Shown here: in pieces, positions 1 to 64,000 of the stretch
Position numbering within the stretch: the stretch's first letter is position 1
Layout: each line of letters starts with the position of its first letter
Position numbers and translations under genes: made by a program
The notes under the pieces: generated by a model
What the model was told of the DNA's origin: nothing
Seen by the model: only the letters and a program-made list of their open reading frames with translations
Database searches by the model: none
From: Thermoplasmata archaeon
Lineage (GTDB): Archaea; Thermoplasmatota; Thermoplasmata; Lutacidiplasmatales; UBA184
Direction of reading: 5' to 3'
Length of the DNA: 64,000 bases
Assembly (NCBI GenBank): GCA_021816865.1
Contig: JAKAWX010000001.1
Location: forward strand, 316,739 to 380,738

Positions 1-234
1 TACCGCGTCTCGACGCAGAGCCGACTGCTCCTGAACGAGAACGCCCGGCGGATCATCGACCTCGGGCGGGACATCGTCGCGCTCGAGGAGAGCCTCAAGC
101 TCGCCCTCGCCAAGGTTCTCGAAGACGGGCTCCAGCCGCTCGAGGAACGGATCGGGGCGCTCGAGGGCCGACGCCCGATGACCCTCGAGGCCGGCACGAC
201 GGCCCCCGCGACCGACCCGCCTCCTTCGGGCTAG
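1..234 (+). CDS. C-terminal fragment of an unrecognised protein
   Basis: This reading frame is open from the first base and stops at TAG 232-234, so only the last 77 codons are present. The visible part starts YRVSTQSRLLLNE and continues as an amphipathic, probably helical or coiled-coil segment (ALEESLKLALAKVLEDG, then LEERIGALEGRR). It ends in a low-complexity Ala/Thr/Pro tail. It lies 12 nt upstream of the phosphopantoate ligase gene and is probably co-transcribed with it. The fragment does not resemble pantoate kinase, which often neighbours that ligase. I do not recognise the family, and no function is proposed. Confidence 0.55.
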   Translation, partial: YRVSTQSRLLLNENARRIIDLGRDIVALEESLKLALAKVLEDGLQPLEERIGALEGRRPMTLEAGTTAPATDPPPSG

Positions 235-246
235 ACCGGGATCCCG

Positions 247-1014
247 ATGCGCCTTTCGCCCCACCACCCGCGCTATCGGAGCCTCACGACCCGCGTGGGC
301 CTCGCCCGCGCCCATCGCACGGGACTCGTGGTCGCCGAAGGGCTGATCGCCCACGGCCGCGGGGAGGCGTTCGACTACCTGCTCGGCGAGAAGACGAGCG
401 CGAGCGCACGGCGCGCCGAGACGGTCGCCGCCGACTGGCTCCGCGCGGCGCACCGCCCGGTCGTCAGCGTGAACGGCAACGTCGCGGCCCTCGCCGCCCG
501 CGAGGTCGCGCGCATCGTGCGGGCCGCTCCCCACGTGGCGGTCGAGGTGAACCTCTTCCACCGTACGCCCGGACGGGCCCGCGCGGTCGCCCGGGCGCTC
601 GAGCGCGCGGGCGTGCGGGAGGTCCTCGGCGTGCGGCCCTCGGCCCGAATCGCGGGCCTCCCTTCCGACCGCGCCCGGGTCGACCGCCGTGGGATCTACG
701 TCGCCGACGTCTGCCTGGTCCCTCTCGAGGACGGCGACCGGGCGGAAGCGTTGCGGCGCCGGGGCCAGAAAGTGATCTCGGTCGACCTCAATCCGCTCTC
801 CCGCACGAGCCGCACCGCCGACCTGCCGATCGTCGACGAAGTGCGTCGGGCGCTCGGCCACATCGCGGACGACCTCGAGCGCCCGGCGCGCCGTTTTCCG
901 GCACGGTGGGCGCCGTTTGATGCCGCGCAGGCGCTCTCGGACGCCCTCGACACGATCGACCGCCGGCTCACCGGGGCGGCGGCGCGGCGGCGGACTCGGC
1001 GACCGCGCGCGTGA
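247..1014 (+). CDS. 4-phosphopantoate--beta-alanine ligase (archaeal phosphopantothenate synthetase)
   Basis: This cytosolic enzyme joins 4-phosphopantoate and beta-alanine using ATP. It is the archaeal replacement for bacterial pantothenate synthetase/kinase in CoA biosynthesis. The 255-residue protein has the family landmarks in order: VAEGLIAHGRGEAFDYLLGE near residues 29-48, SVNGN near 74-78, the VEVNLF segment near 100, VPLEDGDR near 157-164, and the DLNPLSRTSRTADLPIVDE block near 176-194. Length is normal for the family. The ATG at 247 directly precedes the conserved N-terminal region. The gene follows the partial upstream gene by 12 nt. Its end overlaps the convergent GAF gene by 47 nt. 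CoA supply is relevant to the CoA-thioester metabolism encoded downstream, but the enzyme is housekeeping. Confidence 0.88.
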   Translation: MRLSPHHPRYRSLTTRVGLARAHRTGLVVAEGLIAHGRGEAFDYLLGEKTSASARRAETVAADWLRAAHRPVVSVNGNVAALAAREVARIVRAAPHVAVEVNLFHRTPGRARAVARALERAGVREVLGVRPSARIAGLPSDRARVDRRGIYVADVCLVPLEDGDRAEALRRRGQKVISVDLNPLSRTSRTADLPIVDEVRRALGHIADDLERPARRFPARWAPFDAAQALSDALDTIDRRLTGAAARRRTRRPRA

Positions 1015-1459
1015 GCTTCTCGGCGACCGCTTCGAGGAACGCGCGGTCCGACGCGTCGTAGGCGCCGACCTCGTTGCCGTCGATGTCGATCTCGCCGATC
1101 ACGCGATCTCCGTCCCGGACCGGCACGACGATCTCCGACCGCGTCTCGAGGAAGCAGGCGAGGTAGTCGGGCGACGTTCGGACGTCGTCGACGATGACCG
1201 TCGCCCCATCGCGCGCGGCGCGGCCGCAGATCCCGCGGTCGATCGGGATGCGCGTGTGCTCCGTCGCCGCCGGTCCGTCCCATGCCTCCAGGACGAGCGT
1301 GTCGCCGTCCCGACGGTACACCCCGACCCACCGGTAATGGCGGAACGACTCCCGCAGGAAACGGCAGACTTCGGCGAGCGCCGGGCGGCCGTGAAGCCGG
1401 GCGACGACCGCATCGACCTGGAGGAGCGAGGGCGCCATGGCGCGTGGGGGGACGGTCAT
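968..1459 (-). CDS. GAF-domain free methionine-(R)-sulfoxide reductase-like protein
   Basis: The 163-residue protein is a single GAF domain of the fRMsr (YebR) type, which reduces free methionine-(R)-sulfoxide. Two cysteines sit where the catalytic pair lies: C78 in GICGRAA and C102 in YLACFLETRSEIVVP. The 24-residue spacing equals that between the GVCG and IAC cysteines of E. coli fRMsr. The third cysteine of the bacterial enzyme is not evident. IGEIDIDGNEV near 121-131 matches the conserved IDID/S strand. ATG at 1459 is used; ATG at 1438 is an alternative. The gene is convergent with the phosphopantoate ligase gene. The 1460-1676 gap upstream contains no further gene that I can see. A purely regulatory ligand-binding GAF protein is possible, but the cysteine pattern favours the enzyme. 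Confidence 0.75.
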   Translation of the reverse strand: MTVPPRAMAPSLLQVDAVVARLHGRPALAEVCRFLRESFRHYRWVGVYRRDGDTLVLEAWDGPAATEHTRIPIDRGICGRAARDGATVIVDDVRTSPDYLACFLETRSEIVVPVRDGDRVIGEIDIDGNEVGAYDASDRAFLEAVAEKLTRAVAESAAAPPPR

Positions 1460-1676
1460 GCGCCCGCCTTCCGGGGCACCGCCCCGGGCGGAGGGGGAGC
1501 GCCGAGGGGGAGACTCTCCGCCGCCACGGAACGGCCGTGCGCGGCGTTTGAACTCCCGAGGCGTATTCCGCCACGAGCTTTCCAGACTCGCGCCGTACCG
1601 GACTGAGCCACCTCGGCACGCCCTTCGGGCGAGGACGGGAAGCGGCCGATAAGCTTGGCGGCCCGCGGAACCGCGG

Positions 1677-1916
1677 TCAGTCGCGCGCCGGGTACCAGCG
1701 GCAGCTCGGGCAACCGACCCCGCGGTCTTCGCCGGGGATCATCGTTCCGCACTCGGGACACGGCACCGGCTCGGCGACCGAGAGCGCGAGGCAATCGAAG
1801 CAGCTTCCTCCCCGACGGTCGTCGGGAAGAACGACAAGGCCCTTCCCGCAGAACAGGCAGTGGGCGAACCGCTCGTCCGAGACCCCGAAGCTCCGACTGT
1901 CCGCGAACGAAAGCAT
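1677..1916 (-). CDS. Small zinc-ribbon protein
   Basis: This is a 79-residue protein (84 if the upstream ATG at 1931 is used) with four CxxC motifs: CLFC, CFDC, CPEC and CPSC. It therefore probably folds as two zinc knuckles or a double zinc ribbon. The ATG at 1916 is preferred because a TATA-like box (CTTATG, about 1943-1948) lies some 28 nt upstream, matching the leaderless pattern elsewhere in the window. The ABC-2 permease stop lies 86 nt upstream on the same strand. I do not recognise a specific family. Small proteins of this type are common in archaea and often bind nucleic acid or protein partners; here that is inference only. Confidence 0.7.
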   Translation of the reverse strand: MLSFADSRSFGVSDERFAHCLFCGKGLVVLPDDRRGGSCFDCLALSVAEPVPCPECGTMIPGEDRGVGCPSCRWYPARD

Positions 1917-2002
1917 CGCGCGCTCCACCATGCGTCCGGTACATAAGGCCTCGCGCGACGGCCGTCGTGCGGGTCGAGTTCCGGTGTCCGGACGGCTCCT
2001 TT

Positions 2003-2749
2003 TTAGGGCTCTTTCCAGCGCGCCTTGAGCGCGGCGAGGAGGAACAGTCCTGCCGTGAACCCGACCAGGACGCCCCAGTCGACCGCCGCCCCGACGAACG
2101 AGAGCGGGGCCAATCCGACCGCCCCTTGGACGAGGCCCGCCGCGTACGTGGTGGGCGAGAAGTGCGCGACGAACTGGGCCCACCCCGGGAGGACGGACAG
2201 GGGGTAGTACACCGGCGGAAGCACCGTGAGGACGAGCGAGATCAACGGGCTGAAGAGGAACGTCTCCCGAACGTCCTGGAAGTACGTCGCGAGCGTGAAG
2301 GCGAGCGCGCTCGCGAATCCCCAGACGAGGACGAGGGTGCCGGTGAGGACGGCGAGGCTCTCGACGGTCGCATAGCCCTTGACCACGAACAGCGCGACGA
2401 AGACGGCGAGCCCCGGCAGGGAGTAGACGAGCTCGCTCAGGGCCATGCCGGCGACATAGACCGGCGCCTCGACCGGCGACGCGACCACGATGTCCTGGAA
2501 CTTGAGGTCGTGCCGGTAGTGCGTGAGGTCCGACTGAAGTCCGGTCCCCACCGAGAGCATCGTGAGGATCATCCCGCCCGTGATCCCGTAGGCGAGGAGG
2601 CGGCCCCCCGACACGATCGTGATGAAGAAGAGGAAGGAGAGCGGCGACGCGAGGAGGTTGACGAGGAAGAGCGGCTGTGTCCGGATCGGGATCAGACCGT
2701 TCAGCCAAACGAGCGTGAAGAGCGAGCGCAATCGGTTGCGTTCGCTCAC
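2003..2749 (-). CDS. ABC-2 type transporter permease
   Basis: This is a 248-residue integral membrane protein with about six hydrophobic helices and the ABC-2/NodJ-type layout. A short cytoplasmic N-terminus is followed by helices around residues 28-48, 55-70, 100-125, 130-160, 165-185 and 220-240. The SPTTYAAGLVQGAVG stretch after the fifth helix is typical of this family. Its start overlaps the ATPase stop in ATGA (2746-2749), showing translational coupling. Together they form a two-gene exporter for an unknown substrate, most often a drug, lipid or polysaccharide in this family. Nothing in the neighbourhood identifies the cargo. Confidence 0.85.
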   Translation of the reverse strand: MSERNRLRSLFTLVWLNGLIPIRTQPLFLVNLLASPLSFLFFITIVSGGRLLAYGITGGMILTMLSVGTGLQSDLTHYRHDLKFQDIVVASPVEAPVYVAGMALSELVYSLPGLAVFVALFVVKGYATVESLAVLTGTLVLVWGFASALAFTLATYFQDVRETFLFSPLISLVLTVLPPVYYPLSVLPGWAQFVAHFSPTTYAAGLVQGAVGLAPLSFVGAAVDWGVLVGFTAGLFLLAALKARWKEP

Positions 2750-3684
2750 GATTCCGCCTCCTCGACCGAGTTCTCCTCGATCGACTTGCCGACGACATCG
2801 AGGAAGATGTCCTCGAGGCTCACCGGGCCCATCGAGAGCCGGAGACCGCGCTCGAGCGCACGCTTCGCGAGATCCCGCGCCTCGGCCTCCCGCGTGAAGA
2901 CGAGGTACCCGCCCTCGATTTCCGAAACCTGGCCGTAGCTTTCGAGCTCCTCGCGCGGGTAGGACCCCTGGACCGTGACGCGATAGGGGTAGCGCACGCG
3001 TGCGCGCAGTTCCGCGGGCGACCCCTCGAGCATGAGCCGTCCCCGCTCGACGAGCGCGAGCCGGGTCGAGAGCGCCTCCGCCTCGTCCAGGTAGTGGGTC
3101 GTCAGGATGATCGTCCGTTGCTCGCGGCTCGCGCGCCGGATCGCCTCCCAGACCTCCCGTCGCGCGAGGGGATCGAGTCCGGTCGTCGGCTCGTCGAGGA
3201 AGAGAACGTCCGCGTCCGACGCGAGGACCATCGCGCAGAGGGTCCGACGCCGGAGCCCCCCCGAAAGGCGCGACACCATCCGGCGGCGGTACTCGGTGAG
3301 CGAGAGCTCCTCAAGGGCGTCCCGCGTCCGCCGACGCGCCTCGGGGGGGTCGAGTCCCCTCAGCTTGAGGTAGAGGTAAACGACCTCCTCGACGTTCAAG
3401 AAGTAGAGCGGCCGGGACTCCTGGGGCACGCAGGCGATCCGCGCCCGGATCGCTCGCTCCTCCCGTCGGACGTCATAGCCGAGAACGGTGAGCTCGCCCG
3501 AGGTCGGCTCGAGCTGGGTGGCCGCGATGCGCACGAACGTGGTCTTGCCGGCACCGTTGCGCCCGATGAGACCGTAGACGCGGCCGGTCGGGACCTCGAG
3601 AGTGAGCTTCTCCAGGGCCGCGCTGCCCGACGACGAGCCGGGATAGACCTTCCTCAGGTCCTGAGCGAGCACCGCCGATGTCAT
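2746..3684 (-). CDS. ABC exporter ATP-binding protein (DrrA/CcmA type)
   Basis: This 312-residue nucleotide-binding subunit powers the adjacent ABC-2 permease. Walker A GRNGAGKT is at residues 41-48. The Q-loop lies in CVPQESR, the signature is RLSGG, and Walker B is VLFLDEPTTGLDP, followed by an H-loop TTHYLDEAE. The C-terminal ~90 residues form the regulatory tail usual in DrrA-like proteins. The ATG at 3684 is chosen over an in-frame start at 3732 because the ABC domain begins at once (LAQDLRKVYPG) and a TTAA box at 3714-3717 lies about 31 nt upstream. The gene is followed immediately by its permease with a 4-nt overlap. Confidence 0.9.
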   Translation of the reverse strand: MTSAVLAQDLRKVYPGSSSGSAALEKLTLEVPTGRVYGLIGRNGAGKTTFVRIAATQLEPTSGELTVLGYDVRREERAIRARIACVPQESRPLYFLNVEEVVYLYLKLRGLDPPEARRRTRDALEELSLTEYRRRMVSRLSGGLRRRTLCAMVLASDADVLFLDEPTTGLDPLARREVWEAIRRASREQRTIILTTHYLDEAEALSTRLALVERGRLMLEGSPAELRARVRYPYRVTVQGSYPREELESYGQVSEIEGGYLVFTREAEARDLAKRALERGLRLSMGPVSLEDIFLDVVGKSIEENSVEEAES

Positions 3685-3712
3685 GGAAGTCGGCCCGAGG
3701 ACGCAGGCCGCT

Positions 3713-3718
3713 CTTAAC
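3713..3718 (-). promoter_or_regulatory. TATA-like box for the ABC exporter operon
   Basis: GTTAAG on the minus strand is centred about 31 nt upstream of the ATPase ATG at 3684. With the usual archaeal distance of about 25 nt, transcription would start a few bases before the ATG. Confidence 0.45.
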
Positions 3719-3831
3719 TCCGCGGAAGCCACGCCCGGCGAACGGCACCGGTCGGACGCTTCGGGCGGGCGATGGACGGTCGCGACCTCCCGGCTGCTCG
3801 GGTCGTGCTCCCGGAAGGCACCCGATGCCCG

Positions 3832-4899
3832 CTAGCTGAGGATCTCGGCAAGGCGGCCCTCGGCGCGGGCCTTCTCGATCTCCTGGGCGATCCGGCGGCC
3901 CGTCGAGAGTCCGGGGGCGACAAGGTCGGAGTAGGGACTCCCCGAGATGAACAGGTTCGTGCCGGCCACGATCCGGGTCGAGATCTCGAAGACCTTGAAC
4001 TCGAGCTCCTCGGTCATAATCCCCTCCACGCAGAACGGCCCGACCATCCCGCCGAAGAGCTCGATCGAGCGTTCGATGATGCGAGCGCCGACCTCGAACG
4101 CCTTCGGGAGGAGCGACTCGCGGAGGATGACCGGGACGTTGCCGGTGACCACGAACGTTGGGCGGATCCCGGCGCGGAGCAGCTCTTCTTGGGCGCCGAG
4201 CTTGTAGAGCTCATCGATGTTCGCCTCGTCTCGCCGATCCATGCCGAGGAGCTCGAGCGAGCCGTGCCCGACCCGGTAGCCCCGGTCGGAGAGGGGCGAA
4301 TAGAAGAAGTGCATGTAGTACCGGGTGCCGAGGACGTACTCCTGGATCACGTACGGGCCCGTCGGTCGGAACTCCGATAGAGCCTCCCGGTTCTTCGCGA
4401 GGTAGAACCCTTTTCCACCCTTCGCACCGTAGTACTTTACGATCACGGGGCCGTCGACCTCGCTCGCGTCTTCGAAGCGCTTCGGCATCGAGACCCCGGC
4501 CGACTCGAGCCACTCGCGCTCCTTGCGTCGGTCGGACTCCCAGGCAAGCACGGCCCGGTTCCCGAAGACCGGCACGTCGAGCGCCCCGAACGCCTCGGGG
4601 CCGAGGTACTCGACGAACGAACCGTGCGGGATCAGGACCGCGCCTTCCTCCCGTAACCGCCCCGCGACCCCGGGGAGCTCGGAGACCCGGGCGACGGAGA
4701 GGAACCGGTCGGGTCGAGCGAGCGGGAATGCGTCGTAGAACTTCTGCGGCGGTCCGACGGAGATCCCGAGCGTCGGCAACCCCTCGACGCGCGCCCCGTG
4801 GAATATCTGGAGAGACGAGTGCGAACAGAGGGTGGCTACGGTAGGGCGACGACCGTCGAGCGAGGCCAGCCGGCGTTGAGATGCGAGGGGAACCCCCAT
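3832..4899 (-). CDS. purP: 5-formaminoimidazole-4-carboxamide-1-beta-D-ribofuranosyl 5'-monophosphate synthetase PurP
   Basis: PurP is the archaeal formate- and ATP-dependent AICAR formylase of late purine biosynthesis, replacing the folate-dependent PurH activity. The 355-residue protein shows the N-terminal TVATLCSHSSLQIFHGA signature (residues ~20-36). An ATP-grasp core follows: VIVKYYGAKGGKGFYLA near 150-166, YVIQEYV near 180, FEVGARIIERS near 277, and the metal/ATP-binding EFKVFEISTRIVAGTN near 310-325. The ATG at 4899 lies about 27 nt below a CTAAG box at 4924-4928, so the transcript may be leaderless. The gene precedes no obvious purine neighbour; the nuclease gene lies 47 nt upstream on the same strand. 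Confidence 0.93.
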   Translation of the reverse strand: MGVPLASQRRLASLDGRRPTVATLCSHSSLQIFHGARVEGLPTLGISVGPPQKFYDAFPLARPDRFLSVARVSELPGVAGRLREEGAVLIPHGSFVEYLGPEAFGALDVPVFGNRAVLAWESDRRKEREWLESAGVSMPKRFEDASEVDGPVIVKYYGAKGGKGFYLAKNREALSEFRPTGPYVIQEYVLGTRYYMHFFYSPLSDRGYRVGHGSLELLGMDRRDEANIDELYKLGAQEELLRAGIRPTFVVTGNVPVILRESLLPKAFEVGARIIERSIELFGGMVGPFCVEGIMTEELEFKVFEISTRIVAGTNLFISGSPYSDLVAPGLSTGRRIAQEIEKARAEGRLAEILS

Positions 4900-4946
4900 A
4901 CGGGGGAGTATCGAGAGAGCGTCTTAGCCTTTGCGCGGACCGTCGT

Positions 4947-6149
4947 TCAGGGGGACGCGCCCCCGTCCTCGAGCTCCCAGTACCACTTCACCCGGCGGGC
5001 GCCGACTTCGGCGATTCGGCGGCGGACCTCGGGGTCGACGGACGGATCGCGAACGAGCCGGCGGACCTCCTCGGGGGTCCCCTTCCCCAGGCGGTCGGAG
5101 AGTCCCGAGCTCTCGAGGAGCGGACGGATCGCGTCGAGGCGGTACTGCCACGCCTCCTCCCTCCGGCGGATCGCGACCGAGCGCGACCCGGGGACCCGGT
5201 GGACGCCGAGGTCCTCGGCCGCGCGGTGGAGCTCTTCGGCCGTCTGCCGTAGCTCGGAGGCCAGCCGCCGTTCGTCGGAGCGCAACGACTCGAAACGGTC
5301 GACCAGTTCGCGCAGGCGGCCCTCGTCGGCCGGGGGCACGGACCGGAATTCGGGGCATCGGCTGCGGAAATCGCACCGGGCGCACTGCCGGCCCGGGCGC
5401 GGTTCAAACGCCTCCGACCGGATCCCGTCGCTCACAGCGCCGAAGCGATCGTGCAGCGTCTGGATAGCGCCCGTGCTCCGGGGTCGCGTCGTCAACGGCG
5501 TCAACGACCTCAGGTGGTAGAGGGTGAGGCCTTCGACCGGCTCGGCGTAGTTCCGTTCGACGAGGACCTGGTAGAGGGTCAGCTGGTCCGAGCCCACCGC
5601 GTCCTCGTTCGAGAGCTCGCGCGACGTCTTGTAGTCGACGATCTCGAGCCCCCCCGCCAGGGTCCGGTCGATGCGGTCAATGTACCCGTGGACCGGGATC
5701 CCGTCCCACCGGGCTTCGAGATGTTCCTCGACGGCGACCGGCTTCGGCCGGTCACGGGCCAATCGGTCGTAGTACCGGGTCAGGAGATCCCGGCCGAGGG
5801 TCCGGTACCGAGCCTCCTCGTCGGCCGACGCGTACCCATCGCCCGTCCAAGAGCGATCGTAGAACGCGAGCAACTCCTCGAGCGACATCCCGATCGCACC
5901 GGTCGGGGGCGGGGCAGGGGGCTCCCACTCGTCGAGCGTGCGCTGCGACTCGGCCTCTCCCACACGTCGTGCCGAGGGAACGACGAGCGGCCGGACGAGC
6001 TCCTCGAGGACGGAGTGGATGACCCGTCCGAACGTAAAGTAACCGCGGGGGGCCTCGGCGAGCTTGTCGACGTAGAGGAACTTCCAACGCAGCGGACACT
6101 CGGCGTACGTCCGATACGACGAGTAACTGAGCGTAGGTGCCGTCGTCAC
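4947..6149 (-). CDS. Fe-S cluster PD-(D/E)XK nuclease, RecB/AddB/Cas4-like
   Basis: This 400-residue nuclease has the core of the PDDEXK_1/RecB family. SYSSYRTYAECPLRWKF at the N-terminus carries C18. GRVIHSVLEEL lies at 41-51. The active-site acid D158 sits in VHGYIDRID, and D172-x-K174 in EIVDYKTS. A C-terminal C256-x2-C259-x5-C265 completes the four cysteines that bind a [4Fe-4S] cluster in AddB and Cas4. The last ~110 residues are charged and predicted helical. It is a single-domain nuclease with no helicase partner visible and no CRISPR genes nearby, so a role in DNA repair or end processing is more likely than adaptation. It lies between tfb and purP on the same strand. Confidence 0.82.
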   Translation of the reverse strand: MTTAPTLSYSSYRTYAECPLRWKFLYVDKLAEAPRGYFTFGRVIHSVLEELVRPLVVPSARRVGEAESQRTLDEWEPPAPPPTGAIGMSLEELLAFYDRSWTGDGYASADEEARYRTLGRDLLTRYYDRLARDRPKPVAVEEHLEARWDGIPVHGYIDRIDRTLAGGLEIVDYKTSRELSNEDAVGSDQLTLYQVLVERNYAEPVEGLTLYHLRSLTPLTTRPRSTGAIQTLHDRFGAVSDGIRSEAFEPRPGRQCARCDFRSRCPEFRSVPPADEGRLRELVDRFESLRSDERRLASELRQTAEELHRAAEDLGVHRVPGSRSVAIRRREEAWQYRLDAIRPLLESSGLSDRLGKGTPEEVRRLVRDPSVDPEVRRRIAEVGARRVKWYWELEDGGASP

Positions 6150-6218
6150 GACCGGCGACCCGCGCGGGAGTTCATCTCGTTTCCGGGGGAGCTCTCCCCC
6201 GGAACTCCGCCAAGCGAC

Positions 6219-7307
6219 CTAGTGCCCGGCCGCCGCCGCGTCCGCGACGATCTTCTCGTCGGTCTCCCCGGGGAGCACCCCGCGAGCCTGCGGGTTCGCG
6301 AGGTTCTTCGGAAGGCCAAGGAGGTCGAGCAACTCCTTGTAGTGGTTGCGGATCGTCACCGGCGTCACGTTCGCGACCGCGGCAATCCGGTCCTGGCTGC
6401 GCGGCTCACCCATCAGGTTCGACGCGATGTAGATGATCGTCGCAAGGATTCCGTTCGGCAGCACCCCGCTCGTGGAGTAGACCTGCTCGACCTGTTCGAG
6501 CAGCGAGAGGACCTTCTGGCGGACCTCCTTCGAGAGGTTCAGGTCCTGCGTGAACCGTACGAGGTAGTCCCTCGGCTCGACGGGCTTGAGGCCGAGCTTG
6601 AGCTCCCGGGCCAGGAGAGTGTACGCTCGCCCGACCTCGATCTTCGTCGCCTTCGAATGCGCGATGATCTCCTTCATCGTGCGAGGCACGTGGCACTGTC
6701 GGCAAGCGGCGTAGACGCTGGCCGCGACGAGCGCAACGATCTTCTTCCCTCGCGTCGCCTTGTGCTCGAGGGCCCGGCGATAGATGTACGTCGCGGATTC
6801 TTTGACCTCCCGCGAGAGGCCGAGGACGCCGGCGAGCCGGTTCAGTTCGCCGAGCGCCACGACGAGGTTGCGCTGGTGCGTTCGGGCGGCCCGAAGCCGG
6901 TGGTTGAGTTTCCGAAGATGGTAGAACTTGAGGGACGTGTTCCGGGAGAGCGAGTTCCCCTGGAAGTCACGCGTCGGCACCCCGATCTCGCTGAAGAGGC
7001 CCTTGTCGGGCATCAGCGGGGAGATGACCGGTCCCCAGCCGCGGGCTTCTCGACCCGTGTCCTCCTTCGAACCGCGCTGGCCGCGGTCGCTTACGAGGGC
7101 GCTCTGGTCGACCACCAATCCGCAGTCGGCACAGACGATCTCCCCGCGGATCTCGTCACGAATAAGGTGCGAAGAACCGCAGTTCGGACAGACGTCGGAC
7201 GCCGGCGGCGCGGTCGCCGGCGCCGCACCGGACGAAGAGGCCCGAGGAAGCGATTTGGCCGGCGTGCGAGGGTGATTTCGCGTCGTGGACGGGACGGTAG
7301 AGTTCAT
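6219..7307 (-). CDS. tfb: Transcription initiation factor IIB (TFB) with unusual B-reader region
   Basis: TFB bridges TBP/DNA and RNA polymerase at archaeal promoters. This 362-residue protein has a Ser/Pro/Thr-rich N-terminal tail (1-37), a zinc ribbon (C40, C43, C59, C62) and two cyclin repeats (~145-235 and ~245-335). Repeat 2 contains the recognition helix VTPVTIRNHYKELL. The usual B-reader/linker consensus around GPEWRAF and the basic RVGAP-like stretch is not recognisable. The zinc ribbon instead runs into SKEDTGREARGWGPVISP and then DKGLFSEIG, which does match the normal linker end. The protein is therefore probably a specialised or lineage-specific TFB paralogue. A strong TATA box lies just upstream, and palindromic sequence further out suggests regulation. 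Confidence 0.92.
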   Translation of the reverse strand: MNSTVPSTTRNHPRTPAKSLPRASSSGAAPATAPPASDVCPNCGSSHLIRDEIRGEIVCADCGLVVDQSALVSDRGQRGSKEDTGREARGWGPVISPLMPDKGLFSEIGVPTRDFQGNSLSRNTSLKFYHLRKLNHRLRAARTHQRNLVVALGELNRLAGVLGLSREVKESATYIYRRALEHKATRGKKIVALVAASVYAACRQCHVPRTMKEIIAHSKATKIEVGRAYTLLARELKLGLKPVEPRDYLVRFTQDLNLSKEVRQKVLSLLEQVEQVYSTSGVLPNGILATIIYIASNLMGEPRSQDRIAAVANVTPVTIRNHYKELLDLLGLPKNLANPQARGVLPGETDEKIVADAAAAGH

Positions 7308-7337
7308 AGCTTCACCGGTCCCCTAAACGATGTCCCG

Positions 7338-7345
7338 TATATATA
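7338..7345 (-). promoter_or_regulatory. TATA box of tfb
   Basis: TATATATA is centred about 34 nt upstream of the tfb ATG (7307). Initiation about 25 nt downstream would leave a leader of roughly 9 nt. It is the most canonical TATA box in the window. Confidence 0.7.
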
Positions 7346-7371
7346 GCTTGGTCCGATTTCTGTAGCGATTG

Positions 7372-7409
7372 TCTGTTACAGATGTTACATCGTGCTGAGG
7401 TATAGCACG
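7372..7409. repeat. Palindromes and short direct repeat upstream of tfb
   Basis: TCTGTTACAGA at 7372-7382 is an 11-nt palindrome around its central T. TGTTACA occurs at 7374-7380 and again at 7383-7389, one 9-nt step apart. An inverted repeat CGTGCT (7391-7396) / AGCACG (7404-7409) follows with a 7-nt spacer. All lie about 30-65 bp upstream of the tfb TATA box in AT-richer DNA than the surroundings, as expected for an operator or activator site. The rest of the 507-nt gap 7308-7814 shows no credible gene. Confidence 0.4.
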
Positions 7410-7776
7410 GCTTTGGGATCGATTCGGCCCCAGAAAGATGACGCACCGATTGAAACGGGGCTTCGTGCGAGGCGCACGACTCGCCGGATCCGGTCGTCTC
7501 CTCACGTACCACCCCCGGACCGGCCCTCGAGCGAGACCGCGTCCGGGTCACGCCGTGATCGAGCGCTGGCCCCATAGGGCGATCGCTCCCGACCTCGAAT
7601 AGCACGGACCCGGGAGATGGCCCTCCACCTCCGAGGGGCTCCTGTGCCAGCGCCAACGGTTCGAGCGATGCGGCGACAAGCGAGTCGTTCGCACCATGGG
7701 AGCGCCTTCGTCGCGACCGGCCTCCTTTTCGGCGCCGCCAAGCCGATACGTCCTCGGCTCCGCGCCTGCAACAGTC

Positions 7777-7783
7777 CTTATCC
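7777..7783 (+). promoter_or_regulatory. Possible TATA-like box for the Bat-type regulator
   Basis: CCTTATC lies about 35 nt upstream of the GTG at 7815. A second candidate, CCTTAAC at 7791-7797, is nearer. Either could drive a near-leaderless transcript, and the choice is uncertain. Confidence 0.3.
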
Positions 7784-7814
7784 CAGGCGACCTTAACTGG
7801 GCACCGGCTGAATC

Positions 7815-8576
7815 GTGAGGCGCAACCCCCCGCCGATCGCGCGGTCTACGATATCCGCCCCACCCGACGTTCCCCGGGACTCTCGCGCGGAAGAGTTCGG
7901 GCCCGTTCTTCCCGAGATCCCGCTCGTGGAGGTCGATGTCGACGCGGGCCCCTCCCCCCACTGGATCCGAGACGTGACGCAGCGCTGGAAGCTTCGCGCC
8001 CGGGTCGAGGTCTGCCGGCCGATGGGTTCCGACTCGGCCGATCTCCTCCAAGTAGTGGAGCTGATCGGCGACCCGGGCGACCTCGGAGCCGCCGAACGCC
8101 ACCTTCGCCGTCGGACCGACCTTCGGGCGCTCACCGTCATGTCGCGCTCCCCGTCACGGCGTTTCATCCGGGCCGTCACCGAACTGCCGCCGCCGTGCCG
8201 CCGCGTCTTCGAGATGGGGGCGATCTGCGGCACCTGTCGGTTCTCTCCGGCCGCCCGGAAAGATGGACGAGAGCGGTGGACGTTGGTGGTTCCCCAAACC
8301 CCGGAGGCCCTCCAGACGGTGGCGGGGGCCCAGACCGGGCGGGACGGGAGTCGCCTCCCAATCCTCCGGATGCGACGTTTCGTTCCCGCCCGCACTCTCA
8401 CGCCCCGACAGACCGCCGCGCTCGAGACCGCCTACCGCCTTGGCTTCTACGCGTTCCCCCGGCGGAGCAACTTGCGGGAGGTCTCCCGCATCCTGGGTGT
8501 CAGCCGCTCGACCACGGCCGAGCTGCTGCGACGCGCGGAGAGCAAGATGCTCGCCCATCAGATTGGGGACTCCTGA
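7815..8576 (+). CDS. Bat-type helix-turn-helix transcriptional regulator
   Basis: The C-terminal part (residues ~195-247, LTPRQTAALETAYRLGFY followed by REVSRILGVSRSTTAELLRRAE) is the HTH_10/Bat DNA-binding domain found in haloarchaea and Thermoplasmata. The N-terminal ~190 residues match no sensor domain I recognise. They contain a C138-x2-C141 pair plus C67 and C128, which could bind metal or sense redox, but this is inference. The GTG at 7815 lies below TATA-like boxes, so the transcript may lack a leader. The gene is divergent from tfb across a 507-nt gap and convergent with a crotonase gene, ending 49 nt from it. Its target genes are unknown. Confidence 0.8.
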   Translation: MRRNPPPIARSTISAPPDVPRDSRAEEFGPVLPEIPLVEVDVDAGPSPHWIRDVTQRWKLRARVEVCRPMGSDSADLLQVVELIGDPGDLGAAERHLRRRTDLRALTVMSRSPSRRFIRAVTELPPPCRRVFEMGAICGTCRFSPAARKDGRERWTLVVPQTPEALQTVAGAQTGRDGSRLPILRMRRFVPARTLTPRQTAALETAYRLGFYAFPRRSNLREVSRILGVSRSTTAELLRRAESKMLAHQIGDS

Positions 8577-8625
8577 CGTCACCCGTCCGGAGCCGGTCTC
8601 CCGGTCCCCCGGAAAGGAACGCCGG

Positions 8626-9438
8626 TCAATCGCCGGAAGCGCCCCGGTGCCGGCGGAATCCCCTGACGGCGGTCCGGTTCTGTCCGCTGTCCCGCAGCGG
8701 GTCCGCGAGGTCCTGCTCCAACAGGAGGCCCTCGGCCAACGGAAGGTCGAGGCCCCGGCGCACCGCTTCCCGGGCGTGACGGACCGCCCGGGCGGGGAAC
8801 TGGGCGATTCGTTCCGCGACCTCAATGGCCTCGAGCCGCAGCCGGGAAAGCGGGACGATGCGGCTGACGAGGCCCACCTCGTAGGCGCGGGCGGCCGAGA
8901 TCGGCTCGCCGGTAAGGATCATTTCGAGCGCCGTGCCGCGAGGGATCGTCCGGGGAAGCCGCTGGGTCCCCCCCTGACCCGGGATAATGCCCCAGCGCAC
9001 CTCGGGGAGACCGAAGGTGGCGTTCGGGCTCGCGAGGCGCACGTCGCACGCGAGCGCCAGTTCGAGGCCGAGACCGAGACAGTAACCATTGATGGCCGCG
9101 ACAACCGGTTTGCCCGGGTCGAAGTTGCGGGTGAGACCACCAAGCCCCGGTTCCCGGGCCCAGCGAGCGTGTCGGTCCCCCGGGTGGGCCTCCGAATAGA
9201 ACTCCTCGAGACGCTTGAGGTCGATCCCGGACGAGAACGCCTTGTCGCCGGCTCCCGTCAGCACCGCCGCGCGGAGGCGATCGTCGGCCCGAAGCCGCCT
9301 CCACGCCCGGAGGAGCTGGGCGTGCGACTCGGGGTCGATCGCATTCAGGGAGGCCGGCCGGTCGAGGGTCACGACGAGGACTCGACCGCGAGCGCGCGCA
9401 CGGACCGGCATGGGGTCGGGGACCGTCCGGTGGCTCAT
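8626..9438 (-). CDS. Enoyl-CoA hydratase/isomerase (crotonase) family protein
   Basis: This is a 270-residue crotonase-fold enzyme. The oxyanion-hole segments are AFSSGIDLK (~68-76) and INGYCLGLGLELALACD (~116-132). The two acid positions of a true hydratase are present: a Glu in GLELALA and E146 in FGLPEVRWGIIPGQGG. It therefore probably hydrates 2-enoyl-CoAs in beta-oxidation. ATG at 9438 is used; in-frame sequence further upstream to 9531 is rich in Arg/Pro and unlike the family. The gene is divergent from the benzoyl-CoA operon across 291 nt. It could take part in beta-oxidation of the ring-cleavage product 3-hydroxypimelyl-CoA, an inference from position only. Confidence 0.85.
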   Translation of the reverse strand: MSHRTVPDPMPVRARARGRVLVVTLDRPASLNAIDPESHAQLLRAWRRLRADDRLRAAVLTGAGDKAFSSGIDLKRLEEFYSEAHPGDRHARWAREPGLGGLTRNFDPGKPVVAAINGYCLGLGLELALACDVRLASPNATFGLPEVRWGIIPGQGGTQRLPRTIPRGTALEMILTGEPISAARAYEVGLVSRIVPLSRLRLEAIEVAERIAQFPARAVRHAREAVRRGLDLPLAEGLLLEQDLADPLRDSGQNRTAVRGFRRHRGASGD

Positions 9439-9719
9439 CTGATTGTCGCCCTCGCGGTGGTCCGGACGAGGCCGAGCCAGCGGGACCGCGGCGCCGCGGG
9501 AGCGGGGCCGAACCGGTGAGGCCCCGAACAAAGGAGTGGGAACCCGTGGGGCGGGCGCCTACGCCGCAACACAGGTTACGAGGGACGAGCGCCGCCGCCC
9601 CGGACGGGATCTCAAAGTGGTGGACACCGAAAGGGACCCGGTCGCTCCGGGACGACCGACCTCGTCGGCCCTTACCGGTCAGGGAGAACGAACATCCCGT
9701 CCGCGCCGGTTGTCCGCTT

Positions 9720-9727
9720 GAGGAGAT
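9720..9727 (+). promoter_or_regulatory. Shine-Dalgarno sequence deciding the bamA start
   Basis: GAGGAGAT ends just before GTG 9730 and supports that codon over the in-frame TTG at 9718, which overlaps the motif. The surrounding gap 9439-9729 is the divergent promoter region. The best TATA-like run I see on the plus strand is CCCTTACC near 9670-9677, about 55 nt upstream of the GTG. Confidence 0.5.
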
Positions 9728-9729
9728 CC

Positions 9730-10857
9730 GTGTCGGGTCGGGGTCGTTCGAGCGCCGTGGCCGAGGCCGCCGCTCCGTCGTTCGACCCGATCGCATCGGG
9801 AGAACTTCGGGGGGAGTCGTTCCGAGAGATCCTCTACCGGACGTCCGACGGGGTCGCGACCGTCACGCTGAACCGGCCGGAGGCGTACAACGCGTACAGC
9901 ACGTTGACCCTTCACGAGATCGCTCGCGCGGTGGGGATGGCTTCCCGCGACGACCGCGTCGGGGTGCTCGTCCTCACCGGTGCGGGGACGCGCGCCTTCT
10001 GCACGGGCGGTGACGTCAAGGAGTACGCGAGCCGCTTCCTCCGCCGCCCGCACGACTACTGGAAGTACATGGCGGTCTTCCGCGAGGCCGTCGAGTCCCT
10101 GCTGCGGTGCGGCAAGCCGGTGATCGCGCGGCTCAACGGGATGGCGGTGGGTGGCGGCAACGAGCTCCACCTCGCGTGCGACCTCTCGGTGGCTGCTTCC
10201 CACGTCTACCTCGGCCAGGTCGGGGTCGGGGTCGGCTCGGTGGCCGCCGGCGGCGCCACCCAGTGGCTGCCCCTCGTGGTCGGCGACCGGAGGGCCCGCG
10301 CGATGCTGATGCTGAACGAGCGGATCCCCGCCGCCCAGGCGGCGGAGTGGGGACTCGTCACGTCCGCCGTCACTTCGGTCGTCCGGAACGGCGAATGGGT
10401 GACCTTTCCGACCCCCGAAGAGACCGGATGGGCGCTCAAGGAAGAGCGGGGGTACCGGGTGGACCTTCGGAGGCTCGACGACGCGGTCGACCACCTCTCG
10501 AAACGCCTGCTCGGGATGTTCCCGGAGTGCCTCCGGTACACGAAGACCCAAGCGAACTTCTGGAAGGAGCTGGCCTGGAACCAGACGGTCGGCCACGCCC
10601 AAGAGTGGCTCGCGCTCCACTTCGCTACCGTGGAACCGTACGAGGGGATGCACGCGTTCGTTGACAAGCGACCCGCTCGGGTCTCCGAGCTCCGCACGAA
10701 GCTCGCGAGAGGCGAAGGCGATTACCTCCACGGCCCGCCCCTGCGGTCGTGCGGGAGCTGCGGCGAAGCCGGAATGCCGGCACAGTTCCGCTACTGCGGC
10801 CGGTGCGGCGCGCCTCTCCCCACCGAGGACGGGGCCGCGTCGCACGCCCCGTCGTAG
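9730..10857 (+). CDS. bamA: 6-oxocyclohex-1-ene-1-carbonyl-CoA hydrolase with C-terminal zinc ribbon
   Basis: BamA/Oah hydrates 6-oxocyclohex-1-ene-1-carbonyl-CoA and cleaves the ring to 3-hydroxypimelyl-CoA, the last step of the upper benzoyl-CoA pathway. The 375-residue protein has the long BamA form of the crotonase fold. NRPEAYNAYSTLTL, AFCTGGDVKEYA and the GMAVGGGNELHLACD loop all match the family. So do GGATQWLPLVVG and the BamA-specific insert around DLRRLDDAVDHLSKRLLGMFPECL. After the normal end, a C341-x2-C344-x11-C356-x2-C359 zinc ribbon is appended, which I do not know from characterised BamA proteins. It is the first gene of the operon; bcrB starts 18 nt downstream. The substrate follows from family and context and is not visible directly. 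Confidence 0.9.
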   Translation: MSGRGRSSAVAEAAAPSFDPIASGELRGESFREILYRTSDGVATVTLNRPEAYNAYSTLTLHEIARAVGMASRDDRVGVLVLTGAGTRAFCTGGDVKEYASRFLRRPHDYWKYMAVFREAVESLLRCGKPVIARLNGMAVGGGNELHLACDLSVAASHVYLGQVGVGVGSVAAGGATQWLPLVVGDRRARAMLMLNERIPAAQAAEWGLVTSAVTSVVRNGEWVTFPTPEETGWALKEERGYRVDLRRLDDAVDHLSKRLLGMFPECLRYTKTQANFWKELAWNQTVGHAQEWLALHFATVEPYEGMHAFVDKRPARVSELRTKLARGEGDYLHGPPLRSCGSCGEAGMPAQFRYCGRCGAPLPTEDGAASHAPS

Positions 10858-10875
10858 CGGGGAGGGGATCGACCG

Positions 10876-12153
10876 ATGGGGGATACGGGCACCGAACCCC
10901 GCTTCCTCACGACAGCCCGGGACCGGCAGCGCGAGATGGTCGAGGAGTACTACGCGGGCCTCGAAGGCGCTGGTGGACCGAAGAAGCCGGTCGCGTACAT
11001 GCTCGTCGGCGGGAACCTGACGGAGATCGTCCGGTCGTTCGGGTACGAGGTCGTCTTCCCCGAGATCGTGGCCCTCAACTGCGCGATCAAGCACGTCTCG
11101 CTCCCCAACATCCTTCACGCGGAGTCGCAGGGATACGGCCTCGACGTCTGCGGCTACGTGAAGAACGACCTCGGGCTCCAGGAGATGGGGGGACAGACCC
11201 CGTTCGGTCGGATCCCCCCTCCCGACCTCCTCGTGTGCAGCTTCTCGGGTTGCTACGTGTATGTGAAGTGGTGGGAAGCGCTCGCCGAGAAGTACGGCTG
11301 CCCGCTCTTCATGCTGGACGTTCCCTACCTCCGGGACGCCACGCCCCAGTCCGAGGACATCCAGTACATCGTGACCCAGTTGCACGAGCTCATCGCGCTC
11401 CTCGAGAAAGCGACGGGCCGCGCGTTCGACCCCGCGGAGCTGCGCGCGACGCTCGCCCGCTCCCGTCGCGCCGAGGAAGGTTGGGTCAACTACCTCGCCT
11501 CCGGCCGCCGGCGACCGTCCCCCATCGAGGCGTACTTCGAGGCCGTGTTCTACATGTTCCCGATCAACGTTTTGCGCGGGACCGAGGTCGCGGCCGACTT
11601 CTACGCGACCGTCAACGCGGAGGTCGACGAGCGGGTGCGGTCGGGGACGTACCCGGTCCCCGAAGAGAAGTTCCGCCTCGTGGTCGAGGGCGTGCCGCCG
11701 TACCCGAGCTACCGGACGTTCTGGGATTTCTTCCGGAAGTGGGGCGCGGTCTCGGTCGCGGCGACGTACCCGAAGGTCGGTGGGCTCTTCGACCGGGGCT
11801 TCCTCCACGACCCCGCGCGGCCGTTCGACAGCATCGCCGAGTACTCGCTGGGAGCGTACGTGAACCAGTCGTGGCCGCTCCGACGCACGCTCATCGAGGA
11901 GTACGTCCGGGACTTCGGCGCGGACGCGGTGCTCATCCACGGCATCAAGTCGTGCCGCTCGTTCACCGCCGGCCAGGGTGACCTGCGGGACCGGCTGATC
12001 CACGACCTCGGGATCCCGACCCTCTACATCGAATCGGACCACGAGGACCCGCGCTACTTCGCCCCGGCCCAGATCAAGAACCGGATGGACGCCTTCTTCG
12101 AATCGCTCGACCGACGCAAGGGCACGACGCCGCTGCCGATGGTGGGCGGATGA
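10876..12153 (+). CDS. bcrB: Benzoyl-CoA reductase subunit B (class I, ATP-dependent)
   Basis: BcrB is one of two homologous catalytic subunits of ATP-dependent benzoyl-CoA reductase, which dearomatises benzoyl-CoA to cyclohexa-1,5-diene-1-carbonyl-CoA with electrons from ferredoxin. The 425-residue protein has the 2-hydroxyglutaryl-CoA dehydratase D-component fold. Candidate Fe-S cysteines sit in LDVCGYVKND, SFSGCYVYV and GIKSCRSFTAG. The conserved C-terminal block GIPTLYIESDHEDPRY is followed by an AQIKNRMDAFFE-type ending as in BcrB/BadE. A strong SD (GGAGGGGAT, ~10860-10868) precedes the ATG. Its stop overlaps the bcrA ATG (ATGA, 12150-12153). A 2-hydroxyacyl-CoA dehydratase is the alternative for this fold, but dch, had and bamA in the same operon argue for benzoyl-CoA. 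Confidence 0.9.
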   Translation: MGDTGTEPRFLTTARDRQREMVEEYYAGLEGAGGPKKPVAYMLVGGNLTEIVRSFGYEVVFPEIVALNCAIKHVSLPNILHAESQGYGLDVCGYVKNDLGLQEMGGQTPFGRIPPPDLLVCSFSGCYVYVKWWEALAEKYGCPLFMLDVPYLRDATPQSEDIQYIVTQLHELIALLEKATGRAFDPAELRATLARSRRAEEGWVNYLASGRRRPSPIEAYFEAVFYMFPINVLRGTEVAADFYATVNAEVDERVRSGTYPVPEEKFRLVVEGVPPYPSYRTFWDFFRKWGAVSVAATYPKVGGLFDRGFLHDPARPFDSIAEYSLGAYVNQSWPLRRTLIEEYVRDFGADAVLIHGIKSCRSFTAGQGDLRDRLIHDLGIPTLYIESDHEDPRYFAPAQIKNRMDAFFESLDRRKGTTPLPMVGG

Positions 12154-12938
12154 CGCTCGTGGCCGGCGTGGACATCGGTTCGACGACGGCGAAGTGCGCC
12201 CTGATCGAGGACGGGCGGATCGTGGGGAAGTCCCTCGCGCCGGTCGGCGTGGAGCTCGTGAAGGACGCCGAGCGCGCCCTCGAGCAGGCGCTCGCCGAAG
12301 CGGGCCGGGATCGCGGCGAGGTGCGGGTCGTGACCGGCACCGGCTACGGCCGGTTCAAGGTGACGTTCGGCCAGTTCACGGTGACCGAGATCGGGTGCCA
12401 CGCGAAGGGGGCGCACTTTCTCTTCCCGGGCACCCGCCTCGTGCTCGACATCGGGGGCCAGGACACGAAGGCGATCAAGGTCGACCCGAACGGAGAGGTC
12501 GTCGACTTCGCGATGAACGACAAGTGCGCCGCGGGCACCGGACGGTTCCTCGACGTCTGCGCCGGCGCGCTCGGCTACGATGTCAGCCAGATCGGAGCCC
12601 TGTCGCTGGGCGCCCGGCACCCGGTGAAGGTGACGAACACGTGCACGGTGTTCGCCGAGTCCGAGGTGACCAGCTACGTCGCTCGGGGCAAGGACCCGAA
12701 GGACATCCTCGCGGGCCTCTACGGCGGGATCGTGAGCCGGTCGCTCTCGCTCATGCAGCGGGTCGGGGTGGAACCCGAGGTGACGTTCACGGGCGGCGTC
12801 TCGAAGAACGAGGGGATGGTCCGCACGCTCGAACGTCGGCTCGCCCTCCGGGTCAACGTGAGCCCCCTCTCCCAGTACGTGGGCGCGGTGGGCGCCGCGC
12901 TCTACGGTCTCGAGCGGCCTACGGGAGTTCCCGCATGA
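12150..12938 (+). CDS. bcrA: Benzoyl-CoA reductase ATPase subunit A
   Basis: This is one of the two ASKHA-fold ATPase subunits that couple ATP hydrolysis to low-potential electron transfer into the BcrB/BcrC module. The 262-residue protein has the phosphate-binding loop GVDIGSTTAKCALIEDG (N-terminus), VTGTGYGRF, and VLDIGGQDTKAIKVD. The two cysteines that hold the subunit-bridging [4Fe-4S] cluster lie in MNDKCAAGTGRFLD and TNTCTVFAESEV. FTGGVSKNEGM closes the nucleotide site. These motifs match the BadF/BcrA side of the family better than BcrD. It is short compared with the roughly 440-residue Thauera and Rhodopseudomonas A subunits and closer in size to the Azoarcus Bzd form (from memory). 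It overlaps both neighbours by 4 nt. Confidence 0.9.
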   Translation: MTLVAGVDIGSTTAKCALIEDGRIVGKSLAPVGVELVKDAERALEQALAEAGRDRGEVRVVTGTGYGRFKVTFGQFTVTEIGCHAKGAHFLFPGTRLVLDIGGQDTKAIKVDPNGEVVDFAMNDKCAAGTGRFLDVCAGALGYDVSQIGALSLGARHPVKVTNTCTVFAESEVTSYVARGKDPKDILAGLYGGIVSRSLSLMQRVGVEPEVTFTGGVSKNEGMVRTLERRLALRVNVSPLSQYVGAVGAALYGLERPTGVPA

Positions 12939-13753
12939 TCACCTGCGGCCTCGACCTCGGTGCGGGCACGATCAAGGGCGCCCTGCTCGAGGACGGGCGG
13001 CAGCTCCTCGCCACCGCCATCGCTCCGACCCGGGGCAATCCCGTGGACGGCGCGCACCGGGTCCTCGAGCGCATGGTCGAGGAGGTCAACGTCCTCCCGG
13101 ACGAGGTCGACTACCTCTGCACGACCGGCGGCGCGCGGTACGCCTTTCCCGACCGGCACCTCCAGGTCAGCGACATCACCGCGTCGGCGAGGGGGGCCGT
13201 GTTCCTGCTACCGGGGACACGACACGTCGTCGACATCGGCAGCCAGTCGTCCCGCGCGATGTCCGTCTCCGAAACCGGCCGGGTCGTCCGGTTCAAGATG
13301 AACGAGAAGTGCGCGGCCGGCGCGGGGCGGTTCGTCGACCGTTGCGCCAAGTACCTGCAGGTCCCGCTCGAAGAGATGGCCCCGAAGGCGCTCGCGGCGG
13401 CGCACCCGAAGATGATCTCGAGCGTCTGCGCGGTCCTGGCGGAGACCGAGATCATCAACAACGTCGCCGACGAGATCCCGCTGGCCGACATCCTGATGGG
13501 GGTCTTTCTCTCCCTCGCGCAGCGGGCGTACATCCTCATGCGAAACGTCGGAATCCAGCCCGAGGTCACCCTCGTCGGAGGTCTCGTCCGCAGCGAGGCG
13601 ATGGTTCGAGCGCTCGAACAGACCGCGAAGACCCCGGTCCTTGCCGACCCGCGGTCCCACCATGCCGCGGCGATCGGCGCGGCGCTCCTCGGCCACGCCC
13701 GTTTGGAAAAGCTCGGGGGTCGCCCCGCTCCGCTCCTGACGACTTCGGGGTGA
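12935..13753 (+). CDS. bcrD: Benzoyl-CoA reductase ATPase subunit D
   Basis: This is the second ASKHA ATPase subunit of the reductase, 272 residues. The N-terminal loop is GLDLGAGTIKGALLEDG, followed by CTTGGARYAFPD in place of the GTGYGR motif of subunit A. ARGAVFLLPGTRHVVDIGSQ resembles the ARGAVYL...DIG segment of Thauera BcrD, and ISSVCAVLAETEIINN matches its SSICAVLAETDVIN motif. Cluster-ligand cysteines are those in MNEKCAAGAGRFVD and SSVCAVLAE. The ATG at 12935 sits in an ATGA overlap with the bcrA stop, which fixes the start; an in-frame open extension upstream runs through bcrA and is spurious. bcrC follows after 3 nt. Confidence 0.9.
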   Translation: MITCGLDLGAGTIKGALLEDGRQLLATAIAPTRGNPVDGAHRVLERMVEEVNVLPDEVDYLCTTGGARYAFPDRHLQVSDITASARGAVFLLPGTRHVVDIGSQSSRAMSVSETGRVVRFKMNEKCAAGAGRFVDRCAKYLQVPLEEMAPKALAAAHPKMISSVCAVLAETEIINNVADEIPLADILMGVFLSLAQRAYILMRNVGIQPEVTLVGGLVRSEAMVRALEQTAKTPVLADPRSHHAAAIGAALLGHARLEKLGGRPAPLLTTSG

Positions 13754-13756
13754 ACG

Positions 13757-14995
13757 ATGGCGACGCGCGTCCCGCCCGAAGAGGACCCGGGCGGCTCCGA
13801 GACGGCCCCGTCCCTCGAGCTCGGCGAGACGTTCGAGGAGCTCACCGGCGCGCCGTCGATCGAGGCGCTGGCGCAGCTCGCCCGCGAGGTGATCTGCGAC
13901 CCGAGCTACCCCACCGTCCGCGCGTGGACTCGTCGCGGCCGTGGCGCGGTGGGCTGCTTCCCGGTCTACACTCCCCAGGAGCTGGTCCACGCGATGGGGC
14001 TTCTCCCGGTGTCGCTCCACGGGGGCGGAGAGAGCATCGAGATCAGTCACGCGGACGCGGCCCTCGGCTCCTTCCTCTGCTCGATCAGCAAGTCGACCCT
14101 CGAGCTCGGGCTGACCGGGCGCCTCGCTCCGTTTCGCGCGTTCGTCTTCCCGTACATCTGTGACGTGAGCCGGAACCTCGAGGGGATCTTCTCGCGCGCC
14201 GTCCCGGGCGCGGCGACCCACATGCTCCACCTTCCCCAGAACTTCCGCTCGGCGGGAACGGTGCCGTTCCTGGTCGCCGAGTACCGCCGCCTCATCGCGA
14301 AGCTCGAGAGCGCGGGCGGCGAGCGCTACCGCCCGGAGCGGCTGGCCGACTCGATCGAGCTGTTCAACCGGCAGCGGACCGAGATCGCGCGGCTGGCCGC
14401 CGTCAAGAACGCCGAGCCGGGGAAGCTCACCCTCACGGAGTCGTACCTGATCCGACGGCTCGGAGGCCTGGTTCCGCGGGAGGTCCACCTCCGGATCCTC
14501 GAACGCGTCCACGCGGAACTCGCCGTCCGACCGAACCGGCCCAAGGACGCGATCCGTGTCCTACTGGTCGGACCGTTCTGCGAGCAGCCGACCCTCGATC
14601 TCATCGAGCTGGTCGAGCAGGTCGGGTGCTACGCGGTCGACGACGAGCTCCTGCAGATCTACCGCTGGTACGACCGGGTAGACCCGAACGGCGACCCCCT
14701 CGAAAACCTCGCGTCCGCGTACGCCCGAAGCACGATCGACATCGGGGTGCGTGCGACCCCGACGACCAAGGGGGAGGCGATCCTCCGACGGGTCGAGGCG
14801 TCCGGGGCCCAGGGGGTCATCTTCCTGACGGCGAAGTTCTGCGAGCCGGCGCTCGAGGACGTCGTCCTGTACCGTCGCGCCCTCGACCGGCAGAAGATAC
14901 CCTACCTCCACCTCGAGTTCGAGGAGCGCTCGGCCGCGTACGAGCAGTCCCGCCTCCAGCTCGAGACGTTCGTCGAGTCCATCCTCTTCGACTGA
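13757..14995 (+). CDS. bcrC: Benzoyl-CoA reductase subunit C
   Basis: This is the second HgdB/FldC-fold catalytic subunit, 412 residues. A ~35-residue acidic N-terminal extension precedes the core. Candidate Fe-S cysteines are in GAVGCFPVYTPQELVHAMG, VFPYICDVSRN and FLTAKFCEPALED, and they match the conserved cysteine positions of BcrC/BadD. EAILRRVEASGAQGVIFL near 350 and a C-terminal QLETFVESI helix are typical of the family. Gene order B-A-D-C differs from the C-B-A-D order I recall for Thauera bcr. The stop is followed 7 nt later by the dch ATG. Confidence 0.9.
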   Translation: MATRVPPEEDPGGSETAPSLELGETFEELTGAPSIEALAQLAREVICDPSYPTVRAWTRRGRGAVGCFPVYTPQELVHAMGLLPVSLHGGGESIEISHADAALGSFLCSISKSTLELGLTGRLAPFRAFVFPYICDVSRNLEGIFSRAVPGAATHMLHLPQNFRSAGTVPFLVAEYRRLIAKLESAGGERYRPERLADSIELFNRQRTEIARLAAVKNAEPGKLTLTESYLIRRLGGLVPREVHLRILERVHAELAVRPNRPKDAIRVLLVGPFCEQPTLDLIELVEQVGCYAVDDELLQIYRWYDRVDPNGDPLENLASAYARSTIDIGVRATPTTKGEAILRRVEASGAQGVIFLTAKFCEPALEDVVLYRRALDRQKIPYLHLEFEERSAAYEQSRLQLETFVESILFD

Positions 14996-15002
14996 GGTCG
15001 CG

Positions 15003-15770
15003 ATGTCGGGCGGATCCGGAACGGTGCGGGTCGATCGGGCCGGGGCCTGCGCCACCGTCGAGTGGGACCGCCCCCCGGTCAACGTCTTCGACATCGCCCT
15101 CCTGCGTGACCTGTCGACCGCCCTCCGCTCGACTCCCGTCCGCTCCGCGCACGTGGTCGTCCTCAAGGGTGCGCGTCGCCGCTGGAGCGCCGGCTTCGAT
15201 GTCGAGGACCACTTCGCGGAGCGGGTGCGCCCGATGTTCGGCGCGTTCCGGGAACTCCTGCGGGCGCTGGGGGAGCTTCCCGTGCCGACCCTGGGGCAGG
15301 TGGAGGGGCCGTGCCTCGGAGGGGGGCTTGAACTGCTCTCCGCCTGCGACCTCGGCGTCGCCGCGGCGTCGGCGACGTTCGGACAACCCGAGATCCGTCT
15401 CGGGGTCTTCCCGCCGCTCGCCGCCGCCGAAGGACCCCGCGCCCTCGGTCCGAAACGGGCGGCGGAGCTGCTCCTCCTCGGCGAGACCGTGACGGCCGAA
15501 CGGGCCGAGACGGTCGGCCTCGTCTCTCGGGTCGTGCCGGACCCGGCCGTCGATCTCGAGGTCGCTCGGTGCGTCAACCAAATCGCAGGGCTCCGTCGCG
15601 AAGCGCTCGTCCTCCTCAAGGCGGCGATGCGCGAGGAGCCCGCTGACCGCTGGGCACGCCTCGACCGTGCGGAGCGGATCTACCTCGAGGAGCTCATGCG
15701 GCTCCCGGCAGCCGAAGAAGGGCTTCGGGCGTTCCGCGAGAAGCGGGCGCCGGTGTGGCCCGCTCCGTGA
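15003..15770 (+). CDS. dch: Cyclohexa-1,5-diene-1-carbonyl-CoA hydratase
   Basis: Dch adds water to the dienoyl-CoA made by benzoyl-CoA reductase, giving 6-hydroxycyclohex-1-ene-1-carbonyl-CoA. The 255-residue crotonase has marks of the Dch/BamR/BzdW group rather than general ECH. RPPVNVFDIALLRDL is at the N-terminus. The oxyanion segment is WSAGFDVEDHF. CLGGGLELLSACDLGVAA is followed by FGQPEIRLGVFPPLAA. The C-terminal block is ERIYLEELMRLPAAEEG and then FREKRAPVW. All of these are recognisable in characterised dienoyl-CoA hydratases. ATG at 15003 follows the bcrC stop by 7 nt; had begins 14 nt after its stop. Placement directly after bcrC supports the assignment. Confidence 0.9.
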   Translation: MSGGSGTVRVDRAGACATVEWDRPPVNVFDIALLRDLSTALRSTPVRSAHVVVLKGARRRWSAGFDVEDHFAERVRPMFGAFRELLRALGELPVPTLGQVEGPCLGGGLELLSACDLGVAAASATFGQPEIRLGVFPPLAAAEGPRALGPKRAAELLLLGETVTAERAETVGLVSRVVPDPAVDLEVARCVNQIAGLRREALVLLKAAMREEPADRWARLDRAERIYLEELMRLPAAEEGLRAFREKRAPVWPAP

Positions 15771-15784
15771 GGGAAGACAACGGC

Positions 15785-16807
15785 ATGCGAGCGGCGGTGT
15801 TTCGAGGCCCGGGACAGGCGCTCCGCGTCGAGGAGGTGCCGACCCCGGCCCCGGGGGTCGGCGAGGCCCGCGTGGCCGTCCTCGCGTGCGGGTTCTGCCA
15901 CACCGACCTCCACTACCTCGATCACGGGGTTGCGACCGCGAAGCCCCCCCCGATGATCCTCGGTCACGAGATCGCCGGGCGGGTCGACGCCCTCGGCCCC
16001 GGGGCGGACGGGGTGGCCGTCGGCGACCCGGTCCTCGTCCCCGCCGTCCTTCCCTGCGGCCGGTGCACGTACTGCCGGCTCGGGCGGGAGAACATCTGCC
16101 CGAGGATGCGGATGCTGGGCAACCATATCGACGGAGGGTTCGCGGAGTTCGTGGTGGTGCCGGCGAAGGACCTCATCGCGCTTCCCTCGGAGATCGACCC
16201 GGTGCTCGGGTGCGTGATCTCGGACGCGCTGACGACCCCGTACCACGCGGTCGTGCACCGCGCCCAGGTCCGCGAAGGAGAGCGCGTCGTAGTGGTCGGC
16301 TGCGGGGGGGTCGGGATCAACGTCGTGCAGTTCGCCGTCGGGGCGGGCGCCGACGTGCTGGCGGTCGACCTCAACGACGCGAAGCTCGAGACGGCGCGCC
16401 GTCTCGGCGCCTCGGAAACGATCCGCCCCGGGCGGGCCGAGGAGTTCGGCGCCGCCGTTCGACGGGTCTGGAACGACGGGGCCGATGTCGCCTTCGAGGC
16501 GGTCGGGACGCCGGCCACCATCGCCCTCGCGTTCGACGCGCTCCGCCGGGGGGGCCGCCTCTGCCTGGTGGGCTACAGCCGCGGCCCGGCGGTGCTTCCC
16601 GCCCCGCGGGTCATGTTCCTCGAGTACACCCTCGTCGGTTCGCTCGGATGCCGGCCCGCCGACTACCCTCGGGTCGTCAACCTGGTGCGGACGGGTCGGA
16701 TCCGGCTCGAACCGGTCGTCACCGGGCGGGTACGGCTCGAGGAGATCGGAACGGCGGCCGACCGCCTTCGCCGGGGCGAGGGCTTCCGGTCGGTCGTCCA
16801 GCCGTAA
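15785..16807 (+). CDS. had: 6-hydroxycyclohex-1-ene-1-carbonyl-CoA dehydrogenase
   Basis: Had oxidises 6-hydroxycyclohex-1-enecarbonyl-CoA to the 6-oxo compound with NAD, feeding BamA. The 340-residue protein is a zinc medium-chain dehydrogenase. The catalytic zinc site is CGFCHTDLHY with GHEIAG. The structural zinc cysteines lie in LPCGRCTYCRLGRENIC. A Rossmann motif GCGGVGINVVQFAVGAG near 174-190 is followed by VDLNDAKL, where the Asp suggests NAD preference. LGNHIDGGFAEFV resembles the Had/BamQ subgroup. The ATG at 15785 gives a normal MCD start; an in-frame start at 15755 lies inside dch. It is the last gene of the operon and converges on the regulator gene 47 nt away. A general alcohol dehydrogenase is the alternative without this context. 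Confidence 0.85.
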   Translation: MRAAVFRGPGQALRVEEVPTPAPGVGEARVAVLACGFCHTDLHYLDHGVATAKPPPMILGHEIAGRVDALGPGADGVAVGDPVLVPAVLPCGRCTYCRLGRENICPRMRMLGNHIDGGFAEFVVVPAKDLIALPSEIDPVLGCVISDALTTPYHAVVHRAQVREGERVVVVGCGGVGINVVQFAVGAGADVLAVDLNDAKLETARRLGASETIRPGRAEEFGAAVRRVWNDGADVAFEAVGTPATIALAFDALRRGGRLCLVGYSRGPAVLPAPRVMFLEYTLVGSLGCRPADYPRVVNLVRTGRIRLEPVVTGRVRLEEIGTAADRLRRGEGFRSVVQP

Positions 16808-16854
16808 CGCGACCCCGTCGTAGGGCCCCCCGCGCGACGTCGGCCGAGGACCGG

Positions 16855-18129
16855 CTACGCCGGCGTGGCCGTGAAGACGCAGCCCCGGGTCGCGTGCTTC
16901 GTAGGGTCCGGCTCAGACACCTCCCAGCGCTGCCCGAGGCGGGTCTCGAAGACGGCCCGCAGAAGCTGCGGGCAGATCACGCGACCGATCTCGGGCGAGT
17001 CGCTCGTGCACGCAAAGCACCCCGTGACCCGGAGCGTGAGGGGGCGGGCCTTCACCGTCGTGAGGTGGCCCATCGTGTGGGTCTCGTAGTAGCCGCCGAG
17101 CGCGCGCGCGATCTCCTCGGGGGTCCGGCCGTCGACCTTCTCGGCGATCTCGCGGCCGAGCTGGCGCGCGATCGTTTCGATCAGCTCGGGAAGGTTCAGT
17201 CGGAGGTCCCGCACGCCGGACGCGCGCATGCCGAGCTTCGCGATCTCCGTGAGCCGCTGGAACGGGACCGCCTCCTTGCCGACGTGAACCGGGAGGACCG
17301 CCGACGGGGGGCTCTCGAGCTCGACGAACCGGGCCTCCGAGCGCCGCGCGGGTCCCCAGACCCGGCGGTGGTAGTTGCGGGCGAGCTGGACGAACATCGG
17401 GGCCGAGGACCAGAGCGCGACCTGCTCGTCCCCCGCCCGACCGGCCCCATCCTCGCCCGAAACGAACACGAGCGCCCCCCGCCGGTCGATCACGAGCGCC
17501 CGGTTCACGACCGGCCCGTTCGCGTGGCGCAGCTCGGCGAACGCGGCGAAGTGCTTCGCCTCGGCGAGGTTCGGCGGGTAGACCTCGCTCACGATGCGGA
17601 CCTTGACCCCCCGCCCGGCGGCGTCGCGCAGCGCGCGGTCGAGGCCGTTGTCGAGTAGGCCCGCGAGCGACCCGCCGGTGGTGGAGAGCAGGAGCTGGCG
17701 TTCGGCCGCCCCGATCCGTTTGAGGAGGAACCGGCGGATCGTCTCGCGGCCCTCCAGGACCGCGAACTTGCGCGGGTCGCCGTCGTCGAGCTCGGTGCGG
17801 CTCTCCTCCCAGTCGGCGAGCACCTTCTCGCGATCGTGCTCGAGCCGGCGCAACCGCTCGGAGGCTCCGTGGATCCACCGGTCCAGAAGAGAGTCCGGGG
17901 AGAGCGCCGCGAACCGGCGGGGCCGCCCGTTGGTCGCCTCGAGGAGACCGTCGCGCGTGAGCTGTTTGATGAACCGGTACGCCTCGACGCGGTTGACGGC
18001 GGAGAGGCGCGCGAGCTCGCTCGCCGTCTGCGGTCCGGTGCGGCAGGCGGCGAGGTAGACCCGCGCGGCCCGCTCGGGGACCCCGTGCTCGGAGAGAAGT
18101 TCGAGAAGGCCCTGAGCGGGTCGGCCCAC
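16855..18129 (-). CDS. TrmB-like HTH regulator with PLD-like and V4R-like domains
   Basis: This is a 424-residue regulator. Residues ~5-75 form a TrmB/winged-helix domain (AARVYLAACRTGPQTASELARLSAVNRVEAYRFIKQL in three pieces), followed by a ~25-residue helical linker. Residues ~110-240 resemble the phospholipase-D-like ligand domain of TrmB proteins (RFLLKRIGAAERQLLLSTTGG onward). The C-terminal ~100 residues look like a V4R/XylR-N-type pocket (TVKARPLTLRVTGCFACTSD, then ICPQLLRAVFETRLG), with cysteines and a late TRGCVF strand. V4R domains bind hydrocarbons or aromatics in other regulators. The GTG at 18129 lies 25 nt below an ATAAAA box, so the transcript is probably leaderless. Its position, convergent with the benzoyl-CoA operon, makes it the best candidate regulator; that is inference. 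Confidence 0.75.
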   Translation of the reverse strand: MGRPAQGLLELLSEHGVPERAARVYLAACRTGPQTASELARLSAVNRVEAYRFIKQLTRDGLLEATNGRPRRFAALSPDSLLDRWIHGASERLRRLEHDREKVLADWEESRTELDDGDPRKFAVLEGRETIRRFLLKRIGAAERQLLLSTTGGSLAGLLDNGLDRALRDAAGRGVKVRIVSEVYPPNLAEAKHFAAFAELRHANGPVVNRALVIDRRGALVFVSGEDGAGRAGDEQVALWSSAPMFVQLARNYHRRVWGPARRSEARFVELESPPSAVLPVHVGKEAVPFQRLTEIAKLGMRASGVRDLRLNLPELIETIARQLGREIAEKVDGRTPEEIARALGGYYETHTMGHLTTVKARPLTLRVTGCFACTSDSPEIGRVICPQLLRAVFETRLGQRWEVSEPDPTKHATRGCVFTATPA

Positions 18130-18150
18130 GCCGGGGGAGAGGGTGGGCCG

Positions 18151-18156
18151 ATAAAA
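18151..18156 (-). promoter_or_regulatory. TATA box of the V4R-like regulator
   Basis: TTTTAT on the minus strand is centred 24-25 nt upstream of GTG 18129, so the predicted transcript begins at the start codon. This also decides that start over longer in-frame options reaching into rpsB. Confidence 0.6.
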
Positions 18157-18179
18157 GGTCGAAGGGCGACCGAGGCGCC

Positions 18180-18836
18180 CTAGAGGGCCGCTTGGAAGTC
18201 CTCGATGGAGAGGGGGTACTCGACGTCCGCGCCCCCGGCTCTCGCGCGCAGGACCTCGCGCGCGAGCAGCCAATAGACGGTGGCGAGCGCGACCCGTCCC
18301 TTGTTGTTCGCCGGGATCACGAGGTCGACGTTGCGCGTCTCGTTGTTCACGTCGCAGAGGCCGACGACGGGGATCCCGATCGACACGGCCTCGCTGAGCG
18401 CCTGCTGGTCGGTCGCGGGGTCGGTGACGACGAGGACCTTCGGCTCGAAGAACTCGGCCAGGTTCGGGTTCGTGAGGCAGCCGGGGACGAACCTCTCGGC
18501 GAACGAGACGGCACCGACCGTTTTCGCGAAGACGCGGACCGGCTTCTGGCCGTACTGCCGCTGGGAGACCGCGAGGATGCGGTCCGCCGGCACCCGCGCG
18601 AGGAAGTTCGCCGCGAGCCGGATGCGTCGGTCGGTCTCGCGGACATCGAGGACATGGAGGCCGTCGAAGCGGACCTTGTACACGAACCGGCGCATCGACG
18701 CCGACTTCTGCTGGGTCCCGATGTGGACCCCCGACGTGAGGTAGGTGTCCTCCGGGATCAGCAGCTCGCCCGGCCGGATGTCCTGCGCGTCGCCCGCGAC
18801 GTTGCGCTCCTCGGCCAGGGTCTCGTCTTCCGCCAT
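18180..18836 (-). CDS. rpsB: 30S ribosomal protein S2
   Basis: S2 binds the head of the small ribosomal subunit. The 218-residue protein carries the archaeal/eukaryotic-type signature: [16 protein letters not shown] near residues 33-48, [17 protein letters not shown] near 83-99, and [17 protein letters not shown] near 130-146. [29 protein letters not shown] near 153-181 covers the classic S2 signature (two pieces). An acidic N-terminal tail precedes the core, as in many archaea. The ATG at 18836 is 7 nt after the enolase stop; enolase and S2 are often adjacent in archaeal genomes. It is the last gene of the mcm-mce-eno-rpsB run. Confidence 0.96.
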
Positions 18837-18843
18837 AGTGGAA

Positions 18844-20058
18844 CTAGCTTACGCTGGCGCGGCCGAGCCGCAGGAGTTCATTTAGCTTTGCCACCCGCTC
18901 CCCGCCCAGGACCCCGCATTTCAGCCCCCGAGCCCCCGTGCCGAGGGCGACGTGGGCGAGCCAGCCCTCGGGGACCTCCCCCGACCGGTGGGACGTGATG
19001 GTCGCGAGGCCGTTCGAGCGGGCCCGGTCGACGGTCGCGAGGGTGTCGGTGAGGGTCCCGACCTGGTTGACCTTGATGAGCACGGCGTTCGTCGACCGCC
19101 GCTCGATCCCGCGGCGTAGACGCTCGTCGCGGGTCACGTAGAGGTCGTCGCCGACCACGAGGGACCGGTTTCCGACCTGGTGCGTCAGTTCGGCGAACGC
19201 ATCGAACTCCTCCTCGTCGAACGGGTCCTCGACGTACTTCAGGCCGTAGCGGTCGACCAGCTTCGCGACGAAGGCGATCTGGCCCTCGGTGTCGAGCGTC
19301 TGGTCCCGGTAGCGGTAGCGACCGTCGACGTAGAACTCGCTCGCCGCGAGGTCGAGCCCCGGGTGGACCGAAAGGCCGGTCTCGTCCCGGACGCGGGCGC
19401 ACGCCTCGGTGAGGATCTCGAGCGCCTCGACGTTCGAGATCGCGGCGACCCACCCCCCCTCGTCGCCCCGTCCGAGGGCCTGCTTCGGAGAGCGGGCGTG
19501 GAGGGTCTCGCCGACCGCCGCATGGACCCGGACGGCGGCCCGGACCGAGTCGTCCGGACGGTGGCAGTCCGCGAACGCGATGAACTCCTGGATGTCGGGA
19601 CCCCCGATCGCGTGGCGGCCCCCGTTCATGCAGTTCCCGACGATCGCGGGGAACTGACGTCCGTCCACCCCCGGCCGGGCGACGACCTTCCAGAGGGGCC
19701 GACCGGTCTCCTTTCCGAGGGCCAGCGCCGAGGCGACCGAGATCGCCGTGGCCGTGTTCCCCCCGATGCGCCCGAAATCGGCCGTTCCGTCGACCTCGTG
19801 CAGTCGGCGATCGACCGCGCCCGGCTCGCCGGCGTCGAGGCCGACCAGCGCGGGCCGGACCTGGCTCGCGAACACGCCGAGCGCTTCCGGGACCCCACCG
19901 GTCGGGAACGCGCGGACCTCGTGACGCCCCGTGCTCGCGCCGCTCGGCGCCCCCGCGCGGGCCACGGCTCCCGAGTCGAGCGTGACCGTGGCCTCGACCG
20001 TCGGGTGCGCGCGGCTGTCGTAGATCGCCGCGAGGTCGACCTTCGCGACCCGGCTCAT
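18844..20058 (-). CDS. eno: Enolase
   Basis: Enolase interconverts 2-phosphoglycerate and phosphoenolpyruvate in glycolysis and gluconeogenesis. The 404-residue protein is slightly shorter than the usual ~430 but keeps the active site. [12 protein letters not shown] is the N-terminal loop. His and Glu lie in [15 protein letters not shown], and the catalytic Glu in GDEGG. Mg ligands lie in [15 protein letters not shown] and GDDLYVT. The catalytic Lys is in [12 protein letters not shown], followed by SHRSGE and a C-terminal [14 protein letters not shown]. The ATG at 20058 overlaps the epimerase stop (ATGA). Translational coupling to methylmalonyl-CoA genes is unusual, but both serve central carbon flow. 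Confidence 0.95.
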
Positions 20059-20450
20059 CGGCCCTCCACGAACTCGACCAGCACGCCGCCGAACGCGGCC
20101 GGGTGGGCGAATCCGACGCGACGGCCCCGGGCCCCCGGGCGTCCGGTCCGGTCGACGACCCGCTCGCCGCGACGTACGAGGTCCTCGAGCGCGCGGTCGA
20201 CGCTCGGCACCCGGAACGCGAGGTGATGGATCCCCTCCCCCCGAACCGAGAGGAACCGGGCGACCGGAGACTCGGCGTCGGTCGGGGTCAGGAGCTCGAC
20301 GTGCGTATCGCCCGCCGATAAGAACGCGACGCGCACGCGGTTCGACGGAACCTCTTCGGGCGGGGCCACGCTCGGCCCGAGGAACGACTCCCATCGAACC
20401 CGGGCCCGGTCGAGGTCGGCGACGGCGATCCCCACGTGATCCAGCTCCAC
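20055..20450 (-). CDS. mce: Methylmalonyl-CoA epimerase
   Basis: Mce epimerises (S)- and (R)-methylmalonyl-CoA, linking biotin-dependent carboxylation of propionyl-CoA to the B12-dependent mutase. The 131-residue protein has two beta-alpha-beta-beta-beta modules of the vicinal-oxygen-chelate fold. Metal-ligand positions are visible as H5 (MELDHVGIAV), E53 (THVELLTP), H75/H76 (GEGIHHLAFRV) and a late Glu in VLVEFVEGR. It lies 13 nt downstream of the mutase gene and overlaps eno by 4 nt, forming one operon. The partner carboxyltransferase cluster is 37 kb away in this window. Confidence 0.92.
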   Translation of the reverse strand: MELDHVGIAVADLDRARVRWESFLGPSVAPPEEVPSNRVRVAFLSAGDTHVELLTPTDAESPVARFLSVRGEGIHHLAFRVPSVDRALEDLVRRGERVVDRTGRPGARGRRVGFAHPAAFGGVLVEFVEGR

Positions 20451-20463
20451 GACCTCCTACCCC

Positions 20464-22143
20464 CTAGAATGCCCGCGCGGCGGGCTGCTCGCCGAAGATC
20501 TCCCTCCACACGTCCGCGATCTCGCCGAGCGTCGCCCCGCTCGTAACGGCCACGAGGACGCTCGGCAGGACGTTCTCGCCGGCGCGGGTCGCCGACGCGA
20601 GGCGGACGAGCGAGTCGGCCGACTTCTGGGGGTCGCGACGCCGCCGCCAATCGCCCACCCGCGCGACCTGGCGTCGCTCCTCGTCGAGCGTGACCCGCTG
20701 GAACCGGGTCCGCTTTTCGCCGGGGCCGGAGAAGAGGGTGAAGTCGGGGTTCCCTTCGACGAACTCGTTGACGCCGACGACGACCTCCTCCCGGCGCTCG
20801 CGCGCGCGGGCCGTGCGGTACGCTTCGCGCGCGATCTCGGAAGCGTAGAACCCCCGCTCGATCGCCGCGAGCGCCCCGCCCATCTCGTCGATGCGGGCGA
20901 GGTACGCGCGGGCGTCGGCCTCGATCCGGTCGGTGAGCGCCTCGATCTCGTAGGCGCCACCGAGGGGATCGACCGTGTTCGCGACGCCCGACTCCTCGGC
21001 GAGGATCTGCTGGGTCCGCAACGCGAGACGGGCCGACGACTCGGTCGGGAGACCGAGCGCCTCGTCGAGCGCGTTCGAATGGAGCGATTGCGTCCCCCCG
21101 AGCACGGCCGCGAGCGATTCGAGGGTGGTTCGGACCACGTTGAGCTCGGGCTGCTGGGCCGTGAGGCTCGACCCGGCGGTCTGGGTGTGGAACCGCAGCT
21201 GCTTCGACCGCCCGTTGCGGGCGCCGAACGTATCGGTCACGATCTGGGCCCAGAGGCGCCGGGCCGCTCGGAACTTCCCAATCTCCTCGAGGAAGTTGCG
21301 GTCCGACGAGAAGAAGAACGAGAGGCGCGGAAGGACGCGGTCGACGTCAAGTCCCCGCTCGCGCACCGCCCGCACGTAGGCGACCGCGTTGGCGAGCGTG
21401 AAGGCGACCTCCTGGGCCGCCGTCGCCCCGGCCTCGCGCATGTGGTACCCCGAGACCGAGATGTAGTTCCACTGGGGCATTTCCCGGGTCACGAACTCCA
21501 CCAGGTCGACCGTCAGGCGAAGCGAGGCGGCGGGAGGGTAGATGTACGTTCCTCGGGCGACGTACTCCTTGAGGACGTCGTTCTGGACGGTGCCCCCGAG
21601 CCGGGCGCGCGGAACGCCGTTCTCCTCGGCGACCGCGACGAGGAGCGCGAGGAGGATGGGGGCTGTCGCGTTGATCGTCATCGACACGGTGGCCCGGTCG
21701 AGCGGGATCCCCGCGAGGAGGGTGCGCATGTCGCCGAGCGATGCGACCGGGACGCCGCACCGCCCGACCTCTCCTCTGGCCCGCGGATGGTCCGAGTCGA
21801 ACCCGTTCTGCGTCGGGAGGTCGAACGCGACCGAGAGACCGGTCTGGCCTCCCTTGAGCAGGAACTGGAACCGGCGGTTCGTCGCCTGAGCGCTGCCGAA
21901 CCCGGAATACTGACGAAACGTCCAGAGACGCCCCCGGTACATCGTCGGCTGGATCCCCCGGGTGTACGGCATCTCGCCGGGAAAGCCGACGCGCTCCAGG
22001 AACGCGGCATCGGGGTCGTCCGGTGGGCCGACGAGGAACGGCACGCGTCCCTCCTCCACCGGCCGGCCGCCCAGCGCCCGGCGCGCGTCGGCCTCCCAGC
22101 GGGCGCGACCCGCGCGCTCTCCCGCTCGCCGGGATCGGGTCAT
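20464..22143 (-). CDS. mcmA1: Methylmalonyl-CoA mutase large (catalytic) subunit
   Basis: This 559-residue catalytic subunit rearranges (R)-methylmalonyl-CoA to succinyl-CoA using adenosylcobalamin. It contains the complete TIM-barrel region. GEMPYTRGIQPTMYRGRLWT includes the Tyr that packs on the substrate. SVAFDLPTQNGFDSDHP, SMTINATAPILLAL and NYISVSGYHMREAGATA are all characteristic, as are QTAGSSLTAQQPELN and GGTQSLHSNALDEAL. The separate B12-binding domain is absent, as usual for archaeal two-subunit mutases, so the small subunit must be encoded elsewhere. The ATG at 22143 is 26 nt downstream of a TTTTAA box, implying a leaderless mRNA. It heads the mcm-mce-eno-rpsB operon. Confidence 0.95.
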   Translation of the reverse strand: MTRSRRAGERAGRARWEADARRALGGRPVEEGRVPFLVGPPDDPDAAFLERVGFPGEMPYTRGIQPTMYRGRLWTFRQYSGFGSAQATNRRFQFLLKGGQTGLSVAFDLPTQNGFDSDHPRARGEVGRCGVPVASLGDMRTLLAGIPLDRATVSMTINATAPILLALLVAVAEENGVPRARLGGTVQNDVLKEYVARGTYIYPPAASLRLTVDLVEFVTREMPQWNYISVSGYHMREAGATAAQEVAFTLANAVAYVRAVRERGLDVDRVLPRLSFFFSSDRNFLEEIGKFRAARRLWAQIVTDTFGARNGRSKQLRFHTQTAGSSLTAQQPELNVVRTTLESLAAVLGGTQSLHSNALDEALGLPTESSARLALRTQQILAEESGVANTVDPLGGAYEIEALTDRIEADARAYLARIDEMGGALAAIERGFYASEIAREAYRTARARERREEVVVGVNEFVEGNPDFTLFSGPGEKRTRFQRVTLDEERRQVARVGDWRRRRDPQKSADSLVRLASATRAGENVLPSVLVAVTSGATLGEIADVWREIFGEQPAARAF

Positions 22144-22166
22144 CGTCGGGGGATCGAGGGGAGGCT

Positions 22167-22172
22167 TTTAAG
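22167..22172 (-). promoter_or_regulatory. TATA box of the mcm-mce-eno-rpsB operon
   Basis: TTAAAA on the minus strand is centred ~26 nt upstream of ATG 22143. It overlaps the TAA stop of pheT (22168-22170), so one sequence ends one gene and starts the promoter of the next. Confidence 0.55.
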
Positions 22173-23862
22173 GTCCGTCCCGAGGGGCCACGAGCGGCCA
22201 GAGGGCGCTCAGGTCGAGCTCGGCAAACGCGACCGGTACCGGCACCCCGAGCTCCGTGAGGATCCGGGGGTGGACCTCGCCCATCTCGGCCACCGTTTCC
22301 CCCGCGACGCGGAGACGGGCGGCTCGGCCCGGGATCGCGCCGGGGACCTCCGCCGGTTCGCGGACCCCAGAGACGTCGCGATCACCGAGGAGGTAGTCCA
22401 CCCGGGCCGCCACGTCCGCGAATCCGGCCGACTCGGACGCGATCACGAGGCTGGCCCGGTAGCGCGTCTCGCCCCCCGACTCCGCCGACGGGGCTCGGAC
22501 GATCACCGGGCCTACCTCACCGAACTGCTGGGGATAGCCGTGGCGGGTGTTCCGTTCAAGGACCTCGAGGTGCGAGAGAAAGAGGCGGTCCCGCAGGTAC
22601 GCGAACTCGGTGGAGACCGGGTTGCGGAGGCGGATCGGCTCGGGACCGCCGACCCGGGCGACGACCTCCGACGAGACAAAGAGGGAGGTGTGCGGGGCGG
22701 TGAGGCCGAGGCCGATCAGGCGCTCGGCGAATCGACGCCGGTAGAGCGTCTCGCCCCGCCGGCGGCCGACCGTCCGGCTCGCCGGCACGACCCCGGCATC
22801 GACGGCGACCGGAGCGGCGAGGTAGACGTCCTCCGCGACATCGATGGGGCCGAGCAGGTCCGGTCGCCACGGAGGGGCCTCCGCCCGCCACCCCGCCTCG
22901 GTCGCATGACCGCCCAGCCGGCACCGGGCGAGACGGCGCAACACCTCGGAGGACGGAAGGGGGTCTCCCGCCACGGCCCGAACGAGCGCGGACGGCAGGT
23001 CGACCGCGTGCGGCTCGACCACCGCGCGACCGTCGTCACGACGCTCCCCCGGCCCTTCGACCGCGACGGGAGAGACCGACCATCCCCGGGCCGCGAAGAC
23101 GACGAGAAGGAGCCCGACCGCCTCCCGGACGGGGCGCGCCTCCCGGCCCGTGGCCTCGATCAGGAGCTCCCGGTGGCCCACGCGCGCCTCGCCCGCGGCG
23201 CGCGCGTTGAGGACCGGCGGGAGGCTCAGGACCGCGCCCCGGCGGTCGCGCAGGACCAGGCACCGCCCCCCGACGCGGCCGAGCGCCCCATACCGCTCCG
23301 CCATCGGATGGTCGGTGAAGAAGCGGTCCGCACGGACCTCGGTCTCCTCCGAAAGTGGGACGAACGCGACGTCGGCGAGCGGTTCGAGCGAGTATCGTAC
23401 GGGGGGCTCGATCACGTCCCACGGGTAGATCCCGAGGCTCGCCGCCCTTCGGTCCCGACCCACCGTCGCGTGGAGGATCTCCTGGACGCGGATCGCCTCC
23501 GCGAGGGTCCCGGCGTCGAGGCCCGCGTCGTCCGGAGACCGGACGAGAGCCCCCGCGATCGCGGGACGGATCGGCTCGACCGAGGCATCGACCCGGAACG
23601 ACGGGACCTTGGCGTGGCCCGCCGCGGGCGGCTTCTTCGGGATCCCGTGGGCGACTCCGAGGACCCCCTGGAGGTAGAGACCGAGACCGCCTTCGGAGAG
23701 AAGGTCGAGCCGGTCGGGCGTGACCGAGATCGTCAGCTCGTCGCCCGCCGCCCCCGCGACCTCGGCCTTGGAGCCGAAGAGGAGCTCCTCGAGGATCCGG
23801 TCGGTGATCGGGGTCGGGAGGAGCGCCTCGAGCCGGGCGCGCGAGAGAACGCTCTGGGGCAA
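22168..23862 (-). CDS. pheT: Phenylalanyl-tRNA synthetase beta subunit
   Basis: PheT is the tRNA-binding and editing subunit of the alpha2beta2 PheRS. The 564-residue archaeal-type protein starts SVLSRARLEALLP after the TTG codon at 23862. A B1-like domain with VTPDRLDLLSEGGLGLYLQG follows, then B3/B4 editing-domain segments, a B5 domain with DLPSALVRAVAG near residues 280-295, and the pseudo-catalytic B6/B7 region. ATG is absent near the family start; TTG 23862, 2 nt after the pheS stop, gives the expected N-terminus and close coupling. The in-frame Arg/Pro-rich sequence further upstream lies inside pheS and is spurious. Gene order pheS-pheT is standard. Confidence 0.93.
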   Translation of the reverse strand: MPQSVLSRARLEALLPTPITDRILEELLFGSKAEVAGAAGDELTISVTPDRLDLLSEGGLGLYLQGVLGVAHGIPKKPPAAGHAKVPSFRVDASVEPIRPAIAGALVRSPDDAGLDAGTLAEAIRVQEILHATVGRDRRAASLGIYPWDVIEPPVRYSLEPLADVAFVPLSEETEVRADRFFTDHPMAERYGALGRVGGRCLVLRDRRGAVLSLPPVLNARAAGEARVGHRELLIEATGREARPVREAVGLLLVVFAARGWSVSPVAVEGPGERRDDGRAVVEPHAVDLPSALVRAVAGDPLPSSEVLRRLARCRLGGHATEAGWRAEAPPWRPDLLGPIDVAEDVYLAAPVAVDAGVVPASRTVGRRRGETLYRRRFAERLIGLGLTAPHTSLFVSSEVVARVGGPEPIRLRNPVSTEFAYLRDRLFLSHLEVLERNTRHGYPQQFGEVGPVIVRAPSAESGGETRYRASLVIASESAGFADVAARVDYLLGDRDVSGVREPAEVPGAIPGRAARLRVAGETVAEMGEVHPRILTELGVPVPVAFAELDLSALWPLVAPRDGP

Positions 23863-23864
23863 TC

Positions 23865-25391
23865 TTACCGGCCCCCTTGCAGGCGGCGGAGGTCGTCGAG
23901 GAACAGGTCCCGCACGTCGTGAAGACCCAGCGAGACCATCGCGAGCCGCATGACCCCGACCCCCCATGCGATCACGGGGACCTCCACGCCGAGGGGGCGG
24001 GTCACCTCGGGACGGAAGAGACCGCCGGGGAAGACCTCGATCCAGCCGAGTTGGGGGTGCTGGACATAGCCCTCGATCGAAGGCTCGGTGAAGGGAAAGT
24101 AGCTCGGGCGGATCTTGAGCTCCCGGATACCGATGGCGCGCGCAAGCTCGCGGAAGATCCCGACCAGGTGGCGCATCGAGATCCCCTCCTCGCCGAGGAT
24201 CCCCTCGCACTGCGTGAACTCGAGGTGGTGCGTCGCGTCCACCTCTTCGCGCCGGAAGTTGCGGTCAAGCGAGAACATGCGGAACGGCGGCGGCGGGTGG
24301 CCCGCCAGGAACCGGGCCGAGACCGGGGTCGTCTGGGACCGGAGGACAGGACGGGACGCGATACGGGGATCGTAGCGCCCGGGCCAGCCCGGCCCGACCG
24401 CCTCGGACTCCCCCGGCATCGGACGTCCCTCGTGGACCGCCGCCACCCGGGCGAGGAGTTCCGGCGGAGGGAGGTGCCCCTCGACCTCCTCGACCGACAG
24501 CGCGTCGTGGATCGACCGGGCCGGGTGGTCCTGGGGCATGAACAGGACGTCGTTGTTCCAGAACTCCGTTTCGAGGAGGGGTCCTTCCGACTGCTCGAAC
24601 CCGAGGCCGACGAGGACCTCCTCGAACTGCTCGAGCCACGCGACGTACGGATGGGGTCGGGCTCCGGTGACGAACGGCACCGGCGCGCGCACATCGTACG
24701 GACGGAACGACCGGAGGTTCCACTCCCCCGACGCGAGGAGCGAGGACGTCAACGGTCCGAGTGTCGGTTCGCCCTCGGGGGCGAGCGTGAGCCGCCGCCC
24801 CTCCTCGGACGCTGACCAGTGTTTGCGGGAGCGGTGCTCCTCACGGACGAGACCGCGACGCTCGAGCGCCGTCACGATCGCCTCGTCGGCCTCCCCGACG
24901 CCGTCGGCGACCTGCCCGAGGACGAGCTCCTCGGGGAACGGGCCCGTCGGTGCCGCGTCGGGGGCCCGGAGGCGGAACGGTAGCCCATCGGCGAGAAGTC
25001 CCCGTCGACGCAGGATCCCGATCGCTGCGGACCGCTCCTCGTCACGGAGGCCCTCCGCACTCGCCTCCTCGGCCGTAAGGGCGCCACCGTGGCGGAGCAT
25101 CGCCTCTAGGAACCGCCGTTCGGGAAGCCCGCGGAGCCGCGAATCCTCGCCCCGCGGGGTCAGCGACCGAATCGTCAGGTGCTCTTCAGCGACCTCGACG
25201 AGATGCTTCGACCGCAGCCGCTGGAGGGTCCCCCGGACCTGGTCGGAGGCGAGCCCGGTGCGCCGGACGATCTCTTCTTCGTCGACCGGCCCGTCCTCGA
25301 CGTTCCGCAGCGCGAGGAGAACGGAGCGCTCGGGGGTCGAGAGCGAGACCGGCGTCGCGCCGAGGGACGGCTCCTCTTCCCCTCCGGCCAT
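23865..25391 (-). CDS. pheS: Phenylalanyl-tRNA synthetase alpha subunit
   Basis: PheS carries the aminoacylation site. The 508-residue archaeal form begins with ~200 residues of winged-helix tRNA-binding domains (ERSVLLALRNVEDGPV, then RTGLASDQVRGTLQRL). The class II core follows. Motif 1 lies around HPYVAWLEQFEEVLVGLGF. Motif 2 is FRMFSLDRNFRREEVDATH with HLEFTQCEGI, and motif 3 is AWGVGVMRLAM. ATG 25391 is 25-26 nt below a TTAA box, so the transcript is predicted leaderless. pheT follows directly on the same strand. Confidence 0.95.
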   Translation of the reverse strand: MAGGEEEPSLGATPVSLSTPERSVLLALRNVEDGPVDEEEIVRRTGLASDQVRGTLQRLRSKHLVEVAEEHLTIRSLTPRGEDSRLRGLPERRFLEAMLRHGGALTAEEASAEGLRDEERSAAIGILRRRGLLADGLPFRLRAPDAAPTGPFPEELVLGQVADGVGEADEAIVTALERRGLVREEHRSRKHWSASEEGRRLTLAPEGEPTLGPLTSSLLASGEWNLRSFRPYDVRAPVPFVTGARPHPYVAWLEQFEEVLVGLGFEQSEGPLLETEFWNNDVLFMPQDHPARSIHDALSVEEVEGHLPPPELLARVAAVHEGRPMPGESEAVGPGWPGRYDPRIASRPVLRSQTTPVSARFLAGHPPPPFRMFSLDRNFRREEVDATHHLEFTQCEGILGEEGISMRHLVGIFRELARAIGIRELKIRPSYFPFTEPSIEGYVQHPQLGWIEVFPGGLFRPEVTRPLGVEVPVIAWGVGVMRLAMVSLGLHDVRDLFLDDLRRLQGGR

Positions 25392-25413
25392 GGACCGCCG
25401 AGAGGGGGTCCGG

Positions 25414-25419
25414 ATTAAG
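25414..25419 (-). promoter_or_regulatory. TATA box of pheST
   Basis: CTTAAT on the minus strand is centred 25-26 nt upstream of ATG 25391. Its TAA overlaps the stop codon of the upstream sedolisin gene (25415-25417), the same arrangement as pheT/mcm. Confidence 0.55.
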
Positions 25420-27799
25420 TCCTTTCGCCACCGGTGGTTTCAGGGTCGGGCGCCGCGAGCGGTTCCTCGGCCGGAGCGAGAGCGGCCGGCTCCGCGGGAG
25501 TCGGGGGAGGCTCCGGCGACCGCGGTGAGGAAGGCGGCGGCGCCGACGGCCCGGCGGGGGGCGGACGGGCCGACCCGGTCGCGACGACGCGGCGGGGAGG
25601 CCGGCCGAGCGCGTAGCCGACGGTCGCTGCCGCGCCCATGATCGCGGCGAATCCGACGAGGTTGTACGGGTACGCGGCGAGACCGCTCAGGAACGGCGCG
25701 AACGCGAGGAGGTTGACCGCGACCGTGGTCGCGTTCACCCCGTAGTAGCCGTTCGAAGCGACGAGGAGCTGAGCGACCGCGTGGGAACCGAGGTAACAGA
25801 ACGGGACGGAGAGCGAGGCGTTCACGTTCCCTGCGGCGTCGGTCACCGGAGCGGCCGAGCCGAACGTGCCGGTGCACGGGCCGAGCGTCGACGACGCGGT
25901 CAGGGAAACGCGTACCGGGACTCCCGGGATCGGGGCCCCGGTCGTTCGGTTGGAAAGGTGCCCTTCGATCGTCACCGAGCCCCCGGGACCCACGGCGGCG
26001 GGGACGACCCGGACGCTCAGGTCCACGAACGTCGCCGTGAGGTCCTCGTAGAGCGCGACCGCGCTCGGAGAACCCCAACCGGTCTCGGGATCCCAACCCG
26101 GTGCCGCGGTCCCGAGGCAGGTGGTTCCCGAGGTGACGTCGACCAGACCGGGCGCCGCGGAACCCGCGGCGACGGCGGTCCCGATGGCGTAGAGACGAGG
26201 GGTCACGTACCCGAACGATTGGCCGTACACGGCGTCCATCTCGGTCAAGAGACCCGCCCAGAGCGGTGTGGCGAAGCTCGTGCCGGCCGCGGTCATCGAC
26301 CGTCCGTCAAAGTAAAGGGCGTTGAAGGCCGCGGTCGCGCTCACGTCGGGCGTGCCCCGGTACGCGTTCCCCGTCGTCGACGATTGCCAGGAGGGTGCAG
26401 AGAACTGGGTCGAGAACCCTCCTCCGCTATCGTTCCAAGCGGTCTCGGAGTAGCCGGTGACCCCGAACAGGTTTCGCACGAGGTGAACGTTCGTCCCGCC
26501 GACCGCGAGCACATCGGGGGAGGTGGCCGGGTACGTCGGCGAGGGGCCTCCCGTGCAGTTGGCCGCTGCGTCCCCACCGAGGTCCCCGGTCGCGGCCAGA
26601 AGCGTGATCCCCTTCTGCATCGCTTCGGCGAGGTACACTCCCCAGGCCGCCTGAAGGCCCGCGTCCGACGACTCGGGGGTCCCGAACGACATCGAGATCG
26701 CGTCGACCGGGAGCCCCACCGCCGTGTGCAACGCGTCGGCCATCGCGGTCGACGTCGGCGAGCAGTTGGGGGCGGTCCCCTCCGGCGCGTAGACGGCATA
26801 GAGCGTCGCGCCCGGCGCCATCGAACCCGACCACTCGAGGTCGAGCGTCAGTTCTTCGGACGCCCCGCACGGGTCGTTGACCGCCGCGGCAGACGGCGCG
26901 GGCGCGCCGTCGACCGGCTCGGGAACGACCGAGGGAGATGGGAATCCCGACGGGTAGTCCTGCGCGAAGAAGGTCTGGAGGTCGCTCGGGGAATACCCCG
27001 GCCCCCAGAGGAGGAGGGCGATCGACTGCGCCGACGCCCACCGGGCCGATCCCGAGAGATTGTAGAGGCCCGAAAGGTCGTAGATCGACCGCGCGATCGC
27101 CGGAGTGACGAGGTCGCTCGGGCTCGGGGACGCCGGACCGGACGTTCCGGTGGCGCTCGGGGTCCCGAGCGACGGGGTCGAGAACGTGGAGAACCCGGAC
27201 GAGAGTCCGAGCACGCTCGAGACGAGCGGTTCGAGGGAGGAAGGAAGGCTCGGCGGAGCGCGAGGATAGACGACGGGGCGCCCGTCGTGCCGACCCGCCT
27301 CCAGCGACGTGCCGAACGCGCGCCCGACCGCCGTCGCGCTTCCCGAGACGGTCAGCGACAGGCGGTCGGGCCACGCGTGGACGATGCTGAGGCCCTGGGA
27401 CTGGAAGTACTCCACGAACGTCGCGTACTGTCCCGGAGATAGACCGAACCGGTCCGCGATCTGAGGCGTCGTGAGGGGAGGCGCTCCGGGAGCGGGGGGT
27501 ACGAAGAACGCGGAGGTGCGCGGCTGGAACGTCACCACGACCGGAACCGTTCCGGCCGCCGCCACCGCGTCCTGGACGGAAAGCGACTCGGACGTCGAAT
27601 AGCCGGCCCTTGCGGCAAACGGAGGGGTGGCCGACACGATCGCGGACGGCCCGGCGGGCGCTCCGGCGACCGCCGTGGCGATACCGTGAGGAGAGCTCCC
27701 ACCGACGACGCCGGGCGCTCCGGCGAGCAGGAGAAGGACGCCGAGAGCCACGATCAGCATCGTAGGCCCTCCCCCCCTCCGTCCCCGACGGCCGTTCAT
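25415..27799 (-). CDS. Secreted, membrane-anchored sedolisin (S53) serine-carboxyl protease
   Basis: This 794-residue pro-protease of the kumamolisin family degrades proteins outside the cell. Order: basic N-terminus and signal/anchor helix (~14-34), pro-domain (~70-225), then catalytic domain (~230-590). The S53 triad is visible as E316-x3-D320 in SEELTLDLEW and S508 in AAGTSFATP. The oxyanion Asp is D407 in ATGDLGGD. The C-terminal calcium site is around DVTSGTT and GWDPETGWGSP. Next is one Ig-like beta domain (~590-705), then a transmembrane helix near 712-735 and a Pro/Glu-rich cytoplasmic tail. ATG 27799 is chosen because the signal peptide follows; no strong TATA box is apparent. It pairs functionally with the second sedolisin and the peptide importer. 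Confidence 0.88.
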   Translation of the reverse strand: MNGRRGRRGGGPTMLIVALGVLLLLAGAPGVVGGSSPHGIATAVAGAPAGPSAIVSATPPFAARAGYSTSESLSVQDAVAAAGTVPVVVTFQPRTSAFFVPPAPGAPPLTTPQIADRFGLSPGQYATFVEYFQSQGLSIVHAWPDRLSLTVSGSATAVGRAFGTSLEAGRHDGRPVVYPRAPPSLPSSLEPLVSSVLGLSSGFSTFSTPSLGTPSATGTSGPASPSPSDLVTPAIARSIYDLSGLYNLSGSARWASAQSIALLLWGPGYSPSDLQTFFAQDYPSGFPSPSVVPEPVDGAPAPSAAAVNDPCGASEELTLDLEWSGSMAPGATLYAVYAPEGTAPNCSPTSTAMADALHTAVGLPVDAISMSFGTPESSDAGLQAAWGVYLAEAMQKGITLLAATGDLGGDAAANCTGGPSPTYPATSPDVLAVGGTNVHLVRNLFGVTGYSETAWNDSGGGFSTQFSAPSWQSSTTGNAYRGTPDVSATAAFNALYFDGRSMTAAGTSFATPLWAGLLTEMDAVYGQSFGYVTPRLYAIGTAVAAGSAAPGLVDVTSGTTCLGTAAPGWDPETGWGSPSAVALYEDLTATFVDLSVRVVPAAVGPGGSVTIEGHLSNRTTGAPIPGVPVRVSLTASSTLGPCTGTFGSAAPVTDAAGNVNASLSVPFCYLGSHAVAQLLVASNGYYGVNATTVAVNLLAFAPFLSGLAAYPYNLVGFAAIMGAAATVGYALGRPPRRVVATGSARPPPAGPSAPPPSSPRSPEPPPTPAEPAALAPAEEPLAAPDPETTGGERT

Positions 27800-27863
27800 C
27801 CTCACGAGAATGGACAGCGCACCGTCAAGAACCTTCGGGCCGAGCGTCGGGCCTCTCGAACGG

Positions 27864-29321
27864 TCACACACGGATCGGGAGCGTGTAGCCTGCGGGCAGG
27901 TGAAACGTCCCCGGACCTCCGAGCGGGTCGGGCCGCGGTTGCGGAGGGGCTCCCCGGCGTCCGGCCAGGTACGCTTCGATCGCCTCGACGGCTTCCATCG
28001 CCGCCCCCATCGCGTAAACGACCGACCGGCCACCGGCGGCGAAGATCCCCGGGACCGCGGTCGCGTACCCCTTGCCCCGGCCTTCGACCCACCCCTGGGG
28101 GGTGACCTTGAGGTCGAGCTCGGGGCCGACGCCCGTGAGGTCGCTCTTCTGGCCGACCGCGACGATCACGGTGTCGCACGCGAGGGTCTCCTCGGAACCC
28201 GGGACGGGGACGAACGCTTGTCGACCCCCCCCGTCGGGCGACGCGAGCTCGACCGATTGCACGACGACCCCCTCGACGTGCGAGGACCCGACGAACCGCA
28301 CCGGCGAGCGCTGGAAGACGAACCGGACCCCTTCTTCCTCGGCGCCGTGGATCTCCTCGGGGTCGGCCGGCATCTCGGTGCGGCCGCGGCGATAAACGAG
28401 CGTGACATGCCCCCGGTCCGTGCGGCGCAGGGCGCTGCGGACCGAATCCATCGCGACGTCCCCGCCGCCGATGACCACCACCTCCCGACCGACGCGCGCG
28501 GGCGAGTCCCGCCCGGGCCCTTTGAGGAACTCGAGGGCCGGCAGCACTCCCTCCAAATCCTCGCCGGGGACCCCCATCGAACGGTGCGCGGAGGTTCCGA
28601 TGGCGAGGAAGACCGCGGCATAGCCGTCGTCGGCGAGAAGCGTCGCGAACGGTCGGTCCCGTCCCACCTTCGAGTTCGTCACGAACGTCACGTCGAGGTC
28701 CTTGAAGCGAGCGCGGTCCGCCTCGACGTCGGCGTTGGACATGCGGTACGCCGGGATCGTCTGCAGGAGGCCGCCGAGCTTCGGCTCCTGCTCGAAGACG
28801 GTGACCGAATACCCCCGGACCCCGAGCTCCCAGGCGGCCATCAGCCCGGCCGGGCCGGCCCCGACTATCGCGACGCGCTGGCCCTTCGGCTTCGCGGGAA
28901 CGTAGACGAGATCGCTCGTACCGAAGTCGAGGGCAGCGCGCTTCAGCTGGCGGATCGCGACCGGGACGCCCTTGCGCTTGACGACGCACGCGTCCTCGCA
29001 GTAGTGGTAACAGACCTTGCAGAGCGTGGTCGCCAGGGGGTTGTCCTGGACCGTGACGCGGGCCGCTCCGTCGAAGTCCGAATCCGCGATGCGTCGGATG
29101 TACTCACGGCAGTCCTGAGATATCGGACACGCCTCCACGCACCAGGGGCGGCGGCACTGCACGCATCGCTTGGCTTCGAGGACGGCTTCCTCTTTCGAGT
29201 AGGCGTGCAGGACCTCCCGGAAGTCCCCCGTGCGCTCCTCGACCGGGGTCTCCGGGATCGGCACCCGCACCGGATTCAGCTTCGGCGGAGCGGGTTTCGC
29301 GGTCGCAACGTCGTCGGCCAT
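27864..29321 (-). CDS. GltD/NfnB-like NAD(P)H-dependent iron-sulfur flavoprotein
   Basis: This 485-residue oxidoreductase has the glutamate-synthase small-subunit architecture. The N-terminal Fe-S domain has cysteine clusters C53/C56/C61/C65 with C71, and C101/C104/C108/C112, enough for two [4Fe-4S] clusters. An FAD-binding Rossmann fold (GAGPAGLMAAWELG, 154-167) and an NAD(P) fold (VIGGGDVAMDSVRSALRR) follow. A final FAD motif GIFAAGG and an AMGAAMEAVEAIEAYL helix end the protein. No GltB or NfnA partner is adjacent, so it could be the NADPH-dependent unit of an orphan glutamate synthase, an Nfn-type transhydrogenase subunit, or a ferredoxin:NADP oxidoreductase. ATG 29321 lies in a divergent promoter region shared with SRP54; longer starts to 29399 run through that promoter. 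Confidence 0.8.
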   Translation of the reverse strand: MADDVATAKPAPPKLNPVRVPIPETPVEERTGDFREVLHAYSKEEAVLEAKRCVQCRRPWCVEACPISQDCREYIRRIADSDFDGAARVTVQDNPLATTLCKVCYHYCEDACVVKRKGVPVAIRQLKRAALDFGTSDLVYVPAKPKGQRVAIVGAGPAGLMAAWELGVRGYSVTVFEQEPKLGGLLQTIPAYRMSNADVEADRARFKDLDVTFVTNSKVGRDRPFATLLADDGYAAVFLAIGTSAHRSMGVPGEDLEGVLPALEFLKGPGRDSPARVGREVVVIGGGDVAMDSVRSALRRTDRGHVTLVYRRGRTEMPADPEEIHGAEEEGVRFVFQRSPVRFVGSSHVEGVVVQSVELASPDGGGRQAFVPVPGSEETLACDTVIVAVGQKSDLTGVGPELDLKVTPQGWVEGRGKGYATAVPGIFAAGGRSVVYAMGAAMEAVEAIEAYLAGRRGAPPQPRPDPLGGPGTFHLPAGYTLPIRV

Positions 29322-29398
29322 CCCCTTACCTGCAATCAGCCGCGGGGTCTCATATGACGGTTGCGCGGGGGACGCCGACGGCCGTTGGGAGGCCCCCA

Positions 29399-29405
29399 CT
29401 TATAG
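29399..29405 (+). promoter_or_regulatory. TATA-like box between the GltD-like gene and srp54
   Basis: CTTATAG is the only AT-rich run of this type in the 132-nt divergent gap. On the plus strand it would place the srp54 start site near 29428, leaving a ~26-nt leader before ATG 29454. Read on the other strand (CTATAAG) it could also serve the GltD-like gene, with a longer leader. Confidence 0.4.
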
Positions 29406-29453
29406 CGGTGCGATTCTCCGGTCCCGGCGGGCGGGACCGACCCCCGGACGACC

Positions 29454-30797
29454 ATGGTGCTCGATTCTCTCGGAAAGTCCCTGCGAGGTGTCCTGCAACG
29501 GATCGCCCGCGGCTCGACGGTCGACGAGGCGTTGCTCTCGGAGGTCGTTCGAGACATCCAGCGGGCGCTCCTCCAGGCCGACGTCAACGTTCAGCTGGCG
29601 ATCGACCTCACCCAGCGTGTCAAACGCCGGGCGACGCAGGAGAAACCCCCGGCGGGCGCGAGCGTCCGAGACTTCCTTGTCCGAATCATCTACGAGGAGG
29701 TCCGCGGAATCCTCGGCAAGGACCGCCCGTTCGACCTGCGGCCCCGCAAGATCCTCCTCGCCGGGCTCTTTGGTCAGGGTAAGACGACCACGGCCGGCAA
29801 GCTCGCTCGGTACTTCCAAAAGAAGGGGATCCGAGTGGGGCTCGTGGCCGCGGACATCCACCGGCCCGCTGCGGTCGACCAGCTGGAACAACTGGCGACC
29901 AAGGTCGGGTGCGACTTCTACGCGAACCGCGCGGAGCGGCGCGCCGAGAAGATCGTGACGGAAGCCCTCGAGAGATTCCCTCCGCACCTCGCCGTGATCG
30001 TGGACACGGCCGGACGTAGCGGCATCGACGCCGAGCTGGTCGAGGAGCTGAAGAGGGTCCGTACGGCGCTCCAGCCGGACGAGGTCCTCCTCGTGCTCGA
30101 TGCGGCGATGGGCCAGGCCGCCGGTCGGAGCGCCGAGGCGTTCCACAAAGCGGTCGGCCTCACGGGGGTCGTCCTCACGAAGCTCGACGGCTCGGCGAAG
30201 GGGGGCGGGGCGCTGTCGGCCGTGGCGGTCAGCGGGGCACCGATCCTCTTCATCGGCACGGGCGAACACCTCGACGAGCTCGAGCGGTTCGAGCCGACCC
30301 GGTTCGTGTCTCGGCTGCTCGGAATGGGGGACATCCAGACCCTCCTCGAGCGGTTCGAGGAGCTGTCGGACAAGGAGGCCGCCGAGAACGCGGCCAAGCG
30401 CCTGATGACGGGCCACTTCACGCTCCGGGACATGCGGACCCAGCTTGACTCGCTGGGCCAAATGGGACCGTTCTCGAAGCTCCTCTCGTTCTTGCCCACG
30501 ATGGGCGGCTCGAAGATCGATTCGGCGGCGGTCGACGCGACCCAGACCCGGCTCCGCAGGTTCCGCACGATCCTCGATTCCATGACCCCCGAGGAGCTCG
30601 ACAATCCCCAGGTGATCAAGACCGACCGAATCCACCGGATCGCCCGGGGGAGCGGACAGCGCCCCCAGGAAGTCCGGGCACTTCTCAAGCAGTTCGAAAC
30701 GACGCGCCGCGCCGCCCACGGCCTCGCGTCGAACCGTCGCCTGCGTCGCCAGCTCGAACGCCAGCTCGGCGGCCAGGAACTCCCCCCCCCCGACTGA
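29454..30797 (+). CDS. srp54: Signal recognition particle 54 kDa protein
   Basis: SRP54 recognises signal sequences on ribosomes and docks with FtsY through its GTPase. The 447-residue protein has the N domain (1-~88), then the GTPase domain. Its G1 is GLFGQGKT (104-111), its G3 is DTAGRSGIDAELVEEL and its G4 is LTKLDGSAKGGG. The methionine-rich M domain (~300-430) includes FTLRDMRTQLDSLGQMGP and RIARGSGQ. G1 reads GLFGQGKT where many species have GxQGSGKT. It is followed after 16 nt by a DUF1616-like membrane protein and then Pth2, all plus strand. Secretion capacity suits the large secreted proteins encoded nearby, though SRP54 is universal. Confidence 0.96.
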   Translation: MVLDSLGKSLRGVLQRIARGSTVDEALLSEVVRDIQRALLQADVNVQLAIDLTQRVKRRATQEKPPAGASVRDFLVRIIYEEVRGILGKDRPFDLRPRKILLAGLFGQGKTTTAGKLARYFQKKGIRVGLVAADIHRPAAVDQLEQLATKVGCDFYANRAERRAEKIVTEALERFPPHLAVIVDTAGRSGIDAELVEELKRVRTALQPDEVLLVLDAAMGQAAGRSAEAFHKAVGLTGVVLTKLDGSAKGGGALSAVAVSGAPILFIGTGEHLDELERFEPTRFVSRLLGMGDIQTLLERFEELSDKEAAENAAKRLMTGHFTLRDMRTQLDSLGQMGPFSKLLSFLPTMGGSKIDSAAVDATQTRLRRFRTILDSMTPEELDNPQVIKTDRIHRIARGSGQRPQEVRALLKQFETTRRAAHGLASNRRLRRQLERQLGGQELPPPD

Positions 30798-30813
30798 AGG
30801 CGGAGCGGCTCGG

Positions 30814-31362
30814 ATGGCGGGACCCACGGACGTGCTGAGCGTGGTCGTCGGGGCCCTCCTGGTATTCTTCCTGCCAGGATTCGTAATGACTCGGGCCCTC
30901 TGGCCCGAGCGGCGTCTGCTCCGGGGGGCGGGCTCGGCCCGGGCGCTGCTGGAGACCCTTACGCTCTCCCTCGTCCTCAGCGTAGTACTGACGGTGTTGG
31001 TCGGCTACCTTCTCGTCGAGATCTCCCCGGGGGGGTTCCAAGCGTTCTGGCGCGACCCGGTCCTCGAGGCGGTCCTCGGCGGTATCGCCCTGGTCGCTTT
31101 CGTGGCCGGCCTCCTCCAGGGCGCGTACTTCCGGGGGCCTGTTACCGGCGAACCGATCGCGACCGGACACGGCGAAGAAGGAGCCTGGGAGCTCGGCCGG
31201 CAGCTCGAGAGGCTGCGAGAGCGGGAGCGACAACTGAAGCGGGCCTTGGCTCGCGCCCCCGCTTCTTCCGAGGGTTCCGTTCGCCTCCGGAGCGAGCTCG
31301 AAGAGGTCCGAGCGGAAGTCGAGAGCGTCCGTCGGCAGCGGGAAGACCAGTATGCGTCGTGA
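30814..31362 (+). CDS. DUF1616-like membrane protein with C-terminal coiled coil
   Basis: This 182-residue protein has three predicted transmembrane helices: about residues 7-27 (VVVGALLVFFLPGFVMTRAL), 46-68 and 86-108. A charged coiled-coil segment (~122-178, rich in Arg/Glu, e.g. QLERLRERERQLKR) follows. The N-terminal FLPGFVMTRALWP resembles the start of DUF1616 family membrane proteins, but the later helices are missing, so this would be a short variant. It starts 16 nt after srp54, and its 3' end overlaps the Pth2 gene by 11 nt if the upstream Pth2 ATG is used. Function unknown; proximity to srp54 hints at membrane-protein biogenesis only weakly. Confidence 0.7.
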   Translation: MAGPTDVLSVVVGALLVFFLPGFVMTRALWPERRLLRGAGSARALLETLTLSLVLSVVLTVLVGYLLVEISPGGFQAFWRDPVLEAVLGGIALVAFVAGLLQGAYFRGPVTGEPIATGHGEEGAWELGRQLERLRERERQLKRALARAPASSEGSVRLRSELEEVRAEVESVRRQREDQYAS

Positions 31363-31735
31363 GCGACCTCCCCCACCGTCCGGTGAGTGTAAGATGGTCC
31401 TCGTGCTTCGTGGCGAACTACGGTTGACCGCGGGCAAGGCCGCGGTCCAGGCGGCGCACGCTGCCGTCATGCTCGTGGAGCGGGCACGCGCTCGACAGAG
31501 CGAGCTTCTGGACGACTGGCTTCGCCAGGGTCAGAAGAAGATCGCCGTGGTCGCGTCCACTCTGGACGACCTGACCGAGCTCGACCGCAAGGCACGGTCC
31601 GAGGGGATTCCCACGGTGTGGGTCGAGGACGCCGGCCTCACCGAGGTCGCCCCCGGCACGAAGACGTGCCTCGGCCTCGGCCCCTCCCGCTCGCGAACGC
31701 TCGATTCCCTCACGGGCTCGCTCCCCCTCCTATAG
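31352..31735 (+). CDS. pth2: Peptidyl-tRNA hydrolase, archaeal/eukaryotic type (Pth2)
   Basis: Pth2 hydrolyses peptidyl-tRNA released from stalled ribosomes. The protein has the complete Pth2 fold: a first strand MVLVLRGELRLTAGK, the conserved GKAAVQAAHAAV helix carrying the key His, KKIAVVASTLDDL, a PTVWVEDAGLTEVAPGTKT strand-turn-strand, and a GLGPS turn near the end. With ATG 31352 the protein has 127 residues. ATG 31394 would give 113 residues and starts exactly at the conserved first strand, so it may be the real start. No clear SD precedes either. It is the third gene of the srp54 run. Confidence 0.92.
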   Translation: MRRERPPPPSGECKMVLVLRGELRLTAGKAAVQAAHAAVMLVERARARQSELLDDWLRQGQKKIAVVASTLDDLTELDRKARSEGIPTVWVEDAGLTEVAPGTKTCLGLGPSRSRTLDSLTGSLPLL

Positions 31736-31779
31736 CGCGACCCGACGCTCCCGCTTCCCCCTCGGTGAGACCGGTCGAA

Positions 31780-31867
31780 GGCGGGTGTAAGTCCGCCGGG
31801 GGCACCGCCCCGCCGATCTCGTCCCGAGAACAGTCTCCCCGGTCCTCCCGTGAGGGAGGGCCGGGGA
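31780..31867. other. GC-rich structured intergenic element with three hairpins
   Basis: The 169-nt gap between the convergent pth2 and binding-protein genes holds three strong inverted repeats. They are GGCGG/CCGCC (31780-31784 with 31793-31797, 8-nt loop), GGGGC/GCCCC (31799-31803 with 31807-31811, 3-nt loop), and a 13-bp stem (31837-31849 with 31854-31866, one G-T pair) closed by GTGA, a GNRA-type tetraloop. An outer A-T pair extends the last stem. There is no T-run, so this is not a typical archaeal terminator. It could be a small structured RNA, a 3'-end processing element, or a chance product of high GC. Confidence 0.35.
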
Positions 31868-31904
31868 AGAAAGGGTTGGTCCGCGCTCCGAGTCTTCGCC
31901 GACC

Positions 31905-34900
31905 TCACGACGGAGGGGGCGACGGCGGCTGTCCGCTGTCCCCCGAGGAGGGTGGGCTTCCCGACCAGGTCTGCGGCGGGCTTGCCATCGGCGGCTTTCG
32001 GCGGGCGAAGTAGATCGCCAGCACCAGGAACACCAGGGCCAGCACCGCCATCACGCCGATCAGCGCGTAGGCGAGCGTGCCGAGGAAGTTCTGGTCGGTC
32101 GTCTTCTGGATGACCGGGACCACCGGGGAGATGGTGATCGCCACACCGACCGCCGCGCCGTTCACCGAGAGCGTGTTGCCTGTCGCGGACGAGGTCGCCG
32201 TGTAGCCCGACGGAACCACGACCGTGAACGTGTACGTCCCGTTGGGAACGGTGAACCCGATCGTGCCGGTGGTGCTCGAAAGGCTCGCCCCGTTCATGTA
32301 GACCGACCAGGTGCCACCGCTCGGCAGGCCCGACTCGGTGAACGTCACCGCGTAGGTCGTCGGAATCGGCCCGAAGATGACGACCTGCGTCGCCGGTCCC
32401 GCGGCCACGGTCACGTTCCCGCTCGCCGGGGTCGCCACGTAGGTGGCGGGCACGCCGACCGAGAACGCGAACGTCCCGTTCGGCAGGTCCACCGTCAGGA
32501 AGTACGTGGTCGACGTGGTGGTCGCCCCGTTCACGGTGATGTTCCAGCTGGTTCCGGTCGTCAGGCCGCCCTCGAAGAACGTCACCGCGTAGGTGAACTG
32601 AACGAACGCGACCTTCACGGTCACGGCCGAGCCGTTCACGGTCACGGTCCCGCTCCAGGTGGACGTCGTATACCCTCCGATGGTCGAGGTCATCCACGAG
32701 TACGTCCCGTTCGGCAGCGTGAACACGATCGACGAGGTCGTGCTCAGTTGGCCAAAGCCACCGATCGTCACGTTCCACGCAGAGCCCGTCGGCAACCCAG
32801 TCTCCGCGAAGGTTACGGCGAACCCGTTTCCTGCAGACGCGAGGGGTACGGCCACCACGACGCTCGCGCCGGCCACCGCGACCTGGCCCGAGCTCGCGGG
32901 TGGGGTCACCGAGGCGGGCACGGTCAGGGCGAACGAGTACGTCCCGTTCAGCTCGTAGAACGTGATGTTCGCCCCCGACGACGTCTGCGAGTACCCTCCG
33001 AGGTTCACTGACCATGTCGAACTGGGCGGCAGGCCGGTCGACGCGAAGGTGATCGCGTAGGTCGATAGGATCACGCCCGTGTAACTCACCGCCACGGAGA
33101 CGTTCGCCGCCACGATGGTGCTAGCGCCGGCACCCGAGTTGGTGTAGCCGATCACCGTGCCCGGAGCGTAGTTGTACGTCCCCGCCGGCAAGGTGTAGCT
33201 GATCGTCGGGTTCTGCGAGGTCTGCGCGCCGATGTTCGCGACGACCATCGACCATGTGGTGTTCGACACCAGGCCGCCCTCCGTGAAGGAGAGCGTGAAG
33301 AACGGTGCCACGAGCGCCGAGAACGCGATGTTCTCCGAGAGACTGGCCCCGTTGATCGTCACCGTCCCGTTGCTGGGCGTGACGCCGTAGCCCGACACGA
33401 AGGCGACCGTGTACGGGTAGGTGCCGTTGGTCTGGCCGGTGAACTCGATCGACGACGTCGTCGACGACTGCGTGACCCCAGCGAGGGTGACCGCCCAGGC
33501 CGTGCCGGAGGGCAGCCCGGTCTCGTTGAAGTACACGTTGTAGACGTTCGAGGCGTAGGCCCAGGTGAACCAGGTCTGCACACCGCCGCCGCCGACCGAC
33601 GGGTTCGTGTTGATCCCCGTCGGGGAAAGCCACGACCCGTAGTCGTAGTTGTACACTTGCGCGTAGGCGTAGACCATGAACGCAAGTTCGTTGCCGATGT
33701 GCTCGACGAGGTTGAACTCGAGCGCGCGCTTGGTCAGGTCCGTCTCGTGGGCCGCGAGCCCGATCCACCCGAGCATCTGCTGGTACGCGGTGCCCTCGCA
33801 CGCGGTTTGGACCTGGTCGCCCGGCTGGAACGCCCAGTAGGTCAGGTTCGCCCAGGTGATCCCGGTGTGGCCGCACGACGGCGCGTTGTACGCCGCCTCG
33901 TACATCACCGAACCGAGCGCCATCCCGTAGGTGAACGTCCCGTTCGGCTCCCACATTGGGAGCAAGTAGTCGGTCGGGTCCGCGTAGTCAGGAACCCAGC
34001 CCCAGTTGTAGACCGGTAGCGAGCCCTGGCCGTTCCCCAGGAAGACGTTCTGGAAGAACCCGGTGCCCGGCAGGTCGTAGCTGTAGGGCGCGAGACGGCC
34101 GCCCGAGAGCGTCTTGACTTCCTGGATCCAGTCCGCGATCGCGGTGTCCAGACTCGGAGAGCCGACCCAGCCGACGATCGCCCACTGGCACGGGCTCGCC
34201 GTCGTGCACGACGCGAGCTGTGAATCGTTCGCGACCGCCTGTGCCCACCACCACGCGGCCCCACCGATATGGGAGGCGTTGGTGTCGGGGTTGCCGGTCG
34301 GCCAACTCACGTTCTTCGGGTAGTAGCTCACTTGGGCGGGCGGGATCGCGCCGCCCATCTCCTGAGTCGTTACCACACCATCGACCGTCCAAACGGTGTT
34401 CTGGATGGTGTCGTACGGGTAGGCGTGGACGAGGAACTGCCGCAGCTCGGTGTTGGCGAGGAAGTTCCCGGGCACGTTGAGCGTGCCGATCGGGTCGACC
34501 GCCGCCTCGTTGGCCAAGCTGAAGTTCAGCTCGAAGGCCATGAACCAGTTGGTTCCCGTGGTGATGTTTCTGTACAACCCGTACTTGCCCGAGTTCACCA
34601 GCTGGAGGACCGTCGAGGTGTGGGACGCGTCGAATCCGGCGCTGTCCGCCTGTCCCGCGATCATCTCCTGGAGACCCAGAGAGTCGTCGTTGTCCCAGTA
34701 GACCACGACGTTCGGTACGTAGTGCCCGGGCGCAGGCTGGCACTGAGCCTGACCGGCGCAGCCGGTCGGCTGCTGGTAAGCCGGGTTCGCGTGCAGCGTG
34801 TAGCCGCCGCTTCCGCCCGGACCACCGCTCGCCGAAACACCGACCGCGTAATACGGGCCCGAGCCGACCATGGTCGACTGGACGCCCGGCTGGGGCGAGA

Positions 34901-35957
34901 GCGGCGCCGGCGCCGAGAGGAGCTGCACCGCATCCCAGAGGGTCGGGCTTGCACTCTTCACGAAGTTCGTGTAACCGCTCTGCGTCGAGCTTGTGGCGTT
35001 ACCGGGCAGTAGGCACGGTCCGTCGCCCTTCGGGGCCGAAGTACCCAGGAAACCCGGGAGGCCCGCGTTCAGGTAGGTAAACGTTCCGCACGGCGTGATG
35101 CTCCCGCCGAGCGGGTCGCTGACCAGCTCGAGGAAGTACGGCCAAGCCAGGCCCGAGGCACCCACGTTGAAGGTGATGCATCCGTTCGTCGCCACCGTCG
35201 TGGAGGTCGGGCAGTACGCCGAGTCGTTGATCATGAACGCCGACAGCACGCGGTTCGGGGTGTTGTTGTACGGCGCGTGAATCCCGCCGTCCCAGCTCGA
35301 GTTGCCGGCGGGGAGGACCGCCTGGGCGTTGATCCAGCCGTTCCACCACTCAGGAACCGGGAGGTTCGCGAAGGAGAACGTCCGCGCGAAGGAGAACAGC
35401 ACGTCCGAGGGGTAGACACCCCAGCTCGCACCGGTCGCCGGGTCGTAGAAGTGCGCCGCCGAGTCGATCTCGAAGGTGTAGTACTGGGGCGCGCCGGTCG
35501 TCGCGTTGTTGTAGACGAGCGAGCTGCCGAACTGCGCCGTGCAGGCCGGAGAGCCGGGGACGCAGGTCGCGACCTCGGGCGTCCAGTTCTGGTAGTAGGG
35601 CCCCGTCTGGGTCCCGTTGAAAGCAATCAGGGTCTGGTAAACGTTGGTAATCGGCTCGTCATCCACCGTGTAGTACGCGACCGCCGGGTCGACGGTGGGG
35701 GCACCGCCGGGGGCGACCTCGTAAATCTGGAGCGTACCGGGGTGGGGGCCGGCCGCAGCGGGGGCCGCTGCGCTCGTCACAGCACTCGTCGCCCGAGCCG
35801 CGTTCACGGTGTGGGACACCGTCGGACTCGCGGCTCCCGTGGCGCCCTGAACCGTAAGGGCTTGGACACTGCCAGCCCCGAACACGCTCAGGCCCAGCAA
35901 CACGACCACGAGGACCGCTACAACCGTCGCATATCGACGCATACCGATGGCTCTCAT
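31905..35957 (-). CDS. Oligopeptide-binding ABC protein (family 5) with six beta repeats and membrane anchor
   Basis: This 1350-residue surface protein starts with a signal peptide (RRYATVVAVLVVVLLGLSVF). A DppA/OppA-type solute-binding domain (~70-815) follows, with TLQIYEVAPGGAPTVDPAVAY at its start and typical VSYYPKNVSWP and GWVPDYADPTDYLLP segments. Six tandem ~75-80-residue beta repeats (~815-1300) share the pattern F-x-E-x-GLP-x-G-x-x-W-x-V then NGTY. A C-terminal helix (~1312-1335) and a Pro-rich cytoplasmic tail end the protein. The repeats would act as a stalk lifting the receptor off the membrane. Ordinary family members have ~550 residues. A TATATA box and an SD-like GGAG precede ATG 35957. 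It is divergent from its permease-ATPase operon. Confidence 0.9.
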   Translation of the reverse strand: MRAIGMRRYATVVAVLVVVLLGLSVFGAGSVQALTVQGATGAASPTVSHTVNAARATSAVTSAAAPAAAGPHPGTLQIYEVAPGGAPTVDPAVAYYTVDDEPITNVYQTLIAFNGTQTGPYYQNWTPEVATCVPGSPACTAQFGSSLVYNNATTGAPQYYTFEIDSAAHFYDPATGASWGVYPSDVLFSFARTFSFANLPVPEWWNGWINAQAVLPAGNSSWDGGIHAPYNNTPNRVLSAFMINDSAYCPTSTTVATNGCITFNVGASGLAWPYFLELVSDPLGGSITPCGTFTYLNAGLPGFLGTSAPKGDGPCLLPGNATSSTQSGYTNFVKSASPTLWDAVQLLSAPAPLSPQPGVQSTMVGSGPYYAVGVSASGGPGGSGGYTLHANPAYQQPTGCAGQAQCQPAPGHYVPNVVVYWDNDDSLGLQEMIAGQADSAGFDASHTSTVLQLVNSGKYGLYRNITTGTNWFMAFELNFSLANEAAVDPIGTLNVPGNFLANTELRQFLVHAYPYDTIQNTVWTVDGVVTTQEMGGAIPPAQVSYYPKNVSWPTGNPDTNASHIGGAAWWWAQAVANDSQLASCTTASPCQWAIVGWVGSPSLDTAIADWIQEVKTLSGGRLAPYSYDLPGTGFFQNVFLGNGQGSLPVYNWGWVPDYADPTDYLLPMWEPNGTFTYGMALGSVMYEAAYNAPSCGHTGITWANLTYWAFQPGDQVQTACEGTAYQQMLGWIGLAAHETDLTKRALEFNLVEHIGNELAFMVYAYAQVYNYDYGSWLSPTGINTNPSVGGGGVQTWFTWAYASNVYNVYFNETGLPSGTAWAVTLAGVTQSSTTSSIEFTGQTNGTYPYTVAFVSGYGVTPSNGTVTINGASLSENIAFSALVAPFFTLSFTEGGLVSNTTWSMVVANIGAQTSQNPTISYTLPAGTYNYAPGTVIGYTNSGAGASTIVAANVSVAVSYTGVILSTYAITFASTGLPPSSTWSVNLGGYSQTSSGANITFYELNGTYSFALTVPASVTPPASSGQVAVAGASVVVAVPLASAGNGFAVTFAETGLPTGSAWNVTIGGFGQLSTTSSIVFTLPNGTYSWMTSTIGGYTTSTWSGTVTVNGSAVTVKVAFVQFTYAVTFFEGGLTTGTSWNITVNGATTTSTTYFLTVDLPNGTFAFSVGVPATYVATPASGNVTVAAGPATQVVIFGPIPTTYAVTFTESGLPSGGTWSVYMNGASLSSTTGTIGFTVPNGTYTFTVVVPSGYTATSSATGNTLSVNGAAVGVAITISPVVPVIQKTTDQNFLGTLAYALIGVMAVLALVFLVLAIYFARRKPPMASPPQTWSGSPPSSGDSGQPPSPPPS

Positions 35958-36016
35958 TCCACTGACTCCGTGCTAGGGGCCTGCAGGCCCCACGCCGACC
36001 CCGAACGGGACGCACC

Positions 36017-36023
36017 ATATATA
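36017..36023 (-). promoter_or_regulatory. TATA box of the peptide-binding protein gene
   Basis: TATATAT on the minus strand is ~63 nt upstream of ATG 35957; initiation ~25 nt downstream leaves a leader near 37 nt with GGAG before the ATG. It lies in the 372-nt divergent gap 35958-36329, whose middle (36040-36270) is GC-rich with no gene that I can support. Confidence 0.55.
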
Positions 36024-36282
36024 CCTTACATGAACCCCGTCGCGTCCCGGGCTCACCGGGAGGCCGGGTGGCGTTCTCCTTTCCCCGGTCCGGGTCGCCG
36101 GTCGGCCCCTACCTCTCGGCAACGTTCCGAACGCTGCGCACGCCGCTGCAGCCCGACACGCGGCCGGCGGCCGTCGGATCCCGGGGTCGCCCGACCACGG
36201 CCCCGGCCAACTGAGGCGGGCCGCAGGGGGGAGCCCCACAGGGCCGAGCCGACCCCCTGGCCCCGGTTCGCGTCGTCCAATG

Positions 36283-36287
36283 TTTAA
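36283..36287 (+). promoter_or_regulatory. TATA-like box of the peptide permease operon
   Basis: TTTAA is centred ~45 nt upstream of ATG 36330. Initiation near 36311 would leave a ~19-nt leader that still contains the GAGGT Shine-Dalgarno sequence at 36318-36322. Confidence 0.5.
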
Positions 36288-36329
36288 GTACTACGCCTCG
36301 GTGGAGGGTTGCGGAGCGAGGTCCGGGCC

Positions 36330-37577
36330 ATGCGGATGTCGGTCTACGTGATTCGCCGCCTGATCCTGCTCGTCCCGGTGATCATCGGGGTGATGACCAT
36401 CACCTTCGCGCTGGTCAGCTCGCTGCCGATCCAGAATCGCCTGGTGGCGGTCTACGGATCCCCGTCGCAACGTGCCCCGTGGATTTACAACCCCACCCTG
36501 GTGCCCGGCCAAGGGCCGTGCCCGACCACCGCCACGTCGCCGTGCCCCAACCCGTACTACCTGAAGTTCGTTCACGATTTAGGTCTCGACCAGCCGATTC
36601 CCGTGCAGTGGGGCATCTACATCTTCAACAGTCTCACGTTCCAGTGGGGGACGGTCAGCAACCACAGCGCCGCCGCCAACCTCATCTCGAGCATCCGCGG
36701 CTTGCCCGTCACCACGGTCCTCTCCTGGTACCTGCCCTACACTCTCGAGCTGGCCGTCCTATCGCTCGCGCTGATCTTGGTCATCGCGATTCCGCTCGGG
36801 AACCTCGCTGCGGTCAACCGCAATCGGCCTATTGACCAGGCCGCACGGATCATGTCGTTCTCCGGTTATGCCATGCCGGGGTTCCTCCTGGCGTCGCTGG
36901 TCCTCATGGCCCTGGTCATAGGTATTGGAAGCGGCACCGGATACGTCACCCACACTCCTTGGTGTCCGGCCGGTGAGTCGACCTTCACCGAGCTCACCCA
37001 ATCTTGGCCCCTCCCGAACTGCTTCGCGTCCGGAACCCTGCTCTCGGGCTATCCCACCTGGATCCTTCATAATGGGATCCAGAGCACCCCCACCGGGTTC
37101 CCCACGGTCGACGCTCTCCTCCACGGGATGTACTGGCTGGCCCTCGACACGGTGCTTCGGATGATCCTCCCGGCGCTCGTCATCGCGTTCGGGACCATCG
37201 CGGTCCTCCTGAGGTTCGTCCGCAACAGCATGCTCGAGGTGATGAATCTCGACTTCGTCCGGACCGCCCGCGCGGAGGGAGTTCCCGAGAGTCTCGTGGT
37301 GCGACGTCACGCTGGCCGCAATTCGCTCAACGTGACGATCACGGTCATGGGGCTGTTGTTCGCGTTCTTCATCGGGGGCTTCCCGGTGATCGAGGACGTC
37401 TTTCATCTGAACGGAGTGGGATTGATGCTCGCCTACTCGGTCCAGATCAGCTCCGGGCCCATCGATTTCGCGCTGATCTTTGGGACGACGCTCCTCTTCA
37501 CCTTCATCATCGTGTTCGCGAACATCATCGTCGACGTCCTCTACGCGTACCTGGACCCGCGGGTCCGGCTGGGGTAG
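36330..37577 (+). CDS. Oligopeptide ABC transporter permease (DppB/OppB type)
   Basis: This 415-residue inner permease begins MSVYVIRRLILLVPVIIGVMT, the standard DppB first helix. The membrane core follows, with a ~70-residue extracytoplasmic insert (~40-110). The EAA coupling motif lies near 310-330 (VRTARAEGVPESLVVRRHAGRN), with later FAFFIGGFPVIEDVFHLNG and a final FANIIVDVLYAYLDPRVRLG. The ATG at 36330 is preferred to the in-frame start at 36309 because an SD (GAGGT) precedes it by 8 nt. It starts the importer operon, and the second permease follows 4 nt after its stop. Confidence 0.93.
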   Translation: MRMSVYVIRRLILLVPVIIGVMTITFALVSSLPIQNRLVAVYGSPSQRAPWIYNPTLVPGQGPCPTTATSPCPNPYYLKFVHDLGLDQPIPVQWGIYIFNSLTFQWGTVSNHSAAANLISSIRGLPVTTVLSWYLPYTLELAVLSLALILVIAIPLGNLAAVNRNRPIDQAARIMSFSGYAMPGFLLASLVLMALVIGIGSGTGYVTHTPWCPAGESTFTELTQSWPLPNCFASGTLLSGYPTWILHNGIQSTPTGFPTVDALLHGMYWLALDTVLRMILPALVIAFGTIAVLLRFVRNSMLEVMNLDFVRTARAEGVPESLVVRRHAGRNSLNVTITVMGLLFAFFIGGFPVIEDVFHLNGVGLMLAYSVQISSGPIDFALIFGTTLLFTFIIVFANIIVDVLYAYLDPRVRLG

Positions 37578-37581
37578 CTCG

Positions 37582-38724
37582 ATGGGAGCCGCTCCCGCCG
37601 AAGACGCCGGCCCTCCCCGGGGGCGCCGGCCCAACCCTCGGTTGGCCCAGTTGCGCCGCACGTGGTACTTCCTGCGACGCAACACCCTCGCCGTCATCGG
37701 CCTCGTCGTCCTTCTGTTCTTCGTCGGGATCGCGATCTACGCGGCAACCCAGCCCCTCCCTTGGACGCAGCTGACGGGGTACTGCTCGACCAACCAGGGC
37801 GGCGGCAACCCGAATCTCTGTCCGAGCGGCAGCCCGCAGATCTGCACCTACCAGCAAGGGACGACCCCGCCGCACGCGGGGTGCTACCAGACTCCGAAGT
37901 CGAACCCGTCGATGATACCCCCGACCTTATCGTTCGCTCCTCTTTCGACCGGTCCGCTCCCCTTGGGGTCCCTCACGATCTACCCGGCGGGGCCTACCTT
38001 CTACAACCTGTTCGACGGCCTCTTGCGCGGCGCGGACTGGTCGCTCCTGATCTCGGTGGCGGTCGTTGGCGGCGGCGCGCTGGGCGGGCTCGTCGTGGGC
38101 TCGGTCTCGGGCTACTACGGCGGCGTCGTAGACGAGGCCCTCATGCGCCTCGTCGACATCTTCCTCTCCATCCCCCAGATCCTGTTCGTCATCATCGTCG
38201 TTTCGGTCGTCACGGCCAGCGTTCACACGCTGGGCAGCCTGAGCCCCACGAACACCCGGATCCTCCTGCTGATCTTCGCCTTCATGGCCGTTTGGTGGCC
38301 GTTCTACGCGCGACTCGTCCGCGGGCAGGTTCTCGTGGTCCGGGAGCAGAAGTACGTCGAGGCCGCCCGGGCGAGCGGCGCGAGCAACCGACGGATCATC
38401 GGCCGCCACATCATGCCGAACAGCGTCTACCCGGTCTTCATCCAGATGTCCCTCGACGTCGGCACAGTGCCTCTGTTCCTCGGCGTGCTCGTCTTTCTGG
38501 GGTTCTTGATCTTCCCCACGATGTACTTCCCGGAGTGGGGCGCGATCACCGCGCTGTCGGTGGTCGACCTGCAGGGATTCCTAGTCAACTGCCAGGTGGG
38601 CATCTGTGTCCTCCCCTACTGGCAGATCCTCATCCCGGGCCTGGTGCTCTTCATGTACGCCATCAGCGTCAATTTCCTATCGGACGGCCTGCGCGACGCC
38701 CTCGACCCGAGACTTCGGAGGTGA
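37582..38724 (+). CDS. Oligopeptide ABC transporter permease (DppC/OppC type)
   Basis: This second permease subunit has 380 residues. A Pro/Ala-rich N-terminus is followed by the OppC-type first helix (NTLAVIGLVVLLFFVGIAIY) and a ~100-residue extracytoplasmic loop with several cysteines. The transport core then follows, including SVSGYYGGVVDEALMRLVDIF and the coupling segment VEAARASGASNRRIIGRHIMPN. It ends with VNFLSDGLRDALDPRLRR, the normal OppC C-terminus. ATG 37582 lies 4 nt after the first permease stop, indicating coupling. The ATPase gene begins 12 nt after its stop. Confidence 0.93.
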   Translation: MGAAPAEDAGPPRGRRPNPRLAQLRRTWYFLRRNTLAVIGLVVLLFFVGIAIYAATQPLPWTQLTGYCSTNQGGGNPNLCPSGSPQICTYQQGTTPPHAGCYQTPKSNPSMIPPTLSFAPLSTGPLPLGSLTIYPAGPTFYNLFDGLLRGADWSLLISVAVVGGGALGGLVVGSVSGYYGGVVDEALMRLVDIFLSIPQILFVIIVVSVVTASVHTLGSLSPTNTRILLLIFAFMAVWWPFYARLVRGQVLVVREQKYVEAARASGASNRRIIGRHIMPNSVYPVFIQMSLDVGTVPLFLGVLVFLGFLIFPTMYFPEWGAITALSVVDLQGFLVNCQVGICVLPYWQILIPGLVLFMYAISVNFLSDGLRDALDPRLRR

Positions 38725-38736
38725 GTAAGACCCTCG

Positions 38737-40362
38737 ATGGCCCTTAGCGGGCAGACCCCCATCGCCGGCACGAGCGCTCCGGACGAGCCCCGGAACGAGG
38801 CCGCGCCGCTCGAAGCCTCGCTCACGGGGCCGTCGAGCGCGGGCGACAAGGACGTGATCCTCGACATCCGCGACCTGAAGACTTACTTCTTCACGTACGA
38901 CGGGGTCGTCAAGGCGCTCGACGGGGTCACGTTCAAGATCCGTCGGGCCGAGACGACCGGTCTGGTCGGGGAAACCGGCTGCGGAAAGAGCGTGACCGCC
39001 TTCTCGGTCAACCGCCTGATCAACGACCCCCCGGGACGTGTCATGAGCGGTCAGATCCTGTTCAAGGACGCCGACCTCCTCTGGGGTCTCGACCGCGAGG
39101 CCACGTTCAAACCGATCCGCGGGACGAACCGCTTCAAGGTCCGACGGTCGTTCCGGCGGATCCGGGACGCGAACGACCGCCTCGGCGCGGTGCGGGGCCG
39201 GGGGATCGCGATGATCTTCCAGGAGCCTACCCAGGCGATGAACCCGGTCTTCTCCGTGGCGAACCAGCTCGGAGAGGTCCTGTTGCTCCACCGGGGCATC
39301 GAGATCATCGACGAGATGCTCGCGGCGGAACCGGCGAACCCGGAGGCGCGTCCGGCCATCGATGCGCTGCTGACCGCGGCGAGCGAGGAGAACCGGGAGC
39401 AGGTCGTGGCCGCCGCCACGCATCTGGGCGAGGTCGTGAAGTCGCCGAGCTTCGGGACCGAGTCGTTCTACATCGTACGCGGCTCGGGCGCCGCGGCGCG
39501 CGAGATGGGCCCGGAGCTCGAACGGGCGCTGCGGCGCCGCCGGTTGCACCCGGGCCAGCGCCGCTACCTCGCGCACCGGCGCAAGCTCCTCGAGATCCGC
39601 GGCAAGATCGACGACCTCCACTTCGAGGAGATGCACGAGCGGGCCTCGCGTTCGGGACCGATCCGGGCGCTCAAGGTACGGGACCGCGTCGAGCGGTGGT
39701 CCCACTTCTACTACGGGCTCTGGGGGCTCCGGAGCCGAGTCCAACGGCAACTCAATGACGAGCTCTTCTGGCGGGTCGTCCGCCAGCTCGAGATGGTCTC
39801 CATCGCGAACCCGGCCCAGATCGCGAAGGGGTACCCCCACGAGCTCTCGGGAGGGATGCTCCAGCGGGTGATGATCTCGATGGCGCTCTCGTCCGAGCCG
39901 GACGTCCTGATCGCGGACGAGCCGACGACCGCGCTCGACGTTACCGTGCAGGCCCAGATCCTCGAGCTGATGCGCGACCTCAAGTCGCGCGTCGGGACCG
40001 CCATCCTGCTGATCACGCACGACCTCGCGGTGATCGCGGAGGTCGCCGACCGGGTCTGCGTGATGTACGCGGGCAACATCGTCGAGCAGGGGCCGGTCCA
40101 CGAAGTCTTCCGTCGGCCCCTCCATCCGTACGCGCAGGGATTGCTCGCCTCGATTCCCCGTCTCGACCAGCCCGAGAAGGAACTGAGCTCGATCCCCGGG
40201 TCGGTCCCGAACTTGATCACGCCCCCGTCCGGGTGCCGGTTCCATCCGCGCTGTCCGTACGCGATGCCGATCTGCAACGAGGCGTTGCCCCCGACGACCC
40301 TGGAGGGACCCGAGCACACTGTCGCGTGCTATTTATACAAGGGACCAGTGGTTGGCGCCTAG
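38737..40362 (+). CDS. Oligopeptide ABC transporter ATPase 1 (DppD type) with large insertion
   Basis: This 541-residue ATPase is energy-coupling subunit D. Walker A GETGCGKS is at 78-85, the Q-loop at Q162 ([11 protein letters not shown]), the signature LSGGMLQR from 370, Walker B VLIADEPT at 390-397 and H428. The C-terminal oligopeptide-ATPase domain carries [15 protein letters not shown]. Between the Q-loop and the signature (about 187-345) sits a ~155-residue charged, helical insertion; usual DppD proteins have ~330 residues in all. A further ~35-residue N-terminal extension precedes the core. The insertion sits in the region that meets the permease, so it could adjust coupling or bind a regulator. 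Confidence 0.92.
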
Positions 40363-40383
40363 TCTCCGGGTGGGGATCGTCGG

Positions 40384-41580
40384 ATGGACTCGCTCGCAAA
40401 CCCGGTAGTGATCTCCGCCCGAAACATCCGCAAGTACTTCCCCATCCGGGGGGGCCTTTTCTCCACCCACATCGGAGACGTCCGGGCCGTCGATGGGGTG
40501 AGCTTCGACGTTCTCGAGGGCGAGACCGTCGGACTGGTAGGGGAGTCCGGCTGCGGGAAGACGACGGTCGGGCGGCTGCTGCTCCGGCTGATCGACGCGA
40601 CCTCGGGCCACACGTTCTACCGCCCCCCTCCTGAGGTGAGCAGCCGGATCGATGCGCTGTACGCGACGCTACAACCGTACACGGACCCGGAGTCGAACGG
40701 CCGCAACCTATCGCCCGGGGCCCGCGCGTCGCTCAAGGAGCTGGACGAGATCGCGAACCAGCACTCGCTCTACCGCAAGAGCGGTCGGGCGATGCACGAA
40801 CTTCGCGGAAAGCTCCAGATCGTCTTCCAGGACCCGTTCAGCTCGCTGAGCCCCCGCATGCTCGTCCGCGACATCATCGCCGAGCCCCTCGAGATCCACC
40901 ACGCGGGCTCGCGGGCCGAGAGGTATCGGCGCGTCGGGGAGCTCTTGCGCGATGTGGGCCTCAATCCCGAACATGAGTGGAGGTTCCCCCACGAGTTCTC
41001 CGGCGGACAGCGCCAACGGATCGGGATTGCCCGGGCCCTCGCCTTGCGGCCGGAGTTCATCGTGCTCGACGAGCCGACGAGCGCGCTCGACGTCTCCGTC
41101 CAGGCACAGGTACTGAACATCCTTCGACGGCTCCAGGCCGAACAGCGGCTCTCGTACCTGTTCATCTCCCACCACCTGTCGGTCGTTCGGGCGATGGCCC
41201 AGCGGGTGGTCGTGATGTACCTCGGGAAGGTGGTCGAGCGGGCCCCGACCGACGCGCTGTTCTCGCGTCCGCTCCACCCCTACACTCAAGCGCTCCTTTC
41301 GGCGATCCCGATCCCGGACCCCGACCTCAAGCGCGAACGGATCCTGCTTCAGGGCGACGTCCCGAGCCCCGCCGCTCCTCCGCCCGGCTGCCGGTTCCAC
41401 ACCCGCTGTCCCGCCGTCATGCCCATCTGCTCGAAGACGGAGCCGCCGCTCATCGAGGTACGTCCCGAGCACTTCGTCGCCTGCCACCTCTACCCGACCC
41501 CGATCCCCCGGACCGGCGCGCCCGACGCGACCCCTTCCGGTCTCCCGCTTCCGACCGCGTCGGCGCCGGCCGCCTCCTAG
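40384..41580 (+). CDS. Oligopeptide ABC transporter ATPase 2 (DppF/OppF type)
   Basis: This 398-residue partner ATPase has Walker A GESGCGKT (53-60), Q149 ([13 protein letters not shown]), signature EFSGGQRQR near 204-212, Walker [13 protein letters not shown] and an H-loop SHHLSVV. The C-terminal oligo_HPY domain ends [15 protein letters not shown], then a Pro/Ala tail. A ~60-residue insertion (about 77-138) separates Walker A from the Q-loop, where most OppF proteins go straight to a KxLxxLRRxxQIVFQD segment. ATG 40384 follows the first ATPase by 21 nt. This completes the importer: binding protein, two permeases, two ATPases. Confidence 0.93.
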
Positions 41581-41608
41581 GGCCGGGAAGCGGACGAATC
41601 GGGGATCC

Positions 41609-42085
41609 ATGGCGTCGAACGCCGGCCCCCGCAGATGGTTCGACGAGCCAACGGCCGAGACCGAGTCCCCCGAAGCGCTCCACGGCCTGCGGGCCCAGCT
41701 CGACCGTGTCGCCGAAGAGAAGCGACGGGCGCTCGCCGATCCTGGGCCCTCCTGGCGGGTGTGGTGGTTCCACCACGCCGCGAAGTGGTACGTGGTTCTC
41801 GGACTGCTGATCGCGGACCTGTGGCTGGTCACGCTCGGCGTCGAGACGGGCGGCCTCGCCTTCGCGCTCGTCGCCCTGGCCGGCCTGCTCTACCTCGAGT
41901 TCCTGCTCTACCGGTTCCTGTGGTATCGTCCCCGCGACGAGGGCCGGCGCGCCGTCGGGGCGTTCCGCCCCACGCTCGTGCGCCCCGTGCGGTACGGCCG
42001 ATGGACCCCCGAGGCGGACTACGTCCGGTCCGGCGGCGAATTGGACGCCGACGACGACGGGGCGAAGCTCCGGGAATTCGCGTAG
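41609..42085 (+). CDS. Two-helix membrane protein of unknown function
   Basis: This 158-residue protein has a charged N-terminal ~55 residues. Two adjacent hydrophobic helices follow (about 59-77, YVVLGLLIADLWLVTLGV, and 80-104), then a basic and finally acidic cytoplasmic tail. I do not recognise the family. It begins 28 nt after the last importer gene and could be an accessory member of that operon. Otherwise it would be an independent gene; rpe follows 48 nt later with its own possible promoter. Confidence 0.6.
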   Translation: MASNAGPRRWFDEPTAETESPEALHGLRAQLDRVAEEKRRALADPGPSWRVWWFHHAAKWYVVLGLLIADLWLVTLGVETGGLAFALVALAGLLYLEFLLYRFLWYRPRDEGRRAVGAFRPTLVRPVRYGRWTPEADYVRSGGELDADDDGAKLREFA

Positions 42086-42133
42086 CGGACGCGTCCGCGG
42101 TCCGCTTAAGTGCCCGGCGCTCTCCGGGTCGCC

Positions 42134-42829
42134 GTGCCGCCCGCGACCCACCGCTTGCGACTTGCGCCCTCCCTCCTGAGCGCCGATTTCGCCGCCCTCG
42201 GAGATGCGGTCGTCGCGGCCGAGGCGGGCGGGGCCGACGCGTTCCATCTCGACGTGATGGACGGTCACTTCGTGCCGAACCTCTCGTTCGGGCCGGCGCT
42301 CGTGGCGGCGGTGCGCGCGCGCACGCGCCGTCCGCTCGACGTCCACCTCATGATCGAGGAGCCGCTGCGCTACGCGTCCGCGTTCCACGAGGCGGGCGGC
42401 GATACCCTTGTCTTCCACCTCGAAGCCCGCTCGGACCCGGACGAGATGATCCGCGAGGCCCGACGCCTCGGGGTCGCGGTCGGGGCGGCGATCCGGCCCG
42501 ACACCCCGTTCGAGGCCGTCCGGCCGTTCATCGGACGCGTCGACCAGGTGCTCGTCATGAGCGTCCGCCCCGGGTTCTCGGGACAGGCGTTCCTTCCCGA
42601 GGTGCTGCCGAAGGTCCGCGCGGCCCGGGCCGCGATCGACGCGACGGGCTCGGAAGCGGACGTCTCCGTCGACGGGGGGATCGTTCCCGAGACCGCGCAC
42701 GCCGCCGCCGCCGCCGGCGCGACGTTCTTCGTGTGCGGGAACTCCGTTTTTCGCGGCGGTGAGGTCGGGGCGAATCTCGCCCGCCTGCGCGCGAGCGTCG
42801 AGGAAGGAGCGCACGGTGCACTTCGCTGA
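42134..42829 (+). CDS. rpe: Ribulose-phosphate 3-epimerase
   Basis: Rpe interconverts ribulose 5-phosphate and xylulose 5-phosphate in the non-oxidative pentose phosphate route. The 231-residue TIM barrel has APSLLSADFAALG, the metal-binding FHLDVMDGHFVPNLSFGP, LDVHLMIEEPLRY, VLVMSVRPGFSGQAFLPEVLPK and VDGGI, then FFVCGNSVF, all canonical. GTG 42134 is chosen because a CTTAAG box at 42105-42110 lies ~26 nt upstream, giving a leaderless transcript. GTG 42110 would overlap that box. The gene overlaps the DNA ligase start by 14 nt. Confidence 0.93.
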   Translation: MPPATHRLRLAPSLLSADFAALGDAVVAAEAGGADAFHLDVMDGHFVPNLSFGPALVAAVRARTRRPLDVHLMIEEPLRYASAFHEAGGDTLVFHLEARSDPDEMIREARRLGVAVGAAIRPDTPFEAVRPFIGRVDQVLVMSVRPGFSGQAFLPEVLPKVRAARAAIDATGSEADVSVDGGIVPETAHAAAAAGATFFVCGNSVFRGGEVGANLARLRASVEEGAHGALR

Positions 42830-44609
42830 GCTCGCACGCGCGTACGAGCGGCTCGAGGCGACACCGAAACGCCTCGAGATGCGCACGATCCTCGCGGACC
42901 TCGTTCGGCCGATCCGCCCGCCGGACCTCGCCCGGGTCCTCTACCTCTCGCAGGGTCTCCTGCGCCCCGAGTACGAGGGCGTCGAGCTCGGCGTCGCCGA
43001 TTCGCTCGCCCGCCGGGCCGTCGCGCTCGCGACGGGGACGGAGGAGCGGGACGTCGCCCGACGGTCGAAAGAGTCGGGCGACCTCGGGAGCACGGTCGCC
43101 GAGCTCCTCGGGAAGGCGCGGCGGCTCGACGCGAGCGAGCCGCTGAGCGTCGCGGGGGTCTATTCCGACCTGAGCCGCATCGCCGCCGCGAAAGGTCCCG
43201 GGTCGCAGGAGGAGAAGGTCGCGATCCTTGTCGAGCTTCTTCTCCGGGCGACGCCGGTCGAGGGGAAGTTCCTCGTGCGGTTCGTGCTCGGCACGCTGCG
43301 GGTCGGTGTCCGCGAGATGACGATCCTCGATGCCCTCGCCGTAGCGTTCGGAGACGGGACCAAGGCGACGCGCGCGCGGGTCGAGTCGGCGTTCAACCTC
43401 ACGAGCGACCTCGGGCTCGTCGCGGGCGTCCTGGTCGACCGCGGCGTCGACGGCCTCGAGAAGGTCGGCGTGGAGGTCGGCCGCCCGATCCGACCGATGC
43501 TCGCGGAACGCGAGCCGGACCTCGCTTCGGTCCTCGAGCGGATGGGGGGGCGGGCCGCGCTCGAGTACAAGTACGACGGGCTCCGGGTGCAGGCCCACGT
43601 GCCGGCCCGGGGGCCCGTGCGCCTCTTCTCGCGCCGCCTCGAGGAGATCAGCGCGCAGTTCCCCGAGCTGGTGGAGGAGCTTCGGACGGCGGTGGGTTCG
43701 CCGCCCGCGATCCTCGAAGGGGAGTGCGTCCCGATCGACCTCGACACGGACGAGATCCAGCCGTTCCAGGAGGTCAGCCGGCGTCGCGGCCGCAAGCACG
43801 ACCTTGCGCGCGTCCAAGAGGAGGTGCCGGTCTGCCTGTTCGTCTTCGACGTCCTCTACGCGGGCTCCGAACCCGTCTACCTCAAGGACTTCGCGGAGCG
43901 CCGTGCGCTCCTCGAGTCGATCCTTCGCCCGACCGACCGCGTGCGGCTCGCCGTGCAGGAGGTCGTCGCCGACGTCGCGTCCGCGACGCGGTTCTTCGAG
44001 CGGGCGATCGCCGCCGGTGGAGAGGGCGTGATGGCAAAGTCGCTCAAGGACGGGAGCGCCTACCGTGCCGGCGCCCGCGGCTACTGGTGGATCAAGTACA
44101 AGCGGGAGTACACCGCCGGGCTCTCCGACTCGATCGACGGGGTCGTGATCGGAGCGTTCCTCGGCCGCGGCCGACGGGCCGGCCGCTACGGGGCGTTCCT
44201 GCTCGCGGTCTACGACCCCGATCACGACCGCTTCGAGTCGTTCTGCAAGGTCGGCACCGGCTTCGACGACGCTCGGCTCGAGGAGATGCCGAAGCGCCTG
44301 CGCCCGTTCGAGGTCGAGACCGCCCCCGCCGGCGTCGAGACCGGCCTCGTTCCGGACCGCTGGATGCGGCCGGGGGTCGTGCTCGAGGTGCGCGGTGCGG
44401 AGCTGACCCTGAGCCCGATCCATCGCGCGGCGCTCGGAGCGGTCCGACCCGAGGCGGGGCTCGCGCTCCGGTTCCCCCGGTTCACGGGCCGATTCCGCGA
44501 CGACAAGGGGCCGACCGAAGCGACGACGTCCGGCGAGCTCGTTTCGATGTACCGCGCGCAGGTCCGCCAAGCGACTCCTTCCTCGGGAAACGAGGAGGCG
44601 CCCCGATAG
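42816..44609 (+). CDS. lig: ATP-dependent DNA ligase
   Basis: This replicative/repair DNA ligase of the archaeal type has ~597 residues. The N-terminal DNA-binding domain (1-~215) begins HFAELARAYERLEAT. The adenylation domain has nucleotidyl-acceptor K252 in EYKYDGLRVQ. Later motifs include ILEGECVPID, LFVFDVLYAG, GGEGVMAKSL and WWIKYKREY. The C-terminal OB fold ends in a PRFTGRFRDDKGPTEATT segment, as in archaeal ligases. GTG 42816 is chosen because GGAAGGAG (42803-42810) precedes it and the conserved N-terminus begins at once. It is translationally coupled to rpe by overlap. Confidence 0.95.
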   Translation: MHFAELARAYERLEATPKRLEMRTILADLVRPIRPPDLARVLYLSQGLLRPEYEGVELGVADSLARRAVALATGTEERDVARRSKESGDLGSTVAELLGKARRLDASEPLSVAGVYSDLSRIAAAKGPGSQEEKVAILVELLLRATPVEGKFLVRFVLGTLRVGVREMTILDALAVAFGDGTKATRARVESAFNLTSDLGLVAGVLVDRGVDGLEKVGVEVGRPIRPMLAEREPDLASVLERMGGRAALEYKYDGLRVQAHVPARGPVRLFSRRLEEISAQFPELVEELRTAVGSPPAILEGECVPIDLDTDEIQPFQEVSRRRGRKHDLARVQEEVPVCLFVFDVLYAGSEPVYLKDFAERRALLESILRPTDRVRLAVQEVVADVASATRFFERAIAAGGEGVMAKSLKDGSAYRAGARGYWWIKYKREYTAGLSDSIDGVVIGAFLGRGRRAGRYGAFLLAVYDPDHDRFESFCKVGTGFDDARLEEMPKRLRPFEVETAPAGVETGLVPDRWMRPGVVLEVRGAELTLSPIHRAALGAVRPEAGLALRFPRFTGRFRDDKGPTEATTSGELVSMYRAQVRQATPSSGNEEAPR

Positions 44610-44702
44610 GGCGCAAGAGCCCCGCCCGCCCCCGAGGGACGGTTCCGGTCCGCCCAAAGGCATAAGAAGGGCGGACCCCGTCGGGCGGACCCGGGTTCAC
44701 GC

Positions 44703-45002
44703 ATGCTGGTCGAGATGACCGAACTGATGGGACGACAGATCTACACGCCGGACGGCCGCCTTCTCGGCGAAGTGGACAACGTCATCGTCGACGTCGAGGC
44801 CGCGAAGATCGACGGGATCTACGTCGACGAGACGAGCCCGATGTTAGTCGAGGATTCCCGGCCGACCAACGTCCCGTACCGCTGGGTCTCGGCGGTGAAC
44901 GACGTGGTCCTCCTGAAGTACTTCCCGAAGCGCGTGTCGGTCAAGAAGACCCCGGCCCGCCCCGCGAAAGCGGCCGAGGAACTCGCCCCCGCCGTGCGCT
45001 AG
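44703..45002 (+). CDS. PRC-barrel domain protein
   Basis: This 99-residue protein is mostly one PRC-barrel: MTELMGRQIYTPDGRLLGEVDN, a second repeat of strands around IDGIYVDE, then VPYRWVSAVNDVVLLKYFP. A short Lys/Pro/Ala tail follows. Archaeal PRC-barrel proteins of this size are conserved and have been linked to RNA metabolism and cell division (CdpB family). The exact role here is not shown by the sequence. ATG 44703 is ~38 nt below an ATAAGAA-type AT-rich run (44661-44667). The tRNA-Leu gene starts 5 nt after its stop, so the two may share a transcript. Confidence 0.85.
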   Translation: MLVEMTELMGRQIYTPDGRLLGEVDNVIVDVEAAKIDGIYVDETSPMLVEDSRPTNVPYRWVSAVNDVVLLKYFPKRVSVKKTPARPAKAAEELAPAVR

Positions 45003-45007
45003 GCGCC

Positions 45008-45115
45008 GCGGGGATAGCCAAGCCCGGAAACGGCGCAGGACTTAAACGCCGGCGCGCCGCCGACGAAGAGATCCTGCCGCGAAGGCGTTCGCCGGTTCAA
45101 ATCCGGCTCCCCGCA
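45008..45115 (+). tRNA. tRNA-Leu (anticodon UAA) with a 24-nt intron
   Basis: The acceptor stem GCGGGGA (45008-45014) pairs fully with TCCCCGC (45108-45114), with discriminator A 45115. D stem GCC/GGC encloses a loop with AAGCCCGGAAAC. Anticodon stem CAGGA (45036-45040) pairs with TCCTG (45072-45076), and the anticodon TAA is 45043-45045. A long variable arm with CGC/GCG and a T arm GCCGG-TTCAAAT-CCGGC complete a class II tRNA of archaeal tRNA-Leu type. The intron is 45047-45070, between positions 37 and 38. It holds an internal CGGCG/CGCCG stem, and its GAAG near the 3' end can pair with CTT of the anticodon loop, as a bulge-helix-bulge needs (three Watson-Crick pairs plus one A-G). No CCA is encoded. 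Confidence 0.93.
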
Positions 45116-45179
45116 TCGTCCCCGGGAGGCCGGGACGCCGCCCCACTGCTGTTTTGGCCGACCGGCAGCTCGCGCGAGC

Positions 45180-45791
45180 GTGCGTCATGCCGAGCTCGTC
45201 CGGGCCCTTGAGGCCGTCGAAGGTCCGGCCCGGCCGCGCGCCGACCTCGAGCAGGTCGTCACCCCCCCGGAGGTCGCCGCGGAGCTCCTCTTCGCCGCGG
45301 AACGCTGGGACGGCCTCGGCGGGCGCTCGGTCCTCGACCTCGGGGCCGGGACCGGGCGCCTCGCGATCGGAGCGGCCCTCCTCGGCGCGACACCGGTCGT
45401 CGCCGTCGAGCTCGACCCGGAGCTCGCGGAGCGGGGTCGCGCCGCGGCCGCGCGGGCGGGCCTCGAGGTCGAGTTCGTGGTCGGTGACGTCCGGGCGTGG
45501 GACCGCGCGGCGGAGGTCGTGCTGATGAACCCGCCGTTCGGGGCTCAGCGGCGCGGCGCGGACCGCCCGTTCTGGGACCGGGCGCTCGCGCTCGCGTCGC
45601 GATCGGTCCACGCCTTCGCGCTCGCGGATTCCCGAACCTTTATAGCGGGCCGCGTGGTCGCGCGGGGCGCCCAGATCCTCGAGACGCAGCCGGTCGCCTG
45701 GCGGTTGCCGCGGACGTTCCCGCACCACCGTCGGCGGGCGGTGATGCTGCCCGTCGACCGTTGGGCGGTCCGTACGGAAGACGATCCATGA
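45180..45791 (+). CDS. METTL5-like RNA N6-adenine methyltransferase
   Basis: This 203-residue Rossmann methyltransferase has EQVVTPPEVAAELLFAA at the N-terminus and the SAM loop DLGAGTGRLAIGAALLG. VVAVELDPELAERG carries the ribose-binding acid, and MNPPFGAQRRGADRPFW contains NPPF, the catalytic motif of N6-adenine methyltransferases. The size and arrangement match archaeal METTL5 homologues, which methylate rRNA in eukaryotes with TRMT112; the archaeal target is inferred to be rRNA. The GTG start at 45180 has a TTTT-rich run ~27 nt upstream. The stop overlaps the csl4 ATG (ATGA). It heads a run of csl4, glyA, kinase and lipid genes. Confidence 0.82.
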   Translation: MRHAELVRALEAVEGPARPRADLEQVVTPPEVAAELLFAAERWDGLGGRSVLDLGAGTGRLAIGAALLGATPVVAVELDPELAERGRAAAARAGLEVEFVVGDVRAWDRAAEVVLMNPPFGAQRRGADRPFWDRALALASRSVHAFALADSRTFIAGRVVARGAQILETQPVAWRLPRTFPHHRRRAVMLPVDRWAVRTEDDP

Positions 45792-46381
45792 GCACCTCCG
45801 AGCTCCCGAACCTCGTCCTGCCCGGCGACTATCTCGGCGCCGCCGAAGAGTTCCTGCCCGGCCACGGCACCTACGAGAACCGAGGCCGGATCTACGCCTC
45901 GGTGCTGGGAACGCCGGTGGTCGACGCGCGCGACCGCACGGTCCGCGTCGAGGCCCGCAACGCGATCCCCGAGATCCACGAGGACGACCTGGTCTACGCG
46001 CACGTGGACGAGCTCAAGACCGCCATGGCGGTCTGCACGATCATCGCCACCTCGACGAGCCGACGCACGGTTCCCGGCGCCCCCGAAGGCACGGTCCACA
46101 TCTCGAAGGCGAAGGAGGGCTACACCGAGTCGTTCGCGGGGGAGTTCGCCGTCGGCGACGTCCTCCTCGCGCGCGTCCTCCAGGCCGGACCGTCCGTCAA
46201 GCTCACGACGGCCGCCGCCACGCTCGGCGTCGTCTCCGCCCGCTGCCAGGTCTGCCACGCGCTGCTCTCCCCGACACCGAAGGGCCTCGTCTGTCCCCGG
46301 TGCGGCAACCAGGAGCGACGCAAGCTCGCGAAGGGTCCCCGGCCGGGCGGACCCGCCCACGATGAGCCGGCCGGTCACTGA
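45788..46381 (+). CDS. csl4: Exosome complex RNA-binding protein Csl4
   Basis: Csl4 is one of the RNA-binding cap proteins of the archaeal exosome. The 197-residue protein has an N-terminal strand region (VLPGDYLGAAEEFLPGHGTY) and a central S1 domain (~70-150, with DLVYAHVDELKTAMAVCTI and VHISKAKEGYTESFAGEFAVGD). A C-terminal zinc ribbon has CQVCHALL paired with VCPRCGNQ. ATG 45788 lies in an ATGA overlap with the methyltransferase stop, and the 3' end overlaps glyA by 20 nt, showing tight coupling. Other exosome genes (rrp4, rrp41, rrp42) are not in the window. Confidence 0.92.
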   Translation: MSTSELPNLVLPGDYLGAAEEFLPGHGTYENRGRIYASVLGTPVVDARDRTVRVEARNAIPEIHEDDLVYAHVDELKTAMAVCTIIATSTSRRTVPGAPEGTVHISKAKEGYTESFAGEFAVGDVLLARVLQAGPSVKLTTAAATLGVVSARCQVCHALLSPTPKGLVCPRCGNQERRKLAKGPRPGGPAHDEPAGH

Positions 46382-47594
46382 CGAGGAACGCCGGCTCGCG
46401 GCGCTCGTCCGGGCCCACGACCGCTGGCGAGGCCGCGACGTCTTCAACCTTTTGGCGAGCGAGAACGCGGTTTCGCCGACCGCCCGACGCTACCTCGCGA
46501 GCGACCTCTCGGGCCGATACACCCTACCGGTCCCCGCCACCTTCGACGGCGAGACGCTCGACAACAGCTACACCGGCACGCGCTACACCGACCGGATCGA
46601 GTCGCTCGCGAACGCGGCCGCCGCGCGCCTTTTCCGGGCGAAGTTCGCGACCACGCGTCCGCTCTCGGGGCACCTCGCCGCGCTCTCCGCCCTCGTGCCG
46701 CTTCTGCCGCCCCGCTCGAAGCTCCTCGCGATCCCCCCGGACCAGGGCGGGTACGACGGCTACGCGCCCGGGTTCCTGCCGGCGCTGCTCGGGTACTCGG
46801 TCCGCCCGCTGCCCGCGAACGGGCCCGGGCATCGCGTCGCGGCCGACGAGGCGGCCGCGGCGATCCGAGAGGAACGCCCGAACGCGGTCCTGCTCGGTCA
46901 GAGCTTCTTCTTGTTCCCGTATCCGTTGCGCGAGATCGCGGAAGCGGCCCACGCCGTCGACGCCCTCGTCCTCTACGACGCCTCCCACGTCCTCGGACTG
47001 ATCGCCGGCGGAGCGTTCCAGGACCCTCTGCGCGAGGGCGCCGACGTCGTCTTCGGCAGCACCCACAAGTCGTTCCCCGGGCCGCAGGGGGGGCTCCTCG
47101 TCACCGACCGGGAGGACCTCTTCGGTCAGATCGACCCGGCGCTCGTCTGGCGGGTCTTCGACAACGCGCACTGGAACCGGATCGCCGGGCTCGCCCAGAC
47201 GCTTCTCGAGTTCGAACGCGTCGGCCCGCAGTACGCGCGGACGGTCGTGGCCGACGCCCGCGCGCTCGGCCGCGCGCTCGCCGACCGCGGGCTCCCTCTG
47301 GTCGCCGAGGCGGACGGGTTCACGCGGTCGCACCAGCTCCATATCGACCGACCGCGCCTGCGCGCCGGTACCGGGGCCGGCGCGGGGGCGCTCGCCCGGC
47401 GCCTCGAACGGGAGCGGCTCCTCATCGACCTCGTCGGCCGCCTCGGCACGGCCGAGGTCGCCCGGTGGGGCCTCACCCCCGACGACATCCCCCGCCTCGC
47501 CGAGCTGATCGTGCGGGCCGGGCTTCGACACGAACGGGTCGGCCCCGAGGTCCTCGCCTGGCGACGGACCTTCCGCACACTCCGGTTCGCCTGA
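46362..47594 (+). CDS. glyA: Serine hydroxymethyltransferase-like PLP enzyme
   Basis: This 410-residue fold-type I PLP enzyme is probably serine hydroxymethyltransferase, which interconverts serine and glycine with a one-carbon carrier. LLASENAVSPTARRYLASDL matches the SHMT N-terminus (NLIASEN). Then come NSYTGTRYTDRIESLA, a DASHVLGLIAGG aspartate loop and the PLP lysine in FGSTHKSFPGPQGG. The sequence is divergent: the usual YGG-x-x-Y and later substrate motifs are weak, so it may use an archaeal pterin or act on another amino acid. The start overlaps csl4 by 20 nt. The next gene follows after 14 nt. Confidence 0.82.
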   Translation: MSRPVTDEERRLAALVRAHDRWRGRDVFNLLASENAVSPTARRYLASDLSGRYTLPVPATFDGETLDNSYTGTRYTDRIESLANAAAARLFRAKFATTRPLSGHLAALSALVPLLPPRSKLLAIPPDQGGYDGYAPGFLPALLGYSVRPLPANGPGHRVAADEAAAAIREERPNAVLLGQSFFLFPYPLREIAEAAHAVDALVLYDASHVLGLIAGGAFQDPLREGADVVFGSTHKSFPGPQGGLLVTDREDLFGQIDPALVWRVFDNAHWNRIAGLAQTLLEFERVGPQYARTVVADARALGRALADRGLPLVAEADGFTRSHQLHIDRPRLRAGTGAGAGALARRLERERLLIDLVGRLGTAEVARWGLTPDDIPRLAELIVRAGLRHERVGPEVLAWRRTFRTLRFA

Positions 47595-47608
47595 CGCGCG
47601 AAGGGTCG

Positions 47609-48154
47609 ATGCTCCCGCGGCTCGCGATCACCGGGACCCCGGGGACGGGAAAGAGCTCGGTCGCGGCTCGCCTGGGCCGGTCGACGCACGCCGTCGAGGT
47701 CGCGGAGCTCGCGGAGCGCACGGGCACGGGGCGCCCGACGCGGAGGGGGGTCGAAGTCGACCTCGCTCGCCTGCGGACCGCGCTCCGCCGTCCCCACGGT
47801 TGGGGCGACGCCCGGGTCGTGGTCGGTCACCTCGCGCATCTCCTGCCGGTCCGCGACGTGGTCGTGCTCCGGTGCCATCCCCACGAGCTCGCCCGCCGCC
47901 TCCTCCTCGCGCGCCGGGGCACGGCCCGCGAGCGCCGCGAGAACGTCCTCGCGGAGGCGCTCGACGTCGTCCTCGCGGAGGCCGTCCGCCCCGGCCGGCG
48001 GGTGTGGGAGGTCGACACGACGGGCCGCACGGTCAGCGCGGTCGCGCGCCGCGTCGGCCGACTCCTCGCGCGGCGCGGCCGGCCGTCGTACGGCGGGGTC
48101 GACTGGCTCTCCGACCCCGAAGTGACCGCTCATCTTTTGGACCGGGGGCCGTAA
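47609..48154 (+). CDS. AK6/Fap7-like adenylate kinase
   Basis: This 181-residue P-loop kinase begins LAITGTPGTGKSSVAARL (P-loop at 9-16). A compact AMP-binding region (VEVDLARLRTALRR), a VVVLRCHPHELARRLLLARRG segment and a short lid follow, as in archaeal/eukaryotic AK6 (hCINAP/Fap7). AK6 is an adenylate kinase that also aids small-subunit rRNA maturation in eukaryotes and binds ribosomal protein S11 in archaea. That wider role is established for the family, not visible here. ATG 47609 lies 14 nt after glyA; in-frame sequence upstream overlaps glyA and is spurious. The gene lies in an RNA- and ribosome-oriented run. Confidence 0.82.
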   Translation: MLPRLAITGTPGTGKSSVAARLGRSTHAVEVAELAERTGTGRPTRRGVEVDLARLRTALRRPHGWGDARVVVGHLAHLLPVRDVVVLRCHPHELARRLLLARRGTARERRENVLAEALDVVLAEAVRPGRRVWEVDTTGRTVSAVARRVGRLLARRGRPSYGGVDWLSDPEVTAHLLDRGP

Positions 48155-48162
48155 CACCTCCG

Positions 48163-48822
48163 ATGGTGCTCGAGGGCTACCGCGCCCGGGTCGCGCCGTA
48201 CCTCGAGCGTCTCGCGCGTCCGTGGCTCGGCTGGCCCCCGAACCGTCTCAGCTGGCTCGCGTTCGGACTCACCGTCACGGGCGCCGCGGTCGCCGCGCTC
48301 GTGCGGTGGACGACCCCGCTCCTCTTCCTCGGCGTGGCGGCCCTGATCCTGCTCGGCGGCACGTTCGACGTGCTCGACGGCGAGGTCGCCCGCCGGACCG
48401 GCCGCTCGTCGGTCCGGGGCGACTTCCTCGACCATGTTCTCGACCGGTACGCGGACGTGATCCTCGTCGTCGGGATCGCGGTCTCGGGGTACGCCGACCC
48501 GATCCTGGCGTTCCTCGCGCTCGCGAGCCTTCTGCTCACGAGCTACATGGGCACGCAGGCGCAGGCCGTCGGCCAGGGACGCCTCTACGCCGGCCTCCTT
48601 TCTCGCGCCGACCGGCTCGTCGTCCTCGCGCTCGCCGCGTTCCTCGAGTTCGACTGGTCGCTCCCGTGGCCGTGGGCGCCGAGCGCCCCGTGGTCCCGGT
48701 TCCACGTCGGCGGGCTCGCGTTCACGGTGTTCGACGTCGCGTTCGTCTACTTCGTCATCGCGGGCCAGTGGACGGCGCTCGCCCGCGCGCGCCGGGTCTA
48801 CCGCGGTCTTCGGGGGGCGTAG
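48163..48822 (+). CDS. CDP-alcohol phosphatidyltransferase (archaetidylinositol-phosphate synthase-like)
   Basis: This 219-residue membrane enzyme transfers a polar head group onto CDP-archaeol. The catalytic signature D-x2-D-G-x2-A-R-x8-G-x3-D-x3-D is perfect, starting at DVLDGEVARR (about residue 67). About five to six hydrophobic helices surround it. The sequence resembles archaeal archaetidylinositol-phosphate synthase, but the head group cannot be read from sequence alone. ATG 48163 is 8 nt after the kinase stop. The 3' end overlaps the convergent priL gene by 68 nt. Confidence 0.85.
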   Translation: MVLEGYRARVAPYLERLARPWLGWPPNRLSWLAFGLTVTGAAVAALVRWTTPLLFLGVAALILLGGTFDVLDGEVARRTGRSSVRGDFLDHVLDRYADVILVVGIAVSGYADPILAFLALASLLLTSYMGTQAQAVGQGRLYAGLLSRADRLVVLALAAFLEFDWSLPWPWAPSAPWSRFHVGGLAFTVFDVAFVYFVIAGQWTALARARRVYRGLRGA

Positions 48823-49942
48823 CCCCCGCGTCCGCGGCGCCCTCGCCCCGGTCGGGGAGGACGCCCCCGCGGATCCGGTAGTACTGGAGCGGGTGGCGCA
48901 GGTACGCCTCGAAGCAGAGCGCGTCGCGCGCCCGGTCCTGGGGCGCCGCGGCAAGGGGGTCCCCGTCGCGCGCGCAGAGCCCGTGGGTGCGCAGCGTCTC
49001 GCACTCGGGCGGCTCGTACCCCCGGCCCCCGTCCTTGAGCGTGATGTGTTCGACCTGGTAGCGGGTGATCGACTCGTCGAAATCCGGCGCGCCGCGGTAG
49101 GCGTCGACGATCGTCTCCATGTCGGCGCCGGCCCGATGGAGGAACGCCGCGAGGCCGAACCGGCCGGCGTGCGACAGGTTCTCCCCCGCTTGGAGCGTGC
49201 GCTGCATGCGGCGGACGCACGGCGGGAACGCGCCGGGGCGCCACACGGCCTCCCCGAGGCCCGCCCGGGCGACGGGGGCCGGGGTCCGGACGGCGACCTC
49301 GGCGAGGAACTCGACCTCGCCGGCGCGCACCGCCCGCACGACCTCGTCCCCGAGCGGGAGCGGGACCGCGAGGCGGGTGCGCACCGCTTCCTGGAGGAGG
49401 CGGGCGGCCCGCACGGGGGTGACGCGCACCGACCCGTGGGCGACCGCCTGCCGGGCGAGCCGGAACTCGGCTTCGCGGATCGGGGTCGCGAGCCGAACGT
49501 AGTCGACGAGCGAGAACGCGACCGCCCCGTCGGCCGGCGCGAGCGAGAAGCCGAGGCGTCGGGCGACCTCCGCGAGCTCGTCGACGGGGACGCCCGAGAG
49601 CCGCCCGTAGCTGCGCTTCGCTTCCGCGACCGCGAAACGGCGGAGCGTGGCGGCGGACGGCGCGGCGGAGAGGACGATACGGGCGAAGAGGAACGACAAG
49701 AAGCGCACGCCCGCATCGGCCCGGGCGAGCTCCTCGAGCTCGCGCGTCCCGCGCGGGTCGTCGGCCGCCGCCCGGACCCGGATCCGTCCGAGGGAGCGCG
49801 CCGAGCCGTAGGCGGGATCCTCGAGGAGGGACCGGACGCTGACGGTCTCGTCGCCGAGGAGGGTCTCCGCCCCGGGCAGGAACGGGTACTCGGCGTACAG
49901 CGACCGCTCGTCTAGAGGAGACGAGGCACGATGAACTGCCAT
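48755..49942 (-). CDS. priL: DNA primase large subunit PriL
   Basis: PriL is the regulatory, iron-sulfur subunit of archaeal primase and supports primer initiation with PriS. The 395-residue protein has the helical N-terminal region (YAEYPFLPGAETLL onward) and the C-terminal Fe-S domain with four conserved cysteines: C242 (PPCVRRM), C314 (PPECETL), C323 (GLCAR) and C343 (ALCFEAY). The last ~40 residues are Gly/Arg/Pro-rich and overlap the pgsA-like gene. ATG 49942 is the only plausible start before the conserved YPFLPG region and overlaps the protease gene by 31 nt, implying co-translation. PriS is not in the window. Confidence 0.92.
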   Translation of the reverse strand: MAVHRASSPLDERSLYAEYPFLPGAETLLGDETVSVRSLLEDPAYGSARSLGRIRVRAAADDPRGTRELEELARADAGVRFLSFLFARIVLSAAPSAATLRRFAVAEAKRSYGRLSGVPVDELAEVARRLGFSLAPADGAVAFSLVDYVRLATPIREAEFRLARQAVAHGSVRVTPVRAARLLQEAVRTRLAVPLPLGDEVVRAVRAGEVEFLAEVAVRTPAPVARAGLGEAVWRPGAFPPCVRRMQRTLQAGENLSHAGRFGLAAFLHRAGADMETIVDAYRGAPDFDESITRYQVEHITLKDGGRGYEPPECETLRTHGLCARDGDPLAAAPQDRARDALCFEAYLRHPLQYYRIRGGVLPDRGEGAADAGATPPEDRGRPGARGRAPSTGPR

Positions 49943-51249
49943 GCGAGGAGAATGAGGACGAGGACCGACGAGGCAACGACCGCACGACCCGCGAACGTCT
50001 CGAGACGGGCGTCGGTCCAGCCGCGCCGCACCCGGCTCGCGAACGACGCGGCGAAGTCCCGGAACAGGAGACCGCCGTCGAGCGGCACGAGCGGGAGCGC
50101 GTTCGACAGTCCGAGGAGAAGGTTCATCCAGGCGAGCCAGTAGAGGACGTTCGCCCCCACCCAGAACGCGCCCGGGCCCGCCGCCGCGAACGGGCCGCTC
50201 ACGTGGAAGAAGCCGGTGGTCGTGCCCGAGATCGGCTCGACGGACGCGATCGGCAATAGGAGCCAGTCGACCACGCCCGAGAGCGCTCCCTGGTCGCTCC
50301 CGAGCGGCGAGACGAGCGCCTGCCGGATCTCGGAAGGGGTGAACCCGTACACCGCGACCCCGAGGTAGCCCCGACCCGGGACCGTCGGGCTCGGGGCGAG
50401 GACGACCCGGGTGCTCACCGACCGGCCGAGCGCCGAGGAGTAGTAGGTGAGGCTCACGTTCTCTCCGGGCGTCGAACGCTGGAGCGTGGACTGGAAGAGG
50501 GCGGCCGTCGTCGTCGAAGTGCCGTTGATCGCCGTGATGATGTCCCCGGACGCCAGGCTCGCGTTCGCCGCGGGAGTGTTCGGCTCGACGTACGCGACGC
50601 CTACCCCGTTCGCGTTCGGGGCGACGCTGGTCGCGATCACGCCCGAGAGGAGCAGGAAGAAGACCAGAGCAAGCGCGAAGTTCGCGAGGACCCCCGCGGC
50701 CGCGACGCGGTCGCGGCGGCGACGCGGGGCGGCGAGCATCTCCGCGTCGTCCTGCTCGACGAACGCCCCGACCGGAACGACGAACCAGAGGATGCCGAGG
50801 CTCTTCACACCGATCTTCTGCGACCGAGCGATCACCCCGTGCATGAGCTCGTGGAGCACGACCCCGATCACGAGGGCGATGATGCCGTAGCCGAGCGGGA
50901 TGAACGGATTGATCCCCGGCAGCCCTACCGCCTCCTGCAGGGTCGGTGCCTGCGCGGCCGAGATGCGGAACGACGCGATCGCCCCGAGCACCAGGAGGCC
51001 GACGATCGTCGCCATCGCGACCCCCGCGAGCACGACCCCGACGTCGGCAACCACCGACCAGAACCTCGCAAACCGACCCCATCGGTCGAGCAGCGAGCGC
51101 CCGCGGCGCGTCTTGATCATGAGCGCCGGGCCGAACAGCGAGAACGTCCGGTCCGGTCCCACCCGGCCCGACCGGTAGAGCGCGTACACCACCACCCCGT
51201 ACGCCGCCACGACGAGGAGGGCGATCTCGTAACCTAGGTACGGGTCCAC
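49912..51249 (-). CDS. Site-2 protease family (M50) metalloprotease with PDZ domain
   Basis: This 445-residue intramembrane protease has two leading hydrophobic segments and a zinc-binding VVLHELMHG (HELMH at 133-137). GVLANF (186-191) follows, then a PDZ-like loop domain (~212-290, NGVGVAYVEPNTPAANASLASGD in two parts). The third zinc ligand sits in SNALPLVPLDGG (N383...D391). Site-2 proteases cleave membrane-bound regulators or signal-peptide remnants; the target here is unknown. The GTG at 51249 lies below a TTAA box at 51280-51283. The gene is followed by priL with a 31-nt overlap, an odd partnership that may only reflect genome compaction. Confidence 0.9.
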   Translation of the reverse strand: MDPYLGYEIALLVVAAYGVVVYALYRSGRVGPDRTFSLFGPALMIKTRRGRSLLDRWGRFARFWSVVADVGVVLAGVAMATIVGLLVLGAIASFRISAAQAPTLQEAVGLPGINPFIPLGYGIIALVIGVVLHELMHGVIARSQKIGVKSLGILWFVVPVGAFVEQDDAEMLAAPRRRRDRVAAAGVLANFALALVFFLLLSGVIATSVAPNANGVGVAYVEPNTPAANASLASGDIITAINGTSTTTAALFQSTLQRSTPGENVSLTYYSSALGRSVSTRVVLAPSPTVPGRGYLGVAVYGFTPSEIRQALVSPLGSDQGALSGVVDWLLLPIASVEPISGTTTGFFHVSGPFAAAGPGAFWVGANVLYWLAWMNLLLGLSNALPLVPLDGGLLFRDFAASFASRVRRGWTDARLETFAGRAVVASSVLVLILLAWQFIVPRLL

Positions 51250-51278
51250 GGTCGTTCGCGGCGACAGTCCGGGGCCGG

Positions 51279-51284
51279 GTTAAG
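51279..51284 (-). promoter_or_regulatory. TATA-like box of the M50-priL operon
   Basis: CTTAAC on the minus strand is centred ~32 nt upstream of GTG 51249, predicting a leader of about six nucleotides. On the other strand the short gap to 51368 holds GGATATGG (~51325-51332), a possible box for the second sedolisin. Confidence 0.45.
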
Positions 51285-51367
51285 AGGTCTTGTGCGCGCC
51301 CCCGGACGGCCCGCGGGGGTAAGGTGGATATGGGGCGGGCGCGGTGTAGAGTTGCCTCTCGGGCCTC

Positions 51368-54300
51368 ATGAGACGACACGTGCTCCGCTGGACCCCTTGG
51401 GTGGTGGCCGTTCTGGTCCTCGCGCCCGGGGTCCTGGTCGTCGATTCGACGAACGGCTCGGGCGCCTCACCCTCCGGGATGGACTCTTCGTCCGGTGCGA
51501 TCCCTTCGGTCACGGGTGCGGCCCCGTCGAGCCGGCTCACGGTGGCGCCGTCGTACGCGCCGCCGCCCGGCGTGACGCGACTCGGCGCGCTCCCGGCCTC
51601 GACCCCGATGGACGTCGCCGTGGGATTCGCTCCGACCGACCCGGCGGGTCTCGGCGCTGTCGTGAACGCGGAGTACGCCCCCGGGTCCCCGACGTTCGGA
51701 CGCTTCCTCTCCGCGAGCGCCCTCGCCGAACGGTACGGTCCGTCCCCCGCGGCGGTCGCCCACGCGCGGGCGTACTTTGCGGGGTTCGGCCTCTCGGTTT
51801 CGGGGTCCCCCAACGACCTTCTCCTCCTGGTCCGGGGACCGAGCGATCGGATCGGAGCGGCGTTCGGCACGACCTTCGACCTGTACCGCGGCCCGTCGGG
51901 CCGGACCTTCGTGAGCCACCCGACGCCCGCGACGCTCCCGGCGGGGCTCTCCGTGGGCGGGGCCGTCGGGCTCGGCAACGCGACGCCCGTGGTACCGGCC
52001 GTGCGGGGGATCTCCGGGTCCGTCCCCATCGCCGGCCCCGCCGCGGCGTGCGGGCCCGGGCCGTCGGGGTTCAGCCCCTGCGAGGTCCAGAACGCCTACG
52101 GGTTTGCGAGTCTGGTGGGGAACGGGACGAACGGCACCGGGGAGAGTATCGGCATCGTCGACGCCTACTCCGGTAGCGAACCCGAAACCCAGCTTTCCGC
52201 CGATTTTTCCACGTTCGCTCGGGAGTTCGGTCTCCCGTCGGGAGGGCTCCGATTCCTCTACCCGGTCCCGACGAGCCAGAACCTCAACCTCTCGGGCGTG
52301 AATCTTGACTGGGGGCTCGAGGAGGCGCTCGACATCGAGTGGGCCCGGGCCGCCGCACCAGGGGCGACGATCGACCTGACGTTCTCCCCGAACGCGGGGG
52401 CGGGCCTCTATGCGGCGATCGACGCGTTGGTCGCCGCGGACTCCGTGAACGTCCTCTCCCTGAGCTGGGGGGAGCCGGACACGGGGGTCTACAACGCGTT
52501 CTCGGCTCCGTGCAGCTTCGCGTGCAACGCCTCGACCGACGGGACGTACGCGCTCCTCGACCCGGTGCTCGAGTTCGCGGCCGCCGAGGGGATCAGCGTC
52601 TTCGCGGCGAGCGGCGACTGCGGCTCGGCCGACGGGACCGGCGGTCAGGCGACGAACTACCCCGCGTCCGACCCGTTCGTCACGGGGGTCGGGGGCACGG
52701 TGCTCTCCGCGACGACGAACGGTGCCTACCTCTCGGAGACCGGCTGGAGCGGGAACGCGAGCGGGTCGACGGCCCCGGGCTGCGTCAACCAGGGCGGCTC
52801 GGGCGGAGGGTTCGCGCCGTTCCCCCGGCCCTGGTGGCAGACCGGGCTACCGAGTACCCCGGCGCGACGCGGCGTGCCGGACGTTTCGCTCGACGCGGGC
52901 GCGCCGGTGTCGATCGTCTTCGGAGGAGGCGCGGAAGGGGTGATCGGCACGAGCGTCGCGACACCGATCTGGGCGGGGATCGCGGCGCTCGCCGACGAGC
53001 GCGCGGGCCGTCCGCTCGGCTTCCTCGATCCCGGCCTCTACCGGGCGGCCGGGGGGCCGAACGGTTCGGCCGCCTTCCACGACATCGTCTCGGGGAACAA
53101 CGGCTACGCGGCCGGACCCGGGTGGGATCCCGTGACGGGGATCGGCACCCCGGACGTCGCGGCCCTCCTCGGGGCCCTCGCCGCCACCCCGACCACGACG
53201 GTCGGCGGACCGCGCGCGTTCCTCTACGCGTCGCCGCGCTTCGGGCTCCTCCCCCTGACCGTCTCGTTCGCAATCGCGGCGAGCGGAGGCACCGGGACCT
53301 ACCCGCTCGAGAGCGTCTCCTTCGGAGACGGCAACGCCTCCCCCGCGCGCGGGGTCATCACCCATACGTTCACCGCCCCGGGCGTCTACTCGGCGGTCGG
53401 CTGGGTCATCGACTCGAGCGGGAATACGAGCGCCTCGCCGCCGATCGCGATCGTGGTCGGCGGCGGCACGAACCTCTCGGTCCGGCTGACGGTCTCGAAC
53501 CCCCGGCCGGCCGTCGGAGGCTCGGTCACGCTCTCCGCCTTGGCGAACGGCGGCCTCGCCCCCTACGAGTACTCGTTCTCGTTCGGGGACGGGACGTACG
53601 CGTCCAACCTCACGGCGGCGACCGTCGCCCACGCCTACGGGGCCGCGGGCGGCTACTGCGCGGAGGTCGTCGTGGCCGATGCAGCGCTTCCCCCCGACGG
53701 GGCGGCGAGCGCGCGCGTGGCCGTCTCGGTCGGGGGCGCAGGGGGGCCGAACTGCGGCAACGCCACGACGACGCTCACGCTCTCGCCGTCCGCGCCGGGG
53801 GCCGTCCGCGACGCGCCGGCCGATTTCCCGAGCCTGTTCGCGGCCGCCGGCGGTGCGACCGGGGTTCCCGGCGTCCCGACCCAGTTCGCGTTCGCCTCGA
53901 ACGACTCGTACACCGCGGCGTGCGAGTGCACGATCTTCCGCGGGCCGGGCAACTACTCGGTGCGGGGATGGGCGAACGACACGGTCGACCAGGAGGCGAC
54001 GGCCGTGACGAACGTATCGGTCGTGCCGTCGCTGGACGGGGCGTTCGCGATCTCCCACTCGAGCGGGCCGGCGCCGCTCACGGTAGAGTTCTTCGCCGCG
54101 TCCCGCGGCGGTGACCACGCCAACGCGAACCGCACCGTCTGGTTGTTCGGCGACGGGTCCGCCGCGGTCGGCCACACCGTGAACCACACCTACGACCTCC
54201 CGGGCGAGTACCTCGCGGTCGGGTCGCTCTCCGATTCCGGCCACGGGAACGCATCGGAGGCGTTCCTCATCGACGTCCTCGCGCCGGGCGGGATCCGCGG

Positions 54301-55267
54301 GACCGGGGTGGTGGGGACGATCACGCCCGCCGTCAACGTCTCGTCGGGGGCGACGGTCCGATTCACGGCCAGTCTCATCACGCCGTCGGGAGGGATCCCG
54401 CTCGGCATCGAGTGGAACCTCGGGGACGGGCGGTCGGCGTTCGGGTCGGAGGCGAACGAGACGTACTTCGGTCCGTTCGCCGCTCCCGGGGCGAACGCGC
54501 TCTCGGGTTCGATCTCGGCGGTCCTCCCGAACACCGTTCCGGTCGCGACGGTCCCGTTCGCGCTCGCGCCGTTCTTCGCGGTCGAGGCCGCCGGCTTCGT
54601 GCCCCGCGTCTCCGCGATCCTGCTCACGAGCGCCTTCGCGCCGACGCTCGGGCTGACACCGTTCGTCGCGACGGGCTCGTCGCTCGCCTCGGGCCCCGGA
54701 GGCGTGTCGACCCAGTGGTTCTTCGGCGACGGGTCGAACGCGGTCGGCGGCAGCGTCGCCCACACCTACTACTCGGCCGGCGACTACACGGTCCGGGCGG
54801 TGGCCCACGACCCGTACTCCGACGTCGCCGTCGACTCGACCGCGCTGGTCGCGAACGGGCCCCTCCAGATCTTCGGCGGACCCTCCCCACCGGGGGGCGT
54901 GCCGCCGATCGCGGTCACCTTCTCGGCGCTCGGCGTCGGGGGCACGGGCCCCCCGTACACCTACCGCTGGACGTTCGAGGGAGGGACCGTCGTCAACGGC
55001 ACGACGGCGACGCTGAGGTACGACGCGCTCGGCGTCTACTGGGCGAGCGTGAACGTCAGCGACAACTCCGGAACGAGCGTCGTCCGCAACTGGACGGTCG
55101 ACATCCACCCGCCGGTCGCCCTCGACGGGTCGATCATCCTCGGCCTCGCGGCCGGGATCGGGGCGGCGATCACCGTGGTCGAGTGGGGCGGGTGGCTGCG
55201 CCGCCGACCGGGGCGACCTACCCTTTCACAACGCCGAGCGGCAGAAGCCGTGCGACGCGTCGTGTGA
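51368..55267 (+). CDS. Large surface sedolisin (S53) protease with PKD-like repeats and membrane anchor
   Basis: This is a 1299-residue extracellular protease. Signal helix ~9-26; pro-domain ~60-215; S53 catalytic domain ~230-605 with E318-x3-D322 (GLEEALDIEW), oxyanion D418 (ASGDCG), S529 (VIGTSVATP) and the calcium-site DIVSGNNGY followed by GWDPVTGIGTP. From ~620 to ~1245 come about five to seven PKD/Ig-like domains with recurring FGDG, WLFGDGS, NLGDG and FFGDG turns followed by HTF/HTY strands. A C-terminal helix (~1263-1283, SIILGLAAGIGAAITVV) anchors it. It is far longer than ordinary sedolisins; the PKD domains probably hold the protease away from the cell or bind substrate. Its end overlaps rtcB by 50 nt. 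Confidence 0.9.
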   Translation: MRRHVLRWTPWVVAVLVLAPGVLVVDSTNGSGASPSGMDSSSGAIPSVTGAAPSSRLTVAPSYAPPPGVTRLGALPASTPMDVAVGFAPTDPAGLGAVVNAEYAPGSPTFGRFLSASALAERYGPSPAAVAHARAYFAGFGLSVSGSPNDLLLLVRGPSDRIGAAFGTTFDLYRGPSGRTFVSHPTPATLPAGLSVGGAVGLGNATPVVPAVRGISGSVPIAGPAAACGPGPSGFSPCEVQNAYGFASLVGNGTNGTGESIGIVDAYSGSEPETQLSADFSTFAREFGLPSGGLRFLYPVPTSQNLNLSGVNLDWGLEEALDIEWARAAAPGATIDLTFSPNAGAGLYAAIDALVAADSVNVLSLSWGEPDTGVYNAFSAPCSFACNASTDGTYALLDPVLEFAAAEGISVFAASGDCGSADGTGGQATNYPASDPFVTGVGGTVLSATTNGAYLSETGWSGNASGSTAPGCVNQGGSGGGFAPFPRPWWQTGLPSTPARRGVPDVSLDAGAPVSIVFGGGAEGVIGTSVATPIWAGIAALADERAGRPLGFLDPGLYRAAGGPNGSAAFHDIVSGNNGYAAGPGWDPVTGIGTPDVAALLGALAATPTTTVGGPRAFLYASPRFGLLPLTVSFAIAASGGTGTYPLESVSFGDGNASPARGVITHTFTAPGVYSAVGWVIDSSGNTSASPPIAIVVGGGTNLSVRLTVSNPRPAVGGSVTLSALANGGLAPYEYSFSFGDGTYASNLTAATVAHAYGAAGGYCAEVVVADAALPPDGAASARVAVSVGGAGGPNCGNATTTLTLSPSAPGAVRDAPADFPSLFAAAGGATGVPGVPTQFAFASNDSYTAACECTIFRGPGNYSVRGWANDTVDQEATAVTNVSVVPSLDGAFAISHSSGPAPLTVEFFAASRGGDHANANRTVWLFGDGSAAVGHTVNHTYDLPGEYLAVGSLSDSGHGNASEAFLIDVLAPGGIRGTGVVGTITPAVNVSSGATVRFTASLITPSGGIPLGIEWNLGDGRSAFGSEANETYFGPFAAPGANALSGSISAVLPNTVPVATVPFALAPFFAVEAAGFVPRVSAILLTSAFAPTLGLTPFVATGSSLASGPGGVSTQWFFGDGSNAVGGSVAHTYYSAGDYTVRAVAHDPYSDVAVDSTALVANGPLQIFGGPSPPGGVPPIAVTFSALGVGGTGPPYTYRWTFEGGTVVNGTTATLRYDALGVYWASVNVSDNSGTSVVRNWTVDIHPPVALDGSIILGLAAGIGAAITVVEWGGWLRRRPGRPTLSQRRAAEAVRRVV

Positions 55268-56669
55268 GGCCGGCGCCCTCGGCGACCCGCACGACCTCCT
55301 CGACGTCCTTGTAGGCGCCCGGCGCCTCTTCGGTCACGCCCTCGCGCGAGGTCGATCGGACGACGATCCCCCGGTGGGCGAGCTCGCGGGTCACGTCCTC
55401 GTAGCGGAAGGCGCGCACCGCGGCGTGCCGGGAAAGGCGCCGACCGGCGCCGTGGCACGACGAACCGAACGAGCGGTCCATCGAGGTCGCGAGGCCGGCG
55501 AGCACGTAGCTCGCGGTCCCCATGTCGCCGGGGATGAGGACCGGCTGGCCGTACGGGCGGTACTCGGCGGGGACCTCCTCGCGCCCGGCGGGGAACGAGC
55601 GGGTCGCCCCCTTGCGGTGGACGAGGAGGGGCCTCGGGCCGCCGTCGACCCGGTGCGGTTCGACCTTCGCCATGTTGTGCGCGATGTCGTAGACGACCGC
55701 GAGGTCGAGGTCGGCGTCGGACCGTCCGAAGACCGCCGAGAACGCGCGGCGCACACCGTGCGTGATCGCCTGGCGGTTCGCCCAGGCGAAGTTGGCCGCG
55801 GCCGCCATCGCCGCGAGGTACCGTTGTCCCTCGTCGGATCCGATCGGCGCGCACGACAGTTGCCGGTCGACGAGCGGCGTGTGCGCCTCGAGGAGGCGGC
55901 GGTCCATCCGCTGGATGAAGTCGGTCGCCACCTGGTGGCCGAGGCCCCGCGACCCCGTGTGGAGCATGACGACGACGCGCCCGGGCGTGAGACCCAGCAC
56001 CTTCGCGAACTCCGGGTAGAAGACCTCGTCGACGACCTGGACCTCGAGGAAGTGGTTCCCCGCGCCGAGGGTCCCGAGCTGCTTCGACCCGCGCTTGCGG
56101 GCGCTGTCGGAAACCTGTTGGGGGTCCGCCGCGGCGAGCCGACCCTCCTCCTCTTGGGTGCGGAGGTCCTCGGGGCGGCCGAGGCCGTGCCCCACCGCCC
56201 ACGCCGACCCTCCGGCGAGCACCTCGTCGAGCTCGGTCGACGAGAGCGGGTGGGCTCCGTGCGATCCGACCCCCGCGGGGACCTCCCGGTAGAGGCGGTC
56301 GATGAGCGGAACGAGGCGCGGCCGGACCTCTTCGACGGTCAACCCGCTGCGAAGCAGCCGGACACCGCAGTTGATGTCGTAGCCGATCCCCCCGGGGGAG
56401 ACGATGCCGTCGGCGAGGTCGAACGCGGCGACCCCCCCGACGGGAAAGCCGTAGCCGAAGTGGATGTCGGGCATCGCGAGGGCGTGCCGCTGGATGCCCG
56501 GCAGCGTCGCCACATTCGCGAGCTGGCGCAGCGAAGGGTCTCCCTCCACGCCCGCGAGGAGCGCCGGGTCCGAGTAGAGGACCCCCGGGACCGTCATGCC
56601 GGGAACCTCGCCGATCGGGATCTCGTACGTGAACGCGTCCCGCGCCACGAGCCGGGGGACCTGCGTCAC
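55218..56669 (-). CDS. rtcB: RNA-splicing ligase RtcB
   Basis: RtcB joins 2',3'-cyclic-phosphate and 5'-OH RNA ends with GTP and is the archaeal tRNA exon ligase. The 483-residue protein has the N-terminal PDIHFGYGFPVGG and the manganese ligands D98 and C101 in GYDINCGVRLL. Histidines lie in GAGNHFLEVQ, LHTGSRGLGHQ and VYDIAHN, and the guanylylated-His segment is SSCHGAGRRLSR. No intein is inserted. GTG 56669 is chosen because a TATTTAA box sits 27 nt upstream, giving a leaderless transcript, and because residues upstream of it resemble no RtcB start. An intron-bearing tRNA-Leu lies 10 kb away and would be a substrate. Confidence 0.94.
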   Translation of the reverse strand: MTQVPRLVARDAFTYEIPIGEVPGMTVPGVLYSDPALLAGVEGDPSLRQLANVATLPGIQRHALAMPDIHFGYGFPVGGVAAFDLADGIVSPGGIGYDINCGVRLLRSGLTVEEVRPRLVPLIDRLYREVPAGVGSHGAHPLSSTELDEVLAGGSAWAVGHGLGRPEDLRTQEEEGRLAAADPQQVSDSARKRGSKQLGTLGAGNHFLEVQVVDEVFYPEFAKVLGLTPGRVVVMLHTGSRGLGHQVATDFIQRMDRRLLEAHTPLVDRQLSCAPIGSDEGQRYLAAMAAAANFAWANRQAITHGVRRAFSAVFGRSDADLDLAVVYDIAHNMAKVEPHRVDGGPRPLLVHRKGATRSFPAGREEVPAEYRPYGQPVLIPGDMGTASYVLAGLATSMDRSFGSSCHGAGRRLSRHAAVRAFRYEDVTRELAHRGIVVRSTSREGVTEEAPGAYKDVEEVVRVAEGAGLTRRVARLLPLGVVKG

Positions 56670-56692
56670 GGCGGCGCGCCAGCCGGGGCGCG

Positions 56693-56699
56693 TATTTAA
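56693..56699 (-). promoter_or_regulatory. TATA box of rtcB
   Basis: TTAAATA on the minus strand is centred 27 nt upstream of GTG 56669. It places initiation at or next to the start codon and supports that start. Confidence 0.6.
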
Positions 56700-56788
56700 T
56701 CCCCCCACGGCGAGCCGCCCGGCCGGAAGCGGCGGCCCGGGCCAAAACCCCAAGTAGCCGCGCGGGGCTAGTAGGGTCGAAGCCTCCC

Positions 56789-57139
56789 ATGAACGCCCGC
56801 GCCGTCCTCTCGCTCGTGAACCTCGCCGCGATAGTGACCGCGTTCGTCGTCCTCTTCGCGCTGCCGCAGTACGCCCAGTACGCCTTCTACGGCCTGCTCG
56901 CCTGGATCGCGGTCGGGTTCGTCCTGATGTACGTCCCCGGGGTCGGCCGGCCGTCCGCCTCGGGGACGGGGAGCGCGGGCGCCCTCGCCTCCGCGGACCC
57001 GACGGCCGGCGCCCCGTTCCCGTCCGGGATCCCTGCGGCGTCCGCGCGGCCGCTCGACTTCTGCATCTACTGCGGCACGACGCTCGCCGCGGGCGCGTCG
57101 GTCTGCGCCGCGTGCGGCCACCGCGTACCGGCGATGTAG
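56789..57139 (+). CDS. Small membrane protein with C-terminal zinc ribbon
   Basis: This 116-residue protein has two hydrophobic helices (~7-26 and ~31-50), a Gly/Ser/Ala/Pro-rich linker, and a single zinc ribbon near the C-terminus (CIYCGTTLAAGASVCAACG, C-x2-C-x10-C-x2-C). It resembles the many zinc-ribbon membrane proteins of Thermoplasmata and Euryarchaeota, none with a settled function. It is divergent from rtcB and converges on the biotin-carrier gene 18 nt away. Confidence 0.65.
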   Translation: MNARAVLSLVNLAAIVTAFVVLFALPQYAQYAFYGLLAWIAVGFVLMYVPGVGRPSASGTGSAGALASADPTAGAPFPSGIPAASARPLDFCIYCGTTLAAGASVCAACGHRVPAM

Positions 57140-57157
57140 CGTCGGGCGGGCGACGCG

Positions 57158-57502
57158 CTACGGCGGTCGGACGAAGAGCATCGGCTCGTGGGCCCGGGCG
57201 CTCGAGCCCGGAGCCACGGTGAGGTTCTCGACCACCCCGTCGGCCGGGCTGGGGACCTCGTTGCGCATCTTCATCGCCTCGAGCACGAGGAGGATATCGC
57301 CGCGTTTCACGCGGTCGCCCGCCCGAACGCGGACCTCGATGACCTTTCCGGGCATGGGGGGGACGATCGCGACCCCCGAAGAGGCGGCGGCGGGACCGGT
57401 CGGGGGCGGTCCGGGGAGCGCCACGACGGCCGACGGTCGGAGCGCGGACGGTCCCGGCGCGGGGCCCCGCACGACCCGGGCCGCCGACCGCTCGCCGTTC
57501 AC
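57158..57502 (-). CDS. Biotin carboxyl carrier protein (1.3S-like subunit)
   Basis: This is the biotinyl domain that carries CO2 between carboxyltransferase sites. PMPGKVIEVRVRAGDRVKRG leads to the biotinylation motif LEAMKMRNEV and VVENLTVAPGSSARAHEPM. GTG 57502 (114 residues) is the first canonical start I find in this frame after the 5S stop. The frame is open further upstream, however, and reads as convincing protein (TRLTVERDGRSTVVDVLDD, then VDGRTYPVVVVAR) back to about 57760, inside the 5S gene and +1 to it. Either the carrier is shorter than its apparent coding region, or 5S and carrier are one protein joined by a frameshift. Last gene of the birA-12S-5S-BCCP run. Confidence 0.7.
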   Translation of the reverse strand: MNGERSAARVVRGPAPGPSALRPSAVVALPGPPPTGPAAASSGVAIVPPMPGKVIEVRVRAGDRVKRGDILLVLEAMKMRNEVPSPADGVVENLTVAPGSSARAHEPMLFVRPP

Positions 57503-57677
57503 GTCGACGGGTCCGACCGGCTCGGGGTCCCCCTCGGGCCAGTGCTCGACGACGACCCGCTCCCCGGCGACCTCGAGCTCGACGCGGCCCCGCGTGCGCG
57601 CGACGACGACGACCGGGTACGTTCGCCCGTCGACCGTCGCGCCCGTGAGGTCGTCGAGGACGTCGACGACCGTGCTC

Positions 57678-59201
57678 CTACCGTCCCGTTCGACCGTGAG
57701 CCTCGTGGACCCACCTCCGCTGGGCGTGCAGTCGGACCCGACCCTCGTGCGCCCACGGGGTCGTTCCGGACGACGGCGCCGCGGCCGGGGCCGACGGGAC
57801 CGGCGCCGGGGTCCGCAGCGCGCCGACGACGCCGAGCGCGACCGCGGCGAGCACGTCGTCCGAGAGGCCCGCGTCCACCGACCGCCGGTAGGCGGCGTAG
57901 ACCTCGGGGAAGAGGGCGTAGCTGAGGACCTGCGCGGTGTCCGCGGCCGGCACCAGCGCCCGGACCTCACCGAGGCGCGCGTCGAACTCGGGCGCGAGGA
58001 GGTCCGCGGGACGTCCCGTGATCGCCGGCGCGCCCTCGGTCGCCCGCGCCCGCAGCTCGGGGTCGATCGGCCCGGGCGGCGAGCCGTAGAGGCCGCGCAC
58101 GTAATCGCGGACCTCCCGGGTCACCTGGCGATAGCGGCCGCCGGTGAGGACGTTGATCACGGCCTGGATGCCGACGATCTGGCTCGTTGGCGTGACGAGC
58201 GGCGGGTAGCCGAGGTCGGCTCGCACGCGCGGCACCTCCTCGAGGACCTCGGCGAACCGGCCGATCGCCTCCTGCTCCTTGAGCTGCGAGAGGAGGTTCG
58301 AAAGCATCCCGCCGGGGACCTGGTGCGTGAGGATCCCCGGGTCGGTCTGGAGCGAGCGCAGGTCGAGGAGCGGTCGGTAGCGCTCGAGCACCGTGCGAAA
58401 GTGGTCGGAGAGCTCGGCGAGGGCCCCGAGGTCGAGCCTCGGGTCGAGCGGGGTCCCCTTCATCGCGCCGACCATCGCCTCGGTCGGCGGCTGGCTCGTC
58501 CCTCCCGCGAACGGGCTCAGCGCGGTGTCGATCGCGACCGCGCCGGCCTCGGCGACCGCGAGGCAGGTCATCGGCGACATCCCGCTCGAGGAGTGCGTGT
58601 GGACGACGACGGGGAGGCCGACCTCGCGCACGAGGTCCCGGACGAGCTCCGCGCCCTTCGCCGGCGGCATGAACCCGCCCATGTCCTTCAGGCAGAGCTC
58701 GTCGGCGCCGAGCTCGGCGAGGCGACCGCCGAGCGCCACGAACGCCTCGCGCGTGTGCACGGGCGATTCCGTGTAGCAGATCGTCCCCTGCGCCCGCGCG
58801 CCGGCGCGCTTGACGGCGTCGAGCGCGACCTCCATGTTGCGCGGATCGTTGAGCGCGTCGAAGACCCGGAAGATGTCGACCCCCGTGCGCGCGGCCTCGG
58901 CGACGAACCGCCGGACGACGTCGTCCGGGTAGTGCCGGTAGCCGACGAGGTTCTGGCCGCGCAGGAGCATCTGGAGGGGCGTGCGCGGCATCGCCCTCTT
59001 GAGCGCCCGCAGCCGCGCCCACGGGTCCTCGTGGAGGTAGCGCAGGCAGACGTCGAACGTCGCCCCGCCCCAGACCTCGAGCGAGCGGTAGCCGATCGCG
59101 TCCAGCCGCTCGGCGGCCGGCAGCATGTCGCGGGTGCGCATCCGGGTCGCGATCAGCGACTGGTGGCCGTCGCGCAGCACCGTCTCGGTGATCCCGACCA
59201 T
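57678..59201 (-). CDS. Pyruvate/oxaloacetate carboxyltransferase (transcarboxylase 5S / PycB / OadA-like)
   Basis: This protein transfers carboxyl groups between biotin and pyruvate/oxaloacetate. The 507-residue TIM-barrel protein matches transcarboxylase 5S: ITETVLRDGHQSL at the start, DAIGYRSLEVWGGATFD, LQMLLRGQNLVGYRHY, FDALNDPRN, GTICYTESPVHT and the metal-site histidines in VVHTHSSSG. The catalytic lysine is in LCLKDMGGF. GGMLSNLLSQL, VPRVRADLGYPPLVTPTSQIVG and DVLSYALFPEV follow. The final ~30 residues (WAHEGRVRLHAQRRW...) look unnatural, while the +1 frame continues as protein into the biotin carrier. It starts 19 nt after the 12S-like gene. Archaeal pyruvate carboxylase subunit B is the alternative assignment. 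Confidence 0.87.
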   Translation of the reverse strand: MVGITETVLRDGHQSLIATRMRTRDMLPAAERLDAIGYRSLEVWGGATFDVCLRYLHEDPWARLRALKRAMPRTPLQMLLRGQNLVGYRHYPDDVVRRFVAEAARTGVDIFRVFDALNDPRNMEVALDAVKRAGARAQGTICYTESPVHTREAFVALGGRLAELGADELCLKDMGGFMPPAKGAELVRDLVREVGLPVVVHTHSSSGMSPMTCLAVAEAGAVAIDTALSPFAGGTSQPPTEAMVGAMKGTPLDPRLDLGALAELSDHFRTVLERYRPLLDLRSLQTDPGILTHQVPGGMLSNLLSQLKEQEAIGRFAEVLEEVPRVRADLGYPPLVTPTSQIVGIQAVINVLTGGRYRQVTREVRDYVRGLYGSPPGPIDPELRARATEGAPAITGRPADLLAPEFDARLGEVRALVPAADTAQVLSYALFPEVYAAYRRSVDAGLSDDVLAAVALGVVGALRTPAPVPSAPAAAPSSGTTPWAHEGRVRLHAQRRWVHEAHGRTGR

Positions 59202-59220
59202 TCGCCCGCGCCTCCGCCCG

Positions 59221-60771
59221 CTACAGCGGAATGTTCCCGTGCTTGCGTCCGGGGCGGTCGTCGCGCTTGGAGGAGAGGACCTTGAGCCCCGCGACGAGGC
59301 GCGCGCGCGTCTCGGCCGGGTCGATCACGTCGTCGACATAGCCCCGCGCCGCGGCGAGGTACGGGTTGAGGAACTCCCCCCGGTACTCGTCGATCAGCCG
59401 CGCGCGCAGACGGTCGCGCTCGGGGCCTGCGGCCCGATCGAGGTCGCGACGGAAGAGGATGTTGACGGCCCCCTCGGCGCCCATCACGGCGATCTCGGCG
59501 GTCGGCCAGGCGAGATTCAGGTCTCCGCCGAGGTGCTTCGAGCACATGACGTCGTAGGCCCCTCCGTACGCCTTGCGCAGGATCACGGTGAGCATCGGCA
59601 CCGTCGCCTCCGCGTACGCGTAGAGGAGCTTCGCCCCGTGCCGGATGATCCCGCCGTGCTCCTGGGTCGTGCCGGGGAGGAACCCGGGGACGTCGACGAG
59701 CGTGACGAGCGGCACGTTGAACGCGTCGCAGAACCGAACGAACCGGGCCCCCTTCGTCGAGGCGTTGATGTCGAGCGTACCGGCGAGCGACGCCGGGTTG
59801 TTCGCGACGACCCCGACCGGCTGGCCCGCGAGGCGCGCGAACCCGACGACGAGGTTCGTCGCCCAGTCCCGCTGGACCTCGAGGAACGACGCGGGGTCGA
59901 CGATCCGGTCGATCACCGCGTGAACGTCGTACGGTACGTTCGCGTCCTGGGGGACGATCCGGGCGAGCTCGGCCGCCGCCCCTTCCGGCGGGGGGACGGC
60001 CGCCGCGACCGGCGGCTCCTCGAGGTTGTTGAGCGGCAGGTAGCCGAGCAGCCGACGGGCGAGCGCGATCGCCTCGCGGTCGTTCGCGGTCGTGAAGTGC
60101 GAGACGCCGCTCAGGGCGGCGTGCGCGTCGGCGCCGCCGAGCGCCTCCATCGTCACGTCCTCGCCCGTGACCGCGCGCACGACGTCGGGGCCGGTGATGA
60201 ACATCTGGCCGGTCCCCCGCGCCATGACGACGAAATCGGTGATCGCCGGCGAGTAGACCGCGCCGCCCGCGCACGGCCCGAGGACGAGCGAGAGCTGGGG
60301 GACGACCCCCGACAGTAGGACGTTGCGGAAGAACACCTCCCCGTACCCGCCGAGGCTCATCACCCCCTCCTGGATGCGCGCGCCGCCCGAGTCGTCGAGC
60401 CCGACGATCGGCACCCCGGCCTTGCGGGCGGTTTCCATGACCTTGACGATCTTCATCGCGTGCGCCTCCCCGAGCGCGCCGCCGAAGACCGTCGCGTCCT
60501 GGGCGAAGCCGCAGACGGGGCGACCGTCGACCTCCCCCCAGCCCGTGACGACCCCGTCGCCCGGCACGCGCCGCTCGTCGAGGCCGAACTTGTCGACGCG
60601 GTGCGTGACGAGGGCGTCGACCTCGGTGAAGGTCCCCGCGTCGAAGAACGTCTCGAGCCGCTCGCGCGCCGAGAGCTTCCCGGCGGCCCGGTGCTTCTCC
60701 GTCCGGTCGGCGCCGCCGCCTTCCCGCGCCCGCTTCTTGAGGACCGCCCACCGGTCGTACGCGTCCGTCAT
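59221..60771 (-). CDS. Acyl-CoA carboxyltransferase (methylmalonyl/propionyl-CoA, 12S / PccB type)
   Basis: This carboxyltransferase uses acyl-CoA and biotin, most likely propionyl-CoA/methylmalonyl-CoA. The 516-residue crotonase-fold protein begins with KHRAAGKLSARERLETFFDAGTF (two parts) and FGLDERRVPGDGVVTG. The acyl-CoA and biotin oxyanion sites are GLDDSGGARIQEGV and LGPCAGGAVYSPA in the N half, and DVPGFLPGTTQEHGG and AYGGAYDVM in the C half. The IL[R/K]KAYGGAY segment and the C-terminal KHGNIPL are typical of PccB/MmdA. Its start overlaps the birA stop (ATGA). No biotin carboxylase is in the cluster, which favours transcarboxylase or decarboxylase use over an ATP-dependent carboxylase. 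Confidence 0.9.
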   Translation of the reverse strand: MTDAYDRWAVLKKRAREGGGADRTEKHRAAGKLSARERLETFFDAGTFTEVDALVTHRVDKFGLDERRVPGDGVVTGWGEVDGRPVCGFAQDATVFGGALGEAHAMKIVKVMETARKAGVPIVGLDDSGGARIQEGVMSLGGYGEVFFRNVLLSGVVPQLSLVLGPCAGGAVYSPAITDFVVMARGTGQMFITGPDVVRAVTGEDVTMEALGGADAHAALSGVSHFTTANDREAIALARRLLGYLPLNNLEEPPVAAAVPPPEGAAAELARIVPQDANVPYDVHAVIDRIVDPASFLEVQRDWATNLVVGFARLAGQPVGVVANNPASLAGTLDINASTKGARFVRFCDAFNVPLVTLVDVPGFLPGTTQEHGGIIRHGAKLLYAYAEATVPMLTVILRKAYGGAYDVMCSKHLGGDLNLAWPTAEIAVMGAEGAVNILFRRDLDRAAGPERDRLRARLIDEYRGEFLNPYLAAARGYVDDVIDPAETRARLVAGLKVLSSKRDDRPGRKHGNIPL

Positions 60772-61508
60772 GCCGACCCCTCGACGCGAAGGTCACCGGC
60801 TCTTATCGCCACCCGGTCCCCGTCCCGGTCGACGAGCAGCTCGCCTTCGTCGCCGAGCGCCGCGATCGTACCGGCCGGGCGCCCGTCGAGCACCGCCCGG
60901 CGCCCGACGCCGTACAGGTAGGCCCGGGTCAGCGCGCGGACCCGCTCGACCCCGTCCGCCTCTCCGAGGGACCGCACGGTCCCGACCGCGGCCGCGACCG
61001 CGAGCTCCTCGACGTCGTCCAGCGAGGGAGGCGGACCCGGCCGGTGCGCGAGCGCGGCGGCGCCGTACCCGGACGCGGACGGCCACCCGTCGGGCGCGGT
61101 CGTGACGTTCACCCCGACCCCCACGACGACGGCGAACCCATCGCGCGGGGACGGGACCCGGTCGACCAGGACCCCCGCGAGCTTGCGGGGAGCAGGACCG
61201 ACGTCGGTCGCGAGCACGTCGTTCGGCCACTTCACGGCCAGGCGGCGACCGTACGTCCGGCCGAGGCCGTCCGCCAGGTAGGCCCCCACGCCGAGCGGCA
61301 GGAGGGTGGGGTGTTCGGCAGGCGAGGCGAGCACGATCGAGAGGTACAGCCCGCCGGCCGGGGACGCCCAGCGATGGTCGAGGCGACCGCGACCGCGGGT
61401 CTGGCGACGGGCGACGACCCGGGTGCCGTCCGGCGCGCCCGCCCGGGCGAGTTCGAGCGCGCGGTCCTGGGTGGACGCGATCTCCTCGTGAAACTCCCGG
61501 GGGCCCAC
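60768..61508 (-). CDS. birA: Biotin--[biotin carboxyl carrier protein] ligase
   Basis: This enzyme attaches biotin to the carrier encoded in the same operon. The 246-residue protein has the catalytic domain only, without the bacterial DNA-binding domain. REFHEEIASTQDRALELA, the ATP/biotin loop QTRGRGRLDHRWASPAGGLYLS, KWPNDVL and KLAGVLVDR are all canonical, followed by a VVVGVGVNV strand and a small C-terminal SH3-like domain. GTG 61508 is chosen: a CTTAAT box at 61545-61550 lies ~39 nt upstream and the conserved domain starts within ten residues. In-frame sequence further upstream to 61937 is not protein-like for the family. First gene of the birA-12S-5S-BCCP run. Confidence 0.9.
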   Translation of the reverse strand: MGPREFHEEIASTQDRALELARAGAPDGTRVVARRQTRGRGRLDHRWASPAGGLYLSIVLASPAEHPTLLPLGVGAYLADGLGRTYGRRLAVKWPNDVLATDVGPAPRKLAGVLVDRVPSPRDGFAVVVGVGVNVTTAPDGWPSASGYGAAALAHRPGPPPSLDDVEELAVAAAVGTVRSLGEADGVERVRALTRAYLYGVGRRAVLDGRPAGTIAALGDEGELLVDRDGDRVAIRAGDLRVEGSA

Positions 61509-61604
61509 CGACCCGCCTCCGTGCCCGGCCGAGCGCCGACGGGCCTTAATCGTTTGGTCGGAGTCCCGGGCTCGCCGCGCGGCCGGGCCCGCGACCCGCA
61601 CGCG

Positions 61605-61610
61605 TATATT
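61605..61610 (+). promoter_or_regulatory. TATA box of the SCP2-like gene
   Basis: TATATT is centred 26 nt upstream of GTG 61633, predicting transcription from the start codon itself. It shares a 124-nt divergent gap with the birA promoter. Confidence 0.6.
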
Positions 61611-61632
61611 CCCCACCTTTCTGCGCCCCGGC

Positions 61633-61989
61633 GTGAGCTGCATCGAGGGCCTGTTGCGCGGGACCGGTAGCGACCTCGAGCCGCGGATCCGCGACCAGCT
61701 GCGCGGCTTCTTCGGGTCGATGGTCCGGCAGTACCTTCCCCAGACGTGGGTCTTCCGGACCGAGCAGGAGACCGTATCGCTGCGGGTCGACGCCACGGGG
61801 GCCGTGACGGTGAGCGCGGGAGCGCTCGCCCCGGCGGACGTCACCGTCGAGGTCGGACACGACCGCTTGCGCGCCGCCCTCGCGACCCGCTCGCGCGGGG
61901 GGATCCCGCCGGGGCCGCTCACGGTCACCCCCCACACCGCGAAGGGGAAGGCCGCGTTCGGCTACCTGAGGGACCGCATCGGCCTCTAG
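61633..61989 (+). CDS. Small SCP2-like / unknown protein
   Basis: This 118-residue protein is probably alpha/beta. A helix-rich start (IRDQLRGFFGSMVRQYL) is followed by three strands with WVFRTEQETVSLRVD and GAVTVSAG, then ADVTVEVGHDRLRAAL and a final AKGKAAFGYLRDRIGL helix. The strand-strand then small helical pocket resembles a sterol-carrier SCP2 domain, but the similarity is by eye and weak. GTG 61633 is fixed by the TATA box 26 nt upstream, so the mRNA would be leaderless. The gene converges on ribH. Confidence 0.55.
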   Translation: MSCIEGLLRGTGSDLEPRIRDQLRGFFGSMVRQYLPQTWVFRTEQETVSLRVDATGAVTVSAGALAPADVTVEVGHDRLRAALATRSRGGIPPGPLTVTPHTAKGKAAFGYLRDRIGL

Positions 61990-62006
61990 CCCGCCCGCAC
62001 CCTGCT

Positions 62007-62447
62007 CTAGGCGAGCTCGCGCAGGCGGCGGACCATCTTCACGACCGAGCGGACCGCGTGCCCCGCGTTCTCGATGCGGTCCTGCGCCTGGAGGCGGGTC
62101 TCGCCGGGCCCCGAGATCCCGAGCCCGAGCGGCTTGCCGTACTCGACGGCAAGGTCCGTGAGCTTGCGGGTCGCCTGGTTCATTACGACCTCGTCGTGCT
62201 GGGTCTCCCCCTCGATGACCGCGCCGAGCGCGACGACCGCGTCGACGTCGGTCCTCTCGAACAGCACCTTGACCGCGAGCGGCATGTCGTAGACCCCCGG
62301 GGTCTTGACGATCGGGCCGAGCGTCGCCCCGAGGAACCCGACCTCTTCCTTCGCGCGTTCGACCATGATCATCGTCACGTCGTAGTTGTACTCGCTCGCG
62401 ACGATCGCCACGCGGATCCCGTCTCCTCCGTTCGTTCGTTTCGGCAT
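62007..62447 (-). CDS. ribH: 6,7-dimethyl-8-ribityllumazine synthase
   Basis: RibH condenses 5-amino-6-ribitylamino-uracil with 3,4-dihydroxy-2-butanone 4-phosphate. The 146-residue protein has VAIVASEYNYDVTMIMVERA, GVYDMPLAVKVLF, the catalytic region VVALGAVIEGETQHDEVV and FGISGPGET-type LGLGISGPGETRLQAQDR, all typical. The archaeal protein assembles into a hollow shell or smaller oligomer depending on species. It is the fourth and last gene of ribB-ribL-ribC-ribH, starting 26 nt after the ribC stop. Confidence 0.95.
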   Translation of the reverse strand: MPKRTNGGDGIRVAIVASEYNYDVTMIMVERAKEEVGFLGATLGPIVKTPGVYDMPLAVKVLFERTDVDAVVALGAVIEGETQHDEVVMNQATRKLTDLAVEYGKPLGLGISGPGETRLQAQDRIENAGHAVRSVVKMVRRLRELA

Positions 62448-62473
62448 CTCTTACCTCGGAAGGGGTTCTCCGC

Positions 62474-64000
<1,527 letters not shown>

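Follow-up and report, generated by a model that had tools for sequence, protein, structure and literature searches.

A putative peptide receptor with a predicted six-domain stalk and its own membrane anchor beside a DppBCDF importer operon in a Thermoplasmata archaeon

How does an archaeon keep a solute receptor at its surface, and does the distance between receptor and membrane matter? To our knowledge, archaea have no outer membrane to hold such receptors, and their retention and positioning are known mainly from Sulfolobus sugar receptors; archaeal receptors with anchors of their own are already known. The question is raised by a gene in a stretch of 64,000 nucleotides from a Thermoplasmata archaeon (contig JAKAWX010000001.1; the whole stretch is called the window below). 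An initial annotation, made from the sequence, described its product as a peptide receptor on a six-repeat stalk, and proposed that the stalk positions the receptor through an S-layer or toward peptides released by two anchored sedolisins. The receptor gene and its parts are as follows.

31905-35957, minus strand: receptor gene, 1350 aa (signal peptide, binding domain, six-repeat stalk, TM anchor, cytoplasmic tail)
35859-35957, minus strand: Sec-type signal peptide, N-terminal, residues 1-33 (hydrophobic stretch 10-28; putative cleavage site)
33564-35747, minus strand: putative peptide-binding domain of OppA/DppA fold, enlarged, residues 71-798 (AlphaFold2 model, Foldseek, and profile match to AliB/OppA)
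32007-32087, minus strand: C-terminal TM anchor, residues 1291-1317 (one strongly hydrophobic helix, positive charges on the inner side)
31965-31979, minus strand: conserved cytoplasmic tail motif PPQTW, residues 1327-1331 (sequence comparison)

The coordinates first given, 31905-33545, cover the C-terminal part of this ORF (the last ~545 residues, repeats to stop); repeat 1 starts at window position 33542 (residue 806), with the stop at 31905. The TM helix (1291-1317) is followed by ARRK and then by a Pro/Ser-rich tail. Judged by its sequence, the protein is a type I membrane protein, with a signal peptide, an outer receptor domain and a C-terminal helix, and a motif test found no prepilin-type (class III) motif at its N-terminus. 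The membrane anchor claimed for it is supported by helix 1291-1317 with ARRK. The statement that the protein has more than double the normal length holds against OppA/DppA-type chains of 464–633 aa; part of the excess is the enlarged binding domain (728 aa), the stalk accounting for 477 aa. An assembly chimera was ruled out, as independent assemblies share the architecture and third-position GC is 0.90 in the receptor part and 0.92 in the stalk.

The ectodomain was modelled with AlphaFold2 (mean pLDDT 88), and the model was compared with structures in the PDB using Foldseek. DppA, MppA, GbpA and OppA were the top matches, the best being Helicobacter pylori DppA (E 8.8e-20; TM to target up to 0.80). 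There were 232 matches at E ≤ 0.001, and the best 50 of these 232 are, by title, binding proteins of the cluster C kind, the ligand classes named in these titles being peptide, glutathione, nickel, opine and similar. The family profile aligns by sequence to AliB, AliD and OppA, including the GW-x-x-DY segment of OppA, the Asp of which presumably holds the peptide N-terminus. The Pfam model SBP_bac_5 scored 22.1 bits (E 9.7e-5) against the receptor, below the curated cut-off of 32.4 bits, which is a threshold of detection and not a biological trait, and in a six-frame search of the same genome it gave no match at E 0.001. The window's receptor was the only one of its family found in this genome (83% complete). 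Structure prediction confirms the receptor part as a binding protein of OppA/DppA fold, and the ligand would be a peptide; the peptide-type assignment of the initial annotation is supported by the predicted fold, the GW-x-x-DY segment and the adjacent importer genes. The protein resembles cluster C/family 5 proteins (OppA, DppA, MppA; AliB, AliD) in predicted fold, in the GW-x-x-DY segment and in its dppBCDF neighbourhood. It differs from them in the enlarged domain (728 aa), the C-terminal stalk of six predicted sandwiches, the C-terminal TM helix and the score of the Pfam model below cut-off.

The importer genes lie on the other strand.

36309-37577, plus strand: DppB/OppB permease (PF00528, 102 bits), divergent from the receptor gene
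37573-38724, plus strand: DppC/OppC permease (PF00528, 82 bits; OppC_N), no repeats in its outer loop
38737-40362, plus strand: DppD-type ATPase (ABC_tran and oligo_HPY)
40384-41580, plus strand: DppF-type ATPase (ABC_tran and oligo_HPY)
41609-42085, plus strand: small conserved protein that closes the importer cluster in relatives (synteny)

The DppC start was set at an inner ATG, the ORF list beginning at 37480. Linkage to two OppBC-type permeases and two oligo_HPY ATPases, a criterion of family 5 receptors, is found here. The order pth2, reversed repeat receptor, dppB occurs at nine loci counting the window (L061-L063, L120 and L128-L131; in L129-L131 the stretch covered stops inside dppC or shortly after it). 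One further repeat receptor (L064/L119), with three repeats, stands behind dppBCDF on the same strand. One sedolisin gene (25415-28033) lies ~4 kb from the receptor gene, and a second starts near 51.35 kb, ~15 kb away. Five repeat-receptor loci (L061, L063, L120, L128, L129) extend far enough to cover the former side of the receptor, and each of them has a sedolisin there. The suggested link to peptides from two anchored sedolisins is therefore weak, as one of the genes is near and kept in five loci and the other is distant.

Between the binding domain and the membrane helix lie six repeats, each delimited by profile and AlphaFold2 model.

33300-33542, minus strand: stalk repeat 1, residues 806-886
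33060-33299, minus strand: stalk repeat 2, residues 887-966
32823-33059, minus strand: stalk repeat 3, residues 967-1045
32592-32822, minus strand: stalk repeat 4, residues 1046-1122
32355-32591, minus strand: stalk repeat 5, residues 1123-1201
32112-32354, minus strand: stalk repeat 6, residues 1202-1282

They are 77–81 residues long and pairwise 27–48% identical, with F5, G9, L10, W16, S27, G40 and T41 invariant. Chance similarity was assessed with a profile for which the same genome supplied 25 repeats, all from proteins other than the receptor. This profile recovered repeats 1 to 6 with E-values of 2.3e-27, 6e-14, 4e-22, 3.1e-26, 4.1e-23 and 4.8e-23, respectively, and gave one further match in the receptor protein (1.4 bits at 667-680). 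Among 2000 shuffled versions of the stalk it reported none, and it matched no other ORF of the 64-kb window. With 6/6 repeats matched and 0/2000 shuffles, chance similarity is ruled out, and the receptor with six repeats and a TM helix is present as first described. The stalk is rich in Thr (17.6%) and Ser (11.9%), contains one Lys in 477 residues (0.2%) and no Arg, His or Cys, and has 14 N-glycosylation sequons.

The stalk was modelled with a pLDDT of 91.6 and a pTM of 0.68, each of its six repeats being a sandwich of 7–8 strands, and the model shows no long helix. VIA-align returned single-domain matches (Z 8.0–9.2, rmsd 1.9–2.8 over 76–80 residues) to UafA, the SdrD B domains, CnaB2, carboxypeptidase D (its transthyretin-like domain) and Sulfolobus SlaB; unrelated proteins appeared at similar Z, namely a hydrazine dehydrogenase subunit, rhamnogalacturonan lyase (Z 8.0) and an EMC subunit. 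The repeats are predicted to be CnaB/transthyretin-like sandwiches, by which a fold type is meant and not descent, since the scores are middling and the arrangement is common. By sequence, no Pfam family exceeded the cut-off over the repeats of the receptor and of nine other carriers, nor did any NCBIfam family over those of the receptor, and a search of the PDB with the repeats gave nothing convincing (best E 0.3). An enzymatic or sugar-binding repeat, which would have spoken against a stalk, is unlikely given that no sequence family covers the repeats; with the polysaccharide-lyase domain among the unrelated proteins of the fold list, sugar binding is conceivable. The array is most likely a stalk.

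In predicted fold type and in tandem use as a shaft it resembles the CnaB/transthyretin-like shafts of SdrD B, UafA and SpaA-type pilins. CnaB shaft domains carry a Lys isopeptide bond, with one Lys per domain. The window's stalk differs in having no match to them in the sequence searches of Pfam and the PDB, no Arg or Cys, and a single Lys in place of one per domain, so that no more than one repeat could form a bond of this type. SlaB, the membrane-anchored S-layer subunit of Sulfolobus acidocaldarius (8qox; Z 8.0, rmsd 2.4, 76 residues), contains a similar sandwich and is likewise a surface stalk with a C-terminal membrane end. It is described in PMC10903991 as a trimer with a 132-residue C-terminal helix, whereas the model of the window's stalk shows no long helix of the kind that a trimeric coiled coil would need.

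Is such a stalk a general need of receptors of this type? After removal of near-copies, and with weak or short matches dropped, 76 distinct receptors were classified by thresholds that we set. Seventeen have a C-terminal TM helix and 3–6 repeats (eight with six, two with five, one with four and six with three). Forty-three have an N-terminal spacer in place of the repeats (class B; membership required that repeats and a C-terminal TM both be absent and that ≥100 residues precede the binding domain, and the count of 0 repeats in all 43 follows from this definition). The spacer measures 236–279 aa in 39 of the 43 (median of the 39, 252), these 39 having been selected for spacers of 236–280 residues. 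An N-terminal TM helix was detected in 42 of the 43; L056 is cut at its 5' end, and L065 and L117 are cut at their 3' ends, where a C-terminal TM is possible. A further seven receptors have 3–5 repeats without a detected C-terminal TM (among them L042, cut at its 3' end), three have a C-terminal TM without detected repeats, and the last six (class S) are partial frames in four cases and short receptors belonging to another family in two. The repeats are thus carried by 24 of the 76 and are not peculiar to the window. A general need for a stalk of this kind is not supported: in 43 receptors the N-terminal spacer takes the place of the repeats, and nine of these were found next to the importer operon. 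Receptors of f19 and f21 (coded families) have no repeats, though these genomes carry the module in other proteins.

Those nine loci have the order dppBCDF, small gene, reversed N-anchored receptor, with pth2 upstream of dppB in six. Judged by gene order, receptors of either kind serve dppBCDF operons, and these operons have comparable chromosomal surroundings. A prepilin-type motif precedes the N-terminal TM in 21 of the 42 N-anchored receptors. It was found neither in the 16 C-anchored receptors for which an N-terminal hydrophobic stretch was detected (the window's included) nor in four unanchored repeat receptors, figures that have no shuffled control; among these 20 repeat receptors, none combined repeats with a prepilin-type N-terminus. 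The window's family accounts for at least 19 of the 21 motif-bearing receptors (for two, L072 and L073, the assignment is by title only), and the motif is absent from the 13 f19 and f21 receptors in the motif list. On sequence grounds, the same receptor has two main mounts in this lineage: it is either C-anchored with repeats or carries a spacer behind an N-terminal anchor that is often pilin-like. A quick tree of the 73 receptors of ≥560 residues, computed without bootstrap, required 8 changes among classes A–D. The C-anchored repeat receptors (class A) lie near each other without forming one clade, with 5 changes, of which at least two are forced by strongly supported branches, and the mount probably changed more than once. 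One receptor family with two mounts at the same importer operon is a natural experiment on whether membrane distance matters for uptake.

The copy number of the repeats bears on whether the array has a function at all. It could be a neutral fashion of the lineage, a mobile and easily duplicated linker without function beyond a tether. The module is widespread, and relatives of the receptor manage with three, four, five, six or no repeats. Paralogs of one genome also differ in stalk length (343 and 264 residues in G001, 427 and 274 in G012), which counts against one fixed coat height as well. Arrays that evolve neutrally tend, however, to vary in copy number and to become homogeneous, and this is not the pattern seen in the eight six-repeat receptors. 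There, 45 of 49 units are most similar to the unit in the corresponding position of another receptor (49 units from eight proteins, the model having split one repeat of L036), with repeats 48% identical at the same position and 32% at other positions, while the mean identity of the binding domains is only 63%. The array was accordingly six long before the species parted, without re-shuffling since. The distance from the end of the receptor part to the TM helix is 499–507 residues in all eight, and charged residues make up 2–5% of the stalks versus 9–13% of the binding domains. This comparison of sequences favours a conserved array length, and we regard a neutral linker as very improbable.

What would a stalk of fixed length reach? 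At an estimated 3.5–4 nm per domain, it would measure ~20–24 nm if straight. For two cultured Thermoplasmatales species, PMC12448462 reports no S-layer and a dense, unordered protein layer ~20 nm thick. By analogy with this coat, the height of which is that of other organisms, the numbers would fit; the proposed reach through an S-layer is unsupported, since the two species of this nearest cultured group are reported there to have the unordered coat instead. The reading that we consider fairly probable as a whole is that of a C-anchored receptor of the adjacent DppBCDF importer, set on a six-domain spacer of fixed length. After removal of the signal peptide, the OppA/DppA-like domain would lie outside, with the single C-terminal helix holding the receptor in the membrane. 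The six small, almost uncharged and glycosylatable beta-sandwich domains, if extended and glycosylated, would act as the spacer and lift the receptor off the membrane toward the outer part of the protein coat. The anchor would keep the receptor beside its importer and prevent its loss from a cell without an outer membrane, and the receptor would sample outside peptides and bend or lean back to dock on the permease. As a stiff stalk of 20 nm hampers docking to the permease, hinges must be assumed. Counting against this reading, no C-terminal TM was detected in seven of the repeat receptors, and in that branch the repeats form no C-terminal membrane stalk.

The module extends far beyond receptors, as was anticipated from similar repeats in other Thermoplasmata surface proteins. 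In the same genome the repeat profile gave 32 matches in 11 open frames, and among nine non-receptor carriers analysed over their full length are thermopsins, phosphoesterase-like proteins and PQQ-propeller proteins, two of each, and one PKD protein. In a sample of the phylum, 43 of 292 genomes carry the repeat (14 of f1, 27 of f19 and 2 of f21); in a separate sample, the stalk was also matched in one f3 and one f11 genome, and a second f11 genome matched the whole query. Sequence comparison identifies the repeat as a module that marks many surface proteins of some Thermoplasmata, and the module described here has no Pfam family above cut-off in the ten carriers tested.

Its position was surveyed in 36 complete non-receptor proteins with at least two repeats, a non-random sample, as the loci were chosen for repeat matches. 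A C-terminal TM helix is present in 23 of these, and in 20 of the 23 the last repeat ends ≤40 residues from it (6.4 expected at random placement), which is the position expected of a stalk. The three exceptions are two DppC permeases (repeats 9 and 22 residues after TM1) and L154. In 13 of the 36 no C-terminal TM was detected. Twelve of these 13 have an N-terminal hydrophobic stretch, and in 10 of the 12 the repeats are at least 255 residues away from it, so that a stalk role is not seen there; in L008/L079 (26 residues) and L218 (21 residues) they follow closely behind an N-terminal TM.

These data also bear on a second reading, by which the repeats serve mainly in adhesion or coat building: they would bind each other, glycans or coat proteins and build the receptor into the protein layer, any reach being a by-product. 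With the module present in many surface proteins and in up to 13 copies in one protein (L212), there would be many partners per cell, and among the similar folds are shafts of adhesins and pilins, one subunit of an S-layer and a domain from a polysaccharide lyase. The carriers without a detected C-terminal TM and the repeat pieces in the outer loops of the two DppC permeases point the same way. So do the seven unanchored receptors that keep 3–5 repeats. Everything after their binding domain contains 2.5–7.1% Lys+Arg (in L045 this also covers a propeller), against 0–2.1% in 15 of the 17 anchored repeat receptors and 3.4–3.8% in the other two. These unanchored receptors may be held by charge, and the richer Lys/Arg content would suit retention by binding. 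In the C-anchored carriers, however, the repeats adjoin the membrane beneath the functional domain (the 20 of 23 above), a site suited to a spacer and one where an adhesin would be less exposed; the stalk of the receptor is nearly uncharged, and its repeat order is kept and not homogenised. Adhesion as the main role therefore appears rather doubtful to us, and the spacer is preferred.

Receptors of Sulfolobus offer the closest comparison. Sulfolobus di/oligopeptide-binding proteins reportedly have a C-terminal TM segment after a Ser/Thr-rich linker. They would share with the window's receptor the C-terminal anchor and a Ser/Thr-rich region between, but the linker is here a predicted folded array of six domains, and in relatives the receptor at the same operon is mounted N-terminally instead. 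The sugar receptors of the S. solfataricus bindosome (PMC4187195) are also mounted at the surface, and a pilin-like N-terminus occurs also in the 21 of 42 N-anchored relatives; the window's receptor differs in having no class III N-terminus and in being anchored at the opposite end. According to the same source, bindosome studies were limited to S. solfataricus as of 2013. What is unusual in the present case is an ordered, nearly uncharged six-domain stalk together with the alternation of mounts at one operon, the other parts being ordinary. We found no description of a repeat stalk on an archaeal peptide receptor among the open-access papers listed, which is weak evidence of novelty.

Two further observations concern contacts between receptor and importer. 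The tail motif PPQ[S/T]W, or a close form of it, is present in 10 of 10 C-anchored receptors with importer genes seen adjacent (L041, which would count as operon-linked only on account of its near twin L040, is left out here) and in four of five C-anchored receptors with short loci. It is absent from three paralogs without importer genes in the fetched stretch, of which L100 and L101 are near-copies and L099, on a contig of only 9.5 kb, is nested among operon-linked ones. The 23 non-receptor repeat proteins that have a C-terminal TM, two permeases included, all lack it, which leaves a general sorting signal of surface proteins unsupported, and one narrow DNA pattern (6 matches) revealed no other such tail in the same genome. 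A near match to the motif occurs in one thermopsin (L083). Secondly, the DppC proteins of L128 and L131 each contain two repeat pieces in the loop between TM1 and TM2 (domain E 5e-8 to 8e-12), and both belong to operons with repeat-stalk receptors. The other 20 of 22 complete DppC proteins of the same group (loci known by title only included) and the DppB proteins listed have no such pieces. In permeases of the DppC type, the loop after TM1 lies outside. The tail motif and the DppC pieces are a hint, from sequence, that receptor and importer may touch through more than the binding domain. Taken further, the C-anchored receptor would be a fixed subunit of the importer, its repeats pairing with those of the DppC loop and its PPQ[S/T]W tail contacting DppD/DppF in a chain from coat to motor, an arrangement that we hold to be quite unlikely.

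The surface repeat of the receptor stalk recurs inside two DppC permeases of relatives (loci L128 and L131), where the loop between TM1 and TM2 carries two inserted pieces of it in each protein. Both genes are members of repeat-stalk receptor operons.

L128:13243-14745, DppC permease with repeat insert, 500 aa
L131:6886-8424, DppC permease with repeat insert, 512 aa

The genome under study has a second DppC-type permease (L088/L091), and tblastn found no receptor of the stalk receptor's family in the 19.5 kb of sequence covered at this locus.

G000:C8:78424-79059, second DppC-type permease

Two further proteins, which consist largely of copies of the stalk repeat and have a C-terminal TM helix, are candidate coat proteins of these cells.

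L212:3054-6737, 13 repeat copies
L125:3001-5760, 10 repeat copies

C-terminal to the TM anchor, a conserved cytoplasmic PPQ[S/T]W-like motif is found in the tails of the window receptor and its relatives; it is present in operon-linked receptors and absent from three dispersed paralogs.

Window 31965-31979, PPQ[S/T]W-like motif

In the receptors of L045, L070, L107, L114 and L075, which have 3–5 repeats, no C-terminal TM helix was detected, and Lys/Arg are enriched C-terminal to the binding domain. By eye, the L045 receptor apparently also contains a YVTN-like propeller. The receptor gene at L076/L135, whose nearest kin is L070, is interrupted by stops, and intact receptors are encoded elsewhere in the same genome.

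Archaeal prepilin-type N-termini occur on other peptide receptors (L047, L048, L068, L072, L102, L104 and others), together with a spacer of ~250 aa that appears PKD-like by eye. Several of these, L104 not among them, adjoin the same importer operon.

The two sedolisin-like proteases of the window share 30% identity, and in relatives a sedolisin is kept close to the receptor locus.

Window 25415-28033 (-), sedolisin-like protease 1, C-terminal TM helix apparent by eye
Window ~51350-54100 (+), sedolisin-like protease 2, PKD-like domains after the protease part, by eye
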